A stretch of 64,000 nucleotides of DNA from Collinsella sp. An2. GTDB lineage: Bacteria; Actinomycetota; Coriobacteriia; Coriobacteriales; Coriobacteriaceae. Position 1 is the first letter of the stretch; each line of letters begins with the position of its first letter. Of this stretch, positions 1 through 64,000 are shown in pieces. Made by a program: the position numbers and the translations under genes. The notes under the pieces were generated by a model. It was not told where the DNA came from. It saw nothing but the letters and a program-made list of their open reading frames with translations, and did not search any database. The DNA lies in contig NZ_NFJW01000001.1 in the NCBI RefSeq assembly GCF_002160065.1, positions 124,001 through 188,000 of the forward strand. The letters run 5' to 3'.

Positions 1-5
1 AAAGC

Positions 6-45
6 GCCCGCCGGCTAATCTTTGCTTGTTGGTCGGCGGGCTTCT
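6..45 (+). terminator. Terminator-like hairpin of the gene upstream of the window
   Basis: GCCCGCCG (6-13) pairs with CGGCGGGC (34-41) and is followed by TTCTC. The T-run is weak. It probably ends transcription of a plus-strand gene lying to the left of the window. Confidence 0.4.
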
Positions 46-78
46 CAGGAGATGGCTGGTGGATGGAGGTGCGATGCG

Positions 79-1533
79 ATGAAGGTGCTGGTCGGTCAGT
101 TCATCACCGAATCGAACGCGAACATTCCTCTTAAGAATAATGTCGGCTCTTTCAAGATGCTGTTTGGAGACGATTGTATTGACGGAATGCATATTCGTGA
201 GGTGTTTGAGCAAAGGGACGTTGAAATTGTCCCCTCTATCCTTGCCGATGCGGGCGCTTCTGGCGTGATCGAGCGGGCGGCTTTTGAATATATAGAGCAT
301 GAATTCGTAAATGCGGTGCGCACCCACATCCACGAGATTGATGGCATGCTGCTTATGCTGCATGGCGCGAGCGAGGTGGACGGTGTTGGTTCTGGCGACC
401 ATCACATCCTCAACGCTATTCGTGAGGTGGTTGGAGAGTACTTGCCTATTTTTGTGGTGTGTGACCCACATGGAAATTTGTGCGAGAGCTACGTTCGTCA
501 GACCACGCTCATCAGAAGTTATCGTGAGAGTCCCCACACAGATAGCATTGCTACCTTACAGAAGGTGGCAGGCTGGCTCTGTGATTTCTTGCTCAATCGT
601 CAGAATATCCATTCGGTCTACCGAAAGCTTCCTCTCATTCTGGGGGGCGAGCAGAGTGTTTCGACTGATGAGCCTGTTCGTTCTATTAATTCCTACATGG
701 ACAAGATGGAGAAAGATCCCCGAATCCGCAGTTGCTCATGGCATGTGGGTTATATTCGCCATGATTCAGATGTTGCGGGTTGTGGCATTGTAGTGGTTCC
801 CCAGAACGAAGCGGACCAGGGATATGCCGAGCAGAAGGCAGATGAGCTTGCGGCATATGTGTGGGATCGTCGACACGAGTTTCATTACACTGGAGTGGCC
901 GCAATGCCGGATAGAGCGTTCGAAATGGCGCTGGCATTCGGTGGCCAACCAGTGTTTATTACCGATTCTGGCGACAATGTGACTTCAGGCGCTACAGGAT
1001 GGAATACATATATCCTCCGTCAAGCAATCGAGCGTGCAGAAAGCAATGTAGGCCTAAATAGGCGTTTGCTTTTTGCCAATATATGCGATCCAGTCTGCTA
1101 TGACGTTTTGAGTGGGCTTGACGAAGGGGATTCGGCACACATCTCGCTTGGTGTGGGGTTTGATGACATGTCTCAGCCGGTCGAACTTGATGTTCACGTT
1201 AGGTCGCGCGGACCTTTGCGGGGATATCTGCATCACCCTCATGATGCCCACTACGGTGATGCGGTGGTGGTATCTGTTGACGGGATGCCGATTGATGTGT
1301 CTGTAGCCAGTACGCGTCAGGCAATGTGCGAGCGTCATCAGTTCGAGGCTGTTGGACTCAACTGGGGAGACTATGATGTCGTGGTAGTGAAGCAGGGATA
1401 TTTGTTCCCAGAGCTCAAGGAGGCTGCAGCGTTTTCTGTAATGTCGCTTACCTTGGGCACCACGCCCCAGGATACGAAAATCATACCGTTCAAACGCATA
1501 TTGCGTCCCATGTACCCAATAGACGATATCTGA
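79..1533 (+). CDS. M81 family metallopeptidase (MlrC / microcystinase C-like)
   Basis: 484-residue protein of the MlrC family, whose characterised member hydrolyses linear microcystin peptides; the substrate here is unknown. Asp129 and His131 (in CDPHGN) and His153 (in ESPHTD) have exactly the D-x-H-(21)-H spacing of the zinc ligands known for MlrC. The N-terminal two thirds match the catalytic MlrC_N region and the rest the C-terminal domain. I place the start at 79 because GGAGGT (65-70) lies 8 nt upstream; an in-frame ATG at 22 lacks such a site. No signal peptide, so cytoplasmic. GC is lower than in neighbouring genes, hinting at transfer. It is followed after about 100 bp by an M24-like gene, suggesting a shared role in degrading unusual peptides. 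Confidence 0.85.
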   Translation: MKVLVGQFITESNANIPLKNNVGSFKMLFGDDCIDGMHIREVFEQRDVEIVPSILADAGASGVIERAAFEYIEHEFVNAVRTHIHEIDGMLLMLHGASEVDGVGSGDHHILNAIREVVGEYLPIFVVCDPHGNLCESYVRQTTLIRSYRESPHTDSIATLQKVAGWLCDFLLNRQNIHSVYRKLPLILGGEQSVSTDEPVRSINSYMDKMEKDPRIRSCSWHVGYIRHDSDVAGCGIVVVPQNEADQGYAEQKADELAAYVWDRRHEFHYTGVAAMPDRAFEMALAFGGQPVFITDSGDNVTSGATGWNTYILRQAIERAESNVGLNRRLLFANICDPVCYDVLSGLDEGDSAHISLGVGFDDMSQPVELDVHVRSRGPLRGYLHHPHDAHYGDAVVVSVDGMPIDVSVASTRQAMCERHQFEAVGLNWGDYDVVVVKQGYLFPELKEAAAFSVMSLTLGTTPQDTKIIPFKRILRPMYPIDDI

Positions 1534-1636
1534 GTTACGTCAGTGCCTGCTCCGCGATACCGGGAGAGATGCGGGCGTACGAGTGATAACAACCCGGCGT
1601 ACTGCGTCGGCGAGTGCTGCACAGAAAGGAAACCTT

Positions 1637-3025
1637 ATGGGAACGTATAACGTCGAGCTCAAAAAGGTCGAAGAGCCCGCGCGTGATTGCACGTTGCAGC
1701 CGGTGATGCTCACCGACGAAACGATGAACGAGCGTGTGGAAAAGGTTCTCGCCGGCATGCGCGAGCGCTCCCTTGATCAGCTGGTTGTGTATTGCGACGT
1801 TGAGCATTCTGGCAATTTCGCCTACCTTACCGGCTTTTTCTCGCGGTTCGAAGAGTCACTGCTGATCATTCGTGCCGACGGGACCATGAACCTTGTGCTG
1901 GGAAATGAGAACCTCAACAAGGCGTCGAAGGCACGTGTTTCTGCCTCGGCGACGCACGCGCCGATGCTGTCCTTGCCCAACCAGCCGGATTCCGTGCAGA
2001 GGCCTCTGAGCGATCTGCTGCGTGAGGCGGGCATAGCTCCAGGATGCCGCATGGGCGTTGTGGGATGGAAGCACTTCACGTCTCCCGCCGTAGACACCGA
2101 CGAGGCGTTTGACGTGCCGGAATTCATCATGCGGGCCCTGCGCGACGCGGTCGGTCCAGAGGGTCGGCTGATTCCCGCATCCGATATCTTTATCGGCGAG
2201 GGTGGAGCGCGCACAACAAACAATGCCAACGAGATTGCGCATTACGAGTTCGGCGCGTCGCTTGCGTCCGACTGCATGCTGGATGCTCTGGATGCCCTTG
2301 AGCCCGGTGTGACCGAGATGCAGCTGGGCGATAAGCTCGCGCGGTTTGGCCAGCATACGAGTGTCGTGACCATCGCTGCGAGCGGTCCTCGCTTCGTGAA
2401 GGCAAACATGTTCCCAACCCAAAACGAGGTCAAGGTCGGCGACCCCATTTCGCTGACGGTTGGCTATGCCGGCGGGCTGTCCAGCCGTTCCGGCTTTGCC
2501 GTTGCGGACAACGATCAGCTGCCGGCGGACCAGGGCTCGTGGCTCGAGCGAGTAGCAAAGCCGTATTTCGCCGCCTACGCGCATTGGCTTAAGACCATTT
2601 GCATCGGCATGACGGGCGGCGAGCTGTTTGCCGAGGTCGACCGGGTATTGCCACGCTCGGAGTTCGGCTGGACGCTTTGCCCGGGGCACCTGACGGCCGA
2701 GGAGGAATGGCTCTCATCCCCGGTCTACGAAGGGTCCACCGAGACGCTGCGAAGCGGCATGCTGTTCCAGATCGATATCATCCCTTCGGTTCCGGGGCTT
2801 GGTGGCGTGAGTGCCGAGAGCACCGTCGCGCTGGCGGACGCGGGGCTGCAAGATAGCATTCGCGAGCAATACCCCGCCCTATGGGAGCGCATCCAGAGCC
2901 GTCGCCAGTATCTGGAGAGCGTTCTGGGTCTCACGCTTTCGGCCGACGTGCTGCCCCTTTGCTCGACGGTTGGATATCTGCGCCCCTTCATGCTCGATCA
3001 CGAGAGGGCATTCGTTCTGAGCTAA
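1637..3025 (+). CDS. Degenerate M24-fold protein (Xaa-Pro peptidase / creatinase-like)
   Basis: 462 residues with the two-domain pita-bread layout of M24 peptidases: an N-terminal creatinase-like half (FAYLTGF near residue 66) and a C-terminal catalytic-like half. The usual metal aspartates are not where expected: the strand reading ISLTVGYAGGLSSRSGFAV has no Asp pair, whereas the other M24 gene of this window (55835-57055) keeps HCDFG and TDTQR. A His (LCPGH) and a late Glu (SAEST) remain. It is therefore probably not a standard dinuclear metallopeptidase; a binding protein or metal-free hydrolase are alternatives. The start at 1637 follows AGAAAGGA; an upstream in-frame start at 1583 has no clear ribosome site. 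Likely cotranscribed with the M81 gene. Confidence 0.65.
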   Translation: MGTYNVELKKVEEPARDCTLQPVMLTDETMNERVEKVLAGMRERSLDQLVVYCDVEHSGNFAYLTGFFSRFEESLLIIRADGTMNLVLGNENLNKASKARVSASATHAPMLSLPNQPDSVQRPLSDLLREAGIAPGCRMGVVGWKHFTSPAVDTDEAFDVPEFIMRALRDAVGPEGRLIPASDIFIGEGGARTTNNANEIAHYEFGASLASDCMLDALDALEPGVTEMQLGDKLARFGQHTSVVTIAASGPRFVKANMFPTQNEVKVGDPISLTVGYAGGLSSRSGFAVADNDQLPADQGSWLERVAKPYFAAYAHWLKTICIGMTGGELFAEVDRVLPRSEFGWTLCPGHLTAEEEWLSSPVYEGSTETLRSGMLFQIDIIPSVPGLGGVSAESTVALADAGLQDSIREQYPALWERIQSRRQYLESVLGLTLSADVLPLCSTVGYLRPFMLDHERAFVLS

Positions 3026-3151
3026 AAACTACGGTACGATGTATTTTGACGCCGCCCGCCCGACACCAGCGTGACGTGCCGGACGGGTGGCGTCTAGGCA
3101 TCGACGATGGATGAACGGGCGGTGTGACCGCCATATCGAAAGGATGTAGCC

Positions 3152-3697
3152 ATGGGGCTGTTCGACAAATTGATGGGTAAGGCGAAGACCTCGGGCGCCC
3201 CACAGGCAAGCTCCGCGCCTGAGCCGGTGAGTACTCAGACGGCGCAGGACGTGTTGTGCGCTCCGGTGTCGGGACGACTCGTTGCGCTCGAAACCGTTCC
3301 TGACCCCGTGTTTGCCCAGGGCATGTTGGGCAAGGGGTGTGCAATCTGGCCGGACGGACATGTGGTGTATGCTCCTGCGGCGGGCGAAGTGACGGTCGCC
3401 ATGGGCCACGCCATGGGACTCAAGACGGACGACGGCATCGAGGTGCTGGTGCACGTTGGCGTGGACACGGTGGGGCTGCAGGGCGAGGGTTTTACGGCCC
3501 ATGTCTCGCAGGGTGATCACGTAGTTGCAGGCCAGCCGCTCTTCTCCTTCGACCGCAAGGTCATCGCCGACGCTGGTTACGAGGACTGCGTGATGCTTCT
3601 CGTCTCCAATACCGCAGAGTTCTCGGACGTTATCGTCACGGTGGACCTGGAGCCTTCCGTGGCCGCCGGTGACGCCGTGGTCAAGGTCGTTCGGTAG
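3152..3697 (+). CDS. PTS glucose-type EIIA domain protein
   Basis: 181-residue soluble EIIA of the glucose/sucrose/N-acetylglucosamine superfamily. It takes phosphate from HPr on His101 (in LVHVGVDT) and passes it to an EIIB domain. The companion His of the family lies in the GHAMGLKT segment. The first ~30 residues are a Ser/Ala/Pro linker-like tail resembling the stub of a larger EII protein. No EIIB or EIIC lies beside it, so it probably serves transporters encoded elsewhere or signals carbon status. GAAAGGA lies upstream of the ATG. A second EIIA of the same class is at 18461-18958. Confidence 0.88.
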   Translation: MGLFDKLMGKAKTSGAPQASSAPEPVSTQTAQDVLCAPVSGRLVALETVPDPVFAQGMLGKGCAIWPDGHVVYAPAAGEVTVAMGHAMGLKTDDGIEVLVHVGVDTVGLQGEGFTAHVSQGDHVVAGQPLFSFDRKVIADAGYEDCVMLLVSNTAEFSDVIVTVDLEPSVAAGDAVVKVVR

Positions 3698-3744
3698 ACG
3701 TCCTGCGCGCTGGTCGACAGCTGTAGCTGCGATCGCTTCCCGGC

Positions 3745-3954
3745 AGTTACGTGCGTCGAACGGAAGTTACGTGCGCCAGCTGGCAGTTACGAGCACCGGA
3801 CGGAAGTTGCGTGCGCCGTTTTGAAGTTGATAGAGCTTTGGGGCCATTTTCAGGCCTTCAAAGGGTCAAAAATGGACGAATCCCTCTATCAACTTTCATT
3901 TGCCGTACGCAACTGCGATTCAACGTACGTAACTACAATTCGGCGCACGTAACT
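3745..3954. repeat. Phased inverted motif array, family A copy 1 (20-bp period)
   Basis: AGTTACGTGCG-type motifs begin at 3745, 3765, 3785 and 3805, exactly 20 bp apart, followed at 3825 by AGTTGATAGAG. After a ~60-bp core the complement CTCTATCAACT ends at 3894, and inverse motifs (GTACGCAACT type) end at 3914, 3934 and 3954, again 20 bp apart. This is the only copy whose core is closed by a perfect AAGTTGATAGAG/CTCTATCAACTT pair. The nine bases between motifs are not conserved. It sits directly 3' of the EIIA gene. Function unknown. Confidence 0.9.
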
Positions 3955-4028
3955 GATCGGTGCTCGCTCGGCCGATTGACACGGGCATAGTCGATGAACG
4001 TCCATATAGTCTGCCGCTGCGTTCCTAA

Positions 4029-4123
4029 CCGACCTACGTTTGCTCAGCCGACCGATATCCACCCAGCCGACCCACCTTCGCTCAGCCGACCGATATTCAC
4101 CCAGCCGACCTACGTTCACCCCG
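4029..4123. repeat. 19-bp tandem repeat, five copies
   Basis: Five consecutive 19-bp units begin at 4029, 4048, 4067, 4086 and 4105 with consensus CCGACCNAYNTTCRCYCAG; units 1 and 5, and units 2 and 4, are most alike. They are direct and not inverted, unlike the nearby family A array. They lie about 190 bp upstream of gatC. Function unknown; possibly protein-binding sites or a slippage-prone satellite. Confidence 0.8.
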
Positions 4124-4171
4124 CCGGTTGACGTTCAGAATCCCGCGGGGAACATAACATGCTTGTTGCGA

Positions 4172-4212
4172 CGCCCTCCCTGCCTCGGCGGGGAGGGCGC
4201 GCTGCGTATAAT
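4172..4212 (+). promoter_or_regulatory. Hairpin plus -10 element upstream of gatCAB
   Basis: CGCCCTCCC (4172-4180) pairs with GGGAGGGCG (4191-4199), and a consensus TATAAT lies at 4207-4212, about 105 bp before the gatC start. No good -35 is visible at the normal distance because the hairpin occupies that place. Likely the gatCAB promoter, possibly activator-dependent. Confidence 0.4.
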
Positions 4213-4315
4213 GGTGGACATTCTGATCAGACGGCAGGGGGAGTGACGGTACGAGCCCCTGCCTTGTAGCATGCAGGTCCGCCGCGCCCATGCGCTGCGG
4301 GCGAAAGGAGCGCCC

Positions 4316-4627
4316 ATGGCACTCACCGAAACAGATGTGCGCGGTATTGCCGACTATGCGCGCATAGCCCTGGAAGGGGATGAGCTCGCCCAGATGACGT
4401 CGTATATGAACGACGCCGTGGACATGCTTGAGCCCATCCTTGCGTATAACCTTCCCGACGTGGACCCAACGTTTCATCCCATTGGCGGGCTGTCGAACGT
4501 GATGCGCGAGGACGTGTGCGATTCCGAGCGCGGTCTGTCCATCGACGCCGCCCTGGACAACGCGGGAAGCTCGCGCGATCGCTATTTCCGCGTCCCGTCG
4601 ATCTTGGGAGAGGGGGATGAGGCGTAA
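4316..4627 (+). CDS. gatC: Asp-tRNA(Asn)/Glu-tRNA(Gln) amidotransferase subunit C
   Basis: 103-residue GatC, the small belt-like subunit that stabilises GatA and GatB in the complex that amidates mischarged Glu-tRNA(Gln) and/or Asp-tRNA(Asn). Length and the DVRGIADYARIALEGDEL start are typical. The ATG at 4316 follows GAAAGGAG; an in-frame ATG at 4271 would add an atypical arginine-rich tail. Its stop overlaps the gatA start by one base (TAATG), so the two are translationally coupled in a gatC-gatA-gatB operon. Confidence 0.95.
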   Translation: MALTETDVRGIADYARIALEGDELAQMTSYMNDAVDMLEPILAYNLPDVDPTFHPIGGLSNVMREDVCDSERGLSIDAALDNAGSSRDRYFRVPSILGEGDEA

Positions 4628-6135
4628 TGGCCAACATCGATACGCTTTCCGCCCGCCAGATCGCGAGCGCCGTCGCAAGCGGCGAGCTCTCTGCCCTCGA
4701 GGTTGCCCAGGCGGCGCTCGACGCCGTCGAGGCTCGCGAGGGCGAGGTCCAGGCGTTCCTGCAGGTGACGCCCGAGCTCGCGTTGGCGGCTGCCGACCGC
4801 GTAGACGCTGCGCGCGCCGCCGGGGAGGCCCTGCCGCCGCTCGCCGGCGTGCCGGTTGCCGTGAAGGACAACATGAACCTTGTGGGAACGCGCACCACCT
4901 GCGCATCCCGCATGCTCGAGTCCTATGAGTCTCCCTACACCGCAACCTGCGTGCAGCGCATGCTTGACGCCGGATGCGTTCCGGTGGGCAAGACCAACAT
5001 GGACGAGTTCGCGTTCGGTTCATCGACCGACACCTCGGCATTCCATCCCACGAACAACCCGTGGAACACATCGTGCGTTCCCGGCGGTTCGTCGGGCGGC
5101 TCGGCTGCTGCAGTCGCAGCGGGCGAGGTGCCGCTTGCACTGGGTTCCGACACCGGTGGCTCTATCCGTCAGCCGGCGGCACTCTGCGGCGTGGTGGGCA
5201 TGAAGCCGACCTATGGCGCCGTGTCGCGCTACGGCGTGGTGGCATTCGGCAGCTCGCTCGACCAGGTCGGCCCGTTTGGGCGTACGGTCGAGGACGTGGC
5301 GCTTGCCATGGACGCGCTCGTCACAGGTGGGCATGACCGCTGCGATTCGACTTCGCAGGAGGTCGCTCCCGTCTTCGCGCAGCATCTGGATGCAAGCATC
5401 GAGGGTCGTCGCGTGGGCATCATCCCCTCGTTTATGGAGGCTGAGGGCCTGTCTCCCGAGGTCCGCAGCGCCGTCGAGTCTGCAGCGAAGGCGCTCGAGG
5501 CCGCAGGTGCAGAGCTCGTCGAGGTCGATCTTCCTCACCTGGATGCGGCCATCGCCGCTTACTACGTCATCGGCCCTGCCGAGGCGTTCTCCAACCTTGC
5601 TCGCTTCGACGGCGTGCGTTACGGATACCAGGAGCCCAACTGCCGCAACCTTGCCGACCAAAGCTCGCTGTCGCGCGCGCATGGCTTTGGAGCCGAGGCG
5701 AAGCGCCGCCAGATGCTCGGCGCCTACCTGCTTTCAAGCGGCATCTACGACAAGTATTACTACGCGGCTCAGAAGGCACGCACCCTCATCACGGCCGATT
5801 ACGCCGCCGCCTACGAGAAGGTCGATGTGATCATCATGCCGGCAAGTCCTCAGGTGGCTTTCGAGCATGGCGCCATTTCCGACCCTACGCAGATGTACCT
5901 TTCCGACATGTACACCATCTCGATCAACATCGCTGGCAACGGCGGCATGACGGTCCCGGTGGGGCTGGGGACGGACTCGGGCATGCCGGTGGCCGCCCAG
6001 CTGGTGGCGCCTGCGTTTAAAGACGAGCGCCTCATCACGTTCGGCGCCGCGCTCGAGCGCGCCTTTGCGTCCGACGGCGCGCCGATCATGGGCGTCGCCC
6101 CTGCATTTTCCGGGAAAGGGGGTGAGCTCGCATGA
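4627..6135 (+). CDS. gatA: Asp/Glu-tRNA amidotransferase subunit A (amidase)
   Basis: 502-residue GatA, which releases ammonia from glutamine for transfer to the misacylated tRNA by GatB. The amidase-signature features are visible: the catalytic lysine in VAVKDN near residue 79, the glycine/serine-rich GGSSGGSAAAV stretch and the GSDTGGSIRQPA segment carrying the Ser-cisSer-Lys triad. Length is normal. The stop codon overlaps the gatB start as ATGA, indicating coupled translation. Confidence 0.97.
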   Translation: MANIDTLSARQIASAVASGELSALEVAQAALDAVEAREGEVQAFLQVTPELALAAADRVDAARAAGEALPPLAGVPVAVKDNMNLVGTRTTCASRMLESYESPYTATCVQRMLDAGCVPVGKTNMDEFAFGSSTDTSAFHPTNNPWNTSCVPGGSSGGSAAAVAAGEVPLALGSDTGGSIRQPAALCGVVGMKPTYGAVSRYGVVAFGSSLDQVGPFGRTVEDVALAMDALVTGGHDRCDSTSQEVAPVFAQHLDASIEGRRVGIIPSFMEAEGLSPEVRSAVESAAKALEAAGAELVEVDLPHLDAAIAAYYVIGPAEAFSNLARFDGVRYGYQEPNCRNLADQSSLSRAHGFGAEAKRRQMLGAYLLSSGIYDKYYYAAQKARTLITADYAAAYEKVDVIIMPASPQVAFEHGAISDPTQMYLSDMYTISINIAGNGGMTVPVGLGTDSGMPVAAQLVAPAFKDERLITFGAALERAFASDGAPIMGVAPAFSGKGGELA

Positions 6136-7871
6136 AAGAGCTCACAGAGGTCTTGCGCGATTGGGAGGCTGTAATCGGCCTCGAGATCCACACCGAGCTC
6201 ACCACGCTCGATACCAAGATGTTCTGCGGCTGCAAGCTCAGCCATGACGACGAGCCCAACACGAATGTCTGCCCTGTGTGCCTGGGTCTTCCTGGCGCGC
6301 TGCCGGTACCCAACAAACGCGCCATCGAGTACATCGTGAAAGCGGGTCTTTCTACCAACTGCGAGATCCAGAAGCATTCGATGTTCTACCGTAAGCACTA
6401 CTTCTATCCCGACATGGCTAAGAACTTCCAGACCACGCAGGGTCCGGTGGCATTTGCCATGCATGGGCGGCTTGACCTTGAGGTCACGGGCCGCGGTGCA
6501 GCCGAGCGACCGGAGTGTGCCTTTGGAGCTGCCGAGGCCGAAAGTCTCGCCAGTGCGAGCGCCGGTGCCGTGGGTCTATCCACCGAGATGGCGCGAAACC
6601 TCCCGGAGCACATGGCTCATGGTGGCACCGGGAAGGACGTGGCTCAAAACGGCTCCGACCCGGAGAGCGCCAAGACGTCGGCGCTGGCGGGGCTTTCGGG
6701 CTACGACACGCACGGCCTCGCTGTTCCCGAGCGCCACGACGACGGCTCATACACGGTGCCCATTCGCATCCTGCGCATCCACATGGAAGAGGACGCGGCC
6801 AAGATGGTGCACGTGGGCGGCGAAGAAGGCCGTATTGGCGGCGCTGCGGAATCGCTCATCGACTACAACCGCTGCGGCACCCCGCTTATCGAGCTCGTTA
6901 CCGAGCCCGACCTGCGCACGCCCGAGGAGGCGCGCCTCTTCATGGAGAAGCTGCGCCGCATCTTCGTGACGCTCGGCATCTCCGACTGCTCCATGGAGAA
7001 GGGCTCGATGCGCTGCGACGGCAACGTAAGCCTGCGCCGCCGCGGTGAGACGCGCCTGGGCACCAAGACGGAGCTCAAGAACCTCAACTCCTTCAAGGCG
7101 CTGCACGACGGCCTCGCCTACGAGATCTGCCGTCAGGCAGAGGTGCTCGAGGAGGGCGGCATCATCTATCAGGAGACCCGCCACTGGGAGCCCAGCCGCA
7201 AGCGCACCGTGGTCATGCGTACCAAGGAGACGGCGGACGATTATCGCTTCTTCCCCGATCCCGACTTGGCTCCGTTTGACCTTACGGACGAGTTTATCGA
7301 GCACTGCCGCTCCGAGATTCCCGAGCTTCCCGACGCCAAGCGCGACCGCTATGAGCGTGACTTTGGCATCAAGCGTGCCGATGCCGAGCAGATTGCCGGC
7401 GATCCGGCGACGGCGGCCTTCTTCGAGAAAGCGGCTGCGGGCCTGTCTGGCAAGGAGGCCCAGACGGTAGCAAACCTGGTGGTAAACGAGCTGCCTGCCT
7501 ACCTTAAGTCTGTCGCGGCGACGCTTGAGGACAGCGGGCTGACGCCCGAGCAGGTGACGACGCTGGCAAAGCTTTTGGCGAGCGACGCCATCAGCTCCAA
7601 CCAGGGCCACGAGGTGTTTGTTGCCATGGCAGAGACGGGCGAAGACCCCGAGAAGATCGTCGACGAGCGCGGTATGCGTCAGGTGAGCGATACCGGCGCG
7701 CTGCAGCCCATCGTCGACGAGGTGCTTGCCGCCTGCGCCGACCAGGCTCAGCAGTATCGCGACGGCAACCAGAAGGTGCTTGGCTTTTTGGTGGGTCAGT
7801 GCATGAAGGCGAGTCGCGGCAAGGGCAACCCGAAGCTCTTTAACGAGCTGCTTCGTCAAGCGCTGTCATAG
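6132..7871 (+). CDS. gatB: Asp/Glu-tRNA amidotransferase subunit B with an internal insertion
   Basis: 579-residue GatB, the ATP-dependent kinase/transamidase subunit that binds the tRNA. The catalytic cradle (VIGLEIHTEL, CPVCLGLPG, HMEEDAAK) and the C-terminal YqeY-like tail are intact. It is longer than the usual 470-500 residues because of roughly 75-80 extra residues at about positions 118-206, between LDLEV and VPIRILRIHMEED. The insert is rich in Ala, Gly, Ser and Glu, has normal codon use and no stop or frameshift, so it looks like a surface loop and not an assembly error. Confidence 0.95.
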   Translation: MKELTEVLRDWEAVIGLEIHTELTTLDTKMFCGCKLSHDDEPNTNVCPVCLGLPGALPVPNKRAIEYIVKAGLSTNCEIQKHSMFYRKHYFYPDMAKNFQTTQGPVAFAMHGRLDLEVTGRGAAERPECAFGAAEAESLASASAGAVGLSTEMARNLPEHMAHGGTGKDVAQNGSDPESAKTSALAGLSGYDTHGLAVPERHDDGSYTVPIRILRIHMEEDAAKMVHVGGEEGRIGGAAESLIDYNRCGTPLIELVTEPDLRTPEEARLFMEKLRRIFVTLGISDCSMEKGSMRCDGNVSLRRRGETRLGTKTELKNLNSFKALHDGLAYEICRQAEVLEEGGIIYQETRHWEPSRKRTVVMRTKETADDYRFFPDPDLAPFDLTDEFIEHCRSEIPELPDAKRDRYERDFGIKRADAEQIAGDPATAAFFEKAAAGLSGKEAQTVANLVVNELPAYLKSVAATLEDSGLTPEQVTTLAKLLASDAISSNQGHEVFVAMAETGEDPEKIVDERGMRQVSDTGALQPIVDEVLAACADQAQQYRDGNQKVLGFLVGQCMKASRGKGNPKLFNELLRQALS

Positions 7872-7898
7872 GCGATTCGTATAGTCGAGTAAGCAGGA

Positions 7899-7934
7899 CC
7901 CGGGGCGCACGCGCGCTCCGGGCTCGCTTTGTCT
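7899..7934 (+). terminator. Probable gatCAB terminator
   Basis: CCCGGGGCGC (7899-7908) pairs with GCGCTCCGGG (7913-7922) in a 10-bp stem with one G-T pair and a 4-base loop, followed by a weak T-rich stretch (CTCGCTTTGTCTT). Confidence 0.6.
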
Positions 7935-7994
7935 TAAGAGGCGCCCATCTCTTAAAGGGTGCTCGCCCTCCTTCGGGGCTCGCGTCCATGTTCG

Positions 7995-8144
7995 AGTTGT
8001 GCGCGCACTTTCAAAGTTGATAGAGGATTTCGGCCAGAATCACTCTCAAAAGTGAGGGGTTTTGGACGAATCGCGCACGCAATTCCAGTCGGGCGTACGC
8101 AACTTTCGCCAGGTGCACGTAACCCGAAAACAGGGCACGTGTTC
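7995..8144. repeat. Phased inverted motif array, family A copy 2
   Basis: A single left motif (AGTTGTGCGCG) at 7995 is followed 20 bp later by AGTTGATAGAGG at 8015. After the core, inverse motifs end at 8084, 8104, 8124 and 8144, each 20 bp apart (GCACGCAATT, GTACGCAACT, GCACGTAACC, GCACGTGTTC). The core is identical over about 80 bp to copy 3 on the other side of the fic gene. It lies 3' of gatB. Confidence 0.88.
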
Positions 8145-8227
8145 CGCACGCGGAAGGCAAACGACCCGTGCGGGGCTGTGATACAACGCGTTCAAGTTTC
8201 GTAACGTCCCTTGAGGCGGCGCTACCT

Positions 8228-8327
8228 TTGAGGGCCGGCAGCGACCCTCTCTAACGACGACTTCCTGTCGTTAGGGCGATTGAGCGGATTCTAACGACGG
8301 GAAAAACAGTTTTCCCGTCGTTAGAAT
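8228..8327. repeat. Fic-flanking direct repeat, upstream copy, with two hairpins
   Basis: Positions 8228-8254 read as TTG AGG GCC GGC AGC GAC CCT CTC TAA, the same eight C-terminal residues and stop as the downstream fic gene, with only third-base differences. Then come a hairpin (CTAACGAC 8251-8258 with GTCGTTAG 8267-8274) and a perfect 18-bp hairpin (8288-8305 with 8310-8327, loop ACAG). A TATACT -10-like element at 8330-8335 follows, so the hairpin covers the region where the fic promoter -35 should be. It may be an operator for the winged-helix domain of Fic. Confidence 0.85.
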
Positions 8328-8371
8328 GATATACTCCATGTTCAATTCACTGGTTGAAAAGGGGAGAGAGG

Positions 8372-9538
8372 ATGCAGATTCAGGGGACACGTCAGGGAGT
8401 GCTCGTGGGCAATCTCAGCGGGAAGATGGCGTACAGGTCGTTTAAGCCGGCACGACTCGACTCCATCATGCCCCTTGCCCTTTCGAACGACTGTCAGCTT
8501 CTACTGTCCGCCTGCTCGCGCAAGTTCGGCGAGATATCGGGCATGGCCCGCTTCGTGCCTCATGCCGATATGTACCTGGCGATGTACGTTCGAAAGGAAG
8601 CGCTCCTATCGGCACAGATTGAGGGCACTCAGTGCACTTTTGACGACATCTTGGATCCAAACAACCAAGAGGCGGTCCATAAGGATATTTCCGAGGTGGT
8701 GAGCTATGTCGATGCGCTCGATTATGCGGTGAAGCGGCTGAACGATCTACCGCTGTGCACGCGCCTTCTTCGCGAAACGCATGCCCGGCTGCTGCGCGGT
8801 ACGCGAGGCGAAGACAAGACCCCTGGAGAACTCCGCGTAACTCAAAACTGGATCGGCCCGCGAGGATGCACGCTCAACGAGGCGCCGTATGTTCCGCCCA
8901 ATGTGGCCGACATGCAGGAGGCGCTGGCTGATCTCGATAAGTTCATCAACAACGGGGTGGGTCTCGACCCGATTGTCAAAGTGGCGCTTATTCACTATCA
9001 GTTCGAGACAATTCATCCATTCCTCGACGGAAACGGTAGGCTGGGGCGTCTGCTAATCACGCTGTCGCTTATCAACGACGGGGTGCTTTCAAGCGCGGTG
9101 TTCTATCCCTCGTATCAGCTGAAGATGCGTCGGAGCGAGTACTACCAAAAGCTCTCGGCAGTGCGAGAGCGAGGGGATTACGAGGGTTGGATTGAGTTTT
9201 TCTGCGAGTGTCTGCTGGTGAGTGCGGAGGATGCCATCGATTCGATGGATATGCTGGTCGAGGTTCATCAATCCGCAGAGCGTGCCCTGAGGGAACATAT
9301 GGGCAAGAACCTCCAGAACGGCTACCGCATGCTTGAGCTCATCGAGGAGCATCCCATTGTGGATGTCGGTTTTGCCGTTCAGAGGCTGGGGTTGTCCCGC
9401 ACCACGGTCGCGTCGCTCATAAAGGAGTTCTGCTCGCTGGGGATTCTGTCGCAGCGGGATGACGGTCGTCAGCGTTACCGGACGTATCTGTTCAATCCGT
9501 ATCTTGATGTCTTGAGGGCTGGTAGTGATCCTCTCTAA
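8372..9538 (+). CDS. Fic family AMP-transferase with C-terminal winged helix
   Basis: 388-residue Fic protein of the COG3177 type. Fic enzymes transfer AMP or other nucleotide moieties to hydroxyl groups of target proteins. The full active-site motif HPFLDGNGRLGR starts at His215. An N-terminal inhibitory motif S-x-x-x-E-G is present as Ser80...Glu84-Gly85, so this is an autoinhibited class II protein. The last ~80 residues look like a winged helix-turn-helix (VGFAVQRLGLSRTTVASLIKEF). The start at 8372 follows GGGGAGAGAG; a TTG at 8354 is less likely. No antitoxin partner is adjacent. The gene is enclosed by two ~100-bp hairpin repeats and then by two family A arrays. Confidence 0.93.
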   Translation: MQIQGTRQGVLVGNLSGKMAYRSFKPARLDSIMPLALSNDCQLLLSACSRKFGEISGMARFVPHADMYLAMYVRKEALLSAQIEGTQCTFDDILDPNNQEAVHKDISEVVSYVDALDYAVKRLNDLPLCTRLLRETHARLLRGTRGEDKTPGELRVTQNWIGPRGCTLNEAPYVPPNVADMQEALADLDKFINNGVGLDPIVKVALIHYQFETIHPFLDGNGRLGRLLITLSLINDGVLSSAVFYPSYQLKMRRSEYYQKLSAVRERGDYEGWIEFFCECLLVSAEDAIDSMDMLVEVHQSAERALREHMGKNLQNGYRMLELIEEHPIVDVGFAVQRLGLSRTTVASLIKEFCSLGILSQRDDGRQRYRTYLFNPYLDVLRAGSDPL

Positions 9539-9610
9539 TAACGACTTCCCGTCGTTAGAGCGATTAAGCGGATTTTAACGACGGAAAAAACAGTTTTTCC
9601 GTCGTTAAAA
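9512..9610. repeat. Fic-flanking direct repeat, downstream copy, with two hairpins
   Basis: Starts inside fic at its last codons and continues past the stop. TAACGAC (9539-9545) pairs with GTCGTTA (9551-9557), and a 17-bp perfect stem spans 9573-9589 and 9594-9610 with the same ACAG loop as the upstream copy. Two stem positions differ from the upstream copy, and both are matched by a compensating change in the opposite arm. The A/T tracts on both sides could also act as a terminator. Confidence 0.85.
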
Positions 9611-9769
9611 GGTAATGGGGTCTTCAATAGGCGCAATATGGGCGTCGTCGGCTGTGTTCCATTGCCCTTCTCTGTGCGCGGTCGAGCGACTCGGCGTGCG
9701 CAAGGTCGTTCACTCGGAAGCTGGTTGCCTTCTCACTTTGTGTGCCGTTACTTCCGATTCCTTCCCTCG

Positions 9770-9974
9770 AATTGCGCGTCCCAAATCCGAATTACGTACC
9801 TCATGTCCGAGTGCGTGCCCTGTTCTCGAGTTACGTGCGCGCTTTCAAAGTTGATAGAGGATTTCGGCCAGAATCACTCTCAAAAGTGAGGGGTTTTGGA
9901 CGAATCGCGCACGCAATTCCCGTCGGGCGTACGCAACTTTCACCAGGCGCACGTAATCCGGGAACGGCGCACGT
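9770..9974. repeat. Phased inverted motif array, family A copy 3
   Basis: Left motifs begin at 9770, 9790, 9810 and 9829, then AGTTGATAGAGG at 9849 (20-bp steps with one 19-bp step). After a core identical to copy 2, inverse motifs end at 9918, 9938, 9958 and about 9978, each 20 bp apart. It lies 3' of fic; the remaining ~290 bp before the next gene show no gene. Confidence 0.88.
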
Positions 9975-10266
9975 GTTCCGCATGCGGAAGGCAAGCAGCC
10001 CCGTCTAGGGGAGGGGCCGCAGTGTGTCAGGTACGTTGCAAGCGGGTTTCTCTCGAGTAAGCACTCTACGACGGTAAAGTTAATTAACCTAGGTGAGAAG
10101 TATGGAAAAGTCCCTCGCTCCTCGGATGCTAACAGGCCGTAGCGACGCATTCGCGAGGCATCAGCCTGTGCGGCGAACGTTATACAGTCGACGCGCAGAC
10201 ATACCTAGCCTATCTTCGCGGATGCGTCCCACGGTCCGAAGCATCACGACGGAATTGGGGGATGAT

Positions 10267-11037
10267 ATGTCCGCATTGTCAGAGATGTCGGTTTCGCGCC
10301 GCCGGTTTGTGGAGGCGATGGGCGCGGCAACCATGGCCACGGCTTTCGGCATGGTGGGCTGCACAAGTCAGCGTGCAAGCGAGGCCGGTTCGAGCACTGG
10401 TGCTACCGCTACGGGCTCTACCGATACCATCACGTTCTCGCAGGGCGCCGAGCCCCGCGGCCTTGACCCGGCATATGTTGACGACGGCGAGTCCGCAAAG
10501 ATCATGTGCAACATCTACGAGACGCTCCTGCGCTATGCAGACGATTCGTGCGACCTGCTTCCGGGCCTGGCGAGCGACTACACCGTCTCCGACGACGGCC
10601 TTACCTATGTATTCACCCTGGAAGAGGGCGTGACCTTCCAGGACGGTACCGACTTCAATGCCGACGCCGTGGTGACCAACATCGAGCGCCAGCTCGAGCC
10701 CAACTGCACCGAGGACATGCCGTACGCGTCGTTCGTTTACGGCTCCGAAGCCGACGGCAACGGCGTCGAGTCCGTCGAGGCCACGGGCGACTACGAGGTC
10801 ACCATCACCATGCGCTCCGCGTCCACGCCGTTCCTCAAGAACCTTGCCATGGCACTCGCCTCGCCTATCGTGAGCCCCAAGGCGATCGAGGACAACAACG
10901 GCAACGTGAACGAGCATCCGGTGGGAACGGGCCCCTACGAGTTCGTTTCGTGGTCGCGCAACCAGAACGTCGTGCTCAAGGCCTACGACAAGTACTGGAA
11001 CTCCGAGCGTGCCGCCAAGACCCCGAACATCATCTTT
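10267..11037 (+). pseudogene. Truncated peptide ABC transporter substrate-binding lipoprotein (DppA/OppA family)
   Basis: The start at 10267 follows GGGGGA. The product has a twin-arginine motif (SRRRFVEAMG) and a lipobox (MVGC), then a normal family 5 solute-binding sequence (AEPRGLDPAYVDD, TFQDGTDFNADAVV, VGTGPYEFVSW) for about 255 residues, roughly half the usual ~520. Homology stops at about TPNIIF near 11037, where the sequence jumps into a permease gene in another frame; the reading frame then runs on without meaning to 11145. Best explained by an internal deletion removing the 3' half of this gene and the 5' half of the next. The product would lack its second lobe and is probably inactive. 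Confidence 0.85.
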
Positions 11038-11593
11038 GTTTGCGGGCATCCTGCACGTGTTGCCGTCTACAGGGCGCATCGATCCCATGTTGCAGCCGGT
11101 AGGGGGCACGGGCCTGTACCTTATCGACACGCTTTTCTCGGGTGACTTTGAAGCCTTTATCGACGCGGTTCGACACATCATCTTGCCGGCGCTTGCGCTC
11201 TCCATGTATTCGATGGCGGTCATCACGCGCATGACGCGCTCGAGCATGATCGACACCCTCAACGAGGACTACGTGCGCACCGCCCGCGCCAAGGGCCTGA
11301 CCAAGCGTCGCGTGGGTGTCCACCACGCGCTGCGCTGCGCCATGCTGCCTGTGACGACGGTCATTGGATTGCAACTGGGCAGCCTGCTTTCGGGCGCCAT
11401 GCTCACCGAGACCGTCTTTGCATGGCCAGGCATCGGCAGCTACGTCATCGACTCCATCATGCGGTCGGACTTCCCGGTGGTGCAGGGAGCCGTGCTGCTC
11501 ATAGGCGCCATCTTTGTCGTCATCAATCTCATCGTGGATATCATCTACGCCTACCTTGATCCGCGTATTTCCTATTCCAAGGAAGAGAGGTGA
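11034..11593 (+). pseudogene. 5'-truncated peptide ABC transporter permease (DppB family)
   Basis: About 185 residues remain of a ~310-residue permease. The surviving part starts near LFAGILHVLPSTGR and includes the cytoplasmic coupling loop (EDYVRTARAKGLTKRRVGVHHALR) and the final membrane segments. The first three or so helices are missing. An out-of-frame ATG at 11009 inside the preceding gene could initiate a stub, but a working pore is unlikely. It is followed 4 bp later by the intact second permease. Confidence 0.85.
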
Positions 11594-11597
11594 TCGC

Positions 11598-12539
11598 ATG
11601 GCGGTCTCAACGTCCACAGCGACGGTGCGCGGCGGCGCGCCGCAGCCCGCGCCTGAGCGCGACGACGCGCGCACGGCACAGAAGCAGGACTCGCTCTGGC
11701 GCGATATGTGGTATTCGCTGTCGCAGAACAAGGCCGCTATGGTGAGCCTTGTGGTCATCGCGCTGCTTGCCGTCGTGGCCATCATCACCGCGGTCGCTCC
11801 CGGCGTCCTGCCATACGACCCCTACCAGCAGAACATGGCGGAGTCCTTCCAGCCTCCCAGCGCCGCCCACTGGTTTGGCACCGACCAGCAGGGCCGTGAC
11901 ATCTTCTGCCGCATCCTTGTGGGCACGCAGATCACGCTCACGGTGGGCATTCTCGCCGTGGCCATCTCGCTGTCCATCGGCGTGACGCTCGGCGCCATCG
12001 CCGGCTATAAGGGCGGCAAGGTCGATCTCATCATCATGCGCATCATGGACATCATGCTGTCGGTGCCGTCCATCCTGCTCGCCATCGCCTTTATGGCGGC
12101 GCTCGGCCAGGGCATCGACAAGGCCGTGGTGGCTATCGGCCTGGTGCCCATTCCCGAGTATGCGCGCATCGTGCGCAGCCAGATTCTTTCGGTCAAAGAG
12201 AACGACTATGTGGCGGCGGCGCGCGTGATCGGCGATTCCGACGCCGCCATCATCTTCCGGCACATCCTGCCCAACGTGCTGCCCTCGATCATCGTACGCG
12301 CGACGCTGGGCATCTCGTCGGCCATTCTGGATACCGCGGCCCTGGGCTTCCTTGGCCTGGGCGTTCAGCCGCCGGCGGCCGAGTGGGGCGATATGCTCGG
12401 GCGCGGACGCAACTTCATCTTCTCGGCCCCCTACACGATGATCTTCCCTGGTCTGGCGATCACCATCACCGTGCTCGCCTTCAATCTGCTGGGCGACGGC
12501 CTGCGCGACGCGGTCGACCCCAAGGCAAGGAGGCGGTGA
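11598..12539 (+). CDS. Peptide/nickel ABC transporter permease (DppC family)
   Basis: 313-residue inner-membrane permease with an N-terminal cytoplasmic tail, a DppC-type N-terminal segment ([31 protein letters not shown]) and about six membrane helices. The coupling motif [26 protein letters not shown] is intact. It normally pairs with a DppB-type partner, but that gene is truncated just upstream, so the transporter may be non-functional unless a partner is supplied from elsewhere. The start at 11598 lies just after the dppB stop, with GGAAGAGAGG as ribosome site. Confidence 0.92.
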
Positions 12540-12543
12540 GCGC

Positions 12544-13632
<1,089 letters not shown>

Positions 13633-13648
13633 CAGAAACGAGTGCCTG

Positions 13649-13674
13649 CCGCCGGCTACGTGCGTTGCCGGCGG
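13649..13674 (+). terminator. Hairpin after the peptide transporter operon
   Basis: CCGCCGGC (13649-13656) pairs with GCCGGCGG (13667-13674). There is no clean T-run, so termination is only probable. The following ~200 bp up to 13884 hold no gene. Confidence 0.35.
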
Positions 13675-13883
13675 TGCGGCGCCTGATTCGATTCTTTCCT
13701 GGTCCGGGGCGCGTCTTCGTCATGCCATTCTCGCGCGCCCTTGGACATTTTCCCTATGGCTGCCCCGCCGTCCGCGTTCCCGCGCTCGGCGGGGCCGCGT
13801 GTGCTACGGTCCCCATGGGGTCGTACGTGGTACGCTACCGTTGAGTGTTTTGAGTACCGCCCGCATCCGGGGAGGCGGTTTGC

Positions 13884-15134
13884 ATGACGTTTAGTCCGTT
13901 TCGAGACGAGCACGGCGTTCCCAAAGAGCTCGCCGATGTGACCTATGACGACCTGGCGCAGCTTGTCAGCATGGACGAGGGCTACGTGCTTGAGTTCAAG
14001 CGGTCCCTGACGGCGGGCGTAAAGAACAAGATTCCTAAGATCATCGCGTCGTTTGCCAACTCGCGCGGCGGATGGCTGGTGATCGGCATCGCCGATGACG
14101 ACCACGCCATATGTCCTGTGTCGCGCATCCCTGCCGACTACAGCCAGATGATCGGCGAGCTTTGTCGGCGCCACGTTTCGCCCGCGCCTCCGTTTGACGT
14201 GCGCTTTATTACCGATCCGGCAGCTCCCGACCAGGGCGTGATCGTGGTGCGTGTGGATGAGGGGCGCTTCCCGCCGTATGTTGCCGACGGGGTGGTTGAG
14301 ATTCGCGAAGGGTCGACGTCTGGCCCCGCGACGGGCTCGGCACTTGTGGAGCTGTACGACAAGGCCACGCGTCGGGCGGTGCAGATCACCGACTTCTGCC
14401 GGAGGACCGTCTACGTGGCCGACCCCGTTCCGCTGTTCGACCTGTATCTGTTCCGGACGGGCTCGGTGAGGGCGACGTCATCGCGCGACGAGATCAACGC
14501 ACGTGCGGATGTCATGAGCCGCGCGTTTGAGGCGCAGGGCTTTGCCTGCCATATACAGCACGCGCATGACTCGCTGATCTTCCGTGCGTCGGTGGCCTTC
14601 GACGGCGTGGTCCCGCATTCCGCCATCGAGCTGTTTCCCGACGAGTCCATGAAGCTTACGGTTCCCGCGGTGTTGCTGGCGGGGGAGGAGCGCGCGCAGG
14701 CGCTTGCGGCCCTGGGCGAAGCATGCGGGCTTGTGGCGATCGAGGGCACGAGCGTGATCTCGGCCGCGGACACGCTGCGGCGCGTGACCCGCATGGCGTC
14801 GGTGCTCGACCGGTACGTGCGCAATCGGGAAACGCGTTGGCGTGCCTATGCCACGGCGTATGAGCTGGAGAACATGGCAGGTGTGCTGCTGTGGTCCGAT
14901 GAGCCGCTGTATCTGGATTACGTGCGCAGCCATGGGCCGCTCTTCTGCGGGACGACGGACTGTCGGAGCCGCGTGCGCTATCTGGACGATGGAGAGCACG
15001 ACTCGTTTCGTGCGCGGCAGTTTGCGGGCAGCCATTTCTTTGAGGCCTGCGGCTTGCCGCTGGGCTCTCCCGACGAGGACGACAACCGCCTTGTCGATGC
15101 GCTGCTGCGGACATCGCCGGGTGCGCGGCGCTAA
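13884..15134 (+). CDS. AlbA_2 (Schlafen-like) domain protein
   Basis: 416-residue protein whose N-terminal ~150 residues match the AlbA_2 putative nucleic-acid-binding / ATP-binding domain: EGYVLEFKRS near residue 32, KIIASFANSRGGWLVIGIADD, and VVRVDEGRFPPYVADGVVEIREGSTS. The C-terminal ~260 residues carry no motif I recognise. Such proteins are often regulators or defence-associated, but no defence partner is adjacent and the role is unknown. GGGGAGG precedes the ATG by about 8 bp. Confidence 0.7.
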   Translation: MTFSPFRDEHGVPKELADVTYDDLAQLVSMDEGYVLEFKRSLTAGVKNKIPKIIASFANSRGGWLVIGIADDDHAICPVSRIPADYSQMIGELCRRHVSPAPPFDVRFITDPAAPDQGVIVVRVDEGRFPPYVADGVVEIREGSTSGPATGSALVELYDKATRRAVQITDFCRRTVYVADPVPLFDLYLFRTGSVRATSSRDEINARADVMSRAFEAQGFACHIQHAHDSLIFRASVAFDGVVPHSAIELFPDESMKLTVPAVLLAGEERAQALAALGEACGLVAIEGTSVISAADTLRRVTRMASVLDRYVRNRETRWRAYATAYELENMAGVLLWSDEPLYLDYVRSHGPLFCGTTDCRSRVRYLDDGEHDSFRARQFAGSHFFEACGLPLGSPDEDDNRLVDALLRTSPGARR

Positions 15135-15168
15135 GTGGTGCGGCGGGGCGTGGGACTGTGCTCGGTGC

Positions 15169-15231
15169 TGCGTCGAGGGCGCTGCCTCGCCGGCGGTGCG
15201 TCGAGGGCGCTGCCTCGCCGGCGGTGCGTCG
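15169..15231. repeat. 28-bp direct tandem repeat upstream of tmRNA
   Basis: Two near-identical 28-bp units (TGCGTCGAGGGCGCTGCC and following) start at 15169 and 15197, with a third partial copy at 15225. The remaining sequence to 15429 holds a small hairpin (CCTGGCA near 15345 with TGCCAGG) and no gene. Confidence 0.7.
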
Positions 15232-15429
15232 CCAGCGCCGTGCCTCACCGTCGTGCCGTGCCGCCGCGTGTCGCGTATGTCGCCATATGGCGGTGATGAG
15301 GCGTCGCCGGCATAGGATGCGTCCAGCGTGGTAGAATACCGTTCCCTGGCAGATTGGTTGCCAGGTTGTACCTTGACAGGTCGAGTTGGGAGGCGCCGAC
15401 ACGGCGTTCGTCCCACCAGACCGTCCTTT

Positions 15430-15797
15430 GGGGCCGACTGGTTTCGACACGATAGCTCTGAGAGAGGAAGCAGGCCGTGGTCTCCTCGCCACGTTAAACA
15501 GGGGTACTGTCAAAATGAATTGACAAGAATTCTTCTTACGAGCCTCAGCTGGCTCTTGCCGCTTAATTTATAGCAGGCACGCCTAACCCGGGAATTCCCC
15601 GCCCCGGGCGCGGTGTCATGTTAGGGGAATGCTCCCGTGCACGTAATCGGTATGGCGCGGGCTAAGACCGAACCGGTTGGGACGCCGCGAGCGTGTCGCT
15701 GCGCGCAACGCGTCCGAGATAAAATCAGCGACTGAGCCTGGAGATGCCGATCAGGGGGCTTTCGTGGACCGGAGTTCGATTCTCCGCGGCTCCACCA
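15430..15797 (+). ncRNA. ssrA: tmRNA (ribosome rescue)
   Basis: Begins with the hallmark GGGGCCGACTGGTTTCGAC and ends with a T-arm (GGAGTTCGATTCTCC), acceptor strand and encoded CCA at 15795-15797. The 5' GGGGCCG and 3' CGGCTCC form the tRNA-like acceptor stem. A short reading frame, 15522-15566, encodes DKNSSYEPQLALAA and stops, matching the degradation-tag layout with an ALAA end; one or two extra resume codons could precede it. It rescues ribosomes stalled on broken mRNAs. Confidence 0.97.
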
Positions 15798-15806
15798 CAA
15801 GAGAAT

Positions 15807-15842
15807 GGGGCGAACACCTCGCTGGAGGGTTCGCCCTTTTTG
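15807..15842 (+). terminator. tmRNA terminator
   Basis: GGGCGAAC pairs with GTTCGCCC, followed by TTTTT, 10-45 bp after the mature tmRNA end. A standard intrinsic terminator. Confidence 0.9.
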
Positions 15843-15866
15843 CTATCGAGCTTCGTGACATGTGTG

Positions 15867-16134
15867 AGCTACGCGCCCCGCGTCTGAGTTGCGTGCGTCG
15901 TGTCCGAGTTACGTGCCCTATGTACGAGTTGCGTGCGTCGTGTCCGATTTGCGTGCGCGCTTTAAAAGTTGATGGAGGGTTTCGGCCAAAATCCCCCAAA
16001 ACGGACTGGGAATGGCCGAATCGCGCACGCAATTTTCATCGGGCGCACGTAACTTCCGTTGGGCGCACGTAACTTTAAAACGAGGTACGTAACCCGAAAG
16101 CGGGGTGCGCAACCTGCGAACAGCGCACGCAACT
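15867..16134. repeat. Phased inverted motif array, family A copy 4 (largest)
   Basis: Left motifs begin at 15867, 15887, 15907, 15927 and 15947, then AGTTGATGGAGG at 15967. After the core, inverse motifs end at about 16034, 16054, 16074, 16094, 16114 and 16134. All steps are exactly 20 bp, giving a symmetrical 6 + 6 array. It starts about 25 bp after the tmRNA terminator. The ~150 bp between it and the patatin gene show nothing recognisable. Confidence 0.92.
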
Positions 16135-16287
16135 GTTGCACGTGTTGGGCGTGGGATGTGTTGTCGCGGGCCCGGCGAATGAACCGTTGTAAGAAGTGGT
16201 AGATAAGGTTGCAAGGAGATGACCGGGGAGCCGCGCACGGCGGCGGGCGCCCCGCGGAGTTTGGAGTTACGAAGCGAGAGGTGCGAC

Positions 16288-17175
16288 ATGGAGAACAGCG
16301 TTCAGACGCAGGTGGACAATCACGACAAGGTCGCCCTGATCCTCGAGGGCGGAAGCTTCCGCTGCCAGTTTTCCGCGGGCGTCACCGATGTCATGCTGGA
16401 GCACGGGCTGAACTTCGATGCGTGCTATGGCGTCTCGGCCGGCGCCCTCACCGGGTTGAGCTTCAAGTCTCGCCAGATTGGCCGTGTGAACCGCGTGAAC
16501 CTTACGTTTTGCGGTGACAGCCGCTATATGGGCGCCGAGGCGGTGGCCACGAGCGGCAGCCTCGTAGGCTACGACTTCATGCTCAACGACGTTCAAGATC
16601 GTCTCGACCCCTTTGACAACGATACGTTTACGGCAAATCCGCTCAGGCTCTTTGCCACGGCGACGGACATCGTGTTCGGAACACCGGATTACCTTGAAGT
16701 CAAAAACGCCACGCTGGATATCGATGCCGTGCGCGCCTCGACGTCCATGCCGCTTGTGACCCCGCCGGTCGAGATCGACGGCCACTTTTACCTGGACGGT
16801 GGCGTCGCGGATTCTGTTCCGGTGGAGCACGTGCTTGAGGACGAGGGCTACGGGCGCGCGATCGTGGTGCTCACCCAGGACCGCTCCTATCAAAAGGGCC
16901 CCTATGAGCTCATGGGCGCCGCCCGCGCACGCTACGCGAAGTACCCTTATCTGCTCGATGCCCTTGAGTCGCGCCACGAGCGCTACAACGAGCAGCGTGA
17001 ACATATCTGGGAGTACGAGCGCGCGGGTCGCATCATGGTGATCGCGCCGCCTCGTCCCGTCGAGGTCGGTCACATGGAGCGCGACCGCGAGAAGCTTCTG
17101 GCGCTCTACATCCAGGGCAGGCAGGAGATGGTCCGCGCTCTCGACGGCGTCCGTGCATTTGCTGCGAAGGCTTAA
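16288..17175 (+). CDS. Patatin-like phospholipase (YjjU/RssA-like)
   Basis: 295-residue patatin-family serine hydrolase, predicted to cleave acyl chains from lipids. An oxyanion-hole segment (LEGGSFRCQFSAG), the nucleophile elbow G-x-S-x-G with Ser50 (YGVSAGA) and the catalytic Asp170 in LDGG are present. No signal peptide is visible, so it is cytosolic or membrane-associated. I prefer the start at 16288, which has a spaced AGAGGT; the upstream ATG at 16219 abuts its AAGGAG with no spacer. Confidence 0.9.
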   Translation: MENSVQTQVDNHDKVALILEGGSFRCQFSAGVTDVMLEHGLNFDACYGVSAGALTGLSFKSRQIGRVNRVNLTFCGDSRYMGAEAVATSGSLVGYDFMLNDVQDRLDPFDNDTFTANPLRLFATATDIVFGTPDYLEVKNATLDIDAVRASTSMPLVTPPVEIDGHFYLDGGVADSVPVEHVLEDEGYGRAIVVLTQDRSYQKGPYELMGAARARYAKYPYLLDALESRHERYNEQREHIWEYERAGRIMVIAPPRPVEVGHMERDREKLLALYIQGRQEMVRALDGVRAFAAKA

Positions 17176-17276
17176 TCGCTGCACAGCTGTGCACCACCTG
17201 GCAAGTCAGCGCGGTCGCCGCAAGCATAAGTGTTGAAGACTCTGCGAAGAACCTCGACGGTACCTGCGAAAGGTAG

Positions 17277-17304
17277 TTGACGCGCGCATTCGGCGCGGTA
17301 TACT
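17277..17304 (+). promoter_or_regulatory. Promoter of rplM-rpsI
   Basis: TTGACG (17277-17282) and TATACT (17299-17304) are separated by 16 bp, close to the housekeeping consensus, about 65 bp before the rplM start. Confidence 0.75.
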
Positions 17305-17369
17305 CATCAGGTTACTTTTCAGAGCCCCGTGAATCTCTGTCAAGACACGTATTATTGGAGGAGTCCGAA

Positions 17370-17813
17370 GTGATTCAGAAGTCGACTCACTATGCCAAGC
17401 AGGGTGAGGTTGCCCGCAACTGGGTCCTCATCGATGCCGAGGGTGCTGTCCTGGGTCGTCTTGCCACTCAGATCGCTATGATCCTGCGCGGCAAGAACAA
17501 GCCCCAGTTCACGCCTAACTCCGACTGCGGCGACTTCGTGGTGGTCATCAACGCCGATAAGGTCCAGCTTACCGGTAACAAGGCCGCTCACAAGACCTAC
17601 TATCGCCACACTGGCTACAACGGCGGCCTCAAGGCTGAGAGCTTCCGTACCGCCATGGAGAAGCATCCCGAGACGGTCATCGAGCGCGCCGTGCGCGGCA
17701 TGCTGCCCAAGACCACCCTTGGTCGCAAGCAGCTCACCAAGCTCAAGGTCTATGCTGGCCCCGAGCATCCGCACGCTGCTCAGAACCCCGTCAAGATCGA
17801 GCTGGAGGCATAA
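17370..17813 (+). CDS. rplM: 50S ribosomal protein L13
   Basis: 147-residue L13, an early-assembly protein of the large ribosomal subunit. The start is GTG at 17370, placed 7 nt after GGAGGAG (17357-17363); an ATG at 17277 lies inside the promoter. Family motifs are intact ([46 protein letters not shown]). It forms the usual two-gene operon with rpsI. Confidence 0.97.
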
Positions 17814-17816
17814 GCT

Positions 17817-18212
17817 ATGGCTGAGAACACCGTTGTCTACCAGGGCACCGGCCGTCGCAAGAACGCCGTGGCCCGTGTCCGTCTCGTTCCCGGTACCGGC
17901 AAGGTGACCGTCAACAAGCGCGATGCAGCCGAGTACTTCGGCCGTCAGCAGCTGCTCGATGGTGCCCTTGCTCCCTTCAAGGTGACCGATACCATGGGTT
18001 CCTTCGATGTCATCGCTCTCTGCGATGGCGGCGGCATCTCCGGCCAGGCTGGCGCTCTGCGCCTGGGCATCGCTCGCGCGCTGCTCAACGCCGGTGACTA
18101 CCGTGCCGACCTCAAGAAGGCCGGATTCCTTACGCGCGATGCGCGCGTCGTCGAGCGCAAGAAGTACGGTCTCAAGAAGGCCCGTCGCGCTCCGCAGTTC
18201 TCCAAGCGTTAA
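17817..18212 (+). CDS. rpsI: 30S ribosomal protein S9
   Basis: 131-residue S9 of the small subunit, with the canonical [19 protein letters not shown] start and the basic [11 protein letters not shown] tail that reaches the decoding centre. It begins 3 bp after the rplM stop, with GGAGG located inside the rplM end, so translation is coupled. Confidence 0.97.
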
Positions 18213-18237
18213 TCGTATCTTTACCTTGGATGTTCAA

Positions 18238-18268
18238 GGGCCTGTCGACCTGGTCGGCAGGCCCTTTT
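18238..18268 (+). terminator. rplM-rpsI terminator
   Basis: GGGCCTG pairs with CAGGCCC across a short loop and is followed by TTTTC, about 25 bp after rpsI. Confidence 0.85.
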
Positions 18269-18460
18269 CGCATATGGCGATGTCCCGGCGCGCGTATGCG
18301 AGGCGGCCTTGGGCCCTTTGACCCCACTGGCTCGGAAGGCTGCAAAGGTGCTCGTTGATTTAACGGCACCCTCCATATCAAAACGGGTTGAGTTGAGGTA
18401 CGATAGAGAGGGCCGCGCTATGCGGCTTGTATTCTCTTGCACGGGTGATCTAGGGGAGTC

Positions 18461-18958
18461 ATGTTCCAACGAGCTTTGAAGTCTTTTGGGTTACACAGGA
18501 GAAGAAACGTTTTGCTTTCCCCCTTAGCGGGCAAGGTGATCCCGCTCTCCGAGGTAGATGATCCCACGTTTGCGTCCGGTTCACTGGGCGAGGGCGTGGC
18601 CATCATTCCTACGGGCAGCAAGGTCGTCGCACCGTCCGATGCTAAGGTCAAGGCGATTTTTCCCACCGGCCATGCCGTCGCGCTCCACACCAACGAGGGG
18701 CTCGATGTCCTGATTCACGTGGGTCTCGACACCTATAAGCTCGAGGGCCGCCATTTTAAGGTTCATGCGTCCGTGGGCGACGAGGTCAAGAAGGGCGACG
18801 TGCTCATCGAGTTCGACCGTGAGGCCATCAGCTCGGAGGGTTACGACGTGACCGCTCCCATCCTCATCTGCAATGCCGTCGAGTTTTCAAGCATCAAGGG
18901 CAACGTGGGAGACACGGTGTCGGAGCTGGAGAAACTCATCACCGCTCGCGAGCGGTGA
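18461..18958 (+). CDS. PTS glucose-type EIIA protein
   Basis: 165-residue soluble EIIA of the glucose superfamily, phosphorylated on His86 (LIHVGLDTY); the second family histidine lies in PTGHAVALHT. Compared with the copy at 3152 it has a short N-terminus and a more standard sequence, so it is the better candidate for the general EIIA-Glc. It lies 65 bp before nagB, suggesting joint transcription for amino-sugar use. AGGGGAG precedes the ATG. Confidence 0.9.
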   Translation: MFQRALKSFGLHRRRNVLLSPLAGKVIPLSEVDDPTFASGSLGEGVAIIPTGSKVVAPSDAKVKAIFPTGHAVALHTNEGLDVLIHVGLDTYKLEGRHFKVHASVGDEVKKGDVLIEFDREAISSEGYDVTAPILICNAVEFSSIKGNVGDTVSELEKLITARER

Positions 18959-19023
18959 GGTTTGATCGGGGCGGCTGTCGTCGGGGCGGCCGCCGCAATG
19001 AGCATCCATAGAAAGGGGTCCAC

Positions 19024-19755
19024 ATGCTCAAGATCGTACGTGCCCGGGATTACCAGGACATGAGCCGCAAGGCGGCGAACATCATCTCCGCGCAGATTAT
19101 TCTGAAGCCTGATTGTGTTCTTGGCCTTGCCACCGGTACCACGCCCATCGGCACCTACAAGCAGCTTATTGAGTGGTACGAGAAGGGTGACCTCGATTTC
19201 GCCAAGGTAAGCACCTACAACCTGGACGAGTATCGCGGCCTTTCGCACGACGATCCCCAGAGCTACCACTACTTCATGCGTGAGAACCTCTTCAACCATG
19301 TCAACATCGACCTGGCCAACACGCATGTGCCCGACGGCTCCAATCCCGATGCCGAAGCTGCCTGCTCTGAGTACGACAAGATTGTCGCTGCCGCTGGGTA
19401 TCCCGATCTTCAGCTGCTGGGCATCGGCAACAACGGCCACATTGGCTTCAACGAGCCCGACGACCACTTCTCGAAGGGTACGCATTGCGTTGACCTGACG
19501 GAGTCCACCATCAAGGCGAACAGCCGTCTGTTCGAGCACGAGGAAGATGTGCCGCGCCAGGCGTACACCATGGGTACGCAGACCATCATGTATGCTCGCA
19601 TGATCCTTGTGGTCGCCAACGGCGAGGCCAAAGCGCAGGCTGTACACGACATGTGCTTCGGTCCGGTTACGCCGTCGTGCCCCGCTTCCATCCTGCAGCT
19701 GCATCCCAACGTCGTGGTGGTTGCCGACGAGGCTGCGCTCTCACTCTGCGAGTAG
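19024..19755 (+). CDS. nagB: Glucosamine-6-phosphate deaminase
   Basis: 243-residue NagB, which converts glucosamine-6-phosphate to fructose-6-phosphate plus ammonia. The active-site stretches TYNLDEYRGL and GIGNNGHIGFNEP are intact. Length is typical of the short, non-allosteric forms. GAAAGGGG lies before the ATG. It follows an EIIA gene, fitting PTS import of N-acetylglucosamine or similar sugars; nagA is not in the window. Confidence 0.95.
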   Translation: MLKIVRARDYQDMSRKAANIISAQIILKPDCVLGLATGTTPIGTYKQLIEWYEKGDLDFAKVSTYNLDEYRGLSHDDPQSYHYFMRENLFNHVNIDLANTHVPDGSNPDAEAACSEYDKIVAAAGYPDLQLLGIGNNGHIGFNEPDDHFSKGTHCVDLTESTIKANSRLFEHEEDVPRQAYTMGTQTIMYARMILVVANGEAKAQAVHDMCFGPVTPSCPASILQLHPNVVVVADEAALSLCE

Positions 19756-19803
19756 CTCGCTCATCGCAACAACATGTGCGGCGGTATTCCCGTCGTCCAC
19801 TCG

Positions 19804-19832
19804 AGCCCCGGTGAAGTCCACCGGGGCTTTTT
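19804..19832 (+). terminator. nagB terminator
   Basis: AGCCCCGGTG pairs with CACCGGGGCT and ends in TTTTT; a strong intrinsic terminator. Confidence 0.92.
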
Positions 19833-19879
19833 AATGGGCATTTTAGAGTGGGGCGCATTACGAGTACCCCTCATGTTCG

Positions 19880-20029
19880 AGTTGCGTGCGCGCTTCCAAA
19901 GTTGATAGAGGGTTTCGGCCAGAATTACCTTTAAAACGGGCTGGAGATGGCCGAATTGCGCTCGCGATTTCCATCGGGCGCTCGTAACTTCCATCGGGCG
20001 CACGCAACTCGAGGACGGGGCACGCGACT
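19880..20029. repeat. Phased inverted motif array, family A copy 5
   Basis: A left motif AGTTGCGTGCG at 19880 and AGTTGATAGAGG at 19900 are followed, after the core, by inverse motifs ending near 19969, 19989, 20009 and 20029, at 20-bp steps. It lies about 50 bp after the nagB terminator. Two motifs carry CTCG in place of CACG, showing drift. Confidence 0.85.
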
Positions 20030-20183
20030 CGCATGGAGTGCCCCGGAGGCGCCGCCGAGGCCCTTCCGGAGCGTCCCGCTGCGGCCCGGCTCCGTCCCTC
20101 CCGGCGCGACGTCTCGCACGGTTCCCGGCATGCATAATATCGCGCCCGACTTGCATAGGATTTGGGGCGGCCGTGTTGCCCGT

Positions 20184-20354
20184 TCAGCTTGCCGGCAACG
20201 AGAGAATCGGCGTGAAGAAGGCCGCGTAGCTAAGAAGTGCGCCCGTGGTGTCGGTCGGGGCATGGCTGAACGCGAGCTCGAGCACGGGTAGCAGCGCCGT
20301 TGCCATGCACACGACCCAGCGCCCGATGCAGCAGATCGCCGGCCAGTTGCCATT
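20184..20354 (-). pseudogene. Possible remnant of a membrane protein gene
   Basis: A 57-codon minus-strand frame with no start codon and a stop just upstream encodes two hydrophobic stretches (WVVCMATALLPVLELAF and ALLSYAAFFTPILSL). It could be the 3' end of a multi-spanning protein, but chance cannot be excluded. Confidence 0.2.
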
Positions 20355-20382
20355 TTAGACACGCTCGGGGGCGCCGGGGTTC

Positions 20383-20520
20383 ATGTGGAAGGCCCTGCGC
20401 TACGAAAGAGAGACGATCGTCGAGCGTCATGGCGGGACAATCGGGGCATCGAGCGAAGACGAGAGAGCCGTCTTCACGGTCCGTCTTCCCTGCGAGGCGC
20501 CGCGCGATTCCGTGCGTTAA
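20383..20520 (+). pseudogene. 3' remnant of a VanS-type sensor histidine kinase
   Basis: A 45-codon frame ends in ETIVERHGGTIGASSEDER followed by AVFTVRLP, the typical last strand-helix-strand of a histidine kinase ATPase domain such as VanS. The G1/F/G2 boxes, the His box and the whole sensor part are missing, and no response regulator gene is nearby. It sits 116 bp before the vanG-like ligase in the same orientation, where vanRS precedes the resistance genes in vanG operons. It reads as a relic left when the regulators were deleted. Confidence 0.7.
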
Positions 20521-20636
20521 CGATTCCTTAAACAAGCGTTTCAACCATCTTCAGCTACCCCGTCTCGGGCGTTAAGGACGTGGCCCCCCTTGCCTCGTAG
20601 GCTTGTGTGCAGGCTAGAGGCGAGGAGGTTCCCATC

Positions 20637-21698
20637 ATGAAGCGCAAATGCATCGCCGTGCTGTTCGGCGGCAGGTCGAGTGAATATGACGTCTCGCTCG
20701 AGACCGCCGCGGCGGTTCTGGCGAACATAGACCGCACGGCATTCGAGGTTGTGCCAGTGTGGATCGAACGCGAGAGCGGCGCCTGGAACATCGTGCCCGA
20801 CGGCGTACCGGCCGAGGAGACTGCTCGGTGGCTGGAGGCGGCCCCTCGCACCCGCGCGGTCCTCTCCCCGGACCGTTTCACGCGCGGACTCGTGCTGCTC
20901 GCGGGGAGGAGCCCGCTTCGGGCCGTGCGGCTCGACGCGGCGCTGCCGCTCCTGCACGGCAAAAACGGCGAGGACGGCACGGTGCAGGGCGCCTTCGAGC
21001 TCGCCGGCATCCCGGTGGTAGGCTGCGGGTCGGAGTGCTCGGCCATCTGCATGGACAAGCGGCTTGCACATCTTGTCGCCGAGGCGGCCGGGGTGCCCGC
21101 CCCGCGCTCGTTCCTGGTGCACAAGCGGGACTTCGAGCGTACGGGTGCGCCGGACGGAGCCTCCTCGGTCGGGTTCCCCTGCCTCGTGAAGCCGGTTCGG
21201 TCCGGGTCGTCGATCGGCATCTCGCTTGTCGAGAGCGCGTCCGGGCTCGACGCGGCGTTGACGCTCGCCTTTGAGCGTGACGACGAGGCGCTCGTCGAGG
21301 AGCGCATCGAAGGGTTCGAGGTGGGCGTCGCCGTCCTCGAGCGGCGGGGCGAGCTCGTGTGCGGCGAGCCGGACGAGATCGAGATTTCCGGGGGATTCTT
21401 CGACTTCCACGAGAAGTACTCGCTCGAGACGTCGAGCATACACGTTCCGGCGCGCATCCCCGCACCGGAGCGGGCCGGGGTCCAGGCGCTCGCCCGGCGC
21501 GTGTTCCGCGGCCTCGGCTGCCGCGGGTTCGCGCGGGTCGATTTCTTCCGCGCCGCGGACGGACGCCTCCTCTTCAACGAGGTGAACACGGTTCCCGGGT
21601 TCACGGCGCACAGCAGGTTCCCGATGATGATGGCGGCGGCCGGGTGGTCGTTCGAGCGCGCCGTGAACGAGATCCTCTCCGAGGGAGTGGCCCGATGA
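20637..21698 (+). CDS. vanG: VanG-type D-alanine--D-serine ligase
   Basis: 353-residue ATP-grasp ligase. The omega-loop EKYSLETSSIHVPARI (Glu259-Lys260-Tyr261 onward) closely follows the VanG pattern and not the VanA pattern (FRIH...), so the predicted product is D-Ala-D-Ser, which lowers vancomycin affinity of peptidoglycan precursors. Other ATP-grasp hallmarks are present (LFGGRSSEYDVSL, HGKNGEDGTVQGAFELAGIPVVGC, NEVNTVPGFT). GAGGAGG precedes the ATG; an upstream ATG at 20607 lacks a site. It is the first gene of a tight same-strand cluster and overlaps vanXY by ATGA. GC is very high compared with the window. Confidence 0.85.
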   Translation: MKRKCIAVLFGGRSSEYDVSLETAAAVLANIDRTAFEVVPVWIERESGAWNIVPDGVPAEETARWLEAAPRTRAVLSPDRFTRGLVLLAGRSPLRAVRLDAALPLLHGKNGEDGTVQGAFELAGIPVVGCGSECSAICMDKRLAHLVAEAAGVPAPRSFLVHKRDFERTGAPDGASSVGFPCLVKPVRSGSSIGISLVESASGLDAALTLAFERDDEALVEERIEGFEVGVAVLERRGELVCGEPDEIEISGGFFDFHEKYSLETSSIHVPARIPAPERAGVQALARRVFRGLGCRGFARVDFFRAADGRLLFNEVNTVPGFTAHSRFPMMMAAAGWSFERAVNEILSEGVAR

Positions 21699-22423
21699 AC
21701 GGGCGGAACGCGTCAGTCGGGCGCTCCTTGATTCTGGTCAACGCCGCGCATCCGGTGCCGACGAGCGCGCTCCCCGAGCGCCTTGAGCGTGTGCGGGGCG
21801 TGAGCGGCGACATCCTGCTGGAGCGCGACGCCGCCCGCGCGCTGCGCGGGCTGGTCTCGGCCGTCGACGGGGACGGTTCCGTCCTGGCGGTCAGCGGGTT
21901 CAGGGGCCGCGAGGAGCAGGCAGCCATCTGGGACGAGGCCGTCGCCGAGAGCGGCGCCTCCTTCGCGCGGTCGTACGTCGCGCGGCCGGGATGCAGCGAG
22001 CACGAGACGGGGCTCGCGGTCGACGTGACGCTCGCGACGGAGCCGTATGACTTCATCCGGCCGAGCTTCCCGGACGAGGGCGTCGGACGCGAGTTCAGGA
22101 GGCGCGCCGCCCAATTCGGCTTCATCGAGCGCTACCGCGCGGGGGAGGAACCCGTGACGGGCATCGCCGCCGAGCCCTGGCACTTTCGCTACGTCGGGGT
22201 GCACGCGTCGGTGATCGAGCAGCTCGACCTCCCTCTCGAGGCGTACGTGGCGCGCCTCAGGAGGGGGACCTCGGTGGGGCGACCGCTGCGTGCGCGCGGG
22301 CTGCTCATATGGTGGCAGCCGGAGGGCGAGCCGATTCCGCGGACGCCCTTTCCGCTGATCGGGGCGTCTGTCACCAACGAGGGCGGCATCGTCGTGGTCG
22401 GGCGCGGCGGCCATGGGGCGTGA
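21695..22423 (+). CDS. vanXY: VanXY-type D,D-dipeptidase / D,D-carboxypeptidase
   Basis: 242-residue VanY/VanXY-family zinc peptidase, predicted to hydrolyse D-Ala-D-Ala and remove D-Ala from UDP-muramyl-pentapeptide so that only D-Ser-ended precursors remain. The S-x-H-x-x-G-x-A-x-D motif gives His103 and Asp110, and EPWH gives the catalytic Glu160 and third zinc ligand His163. No signal peptide or membrane anchor, as expected for a cytoplasmic VanXY. It follows the ligase as in vanG and vanL operons. Confidence 0.85.
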   Translation: MNGRNASVGRSLILVNAAHPVPTSALPERLERVRGVSGDILLERDAARALRGLVSAVDGDGSVLAVSGFRGREEQAAIWDEAVAESGASFARSYVARPGCSEHETGLAVDVTLATEPYDFIRPSFPDEGVGREFRRRAAQFGFIERYRAGEEPVTGIAAEPWHFRYVGVHASVIEQLDLPLEAYVARLRRGTSVGRPLRARGLLIWWQPEGEPIPRTPFPLIGASVTNEGGIVVVGRGGHGA

Positions 22424-23456
22424 CGCAGGGCGCGACGTGTGGGTGGACCGGTTCCGCCCCGTCGCCGCCTCCATGGTCGTCGCCATCCACACCGCCCCTC
22501 TCTCGGGAATCTCGCCGGCGCTGGACGAAGCGGCGACCTACGGGGCCTTTCGCGTTGCCGTGCCGTTCTTCCTCATGGTCGCGGGGCGCTACGTCCTGGC
22601 CCCTTTCCTGAGGCACCTTCCCGGATCGCGAGAGCGGGTGCGCCGCTACGCGCGGCGCGCGGTCGCGACCTACCTTCTGGCGACGGCAGCCTACCTCCCG
22701 CTCATGGCGTACGCGGGCAACCTTCCCGCAAGCGTCCCGGCGTTCCTGCGCTGGCTCCTCGTCGACGGCACCGCCTATCACCTATGGTATTTCCCGGCGC
22801 TCGTCCTCGGGCTGGCGGTCTGCTGCGCGCTATCCCGCCTTGGCCTGCGGGCGGCGCTCGCGGCGGCTGCAGCGCTCTATCTCGTGGGCACCGGAGGTGA
22901 CAGCTACTTCGGCGCCGTCGCGGCGGCTGGCCCTCTTGAACCTCTATACGGCGCCCTGTTCTCCTGCGTGGGGTACGCGCGCAACGGGCTGTTCTACGTC
23001 CCACTGTTCCTGATGCTCGGGGCTGCGAGCCGGTCTGCCGAGGAGGGGGTTCGCGCCTGTGACGGCGCGTTGCTCGCCGCGTCGCTGCTCGCCGTCGCGA
23101 CGGAGGCGTGCCTCACATCCGCGCTCGGGTGGCAGCGACATGACAGCATGTATCTCTCCCTCCCGCTCGCGTCGTGGACTCTGTTCCGCATCCTGCTGTC
23201 CGCCCGCCCGCGGGCCCGGTGCCCTCTCGATGCGGCGGCGCCGGCATCAGAGGCCGTCTACCTCGCCCATCCCTATGCCATCGTGGCGGTTCGCGGCGCG
23301 GCGCGCCTCGTCCCGGTCCTCGCGTCTCCTGCGCCGCTTTTCTCCGCAGCGCTCGTGCTCTCGTTCACAGCCGCCATGGGAGCATCGCGTGCCGCGCCCG
23401 CCGTCGGTTCCGCCGCCGCGAAGGCTCTGAAAGCGGCCAGAGGCATTGTCCGCTGA
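22413..23456 (+). CDS. Membrane half of a split VanT (acyltransferase-3 fold)
   Basis: 347 residues with about ten hydrophobic segments and an acyltransferase-3-like start (WVDRFRPVAASMVVAIHTAPL). In VanT this fold forms the N-terminal membrane domain, thought to import L-serine, fused to a racemase. Here it is a separate gene, as in the vanL operon (vanTm and vanTr). It overlaps vanXY by 11 bp. Unlike vanL, its racemase partner does not follow directly: a second ligase gene lies between them. Confidence 0.75.
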   Translation: MGRDAGRDVWVDRFRPVAASMVVAIHTAPLSGISPALDEAATYGAFRVAVPFFLMVAGRYVLAPFLRHLPGSRERVRRYARRAVATYLLATAAYLPLMAYAGNLPASVPAFLRWLLVDGTAYHLWYFPALVLGLAVCCALSRLGLRAALAAAAALYLVGTGGDSYFGAVAAAGPLEPLYGALFSCVGYARNGLFYVPLFLMLGAASRSAEEGVRACDGALLAASLLAVATEACLTSALGWQRHDSMYLSLPLASWTLFRILLSARPRARCPLDAAAPASEAVYLAHPYAIVAVRGAARLVPVLASPAPLFSAALVLSFTAAMGASRAAPAVGSAAAKALKAARGIVR

Positions 23457-23473
23457 GTACGAAAGGGGTCTCC

Positions 23474-24547
23474 ATGGTCACTGTCGCCATTCTCTTCGGT
23501 GGCATCTCCACCGAGCACGATATATCGCTGAGGTCCGCCGACAACGTGATTTCCCAGCTTCCACGCGACCGGTTCCGTCCGGTGCTCATCGGCATCACGC
23601 GCTCAGGCGCGTGGTTCCATTACACGGGCGATGCGGCGGACGTGGTCACCGGTGTCTGGGAGCGGCACGACTGCGCCCCGGTGGCGCTCGTGCCCGGCCG
23701 CGGCCCCGAGGCGCGCGGCGGCTTGATGGAGCGCGCCGGGGACGGCTGGCGCCGCCTCGACGTCGACGTCGCGCTGCCGGTGCTCCACGGCCGAGGCGGC
23801 GAGGACGGCACGGTGCAGGGGGCGCTCGAAGCCTGCGGAATCCCGTACGTGGGGTGCGGCGTGCTGGCGTCGGCGGTCTGCATGGACAAGGACGTCTCGC
23901 ACCGCCTGGCCTCCGCCGCGGGCGTGCGCTCCCCGCGCTGCGCCGTGCTCTATCGCGGCGCCCCGGACGCGGCGCGCCGCGAGGCGGTGGCGCGCTGCGG
24001 CGGGTTTCCCGTGTTCGTGAAGCCTGCGCGCGGTGGCTCGTCCATCGGCGTCTCGAGGGCGGTGGACGAGGCCTCGTATGAGGAGGCGCTCGGGGCCGCC
24101 TTCGCCCTCGACGAGAAGGTCGCCGTCGAGGAGGCCGTCGCGGGCATCGAGGTGGGGTGCGCGGTCGTGGGCGACGCGGCCCGCGGCGTCCGGATGGGCG
24201 CGATCGACGAGATCGTCGTTCCGGACAATGGCTTCTTCCGCATCCACCTGGAGAAGAACCCGGACGCCAACACCGAGCTTCGCTGCCCGGCGGACCTGCC
24301 GGACGATGTGCTCGAGCGCGTGCGCGCGGCGGGGCGCACGGTGTACGAGGCGCTCGGATGCTCGGGCTTCGCGCGCGTCGACCTCTTCGTGACGCCCGAG
24401 GGCGAGGTCGTGTTCAACGAGGTCAACTCGACGCCGGGCCTCACGCGCTATTCCCGCTTTCCCCGGATGATGCGCGCCGCCGGCCATGAGCTGGGCGACG
24501 TGCTGGCAGAGATGGTCACAGCAAAGATTGACCGCCGACCGCGGTGA
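23474..24547 (+). CDS. Second D-Ala--D-X ligase, VanA/VanB-like
   Basis: 357-residue ATP-grasp ligase clearly different from the first. Its omega-loop reads GFFRIHLEKNPDANTELRCP, with His258 in FRIH at the place of the VanA-type histidine linked to D-lactate selection, and it ends with a VanA-like TRYSRFPRMMRAAG. This points to D-Ala-D-Lac ligase ancestry. However, no VanH lactate dehydrogenase or VanX is present in the window, so it may use another substrate or be a specialised D-Ala-D-Ala ligase. GAAAGGGG precedes the ATG. It sits between the two vanT halves. Confidence 0.75.
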   Translation: MVTVAILFGGISTEHDISLRSADNVISQLPRDRFRPVLIGITRSGAWFHYTGDAADVVTGVWERHDCAPVALVPGRGPEARGGLMERAGDGWRRLDVDVALPVLHGRGGEDGTVQGALEACGIPYVGCGVLASAVCMDKDVSHRLASAAGVRSPRCAVLYRGAPDAARREAVARCGGFPVFVKPARGGSSIGVSRAVDEASYEEALGAAFALDEKVAVEEAVAGIEVGCAVVGDAARGVRMGAIDEIVVPDNGFFRIHLEKNPDANTELRCPADLPDDVLERVRAAGRTVYEALGCSGFARVDLFVTPEGEVVFNEVNSTPGLTRYSRFPRMMRAAGHELGDVLAEMVTAKIDRRPR

Positions 24548-24557
24548 AGGAGTGATT

Positions 24558-25748
24558 ATGGGCTGTAACGAAGGCCGCTCCGCCACGGCGGAACCACTAG
24601 GAATCCCAGCGGATGCCCGGGCGTGGGTCGAGGTCGACCCCTCCGCCCTTGCGGCCAACTATAGGCGCATCGTTCGCGTGCTGCCATGCGGCTGCGAGGC
24701 GATGGCCGTGCTCAAGGCCGACGCCTACGGGCACGGCGCCGCGGCGGCGGCGCGGGCGCTCGGGGGCGCGGGGTGCCGATCGGCATGCGTCGCCACCCTT
24801 CAGGAGGCCGTCCAGCTGAGGGAAGCGGGGTTCCCCGGCTCCGTCCTCGTGCTCGGGTGGACCCCGCCCGAGCTCGTCCCCGTCGCCGTTCGGTACCGCG
24901 TCGCGCTCGCCGCGGCGGACGAGGAGCACGCCCGGGCGCTGGCGGCCTCTGCGGAGCGGTCGGACGTCGAGGCGGTCGTCCATCTCGCCGTCGACACGGG
25001 CATGCACCGACTCGGGATCGCCTGGGACGACCCTGATGCTGTCATCCGCGCGTTCCGCCTGCCCGGCGCGCGGGTTCGCGGCGTGTTCTCGCACCTCGCT
25101 GCGGCAGACGGGGCTACCGCGCGCGACCAGCGGGCCACGACCGTCCAGATTCAAAGGTTCTCGCGGCTCGCGAGCGAGCTTAGACGCCGCGGGCTCACCT
25201 TCTGCGCGCATCTGGCGAGCAGCTACGGAACCCTGCGCTATCCCTGCGCGTGCTTCGACGCCGTGCGCGTCGGCATCGCCCTCTATGGGGTCTCGAGCGC
25301 GCCTGATGAGCCCCTGCCGGCGGAGCTCGGCCTCGAGCCCGTCCTCTCCCTGCGCGCCCGCGTGGCGTGCGTGCGTCGCGTCCCGGCGGGCGAGGGCGTG
25401 GGATACGGGCTGCTGGACTCCACGCCGGCCGAGCGCTGCATCGCGACCGTCGCCATCGGCTATGCTGACGGCGTCCCTCGCTCCCTCTCCGGTTCTGCGT
25501 CGGTTCTCGTTTCCGGCGCGCGCTGCCCGGTGGTCGGCCGCATATGCATGGACCAGCTGATGGTCGACGTGACCGGCGTCGGGGGCGTGTCGCCCGGAGA
25601 CGTCGCGACCCTGATTGGCCGCGACGGTGCGGGCGAGATTCGCGTCGAGGAGGTCGCCAAGGCCGCGGGAACCATCAGCAATGAGGTGCTCTCTCGTTTG
25701 GGAGAACGTCTTCCGAGGGTTGTCGCCGCTTCTGCCGTTTCTGGTTGA
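24558..25748 (+). CDS. Alanine/serine racemase, soluble half of split VanT
   Basis: 396-residue fold-type III PLP racemase. Lys53 (VLKADAYGHG) binds PLP and Tyr283 (GVGYG) is the second catalytic base; GRICMDQLMVDVT is intact. In this cluster it should supply D-serine (and D-alanine) to the ligases. Start at 24558 after GAAGGAG; a longer frame from 24486 overlaps the ligase gene. It is the last recognisable gene of the van cluster. From sequence alone it could equally be an ordinary alanine racemase. Confidence 0.8.
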   Translation: MGCNEGRSATAEPLGIPADARAWVEVDPSALAANYRRIVRVLPCGCEAMAVLKADAYGHGAAAAARALGGAGCRSACVATLQEAVQLREAGFPGSVLVLGWTPPELVPVAVRYRVALAAADEEHARALAASAERSDVEAVVHLAVDTGMHRLGIAWDDPDAVIRAFRLPGARVRGVFSHLAAADGATARDQRATTVQIQRFSRLASELRRRGLTFCAHLASSYGTLRYPCACFDAVRVGIALYGVSSAPDEPLPAELGLEPVLSLRARVACVRRVPAGEGVGYGLLDSTPAERCIATVAIGYADGVPRSLSGSASVLVSGARCPVVGRICMDQLMVDVTGVGGVSPGDVATLIGRDGAGEIRVEEVAKAAGTISNEVLSRLGERLPRVVAASAVSG

Positions 25749-26305
25749 GATGCTGCCGGACGCCTGGACTTCTCCCAACAGACAGCCATAGCGTGGCGCC
25801 GCCGTGTTCATTACATCCGGCGGAATACGACGTCTCGGTGGCACGACACGGGCCTCGAGATTGAACCTGTATAGCGCACACCCTGTCAGGCCGCCGGGGC
25901 CCATGCGTGCGTCGCACTCGTAGCGCGAGATGCCTATGGAGAGCCCCACGGTTCCATCTCTCCCATTTCTTTCGCATTTCTAACACGGGCATGTGCCGAG
26001 TGCCTGGTTTTCATAAGCACATAGCGAGAGCAACATGCTCGAGAAATCTGCAAACGGTCGCGACAACTCTGTAGAAGGAGCACTGCGGTAGGGCATGAAC
26101 GTCTCCCTTTTGGTATGAATGAGTGGAGGGGACAACGGTATGTCGCTGAGCAGCGTGTCTTTGCGAATAACGCCCCTGGTAGTCCGCCCTGGTCGAAAAA
26201 ATCGATGAATCTTGTCCATTTCTGACACGGCCTTTTAATGGCGGACATTTTGCACGGTTTGGTTTATGGCGCGCGCATATGGTGGAGGTGGGGGAGGAAT
26301 GGACG
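25749..26305. other. Intergenic stretch, no gene seen
   Basis: 557 bp after the van cluster. I see no credible reading frame, RNA or phased array. Minus-strand frames lack ribosome sites and recognisable motifs. GC falls towards the right end, consistent with the border of the high-GC van island and a promoter region for the next gene. Confidence 0.5.
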
Positions 26306-29300
26306 ATGACAACGAGAAGACAATCGACCGGGAAAGCTGGCAGGGGAGAGCAAATCAAGCGACTCGGTGGCGCTTCCTCCGCCGACCGGCCGGTGAAAGG
26401 CGTAGATGCGCTTCCTATGGGAGCGGGTTTCACCGTACGTAGAACGCGGCTTCTTGACGAGGTTCTGACATACGACGCGAGCGGCAAGGCGATTGTGGTC
26501 TGTGCTCCGGACAATTTTGGGAAGACGGCGTTGGTACTGCAGATCGTCGACGAGGTGCGTACAGATCCCAAGCGCGGCGCCGCTTTGCTGATCGATGCAC
26601 ACGATGCGCAGGTAGATGAGCTGCTGATGCAGTTCGATGATGCGGAGGGCCTTTTCGAGCAGTCCGACCATCCGCTTGTTGCCATCGACGGCCTCCCCCG
26701 CTTTGAAAAGAAGCAGGCGCGCATGATTGCAGCGCGGCTTCGAGAGCTGCGCAGCCGTGGCTGCGGAATCGTCGTGGCGTGCGGGCCGTCCAACCAGGCC
26801 TTTCTGAAGGCGTTTGGAGATTCGGTCAAAATAACGCCCCGGGCGCTGCTGGTTGGACCGCATGAGTACTCAGACTGGGCACGCGCGTTCTCGTTGCCCA
26901 TCGACCTTGACATATATCGGCTGACTCAAGGGGTCCCGGCGTTGGTCGCGGGCCTTAGGGGGACAAAGGCAGGCGCGCAGGAACTTCCCCGGCAGTTCAA
27001 TGCGTGCGTATTTGACGTCTATCAGGCGGTTCTAAAAGATCTGGCAGGCTGGAACAAACAGCTGCTGGGCATGGCGTCGCTCATGATGTTGCTTGGTAAC
27101 GGGTCGCTGGCAGACATGGGGCGCTGCGGCCCAGGCCTCTCGACGCAGCAGGTATCGGCATTCATGCATGACTATCCAGTGTTTGGGGTCGACCCCGCGC
27201 TTCAAACCTTTGCGTGTGTGGACGGGGCTCCCGAGGCGATGCGTCGTCTGTGTGCCTCGATCGTGCGGGACGAGCCCCGGTTGGCGCGGCGGGCGGTCAA
27301 GACGCTGGTGAAGCTGGGCCGCATCGACCGTGCGACCGCGTTGGTTGCGCGCCTGTTAGAGCCGGACGAAGCGCTCAAGACGGTGCTGGCGTTTCCGACG
27401 GACTTTTCCCTTGCTGGACACGCGCAGCTGGTGATGAGGCTGCTCGCTGTTCCTAGGGACCGGCATGAGCCCGCCCGTCCACGTGAGCTTACCGCGCTCT
27501 ATGTGGCGTCGATCATGACGGGAGACCTGAGGTCGGCGCGCTCCGCGGCCTCGCGGCTCAGCCGGCTGGCCGAGGACATTGAGGCGGAGGTCGACCGGCT
27601 CGACTGGCAGCGGGCGGAGGCAGTCAATGCGGCGTGGGGAGGCTCCGACGGCCTGGGGCTGCCGAGTCTGCCTGGCGATGCTGCAGAGGAGCGGGACGCT
27701 GCGAGCGACCTTCTGCTTTTGCACGCGCAACTGCTGCGCGCCGTGGTGCGCCATGAGGACTTGCCGGATGTGATTCCCGCCGAGAGGGCGCAACCTGCCG
27801 GCGTGGAACTGGACCTGCCGCGTCTTTTGGTTGCGGCGGACCGCCTGCTGGGCGAGGCGATGCTGGGCGTCACCCTGAGGCTGGACGACCGAGATGACAA
27901 GATGGAGAAAAGCCTCGAGGGCCTGGCGGCAGGCGAGCTCTCCTGGGTCGGGGCTCAGGTGCGTCTTGCCGTCGAGGTGAGGCGCTTGCTGTTGGGCATT
28001 CCGGTGACCGACAAACAGGCCTTTGCCGACGTGGGCACCGTCTTCGTTCGTGCGACGAACCAGGAGATGCAGTTGTTCTGTCTTGTCCTCGAGGGCTGGC
28101 AGTCGCTTCTGGACGGGGAGGTGGCAAACGCCGGGTTTCGAGGACGGCAGGTCGCCCGCCTTGCCGGGGAAGACCTGCAGTTCTTGTTCGACTGGGCAAA
28201 GCTGCTCGAGCAGGTGGCGTACCTCAGAAACACTTCGCGCGTTACGGTTCGCGAGGAGGCCGCCCTGCTTGACCTGCAGCAGCAGAGCGTCACGCCTCTC
28301 TATGCATGGCGGGTCGCGTTGACGCTCGCGGCGGCGCGCATGGATGCCGAGCTCTCGGCGTGGTACTCGCTGCAGCGCCCTGCGCTCATGGAGCCGTCGG
28401 TTCGCCTACTGGCACGGCTGGCGCTCGATGCGCTGGGAGATCGTTCGGACGCGATGCGCCGGCTCATACCGCACGGCCTGCTTTCGAGCTATAGCAACCT
28501 TGCGCCTGCGGGGGTGAGAAACGACAGCCTGTTTCAGCTGGTTGAGCGACCGCCGGCCGATGACGACCAGGTTGAGATCAGGCTCTTCGGAGGATTTCGG
28601 GCCGAGCGCGGCGGCCACATCATGCTCGACGACCTGTGGCGGCGCAAGAAGACGAGCATCCTGGCCGCCCGCCTTGTTCTGGCGGAGGGGTCGTTCGTGC
28701 GGCGCGATGTGCTGGCCGCCGAATTTTGGCCGCAGCTGTCGGAAGAGCGGGGGCGATGTAACCTGTATACGGCTCTTTCCGCCTTACGCCATGCGTTAGG
28801 ACAGCGAAAGGAGGGCGTGAGCTACCTCATCACCCAAGGGGACGGCATTGCAATCAACACAGAGTACATCTCATCCGATGTGATGGTCTTCAATGCCCTC
28901 GCGCGCCAAGTGTTGCTAAGAAGAACGGGCGTGAGCGCGCCGCAGCTTATCGAGCTCTGCCTCAAGATTGAAGAGGTCTACTGTGGCCCGCTCTATGTGC
29001 CCGACCGGGATGCTCCGGCGTTCTTTCGCAACATGCGCAAGGTGATGCAGAGCAAGTTTATCGACTGCATGATGCGCGGCGTCGATTTGGCGATTGACGA
29101 GCAGAACGTGACGGCGGCAATCTGGATGGCCGAATCGGCCTTGCGCCACGATCCAGGGCGTGAGGACGTGGTGCGTGCGGCGATGCGCGTGTACGACATG
29201 GATGGTCGCAGGCGCGAGGTCGAAGAACTCTACAAGCGCCACGGACTCTACCTGAGCGAACATGGGGACGGCCTTCCCGAGCCGGAGACGAGAGCGCTTT

Positions 29301-29347
29301 ACGAGCGGATTATGCAGCGCTTGAGCCGGCGCAGCTCGGCGTCGTAG
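26306..29347 (+). CDS. Large NTPase regulator with C-terminal SARP/BTAD domain
   Basis: About 1013 residues. An N-terminal NTPase-like domain carries a relaxed Walker A (APDNFGKT, ~67-74) and a Walker B-like LVAIDG near 126. A long helical, TPR-like middle follows. From about residue 756 there is a winged-helix DNA-binding domain (VEIRLFGGFRAERGG ... LWRRKKTSILAARLVLAEG) and a BTAD segment with helical repeats, as in SARP-type activators. It is probably a signal-responsive transcription activator; the target is unknown and no neighbour suggests one. I chose 26306, which has GGGGGAGGA at good spacing; an ATG at 26279 would add nine residues. Confidence 0.75.
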   Translation: MTTRRQSTGKAGRGEQIKRLGGASSADRPVKGVDALPMGAGFTVRRTRLLDEVLTYDASGKAIVVCAPDNFGKTALVLQIVDEVRTDPKRGAALLIDAHDAQVDELLMQFDDAEGLFEQSDHPLVAIDGLPRFEKKQARMIAARLRELRSRGCGIVVACGPSNQAFLKAFGDSVKITPRALLVGPHEYSDWARAFSLPIDLDIYRLTQGVPALVAGLRGTKAGAQELPRQFNACVFDVYQAVLKDLAGWNKQLLGMASLMMLLGNGSLADMGRCGPGLSTQQVSAFMHDYPVFGVDPALQTFACVDGAPEAMRRLCASIVRDEPRLARRAVKTLVKLGRIDRATALVARLLEPDEALKTVLAFPTDFSLAGHAQLVMRLLAVPRDRHEPARPRELTALYVASIMTGDLRSARSAASRLSRLAEDIEAEVDRLDWQRAEAVNAAWGGSDGLGLPSLPGDAAEERDAASDLLLLHAQLLRAVVRHEDLPDVIPAERAQPAGVELDLPRLLVAADRLLGEAMLGVTLRLDDRDDKMEKSLEGLAAGELSWVGAQVRLAVEVRRLLLGIPVTDKQAFADVGTVFVRATNQEMQLFCLVLEGWQSLLDGEVANAGFRGRQVARLAGEDLQFLFDWAKLLEQVAYLRNTSRVTVREEAALLDLQQQSVTPLYAWRVALTLAAARMDAELSAWYSLQRPALMEPSVRLLARLALDALGDRSDAMRRLIPHGLLSSYSNLAPAGVRNDSLFQLVERPPADDDQVEIRLFGGFRAERGGHIMLDDLWRRKKTSILAARLVLAEGSFVRRDVLAAEFWPQLSEERGRCNLYTALSALRHALGQRKEGVSYLITQGDGIAINTEYISSDVMVFNALARQVLLRRTGVSAPQLIELCLKIEEVYCGPLYVPDRDAPAFFRNMRKVMQSKFIDCMMRGVDLAIDEQNVTAAIWMAESALRHDPGREDVVRAAMRVYDMDGRRREVEELYKRHGLYLSEHGDGLPEPETRALYERIMQRLSRRSSAS

Positions 29348-29389
29348 ACGAGACGCATCGGCTTGGTTTGGAAGGAAGGGCAAACAGAA

Positions 29390-29421
29390 GGCGCGCCGCC
29401 GCGGTCGTGCGACGGCGCGCC
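29390..29421. terminator. Hairpin between convergent genes
   Basis: GGCGCGCCG (29390-29398) pairs with CGGCGCGCC (29413-29421). It lies between the convergent regulator and yhbY genes and may serve both, though neither side has a strong T-run. Confidence 0.5.
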
Positions 29422-29456
29422 TGCAAAGACGCCAAGAAGCCCTCGTCTTCAACGGA

Positions 29457-29756
29457 TTAGACGAGCTTGATGTGCTCGATATCCTTGCGCTGGGACAGGC
29501 GGTACAGCGAGAACTTGCGGCCGATAACCTGGACGACCTCCGCCTGGCAGCGCTCGGCGAGCTCCTGGGCCGCCTCGCGCGCCTCGAGGCTCGAGGTGTC
29601 CAGGACGGAGCACTTGACGAGCTCATGCGCCTCAAGCGCCTCGTTTGCCTGCTCGACGGTGCCGTCGTTCACATCGCCCTTGCCGACGATGATCACGGGG
29701 TTCAGGTGATGGGCGAGGCTGCGGAGCTGTCGCACCTGCTTGCCGGTCAGTGCCAT
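29457..29756 (-). CDS. yhbY: YhbY family CRM-domain RNA-binding protein
   Basis: 99-residue single CRM domain, associated in other bacteria with pre-50S ribosomal subunits. The start LTGKQVRQLRSLAHHLNPVI, the VGKGDVNDG loop (GxxG-type RNA contact) and GRKFSLYR are intact. AAGGAGG lies upstream of its ATG on the minus strand. It is a single-gene unit divergent from nrdJ. Confidence 0.93.
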   Translation of the reverse strand: MALTGKQVRQLRSLAHHLNPVIIVGKGDVNDGTVEQANEALEAHELVKCSVLDTSSLEAREAAQELAERCQAEVVQVIGRKFSLYRLSQRKDIEHIKLV

Positions 29757-29974
29757 GGGTATCCTCCTTCTTGGGCGATGTCGCGCCCTGGTTCCTTGTA
29801 GGTATCGCCGCGAGATGCGCGGCCGGATTCGTCGCGCCCAACCTTACCGCATGCCCTATGCAACATGTGACCCCGCCTGCCGGCTTCGTAAAGAAAGCGG
29901 AATGCATGTGACGCGTCGCTGAGCTGCGGGACTGTGTCCGCGCTGTGCATGTCGTACGGTAATGTGACTCAAGA

Positions 29975-30039
29975 AAAGCAATATATAGTGTAACCGTTTG
30001 CAGAAAAACACAAGATATTGGATTGACGCTTGCTAGAAT
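29975..30039 (+). promoter_or_regulatory. Tandem NrdR boxes and extended -10 upstream of nrdJ
   Basis: AAGCAATATATAGTGT (29975-29990) matches the NrdR box consensus ACACWATATATWGTGT at 14 of 16 bases, and ACACAAGATATTGGAT (30008-30023) at 13 of 16. They are 33 bp apart, about three helical turns, the usual paired arrangement for the NrdR repressor. An extended -10 (TGCTAGAAT, hexamer 30034-30039) follows, with box 2 covering the -35 place. The rest of 29757-30149 shows no gene and no cobalamin riboswitch core. Confidence 0.8.
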
Positions 30040-30149
30040 CGACATCGGCTGCTGTTTCTGACCGCGTCTCCCGCAGCGCGTCCACCTCCCCTTGGCGTGT
30101 CCGCGCGGGATGAGACACTTGACCCAACCGATGGAAAGCGAGGACCGCT

Positions 30150-33100
30150 ATGGCAACAAAGATCGAAGAGCTTGTCCAGCGTCGGTTCACCCGTGCCCTC
30201 GAAGAGCCTCAAAACGCTGACAAGACGGTGTACGACTTATTCGAGTGGACGAAGCGTGACGTGCACCTGACCGATTACAAGACCGGCAAGGTGCTGTGCG
30301 ACATGCACGACCTTGAGTTTCCTGCCCAGTATTCGCAAAACGCCGTGGACATCATTGCCTCGAAGTACTTCCGGCGCGCCGGGGTTCCCGGTGAGGGACA
30401 CGAGACCTCGATGCGCCAGGTCGCGCATCGCATGGTCGACTTCTGGGTCGCGGCACTCATCGACGAAGGTCTGATCGAGGAGGGGGAGCAGTCGCAGATT
30501 CTCTACGACGAGCTCGTCTACATGCTGCTTGACCAGCGTTTTGCCCCCAACTCTCCCCAGTGGTTCAACACCGGCCTCAAGCGTGCCTATGGCATTTCGG
30601 GAGAGCCGCAGGGCATGTACTATGTGGATCCCGATTCCGGCGAGGTGGTTGAATCCTCCGACCAGTACACGCGCACCCAGGCGAGCGCCTGCTTCATCGT
30701 GTCGGTCGAGGACAAGCTGCTCGGCGAGCACTCGATCTCGGACGAATATGTGACCGAGACCAAGCTGTTCAAAGGCGGCTCGGGAACCGGTTCGAACTTC
30801 TCCGCCCTGCGTGCGGAGGGCGAGAAGCTGTCGGGCGGCGGCGTCTCAAGCGGCGTCATGAGCTTCCTGCGCGGCTTCGACCGCAATGCCGACGCCATCA
30901 AGAGCGGCGGCACGACGCGTCGCGCCGCTAAGATGGTCTGCCTGGACATCGACCATCCCGACATCGAGAAGTTCATCACCTGGAAGGCGCGCGAGGAAGA
31001 CAAGGCCCTTGCCCTCATGAAGATGGGCTACGACGGCGACATCAACGGCGAGGCCTATGCCACCGTGTCGGGTCAGAACTCCAACAACTCGCTGCGCATC
31101 GATAACGAGTTCATGGCCAAGGTGATGTCGCTCGATGAGCATCCGGATGCGACCTACATGCTCAAGGGGCGCGTGGACTCGTCGCTTGACCGCGAGGTTT
31201 CGGTGGCGCACATCTGGGACATCTTCAACGAGAGCGCCTGGCGCTGCGCCGACCCCGCACCGCAGTTCTCCGACACGTTCAACGAGTGGCACACCTGCCC
31301 CGGCGGCGAGGACGGTGTGGTGGGCGCGAGCTACAACCGCCTGAACTCCACGAATCCCTGCGGCGAGTACGCCTTCCTGGACGATTCCAGCTGCAACCTG
31401 GCATCCATCAACGTCTATCGCTTCTATGACCCGGAGACCGACACCTTTGACGTCAAGGGGTACGAGCATGCGATCGACCTTATCCAGCTGGCGCTTGAGG
31501 CGTCCATTGCATGGGGGCAGTTCCCCACGGAGGATATCGCGCGCAAGACGTATCGTTTCCGCGCCACGGGCCTGGGTATGTCGAACCTCGCGAGCCTGCT
31601 CATGGCGAAGGGCATGCCCTACGATTCTCCCGAGGCTCGCGCGCTGGCCTCGGCGCTTGCCGGCGTGCTTACCGGCCGGAGCTATGCGGCGTCGGCCATC
31701 ATGGCGCGCAAGATCGGTCCGTTCGACTGCTATGCCATCAACAAGCGCTACATGGCGCGCGTGATACGCAACCATGCCCGCGTTGCCGGAGCGCGCACAG
31801 ATGCTTTCGAGGATCTTACCGTCGAGCCTCCGATTGTCGACTTCGATTTGCTGTCGCAGGCAGGGGAAAGCGAGCTTGCGAGCGCCCTTATCGAGTCGTG
31901 GACGTTCGCCGAAGAGCTGGGCGAGCGCTATGGCTATCGCAACGCCCAGGTGAGCGTCATGGCGCCCACCGGGACCATTTCGTTTGCCATGGATTGCGCC
32001 GCGACTTCGATTGAGCCGTTCTTCAGCCACATGGCGTACAAGAAGCTCGCCGGCGGCGGGTTCATGACCATCGCGAACCCCGTGATTGGGGACGCCCTGC
32101 GGCATCTGGGATACACGGAGGATGAGGTGCAGGACATCCTCGCGTACGTTCAGGCCACCGACGAGAACGGCATGATCGTCGACGGCAAGATCGAGGGCGC
32201 GCCTCATCTCAAGCCTGAGCATCTGCCCATCTTCGATACGGCGAACATCTGCGGCAGCGGCGAGCGGTATATCTCGCCGCGCGGCCATGTGCTCATGGTC
32301 GCCGCGCTCACGCCGCTCGTGTCGGGTGCCATTTCCAAGACGGTCAACCTGCCCCACTCCGCGACGGTGCAGGACTTCAAGGACGTCATCATGCTGGCGT
32401 GGCAGACCGGCGTGAAGGGCATCACCCTGTATCGTGACGGCTCCAAGAACGCGCAGCCGCTGAATACCACCCTGGCCGACGATCACGACGAGAAGGACCT
32501 GGGCGAGCTTTCCTATGCGGCGTTGCTCGACTATGCGCGCGACGCCCAACGCCAGCTGTCCCAGGCGGTGCGGCCGGCACAGCGCAAGCGTATCGTGGGA
32601 ATTCGCAACGGGCGGACCCATCTGGCGCAGATCGATGGCGTGAAGATCTACACGACGGTGAATCGCAACGAGGAGGGAAAGATCTCGGAGCTGTTCGTGA
32701 CCACCGATCGCGAGGGCACGACCATCATGGGTCTGCTGAACTCCCTGTCAAAGACCATCTCGGTCATGTTGCAGTATGGCATCCCCGCCGAGAGCATTTC
32801 CAAGATGCTACGAGGCCAGATGTACGAGCCGTATGGTTTCGTCCAGAGCCATCCCAACATCAAGTACGTGACGAGCATCTCTGACCTCATCTCCAAGGTC
32901 ATCGACATTGAGCTGGGGGATTACACCCGCGTGCAGGTGAAGCCTGAGGGCTGGGGGCAGATTGCAGGGGCTACTCCGGCACCCCCTGCGGCCGTGCCCC
33001 GTGTGGCGGCATCCGATCCGGATGCGGAGCCCGTGGCGACCGAGGAAGAGATGACGCGTCTCACCGCGATTAAGGAGCAGGAACTTCAGGAGGAGACCGG

Positions 33101-33284
33101 TTCGGTCGATACCGGCGACATGTATACCGTCGCATTCATTTCTGAAGCGGCGCACGATGCGGCGCTGCACGGAGAGCGCCTGTACGACGGCAGCACGTGT
33201 CCGACCTGCGGCAGCTCGCGCATGGTGCAGAACGGGACGTGCAAGGTGTGTATGGATTGTGGCACCACCACCGGTTGCTCCTGA
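30150..33284 (+). CDS. nrdJ: B12-dependent ribonucleotide reductase, class II
   Basis: 1044-residue adenosylcobalamin-dependent reductase that makes deoxyribonucleotides with or without oxygen. The NSPQWFNTG stretch, the Cys-Gly-Glu active-site segment NPCGEYAFLDDSSCNL and LMAPTG-like VMAPTGTISFAMDC are present. The C-terminus has the long NrdJ extension ending in two CxxC pairs (CPTCGSSRMVQNGTCKVCMDCG), a zinc-ribbon/redox tail. Preceded by NrdR boxes. It is the only ribonucleotide reductase in this window. Confidence 0.97.
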   Translation: MATKIEELVQRRFTRALEEPQNADKTVYDLFEWTKRDVHLTDYKTGKVLCDMHDLEFPAQYSQNAVDIIASKYFRRAGVPGEGHETSMRQVAHRMVDFWVAALIDEGLIEEGEQSQILYDELVYMLLDQRFAPNSPQWFNTGLKRAYGISGEPQGMYYVDPDSGEVVESSDQYTRTQASACFIVSVEDKLLGEHSISDEYVTETKLFKGGSGTGSNFSALRAEGEKLSGGGVSSGVMSFLRGFDRNADAIKSGGTTRRAAKMVCLDIDHPDIEKFITWKAREEDKALALMKMGYDGDINGEAYATVSGQNSNNSLRIDNEFMAKVMSLDEHPDATYMLKGRVDSSLDREVSVAHIWDIFNESAWRCADPAPQFSDTFNEWHTCPGGEDGVVGASYNRLNSTNPCGEYAFLDDSSCNLASINVYRFYDPETDTFDVKGYEHAIDLIQLALEASIAWGQFPTEDIARKTYRFRATGLGMSNLASLLMAKGMPYDSPEARALASALAGVLTGRSYAASAIMARKIGPFDCYAINKRYMARVIRNHARVAGARTDAFEDLTVEPPIVDFDLLSQAGESELASALIESWTFAEELGERYGYRNAQVSVMAPTGTISFAMDCAATSIEPFFSHMAYKKLAGGGFMTIANPVIGDALRHLGYTEDEVQDILAYVQATDENGMIVDGKIEGAPHLKPEHLPIFDTANICGSGERYISPRGHVLMVAALTPLVSGAISKTVNLPHSATVQDFKDVIMLAWQTGVKGITLYRDGSKNAQPLNTTLADDHDEKDLGELSYAALLDYARDAQRQLSQAVRPAQRKRIVGIRNGRTHLAQIDGVKIYTTVNRNEEGKISELFVTTDREGTTIMGLLNSLSKTISVMLQYGIPAESISKMLRGQMYEPYGFVQSHPNIKYVTSISDLISKVIDIELGDYTRVQVKPEGWGQIAGATPAPPAAVPRVAASDPDAEPVATEEEMTRLTAIKEQELQEETGSVDTGDMYTVAFISEAAHDAALHGERLYDGSTCPTCGSSRMVQNGTCKVCMDCGTTTGCS

Positions 33285-33341
33285 TGCGGCCTGCCGTAGC
33301 ACCCGACCTTGCCCTTCAATCGTCGGTCGCCGCCGCTAGGC

Positions 33342-33530
33342 GTGCTCCCTCCTCTTTCAGGGCAATCTCGGGCGCTACGGCAGTCCGCGCACGGGGCGCT
33401 CCTCTTTCGGGCGAATCTGCGGCACCTGGGAAAGCCGCGGCTAGGGGGAGGGCGCGTCTCTCCTCTGGCGTTGTTCGCCTCCGTTGGGTGCGCTCCCTCC
33501 TCTTTCGGGGTGATTTCGGGCGCTACGGCG
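33342..33530. repeat. Direct repeats 3' of nrdJ
   Basis: A ~40-bp sequence (GCTCCCTCCTCTTTC...TCGGGCGCTACGGC) occurs at 33342-33381 and again at 33490-33530; a shorter version (GGCGCTCCTCTTTCGGGCGA) starts at 33395. The shared TCCTCTTTC begins at 33350, 33400 and 33498, spacings of 50 and 98 bp, that is close to one and two units of ~49 bp. No inverted half was found. Confidence 0.65.
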
Positions 33531-33620
33531 GATCGCACGCGGGATGACGTCTCTCGTGTCCGGTTTTAGTCCTCTCCGGCTTGGCATCTGCGCCGGCCGC
33601 ATCCGGCGTTCGCCCTGTTT

Positions 33621-33739
33621 TGCGGCAATGCACACGCATGCATCCTATATGGTGGCAATCCACACGCTCAGGCCCCCTTTTAAGGCCTTTGAGCGTGTGG
33701 ATTGCCACAATTCTTACGTTGGGCGTGTGAATTGCCACA
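33621..33739. repeat. Phased inverted motif array, family B copy 1 (30-bp period)
   Basis: TGCGGCAATGCACACGC at 33621 and its variant starting 33651 are 30 bp apart. After a 25-bp core, the inverse GCGTGTGGATTGCCACA begins at 33693 and GCGTGTGAATTGCCACA at 33723, again 30 bp apart. A 2 + 2 array, 3' of nrdJ. A homopurine A/G-rich tract follows at about 33846-33890, just before the next gene. Confidence 0.88.
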
Positions 33740-33914
33740 GTTTGCGTGCCTGCGTGAATCGCTTCCACTTGTCTTGCCGCATGTCGAACGGTCCGAAACA
33801 AACGAACGCGTGCAGTCTCCAAAAGACCTGCTCTCACCACCTATTTGACAGAAAAGGAAAAAAAGGAAAAGATAGGAAAAAAAGGAAAAGACTGCCTGGG
33901 CGAAAGGGGACGCT

Positions 33915-35021
33915 GTGATTCGCGATACGATTTTTTCACCGTCGTTCGGCAATCGTCCCGCTTATCTCGTGGGACGTGAACAGATCCTGCAAGGTTTTCT
34001 TAATGGACTGTTATCGATGCCGGGAAGCAAAGACCGCGCTGTTGTAATGCTTGGGCAGCGAGGAAGCGGCAAGACGGTTCTGCTCTGGGAGCTTGCTGAT
34101 CGTGCTGCCGAGCGCGGATATGTGGTGGCAACGCCGACTATTGTTTCTGAAGGCATGCTCGAGCGTATCGTGGAAAAGATTCAAGAGCACGGCTCTCGTT
34201 ACGTTGGAACGCCAACGCAAGCCCATATTTCCGGTGCGACCGTTGGTGCTTTTGGTTTTTCAGCTGGACTTGAATTTACCCACGAGGTGCAGGAAACCAA
34301 AACGCCCGAGTTTAAGCTGACCATGCTAGCTCGTCGGCTTTCTCGCCAAGGGCATGGCATTCTCATACTTATCGATGAGCTGCAGGCAAACTCTCAGGAG
34401 GTGCGCAAGCTCGTCTCTGTATATCAAGAGATGGTGGGAGAGCGCCTTGATGTTGCAATTGTGCTGGCGGGGCTACCAGGGGCGGTTTCGGCAACACTGA
34501 ATGACCGAGTTTTGACGTTTCTCAACAGGGCTCGTAAAGTAAGTCTTCCACCGCTCGCCCTAAACGATGTGGATGCGTTTTATCAGCGGGCATTTAGGGA
34601 GCTTGGTGTGAAACTGAGCGGCGAGTTGCGTGAACAAGCGGTCGAAGCAACTCAGGGTTCACCTTATATGCTGCAGCTGGTTGGTCACGGGATTGTTACG
34701 CGCGCATCGTCAGATGGAAGCATTTCTGATGACGGGCTGCGTGCCGCGCTCGAGTTTGCTCGACGCGATTTTGAAAATGATGTTTGTGAAACAACGCTCG
34801 CGACGTTGTCCGAACAAGATATTGCGTTTATTCATGCAATGAGTTTGGACAAAGGCCCGAGCGCTATGAAAGATGTGGCCGAACGTATGAGTGTCACGTC
34901 GGATTATGCGCAGAAATATCGTCGGCGGCTTATCGATGCCGGAGTCATCGAATCGGCTGGCAGAGGACGTGTCGTATTTGCCGTTCCATATCTGGATGAT
35001 TATCTCAAGCGTCCTGAGTGA
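33915..35021 (+). CDS. AAA family ATPase (Orc1/Cdc6-like), unknown role
   Basis: 368-residue P-loop ATPase. Walker A GQRGSGKT spans residues 47-54 and Walker B ILILIDEL carries Asp154-Glu155. The C-terminal ~100 residues look like a winged helix (MKDVAERMSVTSDYAQKYRRRLIDAGVIE), as in Orc1/Cdc6-like and AAA_16 proteins. It starts with GTG after GAAAGGGGA. GC content is visibly lower than in neighbours, suggesting horizontal acquisition. No toxin, transposase or nuclease gene is adjacent to give a role. Confidence 0.7.
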   Translation: MIRDTIFSPSFGNRPAYLVGREQILQGFLNGLLSMPGSKDRAVVMLGQRGSGKTVLLWELADRAAERGYVVATPTIVSEGMLERIVEKIQEHGSRYVGTPTQAHISGATVGAFGFSAGLEFTHEVQETKTPEFKLTMLARRLSRQGHGILILIDELQANSQEVRKLVSVYQEMVGERLDVAIVLAGLPGAVSATLNDRVLTFLNRARKVSLPPLALNDVDAFYQRAFRELGVKLSGELREQAVEATQGSPYMLQLVGHGIVTRASSDGSISDDGLRAALEFARRDFENDVCETTLATLSEQDIAFIHAMSLDKGPSAMKDVAERMSVTSDYAQKYRRRLIDAGVIESAGRGRVVFAVPYLDDYLKRPE

Positions 35022-35210
35022 CATGCGAGTTGACCGTACGCTTCGGGGGAGGCAACGGTATCGAATCCTTCAACTCTTCTGCGGTTGAGTCGCGCATGTG
35101 GGGCGTTTGAGGGGGTTGTGAGAAACCTCGTACAGGCAGGGCGGGGTGGTAAGCTGAGGGCGCGGTGCTTCTAAAATGTGCAGCGCTGTCTTTCACGGTA
35201 AGGAGCCGCC

Positions 35211-36026
35211 ATGCCCGATAGCAACAGTCGTCCCTCCCGTAGTTCGTCGACCAACCAAAGTCCCACGCCTCGTCCTGCGGGCAGGCGTTTTCGTTCGTCA
35301 GACGCGCCATCTTCGGCAGAGACATCGGGTGTGCATGCGCCCATCAATGCGGCGGCTGCGGCAAAACATGCGGCCCATGCAACGCGGCCCGAGGATGAAG
35401 CCCGTGCACGTCGTGCCGCTTCGGGAACGCAAGAGCCAGCAGTTCCTGCAGCCGCGCGTCGGCAGAACGGCAAACGAACCGTCGCCATTGCGGTGTTGGT
35501 CGGCTGCGCGCTTGCGGCCCTCCTGCTGTTTGTGCTGGGCAACGCGCTACTTGGTGTCATGCTGTACGACGACCGGGCGGATTCGCTGGACACGGCTGCC
35601 CTCGTCGATGGAAATACCTCGGCAAACGGTGGCGATGCATCTGCGGAGGAGCCTCAGGGCGTGGCACGCTATGCCGATGGCGATACCATCGATGCAATGT
35701 CCTATACCTACTCCATCGCAACCTCCGAAGACGGACGCACGATCTTCGGTTATCAAATTCAAGGCTCCTCGGCGGCACCGATTGAGCTGCTCGAGGTCGC
35801 GGGCGACCCCGTGGGCTTTGTGATGAAGGACTACGTGTTCTACATCGTTTCCAATACGGAGGACGGTTTCTGCGTCCAGAGCATTCTCCACGCCGACGGC
35901 GGGGTCGCGTCCATCTATCGAACGGGCGATGTTACGGTCGAGGACATCGATCTGGATGGTTCGGACCTGGTGCTTACGGGAGCGGACGGCAACGTATACA
36001 CCGTTGCGCTCGGCGGCACGGAATAG
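35211..36026 (+). CDS. Single-pass membrane protein of unknown function
   Basis: 271 residues. The first ~85 are a low-complexity, basic, Ser/Pro/Ala-rich cytoplasmic tail; residues ~88-118 form one strong membrane helix (VAIAVLVGCALAALLLFVLG); the outer ~150 residues are acidic and beta-rich with YTYSIATSEDGRTIFGYQ-like strands, possibly a small propeller or sandwich domain. I do not recognise the family. AAGGAG precedes the ATG. It stands alone between the ATPase and the PTS operon. Confidence 0.6.
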   Translation: MPDSNSRPSRSSSTNQSPTPRPAGRRFRSSDAPSSAETSGVHAPINAAAAAKHAAHATRPEDEARARRAASGTQEPAVPAAARRQNGKRTVAIAVLVGCALAALLLFVLGNALLGVMLYDDRADSLDTAALVDGNTSANGGDASAEEPQGVARYADGDTIDAMSYTYSIATSEDGRTIFGYQIQGSSAAPIELLEVAGDPVGFVMKDYVFYIVSNTEDGFCVQSILHADGGVASIYRTGDVTVEDIDLDGSDLVLTGADGNVYTVALGGTE

Positions 36027-36038
36027 AGGATATGAAAC

Positions 36039-36069
36039 GAGCAGCCGCCTCGTGCGGGGACGGCTGCTC
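36039..36069. terminator. Hairpin between convergent genes
   Basis: GAGCAGCCG (36039-36047) pairs with CGGCTGCTC (36061-36069) between the convergent membrane-protein gene and PTS operon; probably bidirectional, without a strong T-run. Confidence 0.5.
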
Positions 36070-36118
36070 AGATAGCGTATCTGCAAGACGGTGGGTGTCA
36101 AGGAACGCGGGTCGAGCG

Positions 36119-36526
36119 CTATGCTTTTAAACTCTGCAGCTCTTCTTGCATGTCGATGAACTTCTCGCAGACGATCTTCATCGTTTCGGCGCTCATCAGC
36201 TGATCTTCTGCATGGATGATCAGTGGCAAATACTTCACATCATCGGGTCCAAGTTCGCGGCTGAACAGCTTGAGGTGCGCGTCGTGTCCCTCCACGAAGC
36301 ACTGTTCGCCCTCAGTGATCATTGCGCGTGCTCCCTCGATGTTGCCGCGTTCGGCCTCTTCGACCGCTTCCACGTACATCGAACGCGCCGTGCCGACGTT
36401 CGCGATGATTTGAAAGGGGAGCATCTCCATGTTGATGGTCTCTGCCGTGCCATCGGCCGTTGCCGAGGTGTCTGCTGGGCTGTTCGCCGAGGTGTCCATC
36501 GTTTCGTTCTCCGCAGTCGTTGCCAT
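36119..36526 (-). CDS. PTS lactose/cellobiose-type EIIA
   Basis: 135 residues. After a 32-residue acidic Thr/Ser/Ala tail there is a standard three-helix EIIA of the lactose/cellobiose family with the phosphorylated His105 in LPLIIHAEDQLMSAE. It accepts phosphate from HPr and hands it to the EIIB encoded just upstream, 2 bp apart. Last gene of the minus-strand operon EIIC - GH1 - EIIB - EIIA. Confidence 0.93.
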   Translation of the reverse strand: MATTAENETMDTSANSPADTSATADGTAETINMEMLPFQIIANVGTARSMYVEAVEEAERGNIEGARAMITEGEQCFVEGHDAHLKLFSRELGPDDVKYLPLIIHAEDQLMSAETMKIVCEKFIDMQEELQSLKA

Positions 36527-36528
36527 GT

Positions 36529-36831
36529 CTAGTCACCCAGCTTCTCTTTGACGAACTCGATGATCGCTGCGCCGTCCATCATGCCGTAGGCGCGCATGTC
36601 GATGACCTCGACGGGCTTTCCCGGGAGCTGCTTGCGCACCTTGTTGAGGTTGAAGCGAATCTGCGGGCCAAGCAGCACGATGTCGGCGTCAGGTCCATAG
36701 GTCCCGACTTCCGCCACGGAATATGCGGCAATCTCGCACGGGTATCCCTGGGCATCTGCCGCCTCCTGCATCTTCTGGACCATAACGCTCGTCGACATTC
36801 CCGCTGCGCAGAACAGTACGATCTTTCTCAT
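36529..36831 (-). CDS. PTS cellobiose-type EIIB
   Basis: 100-residue EIIB with the phosphorylated Cys8 in the P-loop LFCAAGMSTS. It relays phosphate from EIIA to the sugar in EIIC. Tightly followed by the EIIA gene. A 125-bp gap separates it from the glycosidase gene, but all are on the same strand and functionally linked. Confidence 0.95.
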   Translation of the reverse strand: MRKIVLFCAAGMSTSVMVQKMQEAADAQGYPCEIAAYSVAEVGTYGPDADIVLLGPQIRFNLNKVRKQLPGKPVEVIDMRAYGMMDGAAIIEFVKEKLGD

Positions 36832-36956
36832 GGTGCATCTTCCTTTCTATCTGCTGGTTGGAGCAGGTCGATGTGTTTCCCTGCAGAACAGGGTTTCTTC
36901 TGGTGTATGGAGCCTGTGCTATCTGTAACTCATTCGCTTTGGGTCGGCGCTCGGCG

Positions 36957-39790
<2,834 letters not shown>

Positions 39791-40032
39791 GACGGTAACC
39801 TCCGATCGTGTGTGGATGCCAGGCGCGCTTCTGGTTTGACATCCTTGTTATAGCAAGCACGGAGGGTTGCCGTCTGCCGTTTTCGACAGCGTGGGAGCTG
39901 TTCCAGAGCGTGGAACCGCTTTCATGCCATGCGCCGCGCGCATGTCAATCGGATGGCTCTTGCAGCGTGTTGGATGTGGACTGGTTGGGCAGCAGAGATG
40001 CAAGTTGTGTAGCGGTGGGCTGCCGGGACCGG

Positions 40033-40854
40033 CTAGACGCAGAGATCTTGCGGGCTGCCTTGAGGGGTCGACACCTTGTTTGTCTCGAGGAGCTTACTGA
40101 GATGCATGACGGCAAGGTTGGCAAAGAGCTGCAGCGAGAGCGGTCGGCTGGCGGTGTTGTTGGCACAAGGAACCACAAAGACTCGGTCGTACGGGACGCA
40201 CCGTGTGAGGCGTCGGTTGTTTGTGATGAGCACAAGATAGGGACGGTCGCTTGACAGGTAGTCAAAATGCGATTGGAAGTCCTGGAAGTACTTTCCGCCC
40301 GACGAGATGATGATGGCCATGCTGTCTTTTCCAGAGTTCAGGATGAACTCCTCCTGTTCGGGCATCATGCTGAAGCAAGAAACGTATTTGCCCAGCGAAG
40401 CGAGCTCGTATTGGAAATTGAGTGCGACCGAATGCGACTGCATCTGGCCGAAGATGCCGATGGTGTCGTGGCTAAACAGCAGCTGCGCCAGCTCTCCCAG
40501 GATTTCGGGCGTAGCATATTCACGCACTTTGAGCATGCAGTCAATCGCTTGGTCGAGGTAGGCGTCGGTCATCTCCTGCGCGTCGAAGCCGAGGTATTCG
40601 TCGAAGCGTTTGTAATCGCGCATCTGCACGTTTCGGATGCTTTGGACCACAGCGTTGAAGTCGGCAAAGCCGATGCGTCTGCAAAAGCGGCTGACCGTCG
40701 ATTTGGAGACGAAACAGGCGTCGGCTACATCCTGAATGCCGAAGTTCGCGATGCTGTAGATGTTTCTGATGAGGTAGTCGGCGATGCGATAGTCGGCGGA
40801 GTCGACGTCGCTGGAGTTCAGGATGGCATAGAGTGCGTGGCGGAGTTTTTTCAT
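40033..40854 (-). CDS. RpiR family transcription regulator
   Basis: 273 residues: an N-terminal helix-turn-helix of the RpiR type (IQDVADACFVSKSTVSRFCRRIGF) and a C-terminal SIS sugar-phosphate-binding domain (AIIISSGGKYFQDF). It lies just upstream of the cellobiose PTS operon on the same strand, so it most likely controls that operon in response to a phosphosugar. Start taken at 40854 (MKKLRHALYAIL); the longer frame to 40908 lacks a ribosome site. Confidence 0.88.
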   Translation of the reverse strand: MKKLRHALYAILNSSDVDSADYRIADYLIRNIYSIANFGIQDVADACFVSKSTVSRFCRRIGFADFNAVVQSIRNVQMRDYKRFDEYLGFDAQEMTDAYLDQAIDCMLKVREYATPEILGELAQLLFSHDTIGIFGQMQSHSVALNFQYELASLGKYVSCFSMMPEQEEFILNSGKDSMAIIISSGGKYFQDFQSHFDYLSSDRPYLVLITNNRRLTRCVPYDRVFVVPCANNTASRPLSLQLFANLAVMHLSKLLETNKVSTPQGSPQDLCV

Positions 40855-41074
40855 AGGAGCCCTTCTCGTCAAAACGGCATCTATTGTGACACCGTCGTGG
40901 CTGAGCACCGACGATGAACTCGGCGGACAGGGATGAGTTTTCTGTCAGCGTTATCCGCGCCACGCGATTGGCTGCGATCGTGTGCGCTCTGCTTTGTCGG
41001 GGCGTTGCGGGCCGTACGCGGCTCGCGCTCTGCCAGCTGGCGTGTTGACGCAGTAGGGATGCCGGATGCGACGC

Positions 41075-41953
41075 CTATATACGACTGCTTATCGGCGTCC
41101 AGGCGATGAATGCCCAGCGAACAAGCCGGCGATGGTCTAGCATATAGCGGCCCTGCGGCCGTCCCTTCTCGCCCGGTTCTCCCGCTTGTGGGTTTTCAAC
41201 CATATGCTCGGCGATGTAGGCGCGAAGCTCGGGCAGGCGGTCTTCGTTGCCTCCCTCAAGCATGCGCGCGAAGTCGGCGACGCCTGCCTCTAGAGAGTCA
41301 AAGGTGTCACGTCGCCAGGACTCGATGTAGCGCACCTCGGGACATGCGCCGAGGCCGATCAAGATGTTGAAGGCATACACGTAGTCGCGACTTTCGGTGA
41401 CCGAGGCCCCGATCGCGTCCATGATATGTCGGTCCACGCGAGGGCTTGCGTTTGCAACGAGCGTGATGCAGCAGCGCCTGCGCGCGACGTGGTCAAGCTT
41501 GAGAAGAGCGGCTTTGAGGTCGTGCGTGGCGATCGACCGGCTGGCAACGGCCACGTCAACGCATTTTGGCGCAACGCCGGCAGCCTCCCAGTTTTCATCC
41601 CATGCAAGCAACTTGGGTTCAATGAGGTCATCGAGACCGTAGTGCTGCATTCCCTCTCGCAAAACTTCGAGCATGCGGGGCGAAAAATCGCAGGCGAGCA
41701 CGGGGTGTCCGGCACGCGCGAACGGGATAGCAAGCGAGCCCGCGCCACACCCCATGTCAAGAACGGTCTTCCCGGTACCTACCTGGGCAAGTTCGATAAA
41801 GTCCCGGGCGTAGGGATGTGTCTCGCGCGGCTGAAAATGCCGGGCGCGCGCGTCCCAGAACGCGGGGCTGTCGGCGCTTCGCCGTTCTGCCTGCAGCGCC
41901 TTCCACTCCTCGTTCCAGTCTGTCGTAAGCAAGGTCGCCGTTGGTGATGGCAT
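41075..41953 (-). CDS. SAM-dependent methyltransferase, class I
   Basis: 292 residues. Motif I VLDMGCGAGSLAIPFA and the following acidic LACDFSPRMLEVL define a Rossmann-fold methyltransferase. The substrate is unknown; the WNEEWKALQAERR start resembles small-molecule methyltransferases seen near corrinoid or metal systems, but the neighbours give no support. The ATG at 41953 follows GGAAGGA; the longer frame to 42016 is less likely. Confidence 0.8.
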   Translation of the reverse strand: MPSPTATLLTTDWNEEWKALQAERRSADSPAFWDARARHFQPRETHPYARDFIELAQVGTGKTVLDMGCGAGSLAIPFARAGHPVLACDFSPRMLEVLREGMQHYGLDDLIEPKLLAWDENWEAAGVAPKCVDVAVASRSIATHDLKAALLKLDHVARRRCCITLVANASPRVDRHIMDAIGASVTESRDYVYAFNILIGLGACPEVRYIESWRRDTFDSLEAGVADFARMLEGGNEDRLPELRAYIAEHMVENPQAGEPGEKGRPQGRYMLDHRRLVRWAFIAWTPISSRI

Positions 41954-42059
41954 GCGCCCATCCTTCCCTGCTCGGTATTTCTCTATACGCTGACAGCACC
42001 TATGATACGGCGGCATGTTCTACGTCCGTGGCGGCAATTCTTTTGCCGGGGCGTGCGGG

Positions 42060-42368
42060 TGGTCAATTTGGTTGTGGCGTGGGCGCGCCGTTGGTAGGCT
42101 GCGGGCTGCTGTGGTCAATGTACCGGCGCTCTGGGCACGGCTTGCGTGGGAGATGGGTACCCGTGGTCAATTTCATAGAGTGCTGGGTAGGCTTTCGGCT
42201 TCGATATGCCTCTTGCAGGGGATGTTGTGAGGAGATGATGCCCAGTGGAAGCGCATTTTGACCAAAAGGCGCCGAACGGGTCGCGGGGCGTACCCAGACG
42301 GCGCCCATATTGACCAAGGGGTCATGCCGTGCGCATCGGGCGTGCCCAGCGGGCATTCATTTTGACCA
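42060..42368. repeat. Phased inverted motif array, family C (52-bp period)
   Basis: A 23-bp bipartite motif, GGTCAAT-N11-CTGGG (first copy ends GTGGG), begins at 42061, 42113 and 42165. The inverse form, CCCAG-N12-TTGACC (23 bp), ends at 42263, 42315 and 42367. All four steps are exactly 52 bp. The ~75-bp core between the halves and the rest of each unit are not conserved. It lies just 3' of the UPF0210 gene and its terminator. Confidence 0.9.
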
Positions 42369-42402
42369 TCGTCGCGCCCGTTCTATGGCATGTGCAAAGA
42401 AT

Positions 42403-42435
42403 GGCGCCCGTCTCGGTAGACACAAGACGGGCGCC
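42403..42435 (-). terminator. Terminator of the UPF0210 gene
   Basis: An 11-bp perfect stem (42403-42413 with 42425-42435, GGCGCCCGTCT / AGACGGGCGCC), followed on the minus strand by ATTCTTT. Confidence 0.7.
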
Positions 42436-42446
42436 GTGGCAAGTAG

Positions 42447-43811
42447 CTAGTTCTTAAGCGAGTTCAGCGGGGCGGGGAAGCGTCCTCCGCGGTGCGCGAA
42501 CACCGAGCCAGCAAACTGGTTGACCGGCATGATCGGCGCGCGCCCAAAGAGGCCGCCGTACTCCACCGCGTCACCCACGCCCTTGCCGATGGCCGGGATG
42601 ATGCGGACCGCCGTGGTCTTGTTGTTGATGACGCCGATTGCCATCTCGTCGGCGATGATACCAGCAATGGTCTCGACGCTCGTGTCGCCGGGGATGGCGA
42701 TCATGTCCAGGCCCACCGAGCACACGCAGGTCATGGCTTCGAGCTTCTCAAGCGAGAGCGCGCCTGCTTCGACGGCGGCAATCATGCCGGCGTCCTCGGA
42801 TACGGGGATGAAGGCACCGGAGAGGCCGCCGACCGAAGAGGTGGCCATGACGCCGCCCTTCTTCACGCAGTCGTTAAGCAGGGCGAGCGCTGCGGTAGTG
42901 CCGGGGCCGCCGCAGGTACCCACGCCGATGATCTCGAGGATGCGCGCGACAGAGTCGCCGATGGCGGGGGTCGGCGCAAGCGACAGGTCGACGATGCCCT
43001 TCTCGACGCCCAGACGGCGTGCAGCCTCGCGGCTCATGAGCTCGCCGGCGCGGGTGATCTTGAAGGCGGTCTGCTTGATCTTCTCCGCGACGTCCATCAT
43101 GCTTGCCGAATCGGGCAGCTCCTCCAGAGCCGCCGCCATAACGCCGGGGCCAGAGACGCCCACGTTGATGACGGCATCGGCCTCGCCGCCGCCATGCACG
43201 GCGCCGGCCATGAAGGGGGAGTCCTCGACCATGTTGGCAAAGACCACGAACTTCGATGCGCCCACGGAGTCTTGGTCGGCAGTGAGCTCGGCGGAGCGAC
43301 GCACGACCTTGGCAACCTCCAGCACGGCATCCATGTTGATGCCCGCTCGCAGGCTTGCCACGTTCACGCTCGAGCAGACGCGGCTCGTGCCCGCCAGCGC
43401 CTCGGGGATGGACGCGATGAGCCGGCGGTCGCTGCTGCCGATGCCCTTGTGCACGAGCGCAGAGAAGCCGCCCAGGTAGTCGATGCCGAGCGTCTCGGCC
43501 GCGCGGTCGAGCGCATGGGCGAGCGGCGTTAGGTCCTCGTCGGGACAGGCAGCAGCGATCTGCGCGACCGGGGTCACCGACACGCGCTTGTTCACAATGG
43601 GGATGCCGTACTCGCGCTCAAGGTTCTGCGCGGTTTCCACCAGGTGCTCTGCCGTGGTGGTCACGCGGTCGTAGACCTTGGTGCACATGCGGTCGAGGTT
43701 CTCATCGGCGCAGCTCATGAGCGAGATGCCCATGGTGATGGTACGGATGTCGAGGTTCTGCTCCGCGACCATGCCGCGGGTCTCAGCGATTTCTTGGGGC
43801 GTGATCGCCAT
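42447..43811 (-). CDS. UPF0210 (DUF711) family protein
   Basis: 454-residue member of a widespread uncharacterised family, recognised by length and by segments such as [34 protein letters not shown] and [14 protein letters not shown]. These proteins are usually paired with a small ACT-domain UPF0237 gene; none is adjacent here. Start at 43811 after AAGGAG; the frame extends to 43841 without a site. Function unknown; an enzyme fold is likely from the glycine-rich motifs. Confidence 0.9.
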
Positions 43812-43950
43812 GGCGCTCCTTATGTCGAGGTGGTGCGGCATCTACCTGCCGTCGTGGCACCTATTCTAACGTCCAGGACAGGTGACCGACGCGACAAGGA
43901 GAACGTGTCCGCAGCGTTTACAGGGAGTGAGGCAGCTCGAGGGCAACTTG

Positions 43951-44029
43951 GTCGGTTTAGGTCGTGTCCCAGTGCTCAGTGAGGTGGCTTGACCGGTTTA
44001 GGTCGTGTCACGGTGCTTGGCAAGAGTGC
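43951..44029. repeat. 40-bp direct repeat, two copies
   Basis: GGTTTAGGTCGTGTC occurs at 43954 and 43994 within two ~40-bp units of similar sequence (CTTGGTCGG... and CTTGACCGG...). It precedes the family A copy 6. No inverted partner was found. Confidence 0.6.
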
Positions 44030-44062
44030 CCATGTCGTGTCGCATTGCGAATGCGGTATTCG

Positions 44063-44252
44063 AGTTGCGTGCGCAGTTCCAAAGTTGATAGAGGTTTTCG
44101 GCCATTTTCACCCTCTAAAGTGAGGGTTTTTGGACGAATCGTTCCCGCAACTTTTAGAGAGCGCACGCAACTTGCGTCGAGCGTACGTAACGTGAAAGAG
44201 GGGTACGCAACTCGCATTGAGGGTACGCAACTTGCACCGAGCGTATGCGACT
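44063..44252. repeat. Phased inverted motif array, family A copy 6
   Basis: A left motif AGTTGCGTGCG at 44063 and AGTTGATAGAGG at 44083 are followed, after the core, by six inverse motifs ending at 44152, 44172, 44192, 44212, 44232 and 44252, exactly 20 bp apart. It abuts the metH stop codon (44259-44261, minus strand), so in transcription terms it is 3' of metH. Its core has the same + orientation as all other copies. Confidence 0.9.
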
Positions 44253-44258
44253 TGCGGC

Positions 44259-46829
44259 TTACGAGAACAGCTCCTCGCAGATGCGGGCCGTCTCGGCGGC
44301 ATCCTTGGCGTAGTAGTCGGCTCCGATCTCGCGCGCGTATTCGGGGGTGAGCACGGCACCTCCCACAATGACCTTTACGTCGGGCACCTCAGCATGCAGA
44401 AGCTCGACTGTCTTGCGCATAGCAGGCACCGTCGTGGTCATGAGAGCCGAAAGCCCCACCACGCGCACGCCGCGTTCGCGCACGCAGGCGAGCACGTCTT
44501 CGGGGTCTACGTCGCGTCCCAGGTCGAAGACCGCGTATCCGTAGTTTTCCAGCAGCATGCGCACGATGTTCTTACCGATGTCGTGGATGTCTCCCTTCAC
44601 GGTGGCCAGGCACACGGCGCCCTTGCTAGTCACATCGTCCGCCGGCATGACGTCGCGGATGGTGTCAAAGCCGGCGCGTGCGGCCTCGGCCGATGCCATG
44701 AGCTGCGGAAGGAAGTACTTTCCCTGGTCAAAGAGGCGTCCGACCTCGTCGAGCGCGGGGATGAGAATCCCGTTCACCACGTCCATGGGATCGTTGGTGG
44801 CAAGGAGGCGCTCGACCGCCTCGCGCATGCCGTCGCGTCGTCCGGTAAGGATGAGGTGCTGCGCAAGCTCGGTGTCGCTTTGGGGCACGTCGGCCGCGGC
44901 CGTGGACGCGCCCGTGGACGTCGAGGCGTCCGCCGTGGCGCGGCCATCGCCCGCAGGCGCGGGCGAGGAGGCAGCGGCAGGAACCGCGCCGGAGGCGACC
45001 TTGTACGGGTCTGCCCAGGTGCCATAGCGCTCGATAAAGGCGCTCGACCCCTCGTCCTCGGCGTTGAGCACGCGGAAAGAGCGAACGACATCCATGTAGC
45101 GCGCAGACCCGGGATTCATGATGGGGGCATCAAGGCCCGCTCCGAAGGCTGCGGACAAAAACGTTGCGTTCATGAGCTCGCGTGCCGGCAGGCCAAAGCT
45201 GATGTTCGAGACGCCGAGCGTGCAGCGTACGCCCAAGCGAGCTCGGCAAAGCGCCACGGCGCGCAGAATCTCAAGCGCCTGGTTCTGGTTGGTCGATGCG
45301 GTCATGACCAGGCAGTCGATGAGGATGCGCTCCGGTCCAATGCCGTAGCCGGCGGCTTCATTCACGATGCGCTGGGCAATCTCGAAGCGGGCCTTGGCCG
45401 TTTCGGGTATGCCGCGCTCGTCAAGCGTAAGGCCGACGACGTCGGCTCCGTAGTGGGCGGCGATGGGCAGGATCGCGTCCAGGCTCTCGCGCTTGCCGTT
45501 GACGGAGTTGATGATCGGCTTGCCGGCATAGCGGCGCACGGCCGCCTCTACGGCGACAGGATCGGTCGAGTCGATCTGCAGGGGAAGCGAGACGGCTCCC
45601 GAGAGCTGCTCGCAGACCCGGCAGATCGTGTCGGCCTCATCGATACCGGGCAGGCCCACGTTCACATCCAGCACGTCGGCGCCCTGCTCCTGTTGGCTGA
45701 TGCCCTGTCCAACCACGTAGTCCAGGTCGCCGTCGCGAAGCGCACGCTGCAGGCGTTTCTTGCCGGTGGGGTTGATGCGCTCGCCAATGACCGCAATGCG
45801 CTGCTCGTCTTGGGGGAGGGCCACCAGACGCTGGGCGCTCGTCGTCGTGAAGACGGGGTCCATGCTGCGGGCGATGGGCTCGTGGTTCTGCAGCACTTCG
45901 GCCAGCAGACGCATGTATTCGGGCGTGGTGCCGCAGCATCCGCCGACGATGGTCACACCGTCATCGACCATGCCGCGCACCGCCTGCGCATAGGCCTCGG
46001 GAGCGATGTCGTAGACGGTGCGTCCGTCTTCGATGCGAGGGAGTCCGGCATTCGCCTGCACGATGATGGGTTTTGCGGTGACGGCGAGCATGCGGCGGGC
46101 AAGCGGATGCAGCTCTGCGGGGCCGAGCGAACAGTTGATGCCGAGGGCGTCCACGCCCAGCGCGTCGAGCGTGACCGCCGCCACCTCGGGCGAGGTGCCC
46201 AGGAAGGTGCGCCCGTCGCCCTCAAAGGTCATGGTGGCAAAGATGGGGAGGTCGCTGTTCTCGCGGCATGCGAGTACGGCCGCCTTGATTTCTGCCAGGT
46301 CGGTCATGGTCTCGATGATGAAGAGGTCCACGCCTGCCGCTGCGGCGGCGCGTACCTGTTCGGCGAAGAGCTCGTAGGCCTCGTCAAACGAAAGCGTCCC
46401 CATGGGGCGCAGCAGGGCGCCGATGGGCCCGATGTCGCCGGCAACATAGCGGGCTCCCGACGCGCGGGCAATGCGGACCGCGGCGTCGAAAACCTCCTGG
46501 ACCGTGGCAGCTCCGTCCAGCTTGTGCGCGTTGGCACCAAAGGTGTTTGTGGTCACGACCTCACAGCCGGCGGCGACGTAGGCCTCATGGACGCGACGGA
46601 TAGCGTCGGGATGGGTGAGGTTGAGAAGCTCCGGCCGCTCGCCCGCCTTGAGGCCTGCTGCCTGGAGCATCGTTCCCATACCTCCGTCAAAGAGCAGGTG
46701 GCGCCTGCCCTCGAGCACGGCGCGCAGGTCGTCGTCTGCACGCACACGGTCGAGTGATCGCGGGGTGTAGGCGTAGCCCGCCTCGCGCGCGGCGGTGACA
46801 GGAGCGGCGGTATCAAGCGAGAAATCCAT
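44259..46829 (-). CDS. metH: B12-dependent methionine synthase without activation domain
   Basis: 856 residues. Order: homocysteine methyltransferase domain (DGGMGTMLQAAG near 41; zinc cysteines in GINCSLG and GGCCGTTP), methyltetrahydrofolate-binding domain (VIGERINPTGKK, DVNVGLPG), an Ala/Ser/Pro/Thr-rich linker, then the cobalamin module (methionine-synthase cap and the KGDIHDIGKN motif with the axial His near 745). The C-terminal AdoMet-dependent reactivation domain of the long MetH is missing but is encoded separately upstream in the operon (47039-47812). Start at 46829 (MDFSLDTAAP); the open frame continues through a repetitive region to 47108, which I regard as non-coding. Confidence 0.95.
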   Translation of the reverse strand: MDFSLDTAAPVTAAREAGYAYTPRSLDRVRADDDLRAVLEGRRHLLFDGGMGTMLQAAGLKAGERPELLNLTHPDAIRRVHEAYVAAGCEVVTTNTFGANAHKLDGAATVQEVFDAAVRIARASGARYVAGDIGPIGALLRPMGTLSFDEAYELFAEQVRAAAAAGVDLFIIETMTDLAEIKAAVLACRENSDLPIFATMTFEGDGRTFLGTSPEVAAVTLDALGVDALGINCSLGPAELHPLARRMLAVTAKPIIVQANAGLPRIEDGRTVYDIAPEAYAQAVRGMVDDGVTIVGGCCGTTPEYMRLLAEVLQNHEPIARSMDPVFTTTSAQRLVALPQDEQRIAVIGERINPTGKKRLQRALRDGDLDYVVGQGISQQEQGADVLDVNVGLPGIDEADTICRVCEQLSGAVSLPLQIDSTDPVAVEAAVRRYAGKPIINSVNGKRESLDAILPIAAHYGADVVGLTLDERGIPETAKARFEIAQRIVNEAAGYGIGPERILIDCLVMTASTNQNQALEILRAVALCRARLGVRCTLGVSNISFGLPARELMNATFLSAAFGAGLDAPIMNPGSARYMDVVRSFRVLNAEDEGSSAFIERYGTWADPYKVASGAVPAAASSPAPAGDGRATADASTSTGASTAAADVPQSDTELAQHLILTGRRDGMREAVERLLATNDPMDVVNGILIPALDEVGRLFDQGKYFLPQLMASAEAARAGFDTIRDVMPADDVTSKGAVCLATVKGDIHDIGKNIVRMLLENYGYAVFDLGRDVDPEDVLACVRERGVRVVGLSALMTTTVPAMRKTVELLHAEVPDVKVIVGGAVLTPEYAREIGADYYAKDAAETARICEELFS

Positions 46830-46890
46830 GTCGGACGTGCCTTTCTGTAGGTAGAGGCGAGACGTGCGCGGCGGATGCGGGCACCTGGCG

Positions 46891-47009
46891 GAGGCGACCG
46901 GAGTGACCGAGGGGGCAGGTCGACCAGGGCAACCGAGGCGACCAAGTCGGCCGAGGCGGCCAGGCCGACCCGGGCAACCAAGGCAACCAGGACAACCAAG
47001 GCAACCAGG
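46891..47009. repeat. 9-nt tandem repeat between metH and its activation gene
   Basis: Thirteen consecutive 9-nt units of the type GGCAACCAA / AGGCGACCA fill most of the 209-bp gap upstream of metH; the right end has the most regular copies. Read on the minus strand in the metH frame they would give Gly-x-x triplets (GCLGCPGCLGCPGRPGR), but no ribosome site supports translation. It could be a slippage-prone leader or an mRNA spacer. Confidence 0.75.
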
Positions 47010-47038
47010 TCTATGCGGCCTCCGGAGCCCCAATGCCA

Positions 47039-47812
47039 TTATGAGCGGTAACAGGTGGTACCGCGAGCGCGATAGGCGCAGCTGCCCCGCAGGCGGCACG
47101 TGCTGCACCCGGGACGATCGTTGGCGCTTGCCGGCTCGCCCTCGAAAAGCCCCACGAACGCCGTGACGCTTTTCGAGGGAAGCAGCAGGTGCGCGGGTGT
47201 GACGGTGACGCCCAGTAGCCGTCCGGCGTTGCAGGTGGCAACGATGCTGTCCTGCGCCTCAAGCGGGCAATCCCCGTAGCCGGCTGAGAAGCGCCAGTTG
47301 CGAGAGAGTCCCAGCTTTTGGGCATCGTCGCTCACGGCGGCGTCCATCTGGTCAAGCGCCGCCTCCACGTAGGCCGAGCAGGCGGCGTCGTATACCGCCG
47401 ACTCCAGCGGACGCCGGCTGCCAAGAAGCCGCAGCGCGCGCTCGCTTGCCATGCCGAGCGTGCAGACCAGCAGCATGCAGCAGCAGGCTCCGCGCAGGTG
47501 GCGATACGCGTCGCGCCCGCGCAGCTCGACGGTGGTTCCTGCCAGGCGCACGCAGGGCAGACCGTCCTCGTCGGTACCGGTGGCGTCGACGGGGAAGGCC
47601 TGGCGGACGCCGGAAGGAAGAAGCGTCTCCTCGACCTGGCAAATCACGTGCTCGATGCGTTCGGCGAGGTCAGGCTTGAGCTCCTGCCCGGCATATCCCA
47701 GGTAGCGCAGCACCTCGGCGCGGTCTATCTGCGGGCGCTCGCTCGACTGAGGCCGATACAGCCCAGGCGTGCGCAGGCTGTCCCAAATGGCGCCTGTCCC
47801 TTGGGGCATCAT
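47039..47812 (-). CDS. Stand-alone methionine synthase reactivation domain
   Basis: 257-residue protein of the vitamin-B12-dependent methionine synthase activation family. The AdoMet-binding R-x-S-x-G-Y motif is present (RFSAGYGDCPLEAQ, ~residue 175) along with LLPSKSVTAFVG. The C-terminus has a cysteine cluster (CSTCRLRGSCAYRARGTTC) that may bind a metal. It should remethylate the oxidised cobalamin of the short MetH encoded next. Its start overlaps the metF stop by 4 bp, so the two are coupled. Confidence 0.9.
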   Translation of the reverse strand: MMPQGTGAIWDSLRTPGLYRPQSSERPQIDRAEVLRYLGYAGQELKPDLAERIEHVICQVEETLLPSGVRQAFPVDATGTDEDGLPCVRLAGTTVELRGRDAYRHLRGACCCMLLVCTLGMASERALRLLGSRRPLESAVYDAACSAYVEAALDQMDAAVSDDAQKLGLSRNWRFSAGYGDCPLEAQDSIVATCNAGRLLGVTVTPAHLLLPSKSVTAFVGLFEGEPASANDRPGCSTCRLRGSCAYRARGTTCYRS

Positions 47813-48687
47813 GCGCTCCGGAGCGCGCTCATGGCCGCGCGGGCCACCGAGGGGCGGTTCATGGCGTAGACGTGCAAGCCATCGACGCCGTGTGCGGCCA
47901 GGTCCTCAAGCTGACGGCACGCGTAGTCGATGCCGGCTGCCCTCAGGCTCTCGGGGTCGTCTTCGTACTTTGCCAGCAGCTTGATCACAGGGGAGGGTAG
48001 CGACGCTCCGCAGGTAAAGACCATGCGCGTGATCTGCTGCTTGCTCATAAACGGCATGATGCCAACGGTGATGGGTACCGTGATGCCCGCCACGCGTGCC
48101 ATGTCCAAGAAGCGATAGATGTATTCGTTGTCGAAGCACAGCTGCGTAACAAGGAAACTCGCCCCTGCATCCTGCTTCTGTTTGAGATGCTCTACAGAGA
48201 GATTCAGGTCTTCACACGTCAGATGTCCCTCGGGATATGCCGCTCCGCCTACGCAAAAGCCGGCGTCCACCAGCTCGGGCACAAGATCTTTTGCATAGGG
48301 GAAGGCGATGTCCCCTGCCTCCGCCTCGCTCATGCCGGCGGGCAGGTCGCCGCGCAGCGCCAGCACGTTTTCAATCCCTGCAGCGCGGAACTCGTCGATC
48401 TTCTCGCGCAGGCCATCGCGTGTCAGCGAGATGCAGGTGAGGTGCGCTACCGATGCCACGCCAAGCTCGTGCGAGATCATGGAGGCGATGCTTGCGGTCG
48501 CGCCCGAGTTGCCCGATCCGCCGGCCGAGTAGGTCACGCTTATAAAGTCGGGCCCCAGCTGCGCCAACTCACCCGCGATGTCGCGCGCCTGCTCGAGTGT
48601 GAGCTCGCCTTTCGGGGGAAACATCTCAAACGAGACGGGTTGTTCGTTTGCTTGTCGGGCGTTGCGAAAAATATCGTCGACGCGCAT
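47809..48687 (-). CDS. metF: 5,10-methylenetetrahydrofolate reductase
   Basis: 292-residue flavoprotein that makes 5-methyltetrahydrofolate, the methyl donor for MetH. Family motifs SFEMFPPKG, VTYSAGGSGNSG and LALRGDLP are intact. Start at 48687 (ATG) after AGAAAGG; an in-frame GTG at 48696 sits on the ribosome site itself. First gene of the metF - activation - metH operon on the minus strand, divergent from glnN. No SAM or B12 riboswitch is evident in the 240-bp divergent region. Confidence 0.95.
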   Translation of the reverse strand: MRVDDIFRNARQANEQPVSFEMFPPKGELTLEQARDIAGELAQLGPDFISVTYSAGGSGNSGATASIASMISHELGVASVAHLTCISLTRDGLREKIDEFRAAGIENVLALRGDLPAGMSEAEAGDIAFPYAKDLVPELVDAGFCVGGAAYPEGHLTCEDLNLSVEHLKQKQDAGASFLVTQLCFDNEYIYRFLDMARVAGITVPITVGIMPFMSKQQITRMVFTCGASLPSPVIKLLAKYEDDPESLRAAGIDYACRQLEDLAAHGVDGLHVYAMNRPSVARAAMSALRSA

Positions 48688-48931
48688 GGCGTTCACCTTT
48701 CTAGATCACAGCGGGGAGCCGCCCGTATGGCGGGTCAGAAAATCCCTGCAAGATACGCGAATTGTCTCTAGGCATGATACAGAATGGCTACGGTCCTGTT
48801 ACACTTGCTTCTCGAAATGGTATCGAGCCGGCAATCCTCTGTTAATTTGGGCGAAACACGATGTGACTAACCTGCTTGATGTCCAATACGACCCGCCGGG
48901 CGCCTCCGGTGTGTAGAGAAGGGAATTCCGC

Positions 48932-51022
48932 ATGGCGAATCTTACCGACCGATTCGGGACCCTGGTGTTCTCAGAGAGCGTGATGAAGGAGTACCTTCCC
49001 AAGGAAGTGTACAAGCGCCTGTTCGCCACCATCGATGAGGGTGAGCCGCTCGACCTCGACGTCGCAAACGCGGTTGCCCACGCCATGAAGACTTGGGCGA
49101 TCGAGCACGGTGCGACGCATTACGCGCACTGGTTCCAGCCCCTGTCGGGCATCACGTCCGAGAAGCATGACAGCTTCCTGGAGCCCGTTGGTGACGGCAC
49201 CGCCATCACCAAGTTCACCGGCAAGGCCCTCATCCAGGGCGAGCCCGACGCCTCGAGCTTCCCCAACGGCGGCCTGCGCGCCACCTTCGAGGCCCGCGGC
49301 TACACCGCTTGGGATCCCACGAGCCCGGCGTTCATCAAGGACGAGGTGCTCTGCATCCCCACCGCATTCTGCGGCTACAACGGCGAGGCGCTCGACAAGA
49401 AGACCCCGCTGCTGCGCTCCATGAAGGTGCTCGACACGCAGGCTAAGCGTGTGTTGGCACTCTTCGGCAAGACGCCCAAGCGCGTGGTTCCGAGCATCGG
49501 CCTTGAGCAGGAGTACTTCCTGATCAAGAAGGACGCCTACCGCAAGCGTCGCGACCTGGTCATCACCGGCCGCACCCTCTTCGGCGCTCCCCCCTGCAAG
49601 GGCCAGGAGCTCGAGGAGCACTACTTCGGCGCCATTCGCCCCAGCGTCTCCAAGTACATGAAGGCGCTCGACGACGAGCTGTGGGCGCTTGGCATTCCCG
49701 CCAAGACCAAGCACAACGAGGTCGCTCCTTGCCAGCATGAGCTCGCGCCCGTCTACACCGAGCTCAACGAGGGCATCGATAACAACATGCTCGTCATGGA
49801 GAAGATGAAGCTCGTCGCCACGAACTTCGACCTTACCTGCCTGCTGCACGAGAAGCCGTTCGAGGGCATCAACGGCTCCGGCAAGCACAACAACTGGTCG
49901 CTGGGTACCGAGGACGAGAACCTGCTCGATCCGGGCGATACCCCGCTCGAGAACCTGCAGTTCGTGGTCTTCCTGACCGCCGTCATCGAGGCTGTCGACA
50001 AGTATCAGGACCTGCTGCGTATGTCCGTGGCGAGCTGCGGCAACGATCACCGTCTGGGCGCTAACGAGGCGCCTCCGGCGATCATCTCCATCTTCCTGGG
50101 CGACCAGCTTACCGAGGTTGTTCAGAAGATCATGGACGGCAAGGCTTCTGTCCACGCCACCCACGGCGTGCTCGACCTGGGCGCCGACGTGCTGCCCAAC
50201 CTGGAGCAGGACAACACCGACCGCAACCGCACCTCTCCGTTCGCTTTCACCGGCAACAAGTTCGAGTTCCGTGCCGTCGGTTCCGAGGCCAACCCGAGCG
50301 ACCCCAACCTGGTGCTCGACACCGCCGTCGCCGAGGCGCTCAAGGAGTTCGCTGACGCGCTTGAGGGCACGCCCGCCGATGACTTCGCCAGCGCTGCGCT
50401 CGAGTACTGCAAGAAGACGCTCAACGAGCATCGTCGCATCCTGTTCTCGGGTGACGGCTACTCCGACGAGTGGCAGGAGGAGGCTGCTCGCCGCGGCCTC
50501 GACAACCTGCGCACCGCGGCCGACGCGCTGCCCGCCATGGTCGCGCCGAAGAACCTCGAGCTCTGGACCAGCATGGGCGTCCTTACCGAGACCGAGGCGT
50601 TCAGCCGCTACGAGGTGAAGCTTGAGAAGTACAACAAGCTCATGAACATCGAGGCCACCACGATGATTCGTGAGGCGCGCCGCACCTATCGTCCGGCGAT
50701 TACCGCCTACGCCACGAAGGTCGCCAAGGGCCTGGAGATCATCCACAGCGCCGGTGCCGACGCCGCCATGGATTGCGAGAAGAACACGCTCAACAAGCTG
50801 TGCCGCGGCATCACCGACATCAACGAGGGCATCAAGGCGCTCGATGCGGTGCACCAGAAGGCCGAGGGCATTGTCGACGCGCAGGAGCAGGCCAACTGCT
50901 ACGCGCATGAGGTGAGCCCTGCCATGGAGACGCTGCGTGCCGCCGTCGACGCCATGGAAGAGATCGTCGCCGCCGACTACTGGCCGGTGCCGACTTACGA
51001 CGACATCCTGTTCTACGTGTAG
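48932..51022 (+). CDS. glnN: Glutamine synthetase type III
   Basis: 696-residue GSIII, the large form common in Bacteroidetes and some anaerobic Firmicutes/Actinobacteria; it makes glutamine from glutamate, ammonia and ATP. The N-terminal GSIII region ([18 protein letters not shown]), the catalytic [21 protein letters not shown] and [19 protein letters not shown] are intact. GAGAAGGGA precedes the ATG. In the same window as urea uptake and urease, it would capture the released ammonia. No glnA-type gene is present here. Confidence 0.97.
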
Positions 51023-51059
51023 CGTGAGCGCCTGACCAGGCATACATAGCAGTAGATGC

Positions 51060-51130
51060 GAGGCCCCGTCCCCGTTTTCGCCACGACCGGTTCCCGTGTG
51101 GACGGTCGAGGCGGAAGGGGGCGGGGCCTC
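51060..51130 (+). terminator. glnN terminator
   Basis: GAGGCCCCG (51060-51068) pairs with CGGGGCCTC (51122-51130), extended by imperfect inner pairing, then TTGCT. The long stem and position 38 bp after glnN support termination. Confidence 0.65.
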
Positions 51131-51375
51131 TTGCTGTGTGGATTCGTTTGCTGGGGGTTGTGGCAGCGGGGGAGTAAGGCGGCTGCGGTGGCGGGGGGTG
51201 AGACGGGCTGTGTCGCGGTGAGAGGGTGTCGCCGGGCGGGGTTGCTGCCAGTGGGCATCGTCTGGCGGAGCCGCCGCCAGTGGGTATTGCTGGGGCGGGA
51301 CCGCCGTCTCGTCGTGCGTGTCTGCACGTAACCGCCAGGCGAGGGCCTGCTCCACCGCCCCGCACCCTCGCGTTG

Positions 51376-51505
51376 TGCGGCAAATCACACGCACAGATTC
51401 TGTTCTGCGGCAATTCGCACGCTCGGGGCCCCTATTTGAGGGGTCGAGCGTGTGGATTGCCACAATTCCGGGCCCCGTCGCCGGCCGAGCGTGTGGATCG
51501 CCGCA
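51376..51505. repeat. Phased inverted motif array, family B copy 2
   Basis: TGCGGCAAATCACACGC at 51376 and TGCGGCAATTCGCACGC at 51406 are 30 bp apart; inverse motifs GCGTGTGGATTGCCACA at 51448 and GCGTGTGGATCGCCGCA at 51489 are 41 bp apart. The core GGGGCCCCTATTTGAGGGG is shared with copy 3. The array is part of a ~350-bp block (51315-51666) that is repeated at 57080-57430 and also carries the following terminator and the 3' part of an XRE gene. The ~240 bp between the glnN terminator and the array show no gene. Confidence 0.88.
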
Positions 51506-51513
51506 GAACACAA

Positions 51514-51553
51514 GGGTGCCGCCCAGGCAGTTGGTGGGGCGGCACCCCTTTTT
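51514..51553 (+). terminator. Terminator next to array B copy 2
   Basis: GGGTGCCGCCC (51514-51524) pairs with GGGCGGCACCC (51537-51547), followed by CTTTTT. It terminates plus-strand transcripts that pass through the array. The same hairpin recurs beside copy 3. Confidence 0.9.
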
Positions 51554-51844
51554 CATGGCTGCGATACGCAATCGGCGTCTGTCGGCCGTTCCGACGGGGC
51601 ACGGGACGCGTCGAGCGATGCTTCGCCGCCGACACCTTCAAATACATAGACGAGGTTGACGTCGAGTCCTTGGGCAATCTTGTCGATGGTGCCGAGGGTT
51701 GGTGCCCTGAGGCCTCTTTCCACATTTGACAGAAATGTTTTATCAACACTAATGACCAGGGGCGAACTGCCGAAGCGACAGACCCCGTTGTTGTCTCAAA
51801 GCTCGAACACGCGAGCCGAATTGTTTCCTCACCTCGTTTGACAT
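51553..51844 (-). pseudogene. Frameshifted XRE family regulator
   Basis: The minus strand starts MSNEVRKQFGSRVRALRQQRGLSLRQFA and then hits a stop after one extra C in a GCCCC run. Shifting the frame restores LVISVDKTFLSNVERG and LRAPTLGTIDKIAQGLDVNLVYVFEGVGG, a complete XRE helix-turn-helix protein of about 96 residues ending DADCVSQP. One inserted base thus separates helix 2 from the rest. It follows the YheO-like gene by about 10 bp. Either a real pseudogene or a sequencing slip in a C-run. Confidence 0.85.
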
Positions 51845-51854
51845 GGACAAACGT

Positions 51855-52535
51855 CTAACCCTCGTCGGATTGGTCGCTCTTTCGCGCGCTGCGCAGATGC
51901 ATGTATACCGTATTGCGCGATATGTCCAGCTGCTGGGCAACAATAACGACTGCGTCTTTGAAACGGAACACTCCTTGCCGGTTCAGACGATTGACGATTT
52001 CCTTATTGCGGTTAGAGGGCAGTACGGCATCGTCGTCGAACACGGCCGAGCGGGTGCGCTCTACCATGGAGGCAATGAGCTCGTCGGCATTTGAGGCAAA
52101 GTTTTCTTCTAGTTGACGCTTGGGAGCGGCATCGGGCAACGCTTGCTCGGAAGCTGGCACAAGTTCATGCACCAAATCGATAACAGGTGTATTGAGATAG
52201 CGATTGATGCAGAGCAGCCCGATGATACGACCTTCTTCGCCGCGCACGGGAATCGTGGTCGACTTAAGCGGATCACCTGCACGATTGGTGCTGAAATAGG
52301 GTGTTGCGGGCTCGCCCTTGGATAGATGGTCGAGCATTTCAAGTGCACGGTCGGTGATGGGCGCGCCGATGGCGCGTCCAGTATGTTCGCCATTCACGAT
52401 GGCGACGACTGAATGCTCGAAATCGTCCAGGGAATGTAGGACGATCTCATAGCTGCGTCCCAGATATCCGGCAAGGTCATAGACAACGTTGACGTAGGAA
52501 GCCAGAATCAGCTCGTCGGTTTTCGACAGGCTCAC
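51855..52535 (-). CDS. YheO-like PAS/HTH transcription regulator
   Basis: 226 residues: a YheO-like PAS sensory domain in the first ~130 (YEIVLHSLDDFEHSVVAIVNGEHTGR, GEEGRIIGLLCINRY) and a C-terminal helix-turn-helix (VFRFKDAVVIVAQQLDISRNTVYMHLR). Its start overlaps the aminotransferase stop by 4 bp, so both are cotranscribed on the minus strand. It likely controls the divergent peptide-uptake genes through the inverted repeat at 53916-53944. Confidence 0.88.
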   Translation of the reverse strand: MSLSKTDELILASYVNVVYDLAGYLGRSYEIVLHSLDDFEHSVVAIVNGEHTGRAIGAPITDRALEMLDHLSKGEPATPYFSTNRAGDPLKSTTIPVRGEEGRIIGLLCINRYLNTPVIDLVHELVPASEQALPDAAPKRQLEENFASNADELIASMVERTRSAVFDDDAVLPSNRNKEIVNRLNRQGVFRFKDAVVIVAQQLDISRNTVYMHLRSARKSDQSDEG

Positions 52536-53755
52536 GGTCGCCTCCGTTCTGCGGGATATGTGCGAAGTGCGTCGGCCATGCGTGTGAGGGCGTCCTCGAC
52601 GTGTTCGTCACTGCGATAGACTCCCAGCACGACACGGAGATGACCTTCTCCTCCCGGGCCATAGTTGGCTCCATCGTTGACTGAGACACCGGTATGCTCA
52701 ACCAGGTACGCTACGATATCGCTCGAATCCCCGAGGTCCGACACATCAATCCAGCCAAGGAATCCCGACTGAGGCATGTCCATATGTACACCTGGCACGG
52801 AGTTCAAAATCCGGCATGCAATATGACGACGTCGATCGTAGGCGGCCTCGAACTCTTTCATGAATTCGGGATGTTCGAGCGCGGCAAGCACGGCCGCCTG
52901 CGCCGACGTAGACGTGGCTCCAATAACGGCGACCGCATTGGCGTACAGCGCGTCCATGATGTGATCATCGCAGACGATGTAACCAACTCGTAGCCCCGAA
53001 AGTCCCATGCCCTTCGAAAATGAAAACACCGTGACGGTGCGCTCGAACATACCGGGAAGGCTTGCAGGGGTGACCATCTCGTTGTCGAATGTGAAGTCCT
53101 CAAACGCCTGATCGACCACCAGAATGAGATCATGGCGGCATACGAACTGGGCAAGCTGTTCAAGTGCGTTCCGGCTGTAGACCGTAGTCGTGGGATTGTT
53201 GGGATGCGTGAGCACTACGGCCTTCGTGCGCGGGGTGGTTTTTTGCTCCAAGGCATCAATGTCCAGTTCGTAGCCACGGGCGGGGTCCAGCTCGACCGGT
53301 ACAGGCATGCCGCCCATAATGCGTACGTCCAACGTGTTGTTGGGATAGCTGGGTGACGGGATGAGCACCTCGTCACCTGGATTGACAAAGGGAAGGAGAG
53401 CGAAATAGAGGCCCGAGTCCGATCCTGGTGTAATAAGGATGTTTCGCTGAGGGTCTACCTCTAGCCCGTTGATGCGTGAGAGCTTGCGGGCGATAGCTCG
53501 TTTGAGACTCGGATTACCGATGGGGGCCGTATAGTGAGGCGCGCTTTCTGCACGTACGGCATCAAGCCATGCGTTCTCGACGACGGGAGGCATCGAGCGA
53601 TCAGGCATAAAAGGGTCCGCCCAACCCATGAGCGCTACGCCATTCTCAGCCAGCGTTTGATACGAGTCGCCAACATCGGCTTTCTCGACCGATGAAAACA
53701 AGCCGCCTTCGGCAGAGGCAAAGGCGGGCGTCATCTTACTGCGGACGTCCCACAC
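52532..53755 (-). CDS. PLP-dependent aminotransferase, class I/II
   Basis: 407-residue fold-type I aminotransferase. PLP-lysine region FSFSKGMGLSGLRVGY, HPNNPTTTVYS and an aspartate in VVDQAFEDF are intact. The substrate is unknown; the pairing with a YheO-like regulator and divergent peptide-binding protein and M24 peptidase suggests catabolism of amino acids released from imported peptides. First gene of the minus-strand pair. Confidence 0.9.
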   Translation of the reverse strand: MWDVRSKMTPAFASAEGGLFSSVEKADVGDSYQTLAENGVALMGWADPFMPDRSMPPVVENAWLDAVRAESAPHYTAPIGNPSLKRAIARKLSRINGLEVDPQRNILITPGSDSGLYFALLPFVNPGDEVLIPSPSYPNNTLDVRIMGGMPVPVELDPARGYELDIDALEQKTTPRTKAVVLTHPNNPTTTVYSRNALEQLAQFVCRHDLILVVDQAFEDFTFDNEMVTPASLPGMFERTVTVFSFSKGMGLSGLRVGYIVCDDHIMDALYANAVAVIGATSTSAQAAVLAALEHPEFMKEFEAAYDRRRHIACRILNSVPGVHMDMPQSGFLGWIDVSDLGDSSDIVAYLVEHTGVSVNDGANYGPGGEGHLRVVLGVYRSDEHVEDALTRMADALRTYPAERRRP

Positions 53756-53915
53756 GGGGCAGCCACCTCCTTGTATGAACGCGCGTTCTGAGCGCTTCTC
53801 TATACCTTATCCGAACGGATGCACCGTGGACAATTATCGGCCGTGTTGCGCGTGGTTTTGTAAATCACTGAACAATATTTCATTCTCATTACCTATATAG
53901 GAGATGTCTAGATAC

Positions 53916-53944
53916 GTTGTGAGTGGCAGTATAGTACTCACAAC
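53916..53944. promoter_or_regulatory. Inverted repeat, candidate operator
   Basis: GTTGTGAGT (53916-53924) and ACTCACAAC (53936-53944) form a perfect 9-bp inverted repeat around GGCAGTATAGT, which contains a TATAGT -10-like hexamer. It lies in the 267-bp divergent region between the aminotransferase and the peptide-binding protein. A plausible binding site for the YheO-like regulator. Confidence 0.6.
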
Positions 53945-54022
53945 ATCGTAAAATGCCTTGTCTTTTAGGCCGAATGGCATGAGACACAAAGGGGCTGCGA
54001 GGAGCCGATAGGAGGCAAACGA

Positions 54023-55744
54023 ATGAAATTCAATTCAGTTGAGCACCATTCGAACGAAGCGGACGGCACAGGACGCATCCACGGGTTCGCTCCACTTTCT
54101 CGTCGCGGCTTTCTTGGCGGAGTCGCTGGTGTCGGTGTGTTGAGCCTGCTCGGTGGTTGTTCCAACGGAGCTGGAGGTACGGGCAGTACGGGAGCCGCTT
54201 CCGATGAAAGTAGCGGCTCGATTTTGGCGTATTACATTAGCAATCCGACTGCCATTGACCCGTATAACTGCCAGGAGACGATGGGTAGTCAGGTGGTAAG
54301 CCAGCTGTTCGACGGCCTTATGATCTATGACTTCCAAAACGATGAACTCGTATGTACGGCCTGTGAGTCGTATGAGATGAACGACGACGCCACCGTGTTT
54401 ACCTTTCATCTGCGGGAAGGCATGACGTTCCACAACGGCGACACGGTAGATGCCCAGTCGTTCAAGCGTGCGTTCGAGCGCATCGTCGATCCCAGCACGA
54501 ACGACAGTCCCTCGGCCATTTCGTACCATCTTGAGCCGGTCCAAGGCTATGACGAGCTGCTGTCTGGAGACGCGGACGAGCTTTCTGGCGTTACCTGCCC
54601 CGACGAGCTCACGTTGGTCATTTCCCTTAAATACAGCTATGCAGACTTTCCGTATGTGTTGACTCACCCGGCACTGGTGCCAGTGCCGCAGGCGGCGCTC
54701 GACGACCCTGCAAGCTATCTGTTGGCGCCCATTGGCAACGGTCCGTTCCAGATGGAAGGCCAGTGGGAAGACGGCCAGATGATTTCGGTGAGGAAATTTG
54801 ACGACTACTACGGTACGCCTAGCTCTATTGATGGAGTCGACTTCTCCATCAGGAGGGATGTCGGGTCTGCCTACATGGAGTTCCAGGCGGGTACGCTCGA
54901 TTTCTGCCAGGTCCCGAACGCTCAGTATGAGGATGCCACGCAGCAATATGGCATCTCCAATGATGGTTACACTGCCACTCCGGGCAACCAGGTGCTCAAC
55001 GGATCTGAACTTTCTACGTACTATCTCATCATTAACAACACGCAGCCGCCGTTCGACGATGTGAATCTGCGCCGCGCGGTCTCGCTTGCCATCAATCGCG
55101 AGGCCATCTGCGAGACGGTGTTCAACGGAAACCGCACACCCGCCGATGGATTTGTGGCGCCCATGGTCGACGGTTATCAGGAAGGATCCTGGGAGTACTG
55201 CAAGTATGATCCCGATCAGGCGCGCGAGATTCTCGACCAGTATTATCCCGCGGACGCCGACGGTAATCGTGGCATTACGCTTCAGCTGAGCTACGACCTG
55301 AACGGTGACCATGCCGATATCATGGATGTGGTTATGAGCTCGCTCAACGAGGTTGGCATTCAGGTCACTGCCGATACGGGCGAGTGGGCCAATATCGTCG
55401 CTCGTGTTCATGACCTGGATTACCAGTTCTGCCGCATGGGATGGTCTGCCGACTATCCTACGCTCGATAACTTCCTGTATCCGCTCTTCTGCTCCAGCAG
55501 CCCCGACGATGCGAGCGGATACAAGAACGATGAAGTCGATGCTGCTATCGCTGAGGCGCGTGCAACCGTAGACCACGACGAGCGCATAGCAAAGTTCCAG
55601 GCGGTCGACAAGATGATCGGTGAAGATTGCCCGGTCGTCCCGCTGTTCTACTATCAGCACAACTACGTCGTTGCCGAGCGCGTAGACGAGCTGTATCTGT
55701 CTCCCGGGATCATCCCCTCGCTTGATGCCGTAAAGATGGGATAG
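54023..55744 (+). CDS. Peptide ABC transporter substrate-binding lipoprotein, family 5
   Basis: 573 residues. A long N-terminus leads to a twin-arginine motif (SRRGFLGGVAGVG) and lipobox (LLGGC), so it is probably exported folded and lipid-anchored. The mature part is a full-length family 5 solute-binding protein (SQLFDGLMIYD, REGMTFHNGDTVDAQSFKRAFE, RRAVSLAINREAICE). No permease or ATPase is adjacent, so it must work with components encoded elsewhere. Followed after 90 bp by an M24 peptidase, pointing to uptake and cleavage of specific peptides. AGGAGG precedes the ATG. Confidence 0.94.
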   Translation: MKFNSVEHHSNEADGTGRIHGFAPLSRRGFLGGVAGVGVLSLLGGCSNGAGGTGSTGAASDESSGSILAYYISNPTAIDPYNCQETMGSQVVSQLFDGLMIYDFQNDELVCTACESYEMNDDATVFTFHLREGMTFHNGDTVDAQSFKRAFERIVDPSTNDSPSAISYHLEPVQGYDELLSGDADELSGVTCPDELTLVISLKYSYADFPYVLTHPALVPVPQAALDDPASYLLAPIGNGPFQMEGQWEDGQMISVRKFDDYYGTPSSIDGVDFSIRRDVGSAYMEFQAGTLDFCQVPNAQYEDATQQYGISNDGYTATPGNQVLNGSELSTYYLIINNTQPPFDDVNLRRAVSLAINREAICETVFNGNRTPADGFVAPMVDGYQEGSWEYCKYDPDQAREILDQYYPADADGNRGITLQLSYDLNGDHADIMDVVMSSLNEVGIQVTADTGEWANIVARVHDLDYQFCRMGWSADYPTLDNFLYPLFCSSSPDDASGYKNDEVDAAIAEARATVDHDERIAKFQAVDKMIGEDCPVVPLFYYQHNYVVAERVDELYLSPGIIPSLDAVKMG

Positions 55745-55834
55745 TAACTCCAACGAGAAGTGCGACGTCGTTGTTGTATGCAGCGGCGTCGCACTGCATG
55801 TAGTAGCGTGGCGACATAGAGGAAAGGATGGGCT

Positions 55835-57055
55835 GTGGAGGTTCTCAGCGTTCGTGAACAGTATCAGGTCATGGAAGAATCGTTGCGAGAGCGGCTTGAC
55901 CAGTTGGTTCCGCAAGCCATGCGAGAGCATGAAGTCGACCTGTGGGTGGTTGCTTGTCGCGAATATAACGAGGACCCGGTTTTTCGGGCGCTGTTCCCAC
56001 CGGCGTACCCAACGGCCCGTCGGCTTACCATGGTCGCCTTTGCTGCTGATGGACGACGTTGGTCGCTCTCTATGCCCGACGAAGGACTTGAGCCGTATTA
56101 CACACAGTATTGGCGTGTGCGCGAAGAAGACCAAATGTCTGCTCTCAACCGCCTGTGCGCAGAGCTGGAGCCGACAACCATTGCGTTGAATGTGTCTAAA
56201 ACGACTTCCTTTGCCGACGGGATGACTACAGGTGTCTTCCACATGATGCAGGAGGGCGTGTCGGAGCAATGGGTGAAGCGCATGCGTTCCGTCGATGACC
56301 TTGTTGTTGATGTGATGGGCCGACGGACGCCTACCGAGCGTCGCGTGTATCCCCATGTTCTCGATGCCGCCTTTTCTGTAATCGATGCCATGTATACGCC
56401 CGAAGTGGTAAAGCCTGGTGTCACCACCTGCGCCGACCTTGAATGGTTTATGCGCCAACGAGTGCGCGACATGGGTCTTGGCTATTGGTTTGAACCAACG
56501 ATGGACCTTCAGCGTCGTGGTACCGGTGAGAGCCGCTCGTACGGAACCATCGAGGCGGGCGATCTTATTCATTGTGATTTTGGCATTCGATACCTGGGTG
56601 TTTGCACGGATACGCAGCGGCTGGCATATGTGGCGCTTCCTGGAGAGGACGGGCTGCCGGATGATTATGCGCGCGGCATGAAGACCAACAATCGTTTCCA
56701 AGATATCGTGCGCGAAAACATGGTGCCTGGTCGGACGGGCAACGAGGTCTTTACATCGTCGATTGGACAGGCGAAGGCCGAGGGTATTCAGGCAATGCTT
56801 TATTCGCACCCGTGCAACCTCTATGGACATGGTCCCGGACCGACGATTGGCCTCTACAGCAATCAGGCAGAGATTCCTGTGCAGGGCGACTTCAAGCTTG
56901 CGTGTAACACCACGTTTGCACTTGAGCTCAATACCACGTCGAAGTCTGCCAACGGTGAGGAGACGGTGTTCTACACCGAAGAAACGGTCTATCTCGACGA
57001 GGACGGCGTGAGATTCCTGCATCCTGGCCGCGAGACGATTACCGTGATTCATTAG
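55835..57055 (+). CDS. M24 family metallopeptidase (Xaa-Pro dipeptidase-like)
   Basis: 406-residue M24 enzyme with the metal ligands in place: Asp in HCDFG (~248), Asp in CTDTQR (~259), His in SHPCNLYGHGPGP, then Glu in FALELN and in FYTEETVYL. No signal peptide, so cytoplasmic. It starts with GTG after GGAAAGG. It likely cleaves peptides imported with the lipoprotein encoded upstream. Contrast with the degenerate M24 protein at 1637-3025. Confidence 0.9.
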   Translation: MEVLSVREQYQVMEESLRERLDQLVPQAMREHEVDLWVVACREYNEDPVFRALFPPAYPTARRLTMVAFAADGRRWSLSMPDEGLEPYYTQYWRVREEDQMSALNRLCAELEPTTIALNVSKTTSFADGMTTGVFHMMQEGVSEQWVKRMRSVDDLVVDVMGRRTPTERRVYPHVLDAAFSVIDAMYTPEVVKPGVTTCADLEWFMRQRVRDMGLGYWFEPTMDLQRRGTGESRSYGTIEAGDLIHCDFGIRYLGVCTDTQRLAYVALPGEDGLPDDYARGMKTNNRFQDIVRENMVPGRTGNEVFTSSIGQAKAEGIQAMLYSHPCNLYGHGPGPTIGLYSNQAEIPVQGDFKLACNTTFALELNTTSKSANGEETVFYTEETVYLDEDGVRFLHPGRETITVIH

Positions 57056-57140
57056 TGTCACGACAAGTACATCCTGCCATGCGTGTCTGCACGTAACCGC
57101 CAGGCGAGGGCCTGCTCCACCACCCCGTGTCCTCGCGTTG

Positions 57141-57270
57141 TGCGGCAAATCACACGCACTGGTTCTATCCTGCGGCAATCCGCACGCTCGGGGCCCCTAT
57201 TTGAGGGGTCGAGCGTGTGGATTGCCGCAATTCCGAGCACCGACGCCTGTCGAGCGTGTGGATCGCCGCA
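57141..57270. repeat. Phased inverted motif array, family B copy 3
   Basis: TGCGGCAAATCACACGC at 57141 and TGCGGCAATCCGCACGC at 57171 (30 bp apart), core GGGGCCCCTATTTGAGGGG, then GCGTGTGGATTGCCGCA at 57213 and GCGTGTGGATCGCCGCA at 57254 (41 bp apart). It lies 3' of the M24 gene, inside the ~350-bp block 57080-57430 that duplicates 51315-51666. Confidence 0.88.
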
Positions 57271-57278
57271 GAACACAA

Positions 57279-57317
57279 GGGTGCCGCCCAGGAAGCAGGA
57301 GGGGCGGCACCCTTTTT
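57279..57317 (+). terminator. Terminator next to array B copy 3
   Basis: GGGTGCCGCCC (57279-57289) pairs with GGGCGGCACCC (57302-57312), followed by TTTTT. Same as the hairpin at 51514, with small loop differences. Confidence 0.9.
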
Positions 57318-57433
57318 CATGGCCGCGATACGCAGTCGGCGTCTGCCGGCCGCTCCGACAGCGCACGGGACGCGTCAGGAGGCACACCGCCGCCGACACC
57401 TTCAAATATATAGACGAGGTCGACGCCGAGGTC
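57317..57433 (-). pseudogene. 3' remnant of a second XRE regulator
   Basis: The minus strand reads DLGVDLVYIFEGVGGGVPPD then ASRALSERPADADCVSRP and stops, aligned to the C-terminal ~38 residues of the frameshifted XRE gene at 51553. The helix-turn-helix half is absent; homology ends abruptly at about 57433. Confidence 0.8.
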
Positions 57434-57654
57434 CCGTCCCCGCCCCTCCATTCATCGTTCAAATCCAACCGTTCGCAAAATAAAGATTGCAACTTGAGGC
57501 ATGAATCCCGTCCATTACGCCTCGATTGTTTCCCACGCGTTGCCCGATGATTGCGGCTTTGGGACGGGTCCGTTTCAAAATCCGGGTCGTTCGTTTCCGG
57601 TCGGTTGCCGTTCTGTATTCTCACCACATCGTTCTTTACCTGCAACATTGCGTT

Positions 57655-57835
57655 TCTACTCTAGGGAACGTGCGCGCGGCCAAGCGTGACCGAAGGTCTG
57701 GACAGCCAGCGTTGAGGCACGTCTCAGGATCTACGGTTCCGCGGACGCACGGAAAAGCCGTAGCCGCAAAGCCGGCAACGGTCCGCGTCCGACAACGCCC
57801 GCACGCACGACGGACAGCCTCCAGGAGGCTTGAGT
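57655..57835 (+). promoter_or_regulatory. Structured leader candidate upstream of urtA
   Basis: This stretch before the urea operon contains CTACGG-TTCCG ... CGGAA-AAG-CCGTAG (stem near 57731-57762), ACGTGC/GCACGT (57668-57673 with 57716-57721) and AGCCTCC-A-GGAGGCT near 57817. In order it shows CTAGGGAACG, GGTCTGGAC and CACGGAAAAGCC, which loosely recall the conserved blocks of the ykkC guanidine-I riboswitch, but the fit is weak. 57440-57650 shows nothing recognisable. Confidence 0.25.
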
Positions 57836-57865
57836 TCGACACGACGAAAAGCAGGGGAGATGTGT

Positions 57866-59185
57866 ATGGGGCTTAGGAATGGATGGGAGCCACAGGACGC
57901 CCTCGCGCGTGCCTGTCTTACGCGGCGAACGTTTCTTGGCGCCGCTGCCGGAGCATTCGGTCTGGCATCGGTCGGACTTTCGGGATGTGCGCAGAGCGCG
58001 CTCGCCGAGGCCATGTCGGGTTCGGGATCGGGTACAAGCGGCGCAGCGCAGGCGACGGCCGATGTGACCGCCTCCACCGTCAAGGTGGGCGTCATGCACT
58101 CGCTGTCGGGCACCATGGCTATGAGCGAGACCTCGGTGCGCGACGCGGAGCTGCTCGCAATCGAAGAGGTCAACGCGGCGGGCGGCGTTTTGGGCCGCCA
58201 GATCGAGCCGGTCGTGGAAGACGGTGCATCGGACAACGCCACCTTCGCCGAGAAGGCCGAGATGCTCCTCATGAGCGACCACGTGGCGGCGGTCTTCGGC
58301 TGCTGGACCAGCGCATCGCGCAAGGCGGTGCTTCCGATCTTTGAGAAGTACAACGGCCTTCTGTGGTATCCGGTGCAGTACGAGGGCATGGAGTCCTCGC
58401 CGAACATCTTCTACGTGGGCGCGGCTCCAAACCAGCAGATTGTCCCCGCCGTGGACTATCTCGCTGAGCGCTTCGGCAAGCGCATCTTTTTGGTGGGCTC
58501 CGACTACGTGTTCCCGCGCACCGCGAATACCGTCATCAAGGCGCAGGCGGCTGCCAAGGGCTACGAGATCGTGGGCGAGGAGTACACCCCCATGGGCCAC
58601 ACGGACTACGCCACGGTCATCAACAAGATCCGCGCGGCCGAGCCGGACTTCGTGTTCAACACGCTCAACGGCGACTCCAACGTCTCGTTCTTCAAGCAGC
58701 TCCGCGACTCCGGCATCAGCTCGGACGACCTCATGACCTGCTCGGTTTCGGTGGCCGAGGAGGAGGTTGCCGGCATCGGCGCGAGCTACCTCGAGGGGCA
58801 CATGACGTCGTGGAACTACTACGAGACCACCGACACCCCCGAGAACGACCGTTTCGTCGCCGCCTACAAAGAGCGCTACGGCGCCGACCGCGTGACGGAC
58901 GACCCCATCGAGGCCGGGTACTGCGCCGTTCATCTGTGGGCGGCTGCCTGCGAGAAGGCCGGGAGCTTCGATGTCGACGCCGTGCGTGCTGCCGCGGGCG
59001 GCGTGACGTTCCAGGCGCCCGAGGGCCTCATGACCATCGACGGCGACAACCAGCATATGTACAAGACGGTCCGCATTGGTCGCGTCAACGCCGACGGCCT
59101 CATCGACGAGGTCTGGGCAAGCGACGAGCCCATCAAGCCCGACCCGTACCTCAAGGGGTACGACTGGGCGTCCAACCTTTCGTAA
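57866..59185 (+). CDS. urtA: Urea ABC transporter substrate-binding protein
   Basis: 439-residue exported binding protein. An N-terminal twin-arginine-like [11 protein letters not shown] and lipobox LSGC mark a lipoprotein; the mature part is a UrtA/amide-binding protein ([49 protein letters not shown]). The ATG at 57866 follows AGGGGAG with 6-nt spacing; in-frame ATGs at 57860 and 57830 fit less well. First gene of urtABCDE, directly followed by urease genes, so urea is the predicted ligand. Confidence 0.94.
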
Positions 59186-59197
59186 AGGAGACCGGCT

Positions 59198-60103
59198 ATG
59201 GTAGAAACCCTCATCATGCAGGCCTTCAACGGCATCAGCCTCAGCTCGATCCTGTTTTTGGCAGCGATCGGCCTGGCGGTGACCTTTGGCCTCATGCATG
59301 TCATCAATATGGCGCACGGCGAGTTCATCATGATCGGCGCCTACACCGCCTATGTGGTCCAAAACGTCTTCTCTGGCTTTGGAGACCTGTTTGGACTCTA
59401 TGTGCCGGTGGCGCTCATCCTGTCGTTTGTTGTGGCCGCGCTCATCGGAGCGGTGGTGGAGCGGCTCATCGTGTGCAGGCTCTATGGCCGCGTTGCCGAC
59501 AGCCTGCTTGTCACCTGGGGCCTCTCGCTGGTGCTGCAGCAGCTCGCGCGCAACCTCTTCGGTTCGGCGAACGTGGGCGTCGAGGTGCCGTCCTATCTTG
59601 CGGGAAGCCTCGAGATCGGCGGTGTGGCGCTGCCCTACACGCGCATCTGGATCCTGGTCATCGCGCTGCTCTGCCTGCTCGCGGTGTATCTCTTCATGTT
59701 CCGCACGCGCTTTGGCCGCACGGTGCGCGCCGTCATGCAGAACCGTCCCATGGCCGCGGCGCTCGGCGTCAACACGCGCCGCGTCGATGCGGTGACCTTC
59801 GCGCTCGGCTCGGGCCTGGCGGGCCTTGCCGGCTGCACGCTCACCTGGATCGGCCTCGTGGGCTCCGGCCTCGGTCAGAACTACATCACCCAGGCCTTCA
59901 TGACCGTCGTCGTGGGCGGCGTGGGCTCGGTCTTCGGCTCGGTCTTCGGTGCCGGGTTCATCGGCGTGGGCCAGGCGATCTTCGAGTTCCTCACCGATGC
60001 ATCCCTTGGCCAGGCGCTTATCTTCCTTGCGGTCATTGTGCTGCTGCAGTTCCGTCCCAAGGGCATCTTCTCGGTGAGCAGCCGCTCGCTCGAGGATGAA
60101 TAG
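59198..60103 (+). CDS. urtB: Urea ABC transporter permease UrtB
   Basis: 301-residue membrane permease of the branched-chain amino acid/urea family with about eight helices. FGLMHVINMAHGEFIMIGAYTAY near the start and the repeated GLGQNYITQAFMTVVVGGVGSVFGS are typical. It pairs with UrtC to form the channel. AAAGGAG precedes the ATG, 12 bp after urtA. Confidence 0.95.
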   Translation: MVETLIMQAFNGISLSSILFLAAIGLAVTFGLMHVINMAHGEFIMIGAYTAYVVQNVFSGFGDLFGLYVPVALILSFVVAALIGAVVERLIVCRLYGRVADSLLVTWGLSLVLQQLARNLFGSANVGVEVPSYLAGSLEIGGVALPYTRIWILVIALLCLLAVYLFMFRTRFGRTVRAVMQNRPMAAALGVNTRRVDAVTFALGSGLAGLAGCTLTWIGLVGSGLGQNYITQAFMTVVVGGVGSVFGSVFGAGFIGVGQAIFEFLTDASLGQALIFLAVIVLLQFRPKGIFSVSSRSLEDE

Positions 60104-60112
60104 GAGGCTCCC

Positions 60113-61237
60113 ATGGCTCGTAGTGAAATCACCAAGACGCAGCGGGGGCGCCTGATCCTTGCAGCCGTCATCTTTGTCATCCTGGCCATCGTGCCGGCGG
60201 TGCTCCCCATGTTTCGAACCACCCTTATCGCGCGCTTCATGTGCTACGCCATCGTGGCGCTCGGCCTCGACATGATTTGGGGCTACACGGGCATCATGAG
60301 CCTGGGCCACGGCGTGTACTTTGGCCTGGGCGCATACTGCATGGCCATGTACCTCAAGCTCGCGGCCTCCGGCGGCGGCCTGCCCGACTTCATGCAGTGG
60401 TCCGGCTTTGACGCGCTGCCTGCCTGGTGGGCGCCGTTTGCAAACCCGGCGTTCGCGTTTGCCATGGTGATCATCGTGCCCGTCGTCGTGTCGGTGGTGA
60501 TCGGCCTGCTCACCTTCCTGCACAACATCAAGGGCGTCTACTTCTCAATCCTCTCCCAGGCGCTCGCCCTCATCATGAGCGTGCTTCTGGTGGGAAGCCA
60601 GCAGTACACGGGCGGCTCCAACGGCCTGACCGACTTCGACACCATCCTGGGCGCCTCGCTTTCGAGCCCGGTGACCGAGGTCGTGCTGTACTACGTGACC
60701 CTTGTCGTGCTCATCGCTGTCTTCGCACTTTGCTTCTTCTTGGTGAGCCGCCGCATCGGCAAGATTTTCATGGCGATTCGCGACTCCGAGAACCGCGTGC
60801 GCTTCACCGGCTATAACACCGCCATCTTCAAGGTCTTCGTCTATGCGCTCTCAGCTGCGGTGGCGGGTATCGCCGGCGCGCTCTATGTGAGCCAGGTGGG
60901 CATCATCACCCCCACCGACGTGGGCGTGGCGCCCTCGATCGAGATGATCGTGTGGGTGGCCATCGGCGGCCGCGGCACGCTCGTCGGCGCCATGCTGGGC
61001 GCGCTGCTTACCAGCGGCGTCGAGACCATCGCCTCTGAGACCTTCCCCGACCTGTGGAACTACGTGCTGGGCCTGGTGTGCATCGTCGTGGTGCTGTTCC
61101 TTCCCGGCGGCCTCATGGATCTGCCGAAGGTGCCCGCACGCATTCGCGCATGGTGGGCGCGCAAGCGCGGCATCCAGGAGCCTGCGTTGGACGTTTCTGC
61201 TGGTGAAGGACCTGATGTGAAGGGAGACCTGGCATGA
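60113..61237 (+). CDS. urtC: Urea ABC transporter permease UrtC
   Basis: 374-residue permease with about ten membrane segments (LDMIWGYTGIMSLGHGVYFGLGAYCM, YTGGSNGLT, WVAIGGRGTLVGAMLGALL). The C-terminal ~40 residues are a charged cytoplasmic tail. ATAGGAGG precedes the ATG. Its stop overlaps the urtD start as ATGA. Confidence 0.95.
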   Translation: MARSEITKTQRGRLILAAVIFVILAIVPAVLPMFRTTLIARFMCYAIVALGLDMIWGYTGIMSLGHGVYFGLGAYCMAMYLKLAASGGGLPDFMQWSGFDALPAWWAPFANPAFAFAMVIIVPVVVSVVIGLLTFLHNIKGVYFSILSQALALIMSVLLVGSQQYTGGSNGLTDFDTILGASLSSPVTEVVLYYVTLVVLIAVFALCFFLVSRRIGKIFMAIRDSENRVRFTGYNTAIFKVFVYALSAAVAGIAGALYVSQVGIITPTDVGVAPSIEMIVWVAIGGRGTLVGAMLGALLTSGVETIASETFPDLWNYVLGLVCIVVVLFLPGGLMDLPKVPARIRAWWARKRGIQEPALDVSAGEGPDVKGDLA

Positions 61238-62142
61238 GAATGCACGTTATGGATGCGCCGGCGACGTTGGTGGCGGCAATGGACGCGGCCATAGAGGCGC
61301 CGGTGCCGCCCAAGGTGAGCGTGTCCGAGCCGACCTCCAGCGCGACGTCCTCGGTCGACGTTGCCGGCGAGCGCACGGCAGCCGATTCCAAAAAGCCGCC
61401 GCTTCTTTCCATCGAGGACGTGAGCGTCACGTTTGGCGGCTTCCACGCCATCAGCCACGTGTCCACGACGGTGGGCGAGAACGAGATCCGATTCTTCATC
61501 GGGCCCAACGGCGCCGGGAAGACCACCATCCTGGACGCCATCTGCGGCAAGAACCACGTCTCCGACGGGCGCATCGTCTTCAAGGGTCGCTACGATTTGG
61601 CTCGCATGAAGGACTACAAGATCGCCAACCTCGGCGTCAGCCGCAAGTTCCAGGCCCCGAGCGTGTTCCCGGGCATCACCATCCTGGAGAACATGGAGCT
61701 CGCCGCTGCCAACAGGCACAGCCTTTACTCCACGACCTTTTTGAACCTCAAGCCCGAGCAGCGTGACTACATTCGCTACATCCTCGACTTCGTGGGTCTC
61801 TATGACATGCGTTTCGATTATCCGACGCGCCTGTCGCACGGCCAGAAGCAGTGGCTGGAGATTGGCATGCTCCTCACGCAGCGCCCCGAGTTGCTGCTGC
61901 TTGACGAGCCGGTCGCAGGCATGAGCCGCCGCGAGACCGAGCACACCGCCGAGCTTTTGCAGCGCATCAAGCGGGAGTGCTCGGTCATCGTGGTGGAGCA
62001 CGACATGCAGTTTGCCAAGGACGTCTCGGACGACGTGACGGTGTTTCACGAGGGCAAGGTGCTCGCCGAGGGCACCATGGACGAGGTGTCGAAAAACCAG
62101 ACGGTGATCGATGTGTATCTGGGACGAGGGGGCGATGCGTAG
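61234..62142 (+). CDS. urtD: Urea ABC transporter ATPase UrtD
   Basis: 302 residues. The ABC core (Walker A GPNGAGKTT, signature LSHGQKQWLEIGM, Walker B LLLLDEPVAGM) is preceded by an unusual ~65-residue Ala/Pro/Ser/Thr-rich extension not seen in standard ~250-residue UrtD proteins. An internal start is possible, but the ATGA overlap with urtC favours the long form. Forms a heterodimer with UrtE. Confidence 0.93.
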   Translation: MRMHVMDAPATLVAAMDAAIEAPVPPKVSVSEPTSSATSSVDVAGERTAADSKKPPLLSIEDVSVTFGGFHAISHVSTTVGENEIRFFIGPNGAGKTTILDAICGKNHVSDGRIVFKGRYDLARMKDYKIANLGVSRKFQAPSVFPGITILENMELAAANRHSLYSTTFLNLKPEQRDYIRYILDFVGLYDMRFDYPTRLSHGQKQWLEIGMLLTQRPELLLLDEPVAGMSRRETEHTAELLQRIKRECSVIVVEHDMQFAKDVSDDVTVFHEGKVLAEGTMDEVSKNQTVIDVYLGRGGDA

Positions 62143-62831
62143 TGGCGCTCGAAATCTGTGACCTGACGGCGACCTATGGCGAGGGCACGGTGCTTCACGG
62201 TGTGTCCCTTACGGCCAAGCCCGGAATGGTGACGGCGCTGGTGGGGCGCAACGGCGCCGGCAAGACCACCACGCTCAAGGCCCTCATGGGTCTGGTGACT
62301 TCGCCAAGCGGCACGGTGTCGCTTGACGGGAAGGACCTCACGAAGCTTCCGGCATACGAGCGCGCCCGCGCGGGCATCGGCTACGTGCCGCAGGGACGCG
62401 AGATCTTCCCGCAGCTCACCGTGAAGGAGAACCTCGAGCTGGGTATGGAGGCGAACCCCGAGGTCCGCTCCATTCCCGAGGACATCTTCGAGACCTTCCC
62501 GGTGCTGAAGGAGTTTTTGGGCCGGCGCGGCGGCGACCTGTCCGGCGGCCAGCAACAGCAGCTTGCCATCGCCCGCGCGTTGGTGGCAAAGCCGCGGGTC
62601 CTGGTGCTCGACGAGCCCACCGAGGGCATCCAGCCGTCCGTCATCCAGGAGATCGGCCGCGTCATCACGCGGCTCAAGCAAAACGTGGCGGTGCTGCTGG
62701 TAGAGCAGTACCTGGAGTTTGCCCTCGACATCGCCGACGACGTTTATGTGATCGAGAAGGGCGAGATCGTGCAGCACGGGAAGCCCGGCGAGCTCGACGA
62801 GGAGAAGCTCAAGGAGACCATGTCGCTCTAG
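62142..62831 (+). CDS. urtE: Urea ABC transporter ATPase UrtE
   Basis: 229-residue ABC ATPase: Walker A GRNGAGKTT, signature LSGGQQQQLAIARAL, Walker B VLVLDEPTEGI. It begins with GTG at 62142, sharing one base with the urtD stop, with GAGGGGG just upstream; longer frames overlap urtD extensively. Length is normal for UrtE. Confidence 0.94.
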   Translation: MALEICDLTATYGEGTVLHGVSLTAKPGMVTALVGRNGAGKTTTLKALMGLVTSPSGTVSLDGKDLTKLPAYERARAGIGYVPQGREIFPQLTVKENLELGMEANPEVRSIPEDIFETFPVLKEFLGRRGGDLSGGQQQQLAIARALVAKPRVLVLDEPTEGIQPSVIQEIGRVITRLKQNVAVLLVEQYLEFALDIADDVYVIEKGEIVQHGKPGELDEEKLKETMSL

Positions 62832-62894
62832 CCGGCATGGCGGGGCCCCGGGGTGCTGCTGGGGCAAAGATACGTCACACGAGAGGAGATGCGC

Positions 62895-63197
62895 ATGCAT
62901 CTGACCGAGAAGGACCAGGAGAAGCTGCTGCTACATGTGGCCGGCGAGCTTGCGCGCGAGCGCCGGGCGCGCGGGGTGAAGCTCAACTATCCGGAGGCGG
63001 TGGCCTACATCAGCTCAGAGCTCATGGAGCGTGCGCGCGACGGCGTGGACGTGGCCGAGCTCATGAGTGCGGGGCGCGAGATCCTCACGCGTGACGACGT
63101 GATGGAAGGCGTGCCCGAGATGGTGCGCGAGGTGCAGGTCGAGGCCACGTTTCCCGACGGCACCAAGCTGGTAACCGTGCACGAGCCCATTCGTTAG
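62895..63197 (+). CDS. ureA: Urease gamma subunit
   Basis: 100-residue UreA ([43 protein letters not shown]), part of the nickel urease that splits urea into ammonia and CO2. I use the ATG at 62895, 6 nt after GAGGAG; an ATG at 62889 abuts the site. Fourth unit of a continuous transport-plus-urease operon, 63 bp after urtE. Confidence 0.96.
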
Positions 63198-63206
63198 GAG
63201 GTTGCC

Positions 63207-63653
63207 GTGAAGGTAGGAGAGACCATATGTGCCCCCGGCGAGATCGAGCTGAACGAGGGGCGTGAGACGCGAGAGCTCACCGTGACCAATCGGGGCGACC
63301 GCCCGGTCCAGGTGGGGTCACATGTCCATTTCTTCGAGGTGAACCGCTGCCTGGACTTCGACCGGGCGTCGGCCTATGGATACCGGCTCGACGTGCCGTC
63401 GGGCACTTCCATGCGCTTCGAGTCGGGGGAGACGTATCGCGTGCGCCTGACCCAGATCGGCGGGGCACGCCGCGTCTTTGGCCTGAACGGCCTCACGCAG
63501 GGCTCGCTCGACGAGGTCGGCTCCCTTGACCGGGCGCTGGGCCGTGCCGAGGAGCGCGGGTTTTTGACCTATGAGGAAGGCGTCGCCGTGGGATTTGACG
63601 GCAAGCGCTACACGCTGGGCGGCTCCGGCGTGTCGACAGGACGGGAGGCGTGA
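63207..63653 (+). CDS. ureB: Urease beta subunit
   Basis: 148-residue UreB; the core [34 protein letters not shown] and [11 protein letters not shown] motif set is intact. It has ~40 extra C-terminal residues compared with ~105-residue forms. It begins with GTG at 63207 after TTAGGAGG, 9 bp from ureA. Confidence 0.96.
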
Positions 63654-63655
63654 GC

Positions 63656-64000
63656 ATGGCGACGCGAATAAGCCGCGAGACCTATGCCTCGATGTACGGC
63701 CCCACGGTGGGCGACAAGGTGCGGCTTGCCGATACCGACTTGGTGATCGAGGTCGAGCGCGACCTGACGGTCTACGGAGACGAGGCCAAGTTCGGCGGCG
63801 GCAAGACGCTGCGCGACGGCATGGGCCAGTCGGTGAACACCACGTCTGCAGACGGTGACTTGGACCTTGTCATCACCAACGCGCTCATCCTCGACTACAC
63901 CGGCATCTACAAGGCGGACATCGGCGTCAAGGACGGCCGCATCGTCGGCATCGGGCACGCGGGCAACCCCGACGTCATGGACGGGGTCACACCGGGTATG
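63656..64000 (+). CDS. ureC: Urease alpha subunit, 5' part
   Basis: The first 115 codons of UreC, cut by the window end. It reads [25 protein letters not shown], then [14 protein letters not shown], standard for the N-terminal part of the catalytic nickel subunit. The metal ligands and carbamylated lysine lie beyond the window. The start is 2 bp after the ureB stop, with GGGAGG upstream; accessory genes ureEFGD would be expected to follow. Confidence 0.95.

Follow-up and report, generated by a model that had tools for sequence, protein, structure and literature searches.

The array of short motifs at positions 15867-16134 of the window (the whole 64,000-nucleotide stretch that was analysed, corresponding to C1:124001-188000 of the 2.54 Mb genome of Collinsella sp. 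An2, G000) raises the question of whether such a mirrored repeat serves as a site on the DNA or as part of an RNA, and to which kind of element it belongs. A motif with a 20-bp period in six copies within the window had been described in an earlier note, and both the period and the six copies were confirmed by shuffle, distance and reversed-control counts. The unit of these arrays, termed Family A, is the 11-bp motif AGTTRCGTRCG, which is repeated with an exact 20-bp step and mirrored about a conserved core. Allowing up to two mismatches, AGTTACGTGCG gave 42 matches in the window compared to 17.2 ± 4.3 in shuffled sequences, and none of 100 shuffles was as high. In those regions of the genome that were fetched, same-strand neighbours up to 130 bp apart are separated by exactly 20 bp in 100 cases, and the runner-up value is 40 bp (n=4). 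The 20-bp distance did not occur in the sequence compared from two sister species (about 58 kb) or from two other genera (219 kb each). Genome-wide, a two-unit pattern yielded 138 matches vs. 7 for the reversed control. The total for the genome is thus far higher than six: at least 28 copies are present, i.e. 27 arrays in the fetched regions and one at C43:91141-91328.

All 27 locatable copies are intergenic as judged by simple in-house gene calls, 20 in tandem, 5 in convergent and 2 in divergent gaps. They lie between transcription units, and at several sites a terminator-like hairpin precedes and a promoter-like sequence follows the array. A coding function was rejected, since the 20-bp step holds no reading frame and all placed arrays (27/27) lie between predicted genes. 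One array starts 70 bp past the 3′ end of the tmRNA, beyond a terminator-like hairpin. It was rejected as a tmRNA extension because this hairpin intervenes and no other tmRNA is present in the window. Table 1 gives an overview of the arrays within the window.

Table 1 Mirrored motif arrays identified in the window
Feature	Positions	Strand	Description
Family A copy 1	3725-3954	-	Variant with a symmetrical core, AGTTGATAGAG being present on either side; core fits the minus strand best
Family A copy 2	7995-8124	+	91% identity to copy 3 over 179 bp
Family A copy 3	9769-9958	+	1-nt deletion in left arm
Family A copy 4, left arm	15867-15957	+	Five motifs at exact 20-bp steps (15867, 15887, 15907, 15927, 15947)
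Family A copy 4, core	15967-16034	+	AGTTGATGGAGG, inverted pair TTCGGCCA / TGGCCGAA with short hairpin, CGCGCACGCAATT
Family A copy 4, right arm	16024-16134	-	Six motifs at exact 20-bp steps, 16024 to 16124
Family A copy 5	19880-20029	+	348 bp at 86% in common with a copy on contig C14
Family A copy 6	44063-44252	+	Site of 335 bp here vs. 38 bp in sister species G001
Family B array	33622-33738		GYGGCAATCCRCACGC, 30-bp step; segment shorter in sister species G001
Family B array	51377-51504		Left step 30 bp, right step 41 bp
Family B array	57142-57269		Left step 30 bp, right step 41 bp
Family D array	42060-42368		TGGTCAATT-N9-GCTGGGCA, 52-bp step, 3 + 3 units, centre 75 bp

Twenty copies share a common order of core elements, namely motif, AGTTGATAGAGG, TTCGGCCA, a short variable hairpin, TGGCCGAA, CGCGCACGCAATT and motif. 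Measured from the start of AGTTGATAGAG to where the innermost motif of the right arm ends, 18 of these 20 copies have 70 nt and the remaining two 68 and 66 nt. Outside this 70-nt stretch, 0-5 units are found on the left and 2-5 on the right, and the two numbers are uncorrelated (rho 0.19, p 0.42). Given the constant length of the core and the variable, uncorrelated arms, the core is the anchor of each array, and the outer ends are ragged. Duplications within arms are exact and comprise one unit or 40 bp. Copy 4 had been described as a 6 + 6 array keeping 20 bp throughout its 268 bp. Indeed, the step is exact inside each arm. Nevertheless, its core falls 2 nt short of the usual family length (57 instead of 59 between inner starts) and the two arms are consequently not in a single 20-bp register. 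A sixth left unit is obtained only if AGTTGATGGAG at 15967 is counted, and the outer units include several degenerate ones (8-9 of 11). The other copies of the window keep the period in general, with the exception of the left arm of the copy at 9770. A common strand for all six cores was not confirmed because of copy 1 (Table 1); genome-wide, 13 of the 20 copies with a core are on the plus and 7 on the minus strand.

Further repeats were noticed in the vicinity of these copies. A 38-bp/19-bp tandem repeat (CCGACCTACGTTYGCTCAGCCGACCGAYATYCACC) is located at 4029-4126, shortly after copy 1, and perfect hairpins (TAACGACGG...CCGTCGTTA) at 8288-8327 and 9573-9610 lie on either side of a Fic-domain gene, which also sits between copies 2 and 3. 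Repeats of GGTTTAGGTCGTGTC to the left of copy 6 (43930-44040) are part of a segment absent from G001.

In a comparison of 107 units, most of the information was found in the motif columns and the spacers were only weakly similar. Units with the same index in different copies diverged by 0.19 in the motif vs. 0.50 in the spacer, so the motifs are not explained by descent alone. Either a protein on one face of the helix or an RNA with 11-bp helices and symmetrical 9-nt internal loops had been suggested for such an array. As proposed at that time, covariation across the axis was analysed, and for 20 copies the score equalled that of shuffled data (0.126 vs. 0.126), as did the share of standard pairs (68.5% vs. 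68.4% with shuffled partners). Motif positions 5 and 9 showed no clear association across the axis. Mismatches in 37 facing unit pairs comprised 26 G-U and 21 A-C in the motifs and 43 G-U and 46 A-C in the spacers. Folding of copy 4 was predicted to be strong on both strands (z -8.1 on the plus and -6.2 on the minus strand), as is expected of any inverted repeat. The inner 10-bp hairpin, in which some changes occur on both sides, slightly exceeded the shuffles (score 0.304 vs. 0.257, matched by 37 of 500 shuffles). A long hairpin transcript could draw on the predicted folding and on this inner hairpin. With covariation at the level of the shuffles, G-U not exceeding A-C, arms of unmatched length and no Rfam match to the Family A elements, we regard a structured RNA as highly improbable. 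We conclude that the units of Family A are conserved as DNA sites and not as base pairs. The protein reading is favoured instead, since each motif column keeps its letters irrespective of the facing column in the other arm, the spacers drift, and families with unrelated motifs here and in related genomes likewise combine steps near whole helical turns with fixed centre distances.

A scan for palindromes revealed that a fixed step, a fixed centre and mirrored arms also occur outside Family A. In Family B, the step is either 30 or 41 bp and the centre 41 bp; in its arrays within the window, the stem letters GYGG/CCRC co-vary in some units. Family D consists of a bipartite 26-bp motif with an exact 52-bp step (24 of 27 distances; 30 of 33 before removal of one element doubled by overlapping regions) and a centre of 74-75 bp. 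It was found at L058 11495-11803, L060 13490-13849 and 15419-15831, L065 6719-7028, L071 3840-4253 and L179 9158-9465. The same 52-bp step with a 74-bp centre and differing spacers is present in G001, and Family D is absent from all others of the 67 family genomes searched. A further family in G001, AGCGGCCATTYTGCAAYA, has steps of 31/30 bp and a centre of 40 bp. In G067, which belongs to another genus, mirrored arrays are built of GTCGGGCGACATCYGGAC with a step of 30 bp (23 matches vs. 0 in controls). An identical 48-bp piece of a 30-bp-step array, including the spacer, was observed in two species of one genus (G236 C11:36647-36694 and G067 C1:566143-566190). At 10.5 bp per turn, steps of 20, 30, 31, 41 and 52 bp correspond to 1.90, 2.86, 2.95, 3.90 and 4.95 turns and are all within 0.14 turn of a whole number.

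Other repeated sequences were also seen. The core of Family C comprises GAGTAGAC, about 48 nt and GTCTACTC, and is bordered by long arms whose sequence varies among copies and species. Copies were found in this genome (L059 108 and 15727, L061 4435, L067 5182, L071 16410, L073 6552) and in relatives (L104 770, L105 13913, L174 16196, L180 11460, L182 15485), with no Rfam match in the scanned loci. A family of long palindromes (tgtgcaaaa...gttttgtacgact) is present at L058 5069, L070 3454 and L072 8304; in two cases, a Family A copy is no more than 450 bp away. At 33844-33889 of the window, a purine-rich AAAAGGAAA repeat shows 96% identity in G001 amid differing intergenic sequence. An Rfam match to 5_ureB_sRNA on the minus strand (63809-64000) is cut by the window end and possibly reflects mere similarity to the ureB coding sequence.

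Among 299 genomes of the order, none besides the host contained Family A beyond chance. With strict filters, a covariance model detected 15 copies in this genome, and its single match elsewhere was a stray one of 25.6 bits; a scan of GTDB with a three-unit pattern gave three stray places only, in unrelated bacteria. A phage or plasmid origin was rejected, as no match was obtained in phage or plasmid records or in viral contigs. A 20-bp step that is not conserved in other genomes had been named as an outcome that would speak against the earlier interpretation. Family A itself is absent from them, but its geometry recurs there with other motifs. Family A has multiplied in the host lineage and belongs to a group of several lineage-specific families whose mirrored arrays are phased with the helix. 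No paper on such elements in this bacterial group was found in the literature.

The closest pairs of Family A copies are 84-91% alike, with unlike flanks and with similarity that stops near the arrays; one close pair differs by exactly one 20-bp unit. A copy is also present in the his gene cluster, and the aligned flanks are only 65-67 bp apart in both sister species. Copy 6 and the his-cluster copy are hence copies at sites that are empty in relatives, as is typical for MITEs. In the S10-L3 gap, G001 carries a different sequence with other palindromes. Constant outer ends or terminal inverted repeats were not found, and the homology of the closest pairs stops at differing points. No clear target-site duplication was detected; GCCTCG is weakly repeated, at the his site only. 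A search for transposases within the examined Family A arrays and next to them was negative, and none was seen between neighbouring arrays in two intervals. The genes that flank the arrays are mostly housekeeping genes. In two of five young pairs, motifs change at least as often as spacers (pair 310/316: 9/99 vs. 1/54; pair 68/76: 7/77 vs. 2/45), while the opposite trend was seen in three. As a consequence of the two pairs without motif conservation, present-day selection on each copy is not established. The pattern, based on small numbers, could reflect selection on elements that are still multiplying and not on every resident copy.

Y1 transposases were examined as known movers of extragenic palindromes. 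Two such genes are present in this genome. One of them, on contig C3 (L129 1123-1878), is RAYT-like, with 66 bits for NF047646 (below the curated 80) and 8e-14 for PF01797, and is flanked by 27-bp repeats of its own (GCCATTGGGGACGGGTACAAATGGCAG), which have a step of 32 bp and an inverted spacing of 92 bp. Four of five Y1 genes found in G001, G002 and G067 are bordered on each side by clear, individual repeats, and a weaker one accompanies the fifth (L167); the RAYTs of three relatives adjoin other, species-specific palindromic repeats. G154 has no Y1 gene. Family A resembles the REPIN/RAYT system in being dispersed, extragenic, non-coding and inverted with a fixed distance at the centre and in having a species-specific motif. 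REPINs carry one REP per arm and their unit is a hairpin (PMC3116915, PMC2817692), whereas the arms of Family A consist of up to six direct repeats at 20 bp, and unit plus spacer forms no hairpin and has no GTAG/CGTC-type head. Family A also shares with BIMEs, which bind proteins, the clustering of regularly spaced short repeats between genes. BIME repeats, however, alternate in orientation (PMC2817692), while each arm of Family A has one orientation with a single mirroring at the centre. A REPIN-like system of similar geometry is therefore present in this genome, yet Family A cannot be assigned to REPIN/RAYT, because Family A arrays are missing from the 1.5 kb on either side of both Y1 genes and the RAYT has other repeats.

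Imperfect palindromes of 100-300 bp scattered between genes are known as ERIC or MITE-type elements. Family A is likewise palindromic, intergenic and dispersed, but no constant terminal inverted repeat or target duplication was found for it, and it has phased, core-anchored arms of variable length. Repeats near whole helical turns to which one protein binds cooperatively are found in iteron origins, P1 parS and F sopC. This comparison concerns only the way in which Family A might work, as it occurs in at least 28 dispersed places and no replication or partition genes were seen beside it.

The arrays have a fixed step near whole turns and motifs conserved over spacers, as expected of phased arrays. 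From this and from the empty sites in relatives we infer that a protein binds in phase and that the elements are mobile non-coding DNA. A sequence-specific putative protein would sit on the motifs side by side on one helix face, nucleated at the core, and the elements would propagate in the manner of MITEs or REPINs, as non-autonomous mobile DNA. The putative binder may be the mobilising enzyme or a host protein exploited by the elements. We assign a probability of roughly 0.55 to this reading, in which Family A represents at least 28 dispersed, intergenic, non-coding palindromic elements whose arms are bound in phase by a putative protein and which spread in a REPIN- or MITE-like manner. Alternatively, the elements may be REPINs proper, moved by the RAYT of this genome, an IS200-like Y1 transposase, or by one recently lost. 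The RAYT-like gene on C3, the similar geometry of its repeats and the palindromes beside the RAYTs of relatives (clear in 4/5) would agree with this. The distance of all Family A arrays from both Y1 genes, the unit that is neither a hairpin nor equipped with a GTAG-type head, and arms that are runs of direct repeats, neither a doublet nor an alternating BIME, make it quite improbable.

A role for the host, with copying as a secondary event, is unlikely as well. The elements would then be platforms for a putative chromosomal protein (regulator, nucleoid or segregation protein) that spreads from the core. Anchoring at the core with variable outer ends is the opposite of transposon ends and would fit this role, as would the helical phasing of the steps and the location between transcription units, at several sites after a terminator-like hairpin and before promoter-like sequence. 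Nevertheless, closely related species have completely different motifs, several independent families per genome would require several proteins, and two of the youngest pairs lack an excess of motif conservation. The same two pairs, the exact one-unit and 40-bp duplications inside arms and the occurrence of similar copies as neighbouring pairs are also compatible with mere remnants, i.e. tandem or inverted repeats that decay after segmental duplication and unit slippage without any binder. This is very improbable, as motifs are far better kept than spacers in older copies and the geometry is common to several unrelated families.

Binding in phase and mobile spread thus remain the preferred reading of Family A. 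Beyond this family, the arrays tentatively point to a class of elements absent from the papers searched, namely core-anchored mirrored arrays with a helix-set step of 2, 3, 4 or 5 turns, in which the motif is swapped between species while the geometry is kept, possibly driven by a putative family of non-RAYT DNA-binding proteins. If this holds true, several independent families of intergenic elements would follow one geometric rule in these bacteria, and part of the fast-changing intergenic sequence of the group would be explained. A pull-down with a defined bait could then be used to look for the binder, and the arrays would provide a natural system for the co-evolution of motifs and binding proteins at constant spacing.

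Follow-up and report, generated by a model that had tools for sequence, protein, structure and literature searches.

The vanG-type operons (vanG of E. faecalis; the vanG cluster of the Subdoligranulum plasmid OY725857) carry VanRS upstream, followed by ligase, vanXY and vanT in that order, with a racemase of the serine type, and are marked by D-Ala-D-Ser as product and by vancomycin resistance of a low level; in the Subdoligranulum cluster VanT is one fused protein. The vanC operon of E. gallinarum, another D-Ser operon, is flanked by an extra ddl gene, which lies outside the operon on the opposite strand and is annotated as a D-Ala-D-Ala ligase. In vanL operons, which have a single ligase, the two halves of VanT are adjacent. 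The separate membrane and racemase proteins of vanL have been named vanTm and vanTr (PMC11597547). The D-Ala-D-Lac systems (vanA, vanB, vanD and vanI) are marked by vanH and vanX in the cluster, except that vanH of the vanI system lies outside its cluster; the published gene list of vanI, from Desulfitobacterium hafniense, comprises vanX, murF, vanW, vanRS and one ligase, without VanT or VanXY (PMC4229326).

The window that we analysed (64,000 nucleotides, bases 124001-188000 of contig C1 in genome G000, which is 2.54 Mb long and 99.9% complete) belongs to a Coriobacteriaceae-like gut bacterium that has gained a van-type operon horizontally, and we compared this operon with 397 Coriobacteriales genomes. 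It resembles the vanG type in the clade of its first ligase, in the order ligase-vanXY-vanT and in its serine-type racemase, and differs from the fused Subdoligranulum arrangement in that VanT is split and a second ligase (lig2) stands between the halves. It is neither a vanL operon, as lig2 parts the VanT halves, nor a D-Lac operon, as both vanH and vanX are missing from the cluster. The best reading is that it is a variant of the VanG type, from which it departs in having no one-piece VanT and, in the window, no VanRS. The first-pass annotation had suggested a distinct van type; since the arrangement is common to G000 and one other genome, G178, it may fairly be called a distinct sub-type, which belongs within the VanG-type operons and is not a wholly new class. 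In the literature that we could search, with its incomplete coverage, no named van operon with this order was found.

The five genes

All five reading frames are open, lie on the plus strand within 20637-25748 and stand in the order that the first-pass annotation had given. They are tightly packed: the junctions along the operon are overlaps of 4 and 11 bases and then gaps of 17 and 10 bases, which suggests that the five genes are read as a single transcription unit.

The first gene, lig1 (20637-21698), encodes a predicted VanG-type D-Ala-D-Ser ligase. Its best NCBIfam model is VanG, at 400 bits (under the cut-off of 495), and in a ligase tree without VanE and VanL it falls into the VanG/VanC/VanN clade (96/83; 93/86), so that its earlier description as VanG-like holds for both model and phylogeny. 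It has the EKY loop, and its HSRFP motif resembles the HSRYP of D-Ser ligases. Viral contigs searched for lig1 gave no matches. Downstream of lig1 lie both vanXY and a serine-racemase-type vanT. The former (21695-22423) encodes a predicted D,D-dipeptidase/carboxypeptidase with the zinc-site motifs SEHETGLAVD and EPWH, and scores 173 bits against the NCBIfam VanXY model.

The membrane half of VanT (memT, 22413-23456) is Acyl_transf_3-like and matches the N-terminal half of the vanT-CELN model at 254 bits. The racemase half (rac, 24558-25748) scores 426 bits against vanT-G-Cterm (cut-off 460), and its closest solved structure is the VanT-G racemase 4ecl (291 bits, compared with 219 for the best alanine racemase). 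Like VanT proteins it has Asn in TISNEV, where the Alr of the host has Tyr (TINYE); we take this Asn to be the mark of serine racemases. In a further difference from vanL, the two halves score higher with vanT-CELN and vanT-G-Cterm than with the vanT-L models. Compared with the fused VanT proteins of Subdoligranulum, E. gallinarum and E. faecium, the split falls in the linker between the membrane and racemase domains. Between the halves lies lig2 (23474-24547, with its ATG at 23474), 43% identical to lig1; thus the split VanT and the presence of two different ligases in one operon, both reported in the first-pass annotation, are real. G000 has three clear D-Ala ligases in total, the third being its own housekeeping Ddl, which is encoded on contig C12, apart from both operon ligases.

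Four VanG-like loci of other Coriobacteriales (L106, L107, L108 and L109) have only one VanT half nearby: they consist of a ligase and a racemase without the membrane domain, or of a ligase and the membrane domain without a racemase. Such single halves suggest that the split of VanT may be older than the arrival of lig2 in the operon.

Transfer, insertion and loss of vanRS

Among the 397 Coriobacteriales genomes, lig1 recurs at more than 90% identity only in G178, and only these two genomes carry the operon. G178 is a single-contig assembly from a different family of the order. It has the five genes in identical order, with protein identities of 95, 92, 89, 95 and 92%, and its DNA is 94% identical across window positions 20415-25718. 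As G178 is an independent single-contig genome of another family, the gene order is not an assembly error; this shared order, together with the synteny of the window flanks with sister species, rules out an artefact of assembly or contamination. Between the two genomes dN/dS is 0.15 for lig1, 0.28 for vanXY, 0.26 for memT, 0.27 for lig2 and 0.45 for rac, showing that every gene of the operon, lig2 included, is under purifying selection.

In G178 the genes just upstream of the operon encode, as in the vanG type, a regulator like VanR (287 bits) and a kinase like VanS (282 bits). The upstream region also encodes a T4SS coupling protein, a TraG-type ATPase, CHAP-domain and Toprim proteins and a methylase/helicase of 2069 residues; about 6 kb downstream of the operon comes a tyrosine integrase, followed by an argininosuccinate synthase-like ORF (judged by its N-terminus). 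The operon of G178 apparently lies on an integrative conjugative element. Within the element two similar sigma-70 region-4-like ORFs (L105 6994-7479 and 14855-15268) flank the van operon, and a TetR regulator and an ABC-transporter-like pair are found downstream of it.

In the window, the operon is an insert at a site that is empty in two sister species. It sits between nagB and the gene of a BTAD-domain regulator, where G065 and G066 hold short spacers (window positions 19760 and 26202 correspond to 5307 and 5700 in L161), and its GC content is 71.3% against 62% for the window. No conjugative-element genes like those of G178 adjoin the operon here, and no direct or inverted repeats of at least 10 bases were found between the two insertion flanks. 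The window copy has also lost vanR and most of vanS. What is left of the latter is an in-frame remnant of about 31 codons (about 20415-20521, plus strand), the end of a sensor kinase (...IVERHGGTIGASSEDERAVFTVRLPCEAPRDSVR*), whose reading frame corresponds to the C-terminal end of the complete kinase in G178 (L105 8256-9500). Because the stretch shared with G178 has its left end at this remnant, and so starts inside vanS, the loss of vanRS dates from the time of insertion or later. The insert kept the upstream promoter/RBS region (20522-20636, plus strand): in the 120 bases that lead up to the start region of lig1 the two genomes agree at 117, a conservation above that of the coding regions. 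Neither the insertion of the block nor the loss of vanR and vanS had been recorded in the first-pass annotation.

Elsewhere in G000, on contig C7, a resident VanR/VanS-like pair (L164 4216-6743) adjoins a D-Ala-D-Ala-carboxypeptidase-like ORF, and its kinase is conserved in the sister species G065 (323 and 321 bits with the VanS model). This pair is possibly a native envelope sensor, and its kinase and regulator could act on the operon promoter that the insert retained.

The surroundings of the insertion site have features of their own. Just left of the operon (window 19830-20170) is a dispersed repeat of about 140-350 bases, with copies 76-86% identical at window positions 15938-16074, 9826-9973 and 7987-8139 and many more genome-wide. 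Next to the site, window 26279-29347 encodes a 1022-residue protein in which a C-terminal BTAD domain is the sole recognised domain; the gene is 67% identical in G065.

The lineage of the second ligase

The second ligase scores 370 bits with the VanG model and 329 bits with the general D-Ala-D-Lac ligase model (cut-off 550), under both cut-offs and under those of all other D-Lac models. It shares 67-81% identity with ligases that occur singly in Collinsella, Olsenella, Thermophilibacter and relatives, has the same FRIH loop as these and forms one clade with them (100/100). The family is present in 43 of the 397 genomes, with one copy each; in G000 and G178 the operon copy is the only one, and the other 41 genomes lack the operon. 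In these the ligase is a single gene, and at the loci examined its chromosomal flanks (up to 8 kb on each side) showed no van partner; those genomes that were tested have a separate Ddl, whereas lig2 lies inside a van operon. By these comparisons lig2 is an orthologue of the stand-alone Coriobacteriales ligase, and the best reading is that it was captured into the operon from this lineage. Near the stand-alone genes a P-type-ATPase-like ORF and an ArsR-like regulator recur (names read from sequence), in a BLAST clustering of neighbours that shadow ORFs in the GC-rich DNA made noisy. A racemase near the stand-alone gene in L057 was rejected as a chance match of 33 residues.

Could lig2 simply be a housekeeping Ddl? 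The phylogeny rules this out, removing a doubt that the first-pass annotation had itself raised: the Ddl proteins of the Coriobacteriales form their own clade (100/96; 100/100), and lig2 is placed outside it with 100/100 separation. Its neighbours in the tree are VanA, VanB, VanO, a Sporolactobacillus ligase and, from two further Coriobacteriales genomes, D-Lac-like (VanD-like) ligases that are linked to vanH, and it may represent a deep sister lineage of the D-Lac ligases, although the join is weak (88/72; 89/33).

In its residues lig2 resembles VanA. H258 of the FRIH motif aligns exactly with H244 of VanA, which we take to be the omega-loop histidine standing in place of the Ddl tyrosine. 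Across 16 members of the family neither I257 nor H258 varies, and the FRIH histidine is also found in Sporolactobacillus. The YSRFPRMM of lig2 is like the YSRYPRMM of VanA and unlike the HSRYP of VanG and VanC. An AlphaFold model of lig2 (pLDDT 87.6) has its best structural matches in VanG (4fu0) and VanA (1e4e/3se7), but as the specificity loop (residues 256-265) is its worst-predicted segment (pLDDT below 50), the model does not show which substrate lig2 takes. Thus, of the first-pass description of lig2 as a VanA/B-like, D-Lac-type ligase, the shared FRIH loop stands, while the term D-Lac-type draws on residues and not on the weakly joined tree.

Function of the operon and competing explanations

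On the whole we think it probable that the window holds a horizontally acquired VanG-type operon with a two-protein VanT and a captured lig2, likely for D-Ala-D-Lac, inserted without most of VanRS. Its substrates, its expression and any resistance that it confers we infer as follows. VanT would supply D-Ser, which lig1 would join to D-Ala; VanXY would strip the D-Ala-D-Ala ends and, with D-Ala-D-Ser made, vancomycin would bind poorly. To this lig2 would add the depsipeptide D-Ala-D-Lac, for which VanH-like dehydrogenases encoded on the chromosome would supply the D-lactate. The operon now stands between nagB and the BTAD-domain regulator with little left of its VanRS switch, and transcription would probably proceed from the retained upstream region, either constitutively or via the resident VanRS-like system. 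For the product of lig2 we put D-Ala-D-Lac at about an even chance, with D-Ala-D-Ala as the alternative. That this is a dual-mode mobile operon, in which D-Ala-D-Ser from lig1 and D-Ala-D-Lac from lig2 would give mixed precursors in the same cell, is a more tentative suggestion.

The D-lactate supply bears on this. VanH was not found in the gene cluster, as had been noted in the first pass; the wider genome does offer VanH-like genes, as two D-2-hydroxyacid dehydrogenases on contigs C20 and C21 have VanH as their best model, at 283 and 267 bits, both under its cut-off of 540. These proteins may act on other 2-hydroxy acids. The window operon is like vanI in having no vanH in the cluster, and the D-Lac pathway of vanI can work nonetheless (PMC4229326); thus an operon that lacks vanH is still compatible with D-Lac. 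VanX (Peptidase_M15, PF01427) was found in neither the cluster nor the rest of the G000 genome, and VanXY would be the dipeptidase that acts on D-Ala-D-Ala.

Instead of a depsipeptide, lig2 may make D-Ala-D-Ala (or, more broadly, D-Ala-D-X): it would serve as a back-up to Ddl, preserving some of the normal precursor or conferring tolerance of D-cycloserine, and would stand in the operon as a by-product of its capture. The stand-alone orthologues would suit such a role, sitting as they do in genomes with an intact housekeeping Ddl and without VanXY or VanT in the flanks examined; VanX in the family amounts to one marginal match, and the tree ties lig2 weakly to the D-Lac ligases. There is precedent in the extra Ddl genes of mobile cassettes, which confer D-cycloserine resistance (PMC7691350), and in the extra Ddl gene flanking vanC of E. 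gallinarum, although the latter is outside its operon and lig2 is inside, and from another lineage. We nevertheless regard this as rather unlikely, because where Ddl enzymes carry the KY pair (Tyr216 of DdlB) lig2 shows the VanA-type FRIH, with a histidine that does not vary in the family and extends to Sporolactobacillus.

Loss of vanRS means that the operon may be poorly expressed, and the window copy could even be a decaying, non-expressed passenger that has conferred nothing since vanR and most of vanS went; its presence in so few genomes would agree with this. Set against it are the five open reading frames, the dN/dS values well below 1, the near-identity of the upstream region to that of the copy with vanRS, and the VanS-like kinase and adjoining response regulator that the host has on contig C7, and we hold a passenger to be improbable. 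The tight spacing of the genes and their conserved order in two families might also reflect co-translational assembly, if the VanT halves and both ligases formed a complex channelling D-Ser (and another substrate). This strikes us as very improbable, as operon order alone seldom proves complex formation and some other VanG-like loci in the Coriobacteriales carry a single VanT half.

Returning to the captured-ligase reading, this would be the first van operon that we could find to contain two different ligases of the Van superfamily, and through it a resistance operon carried by a conjugative element is connected with the stand-alone ligases that are widespread in the Coriobacteriales. It shows that van genes are exchanged between families of common gut Actinomycetota, and it makes the combination of D-Ser and D-Lac strategies in one cell testable. 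If the operon did work in both modes, its glycopeptide spectrum would be wider than that of D-Ser operons, and lig2 would derive from a resident Coriobacteriales family that has so far not been counted among the resistance genes.

D-Lac-like ligases occur elsewhere in the order, in two genomes of another Coriobacteriales family (L112 5284-6953 and L113 4784-7372). The ligase of L113 (533 bits, compared with the cut-off of 550) lies directly 3′ of a VanH-like dehydrogenase, with a further ORF downstream, in an arrangement that resembles vanHDX.
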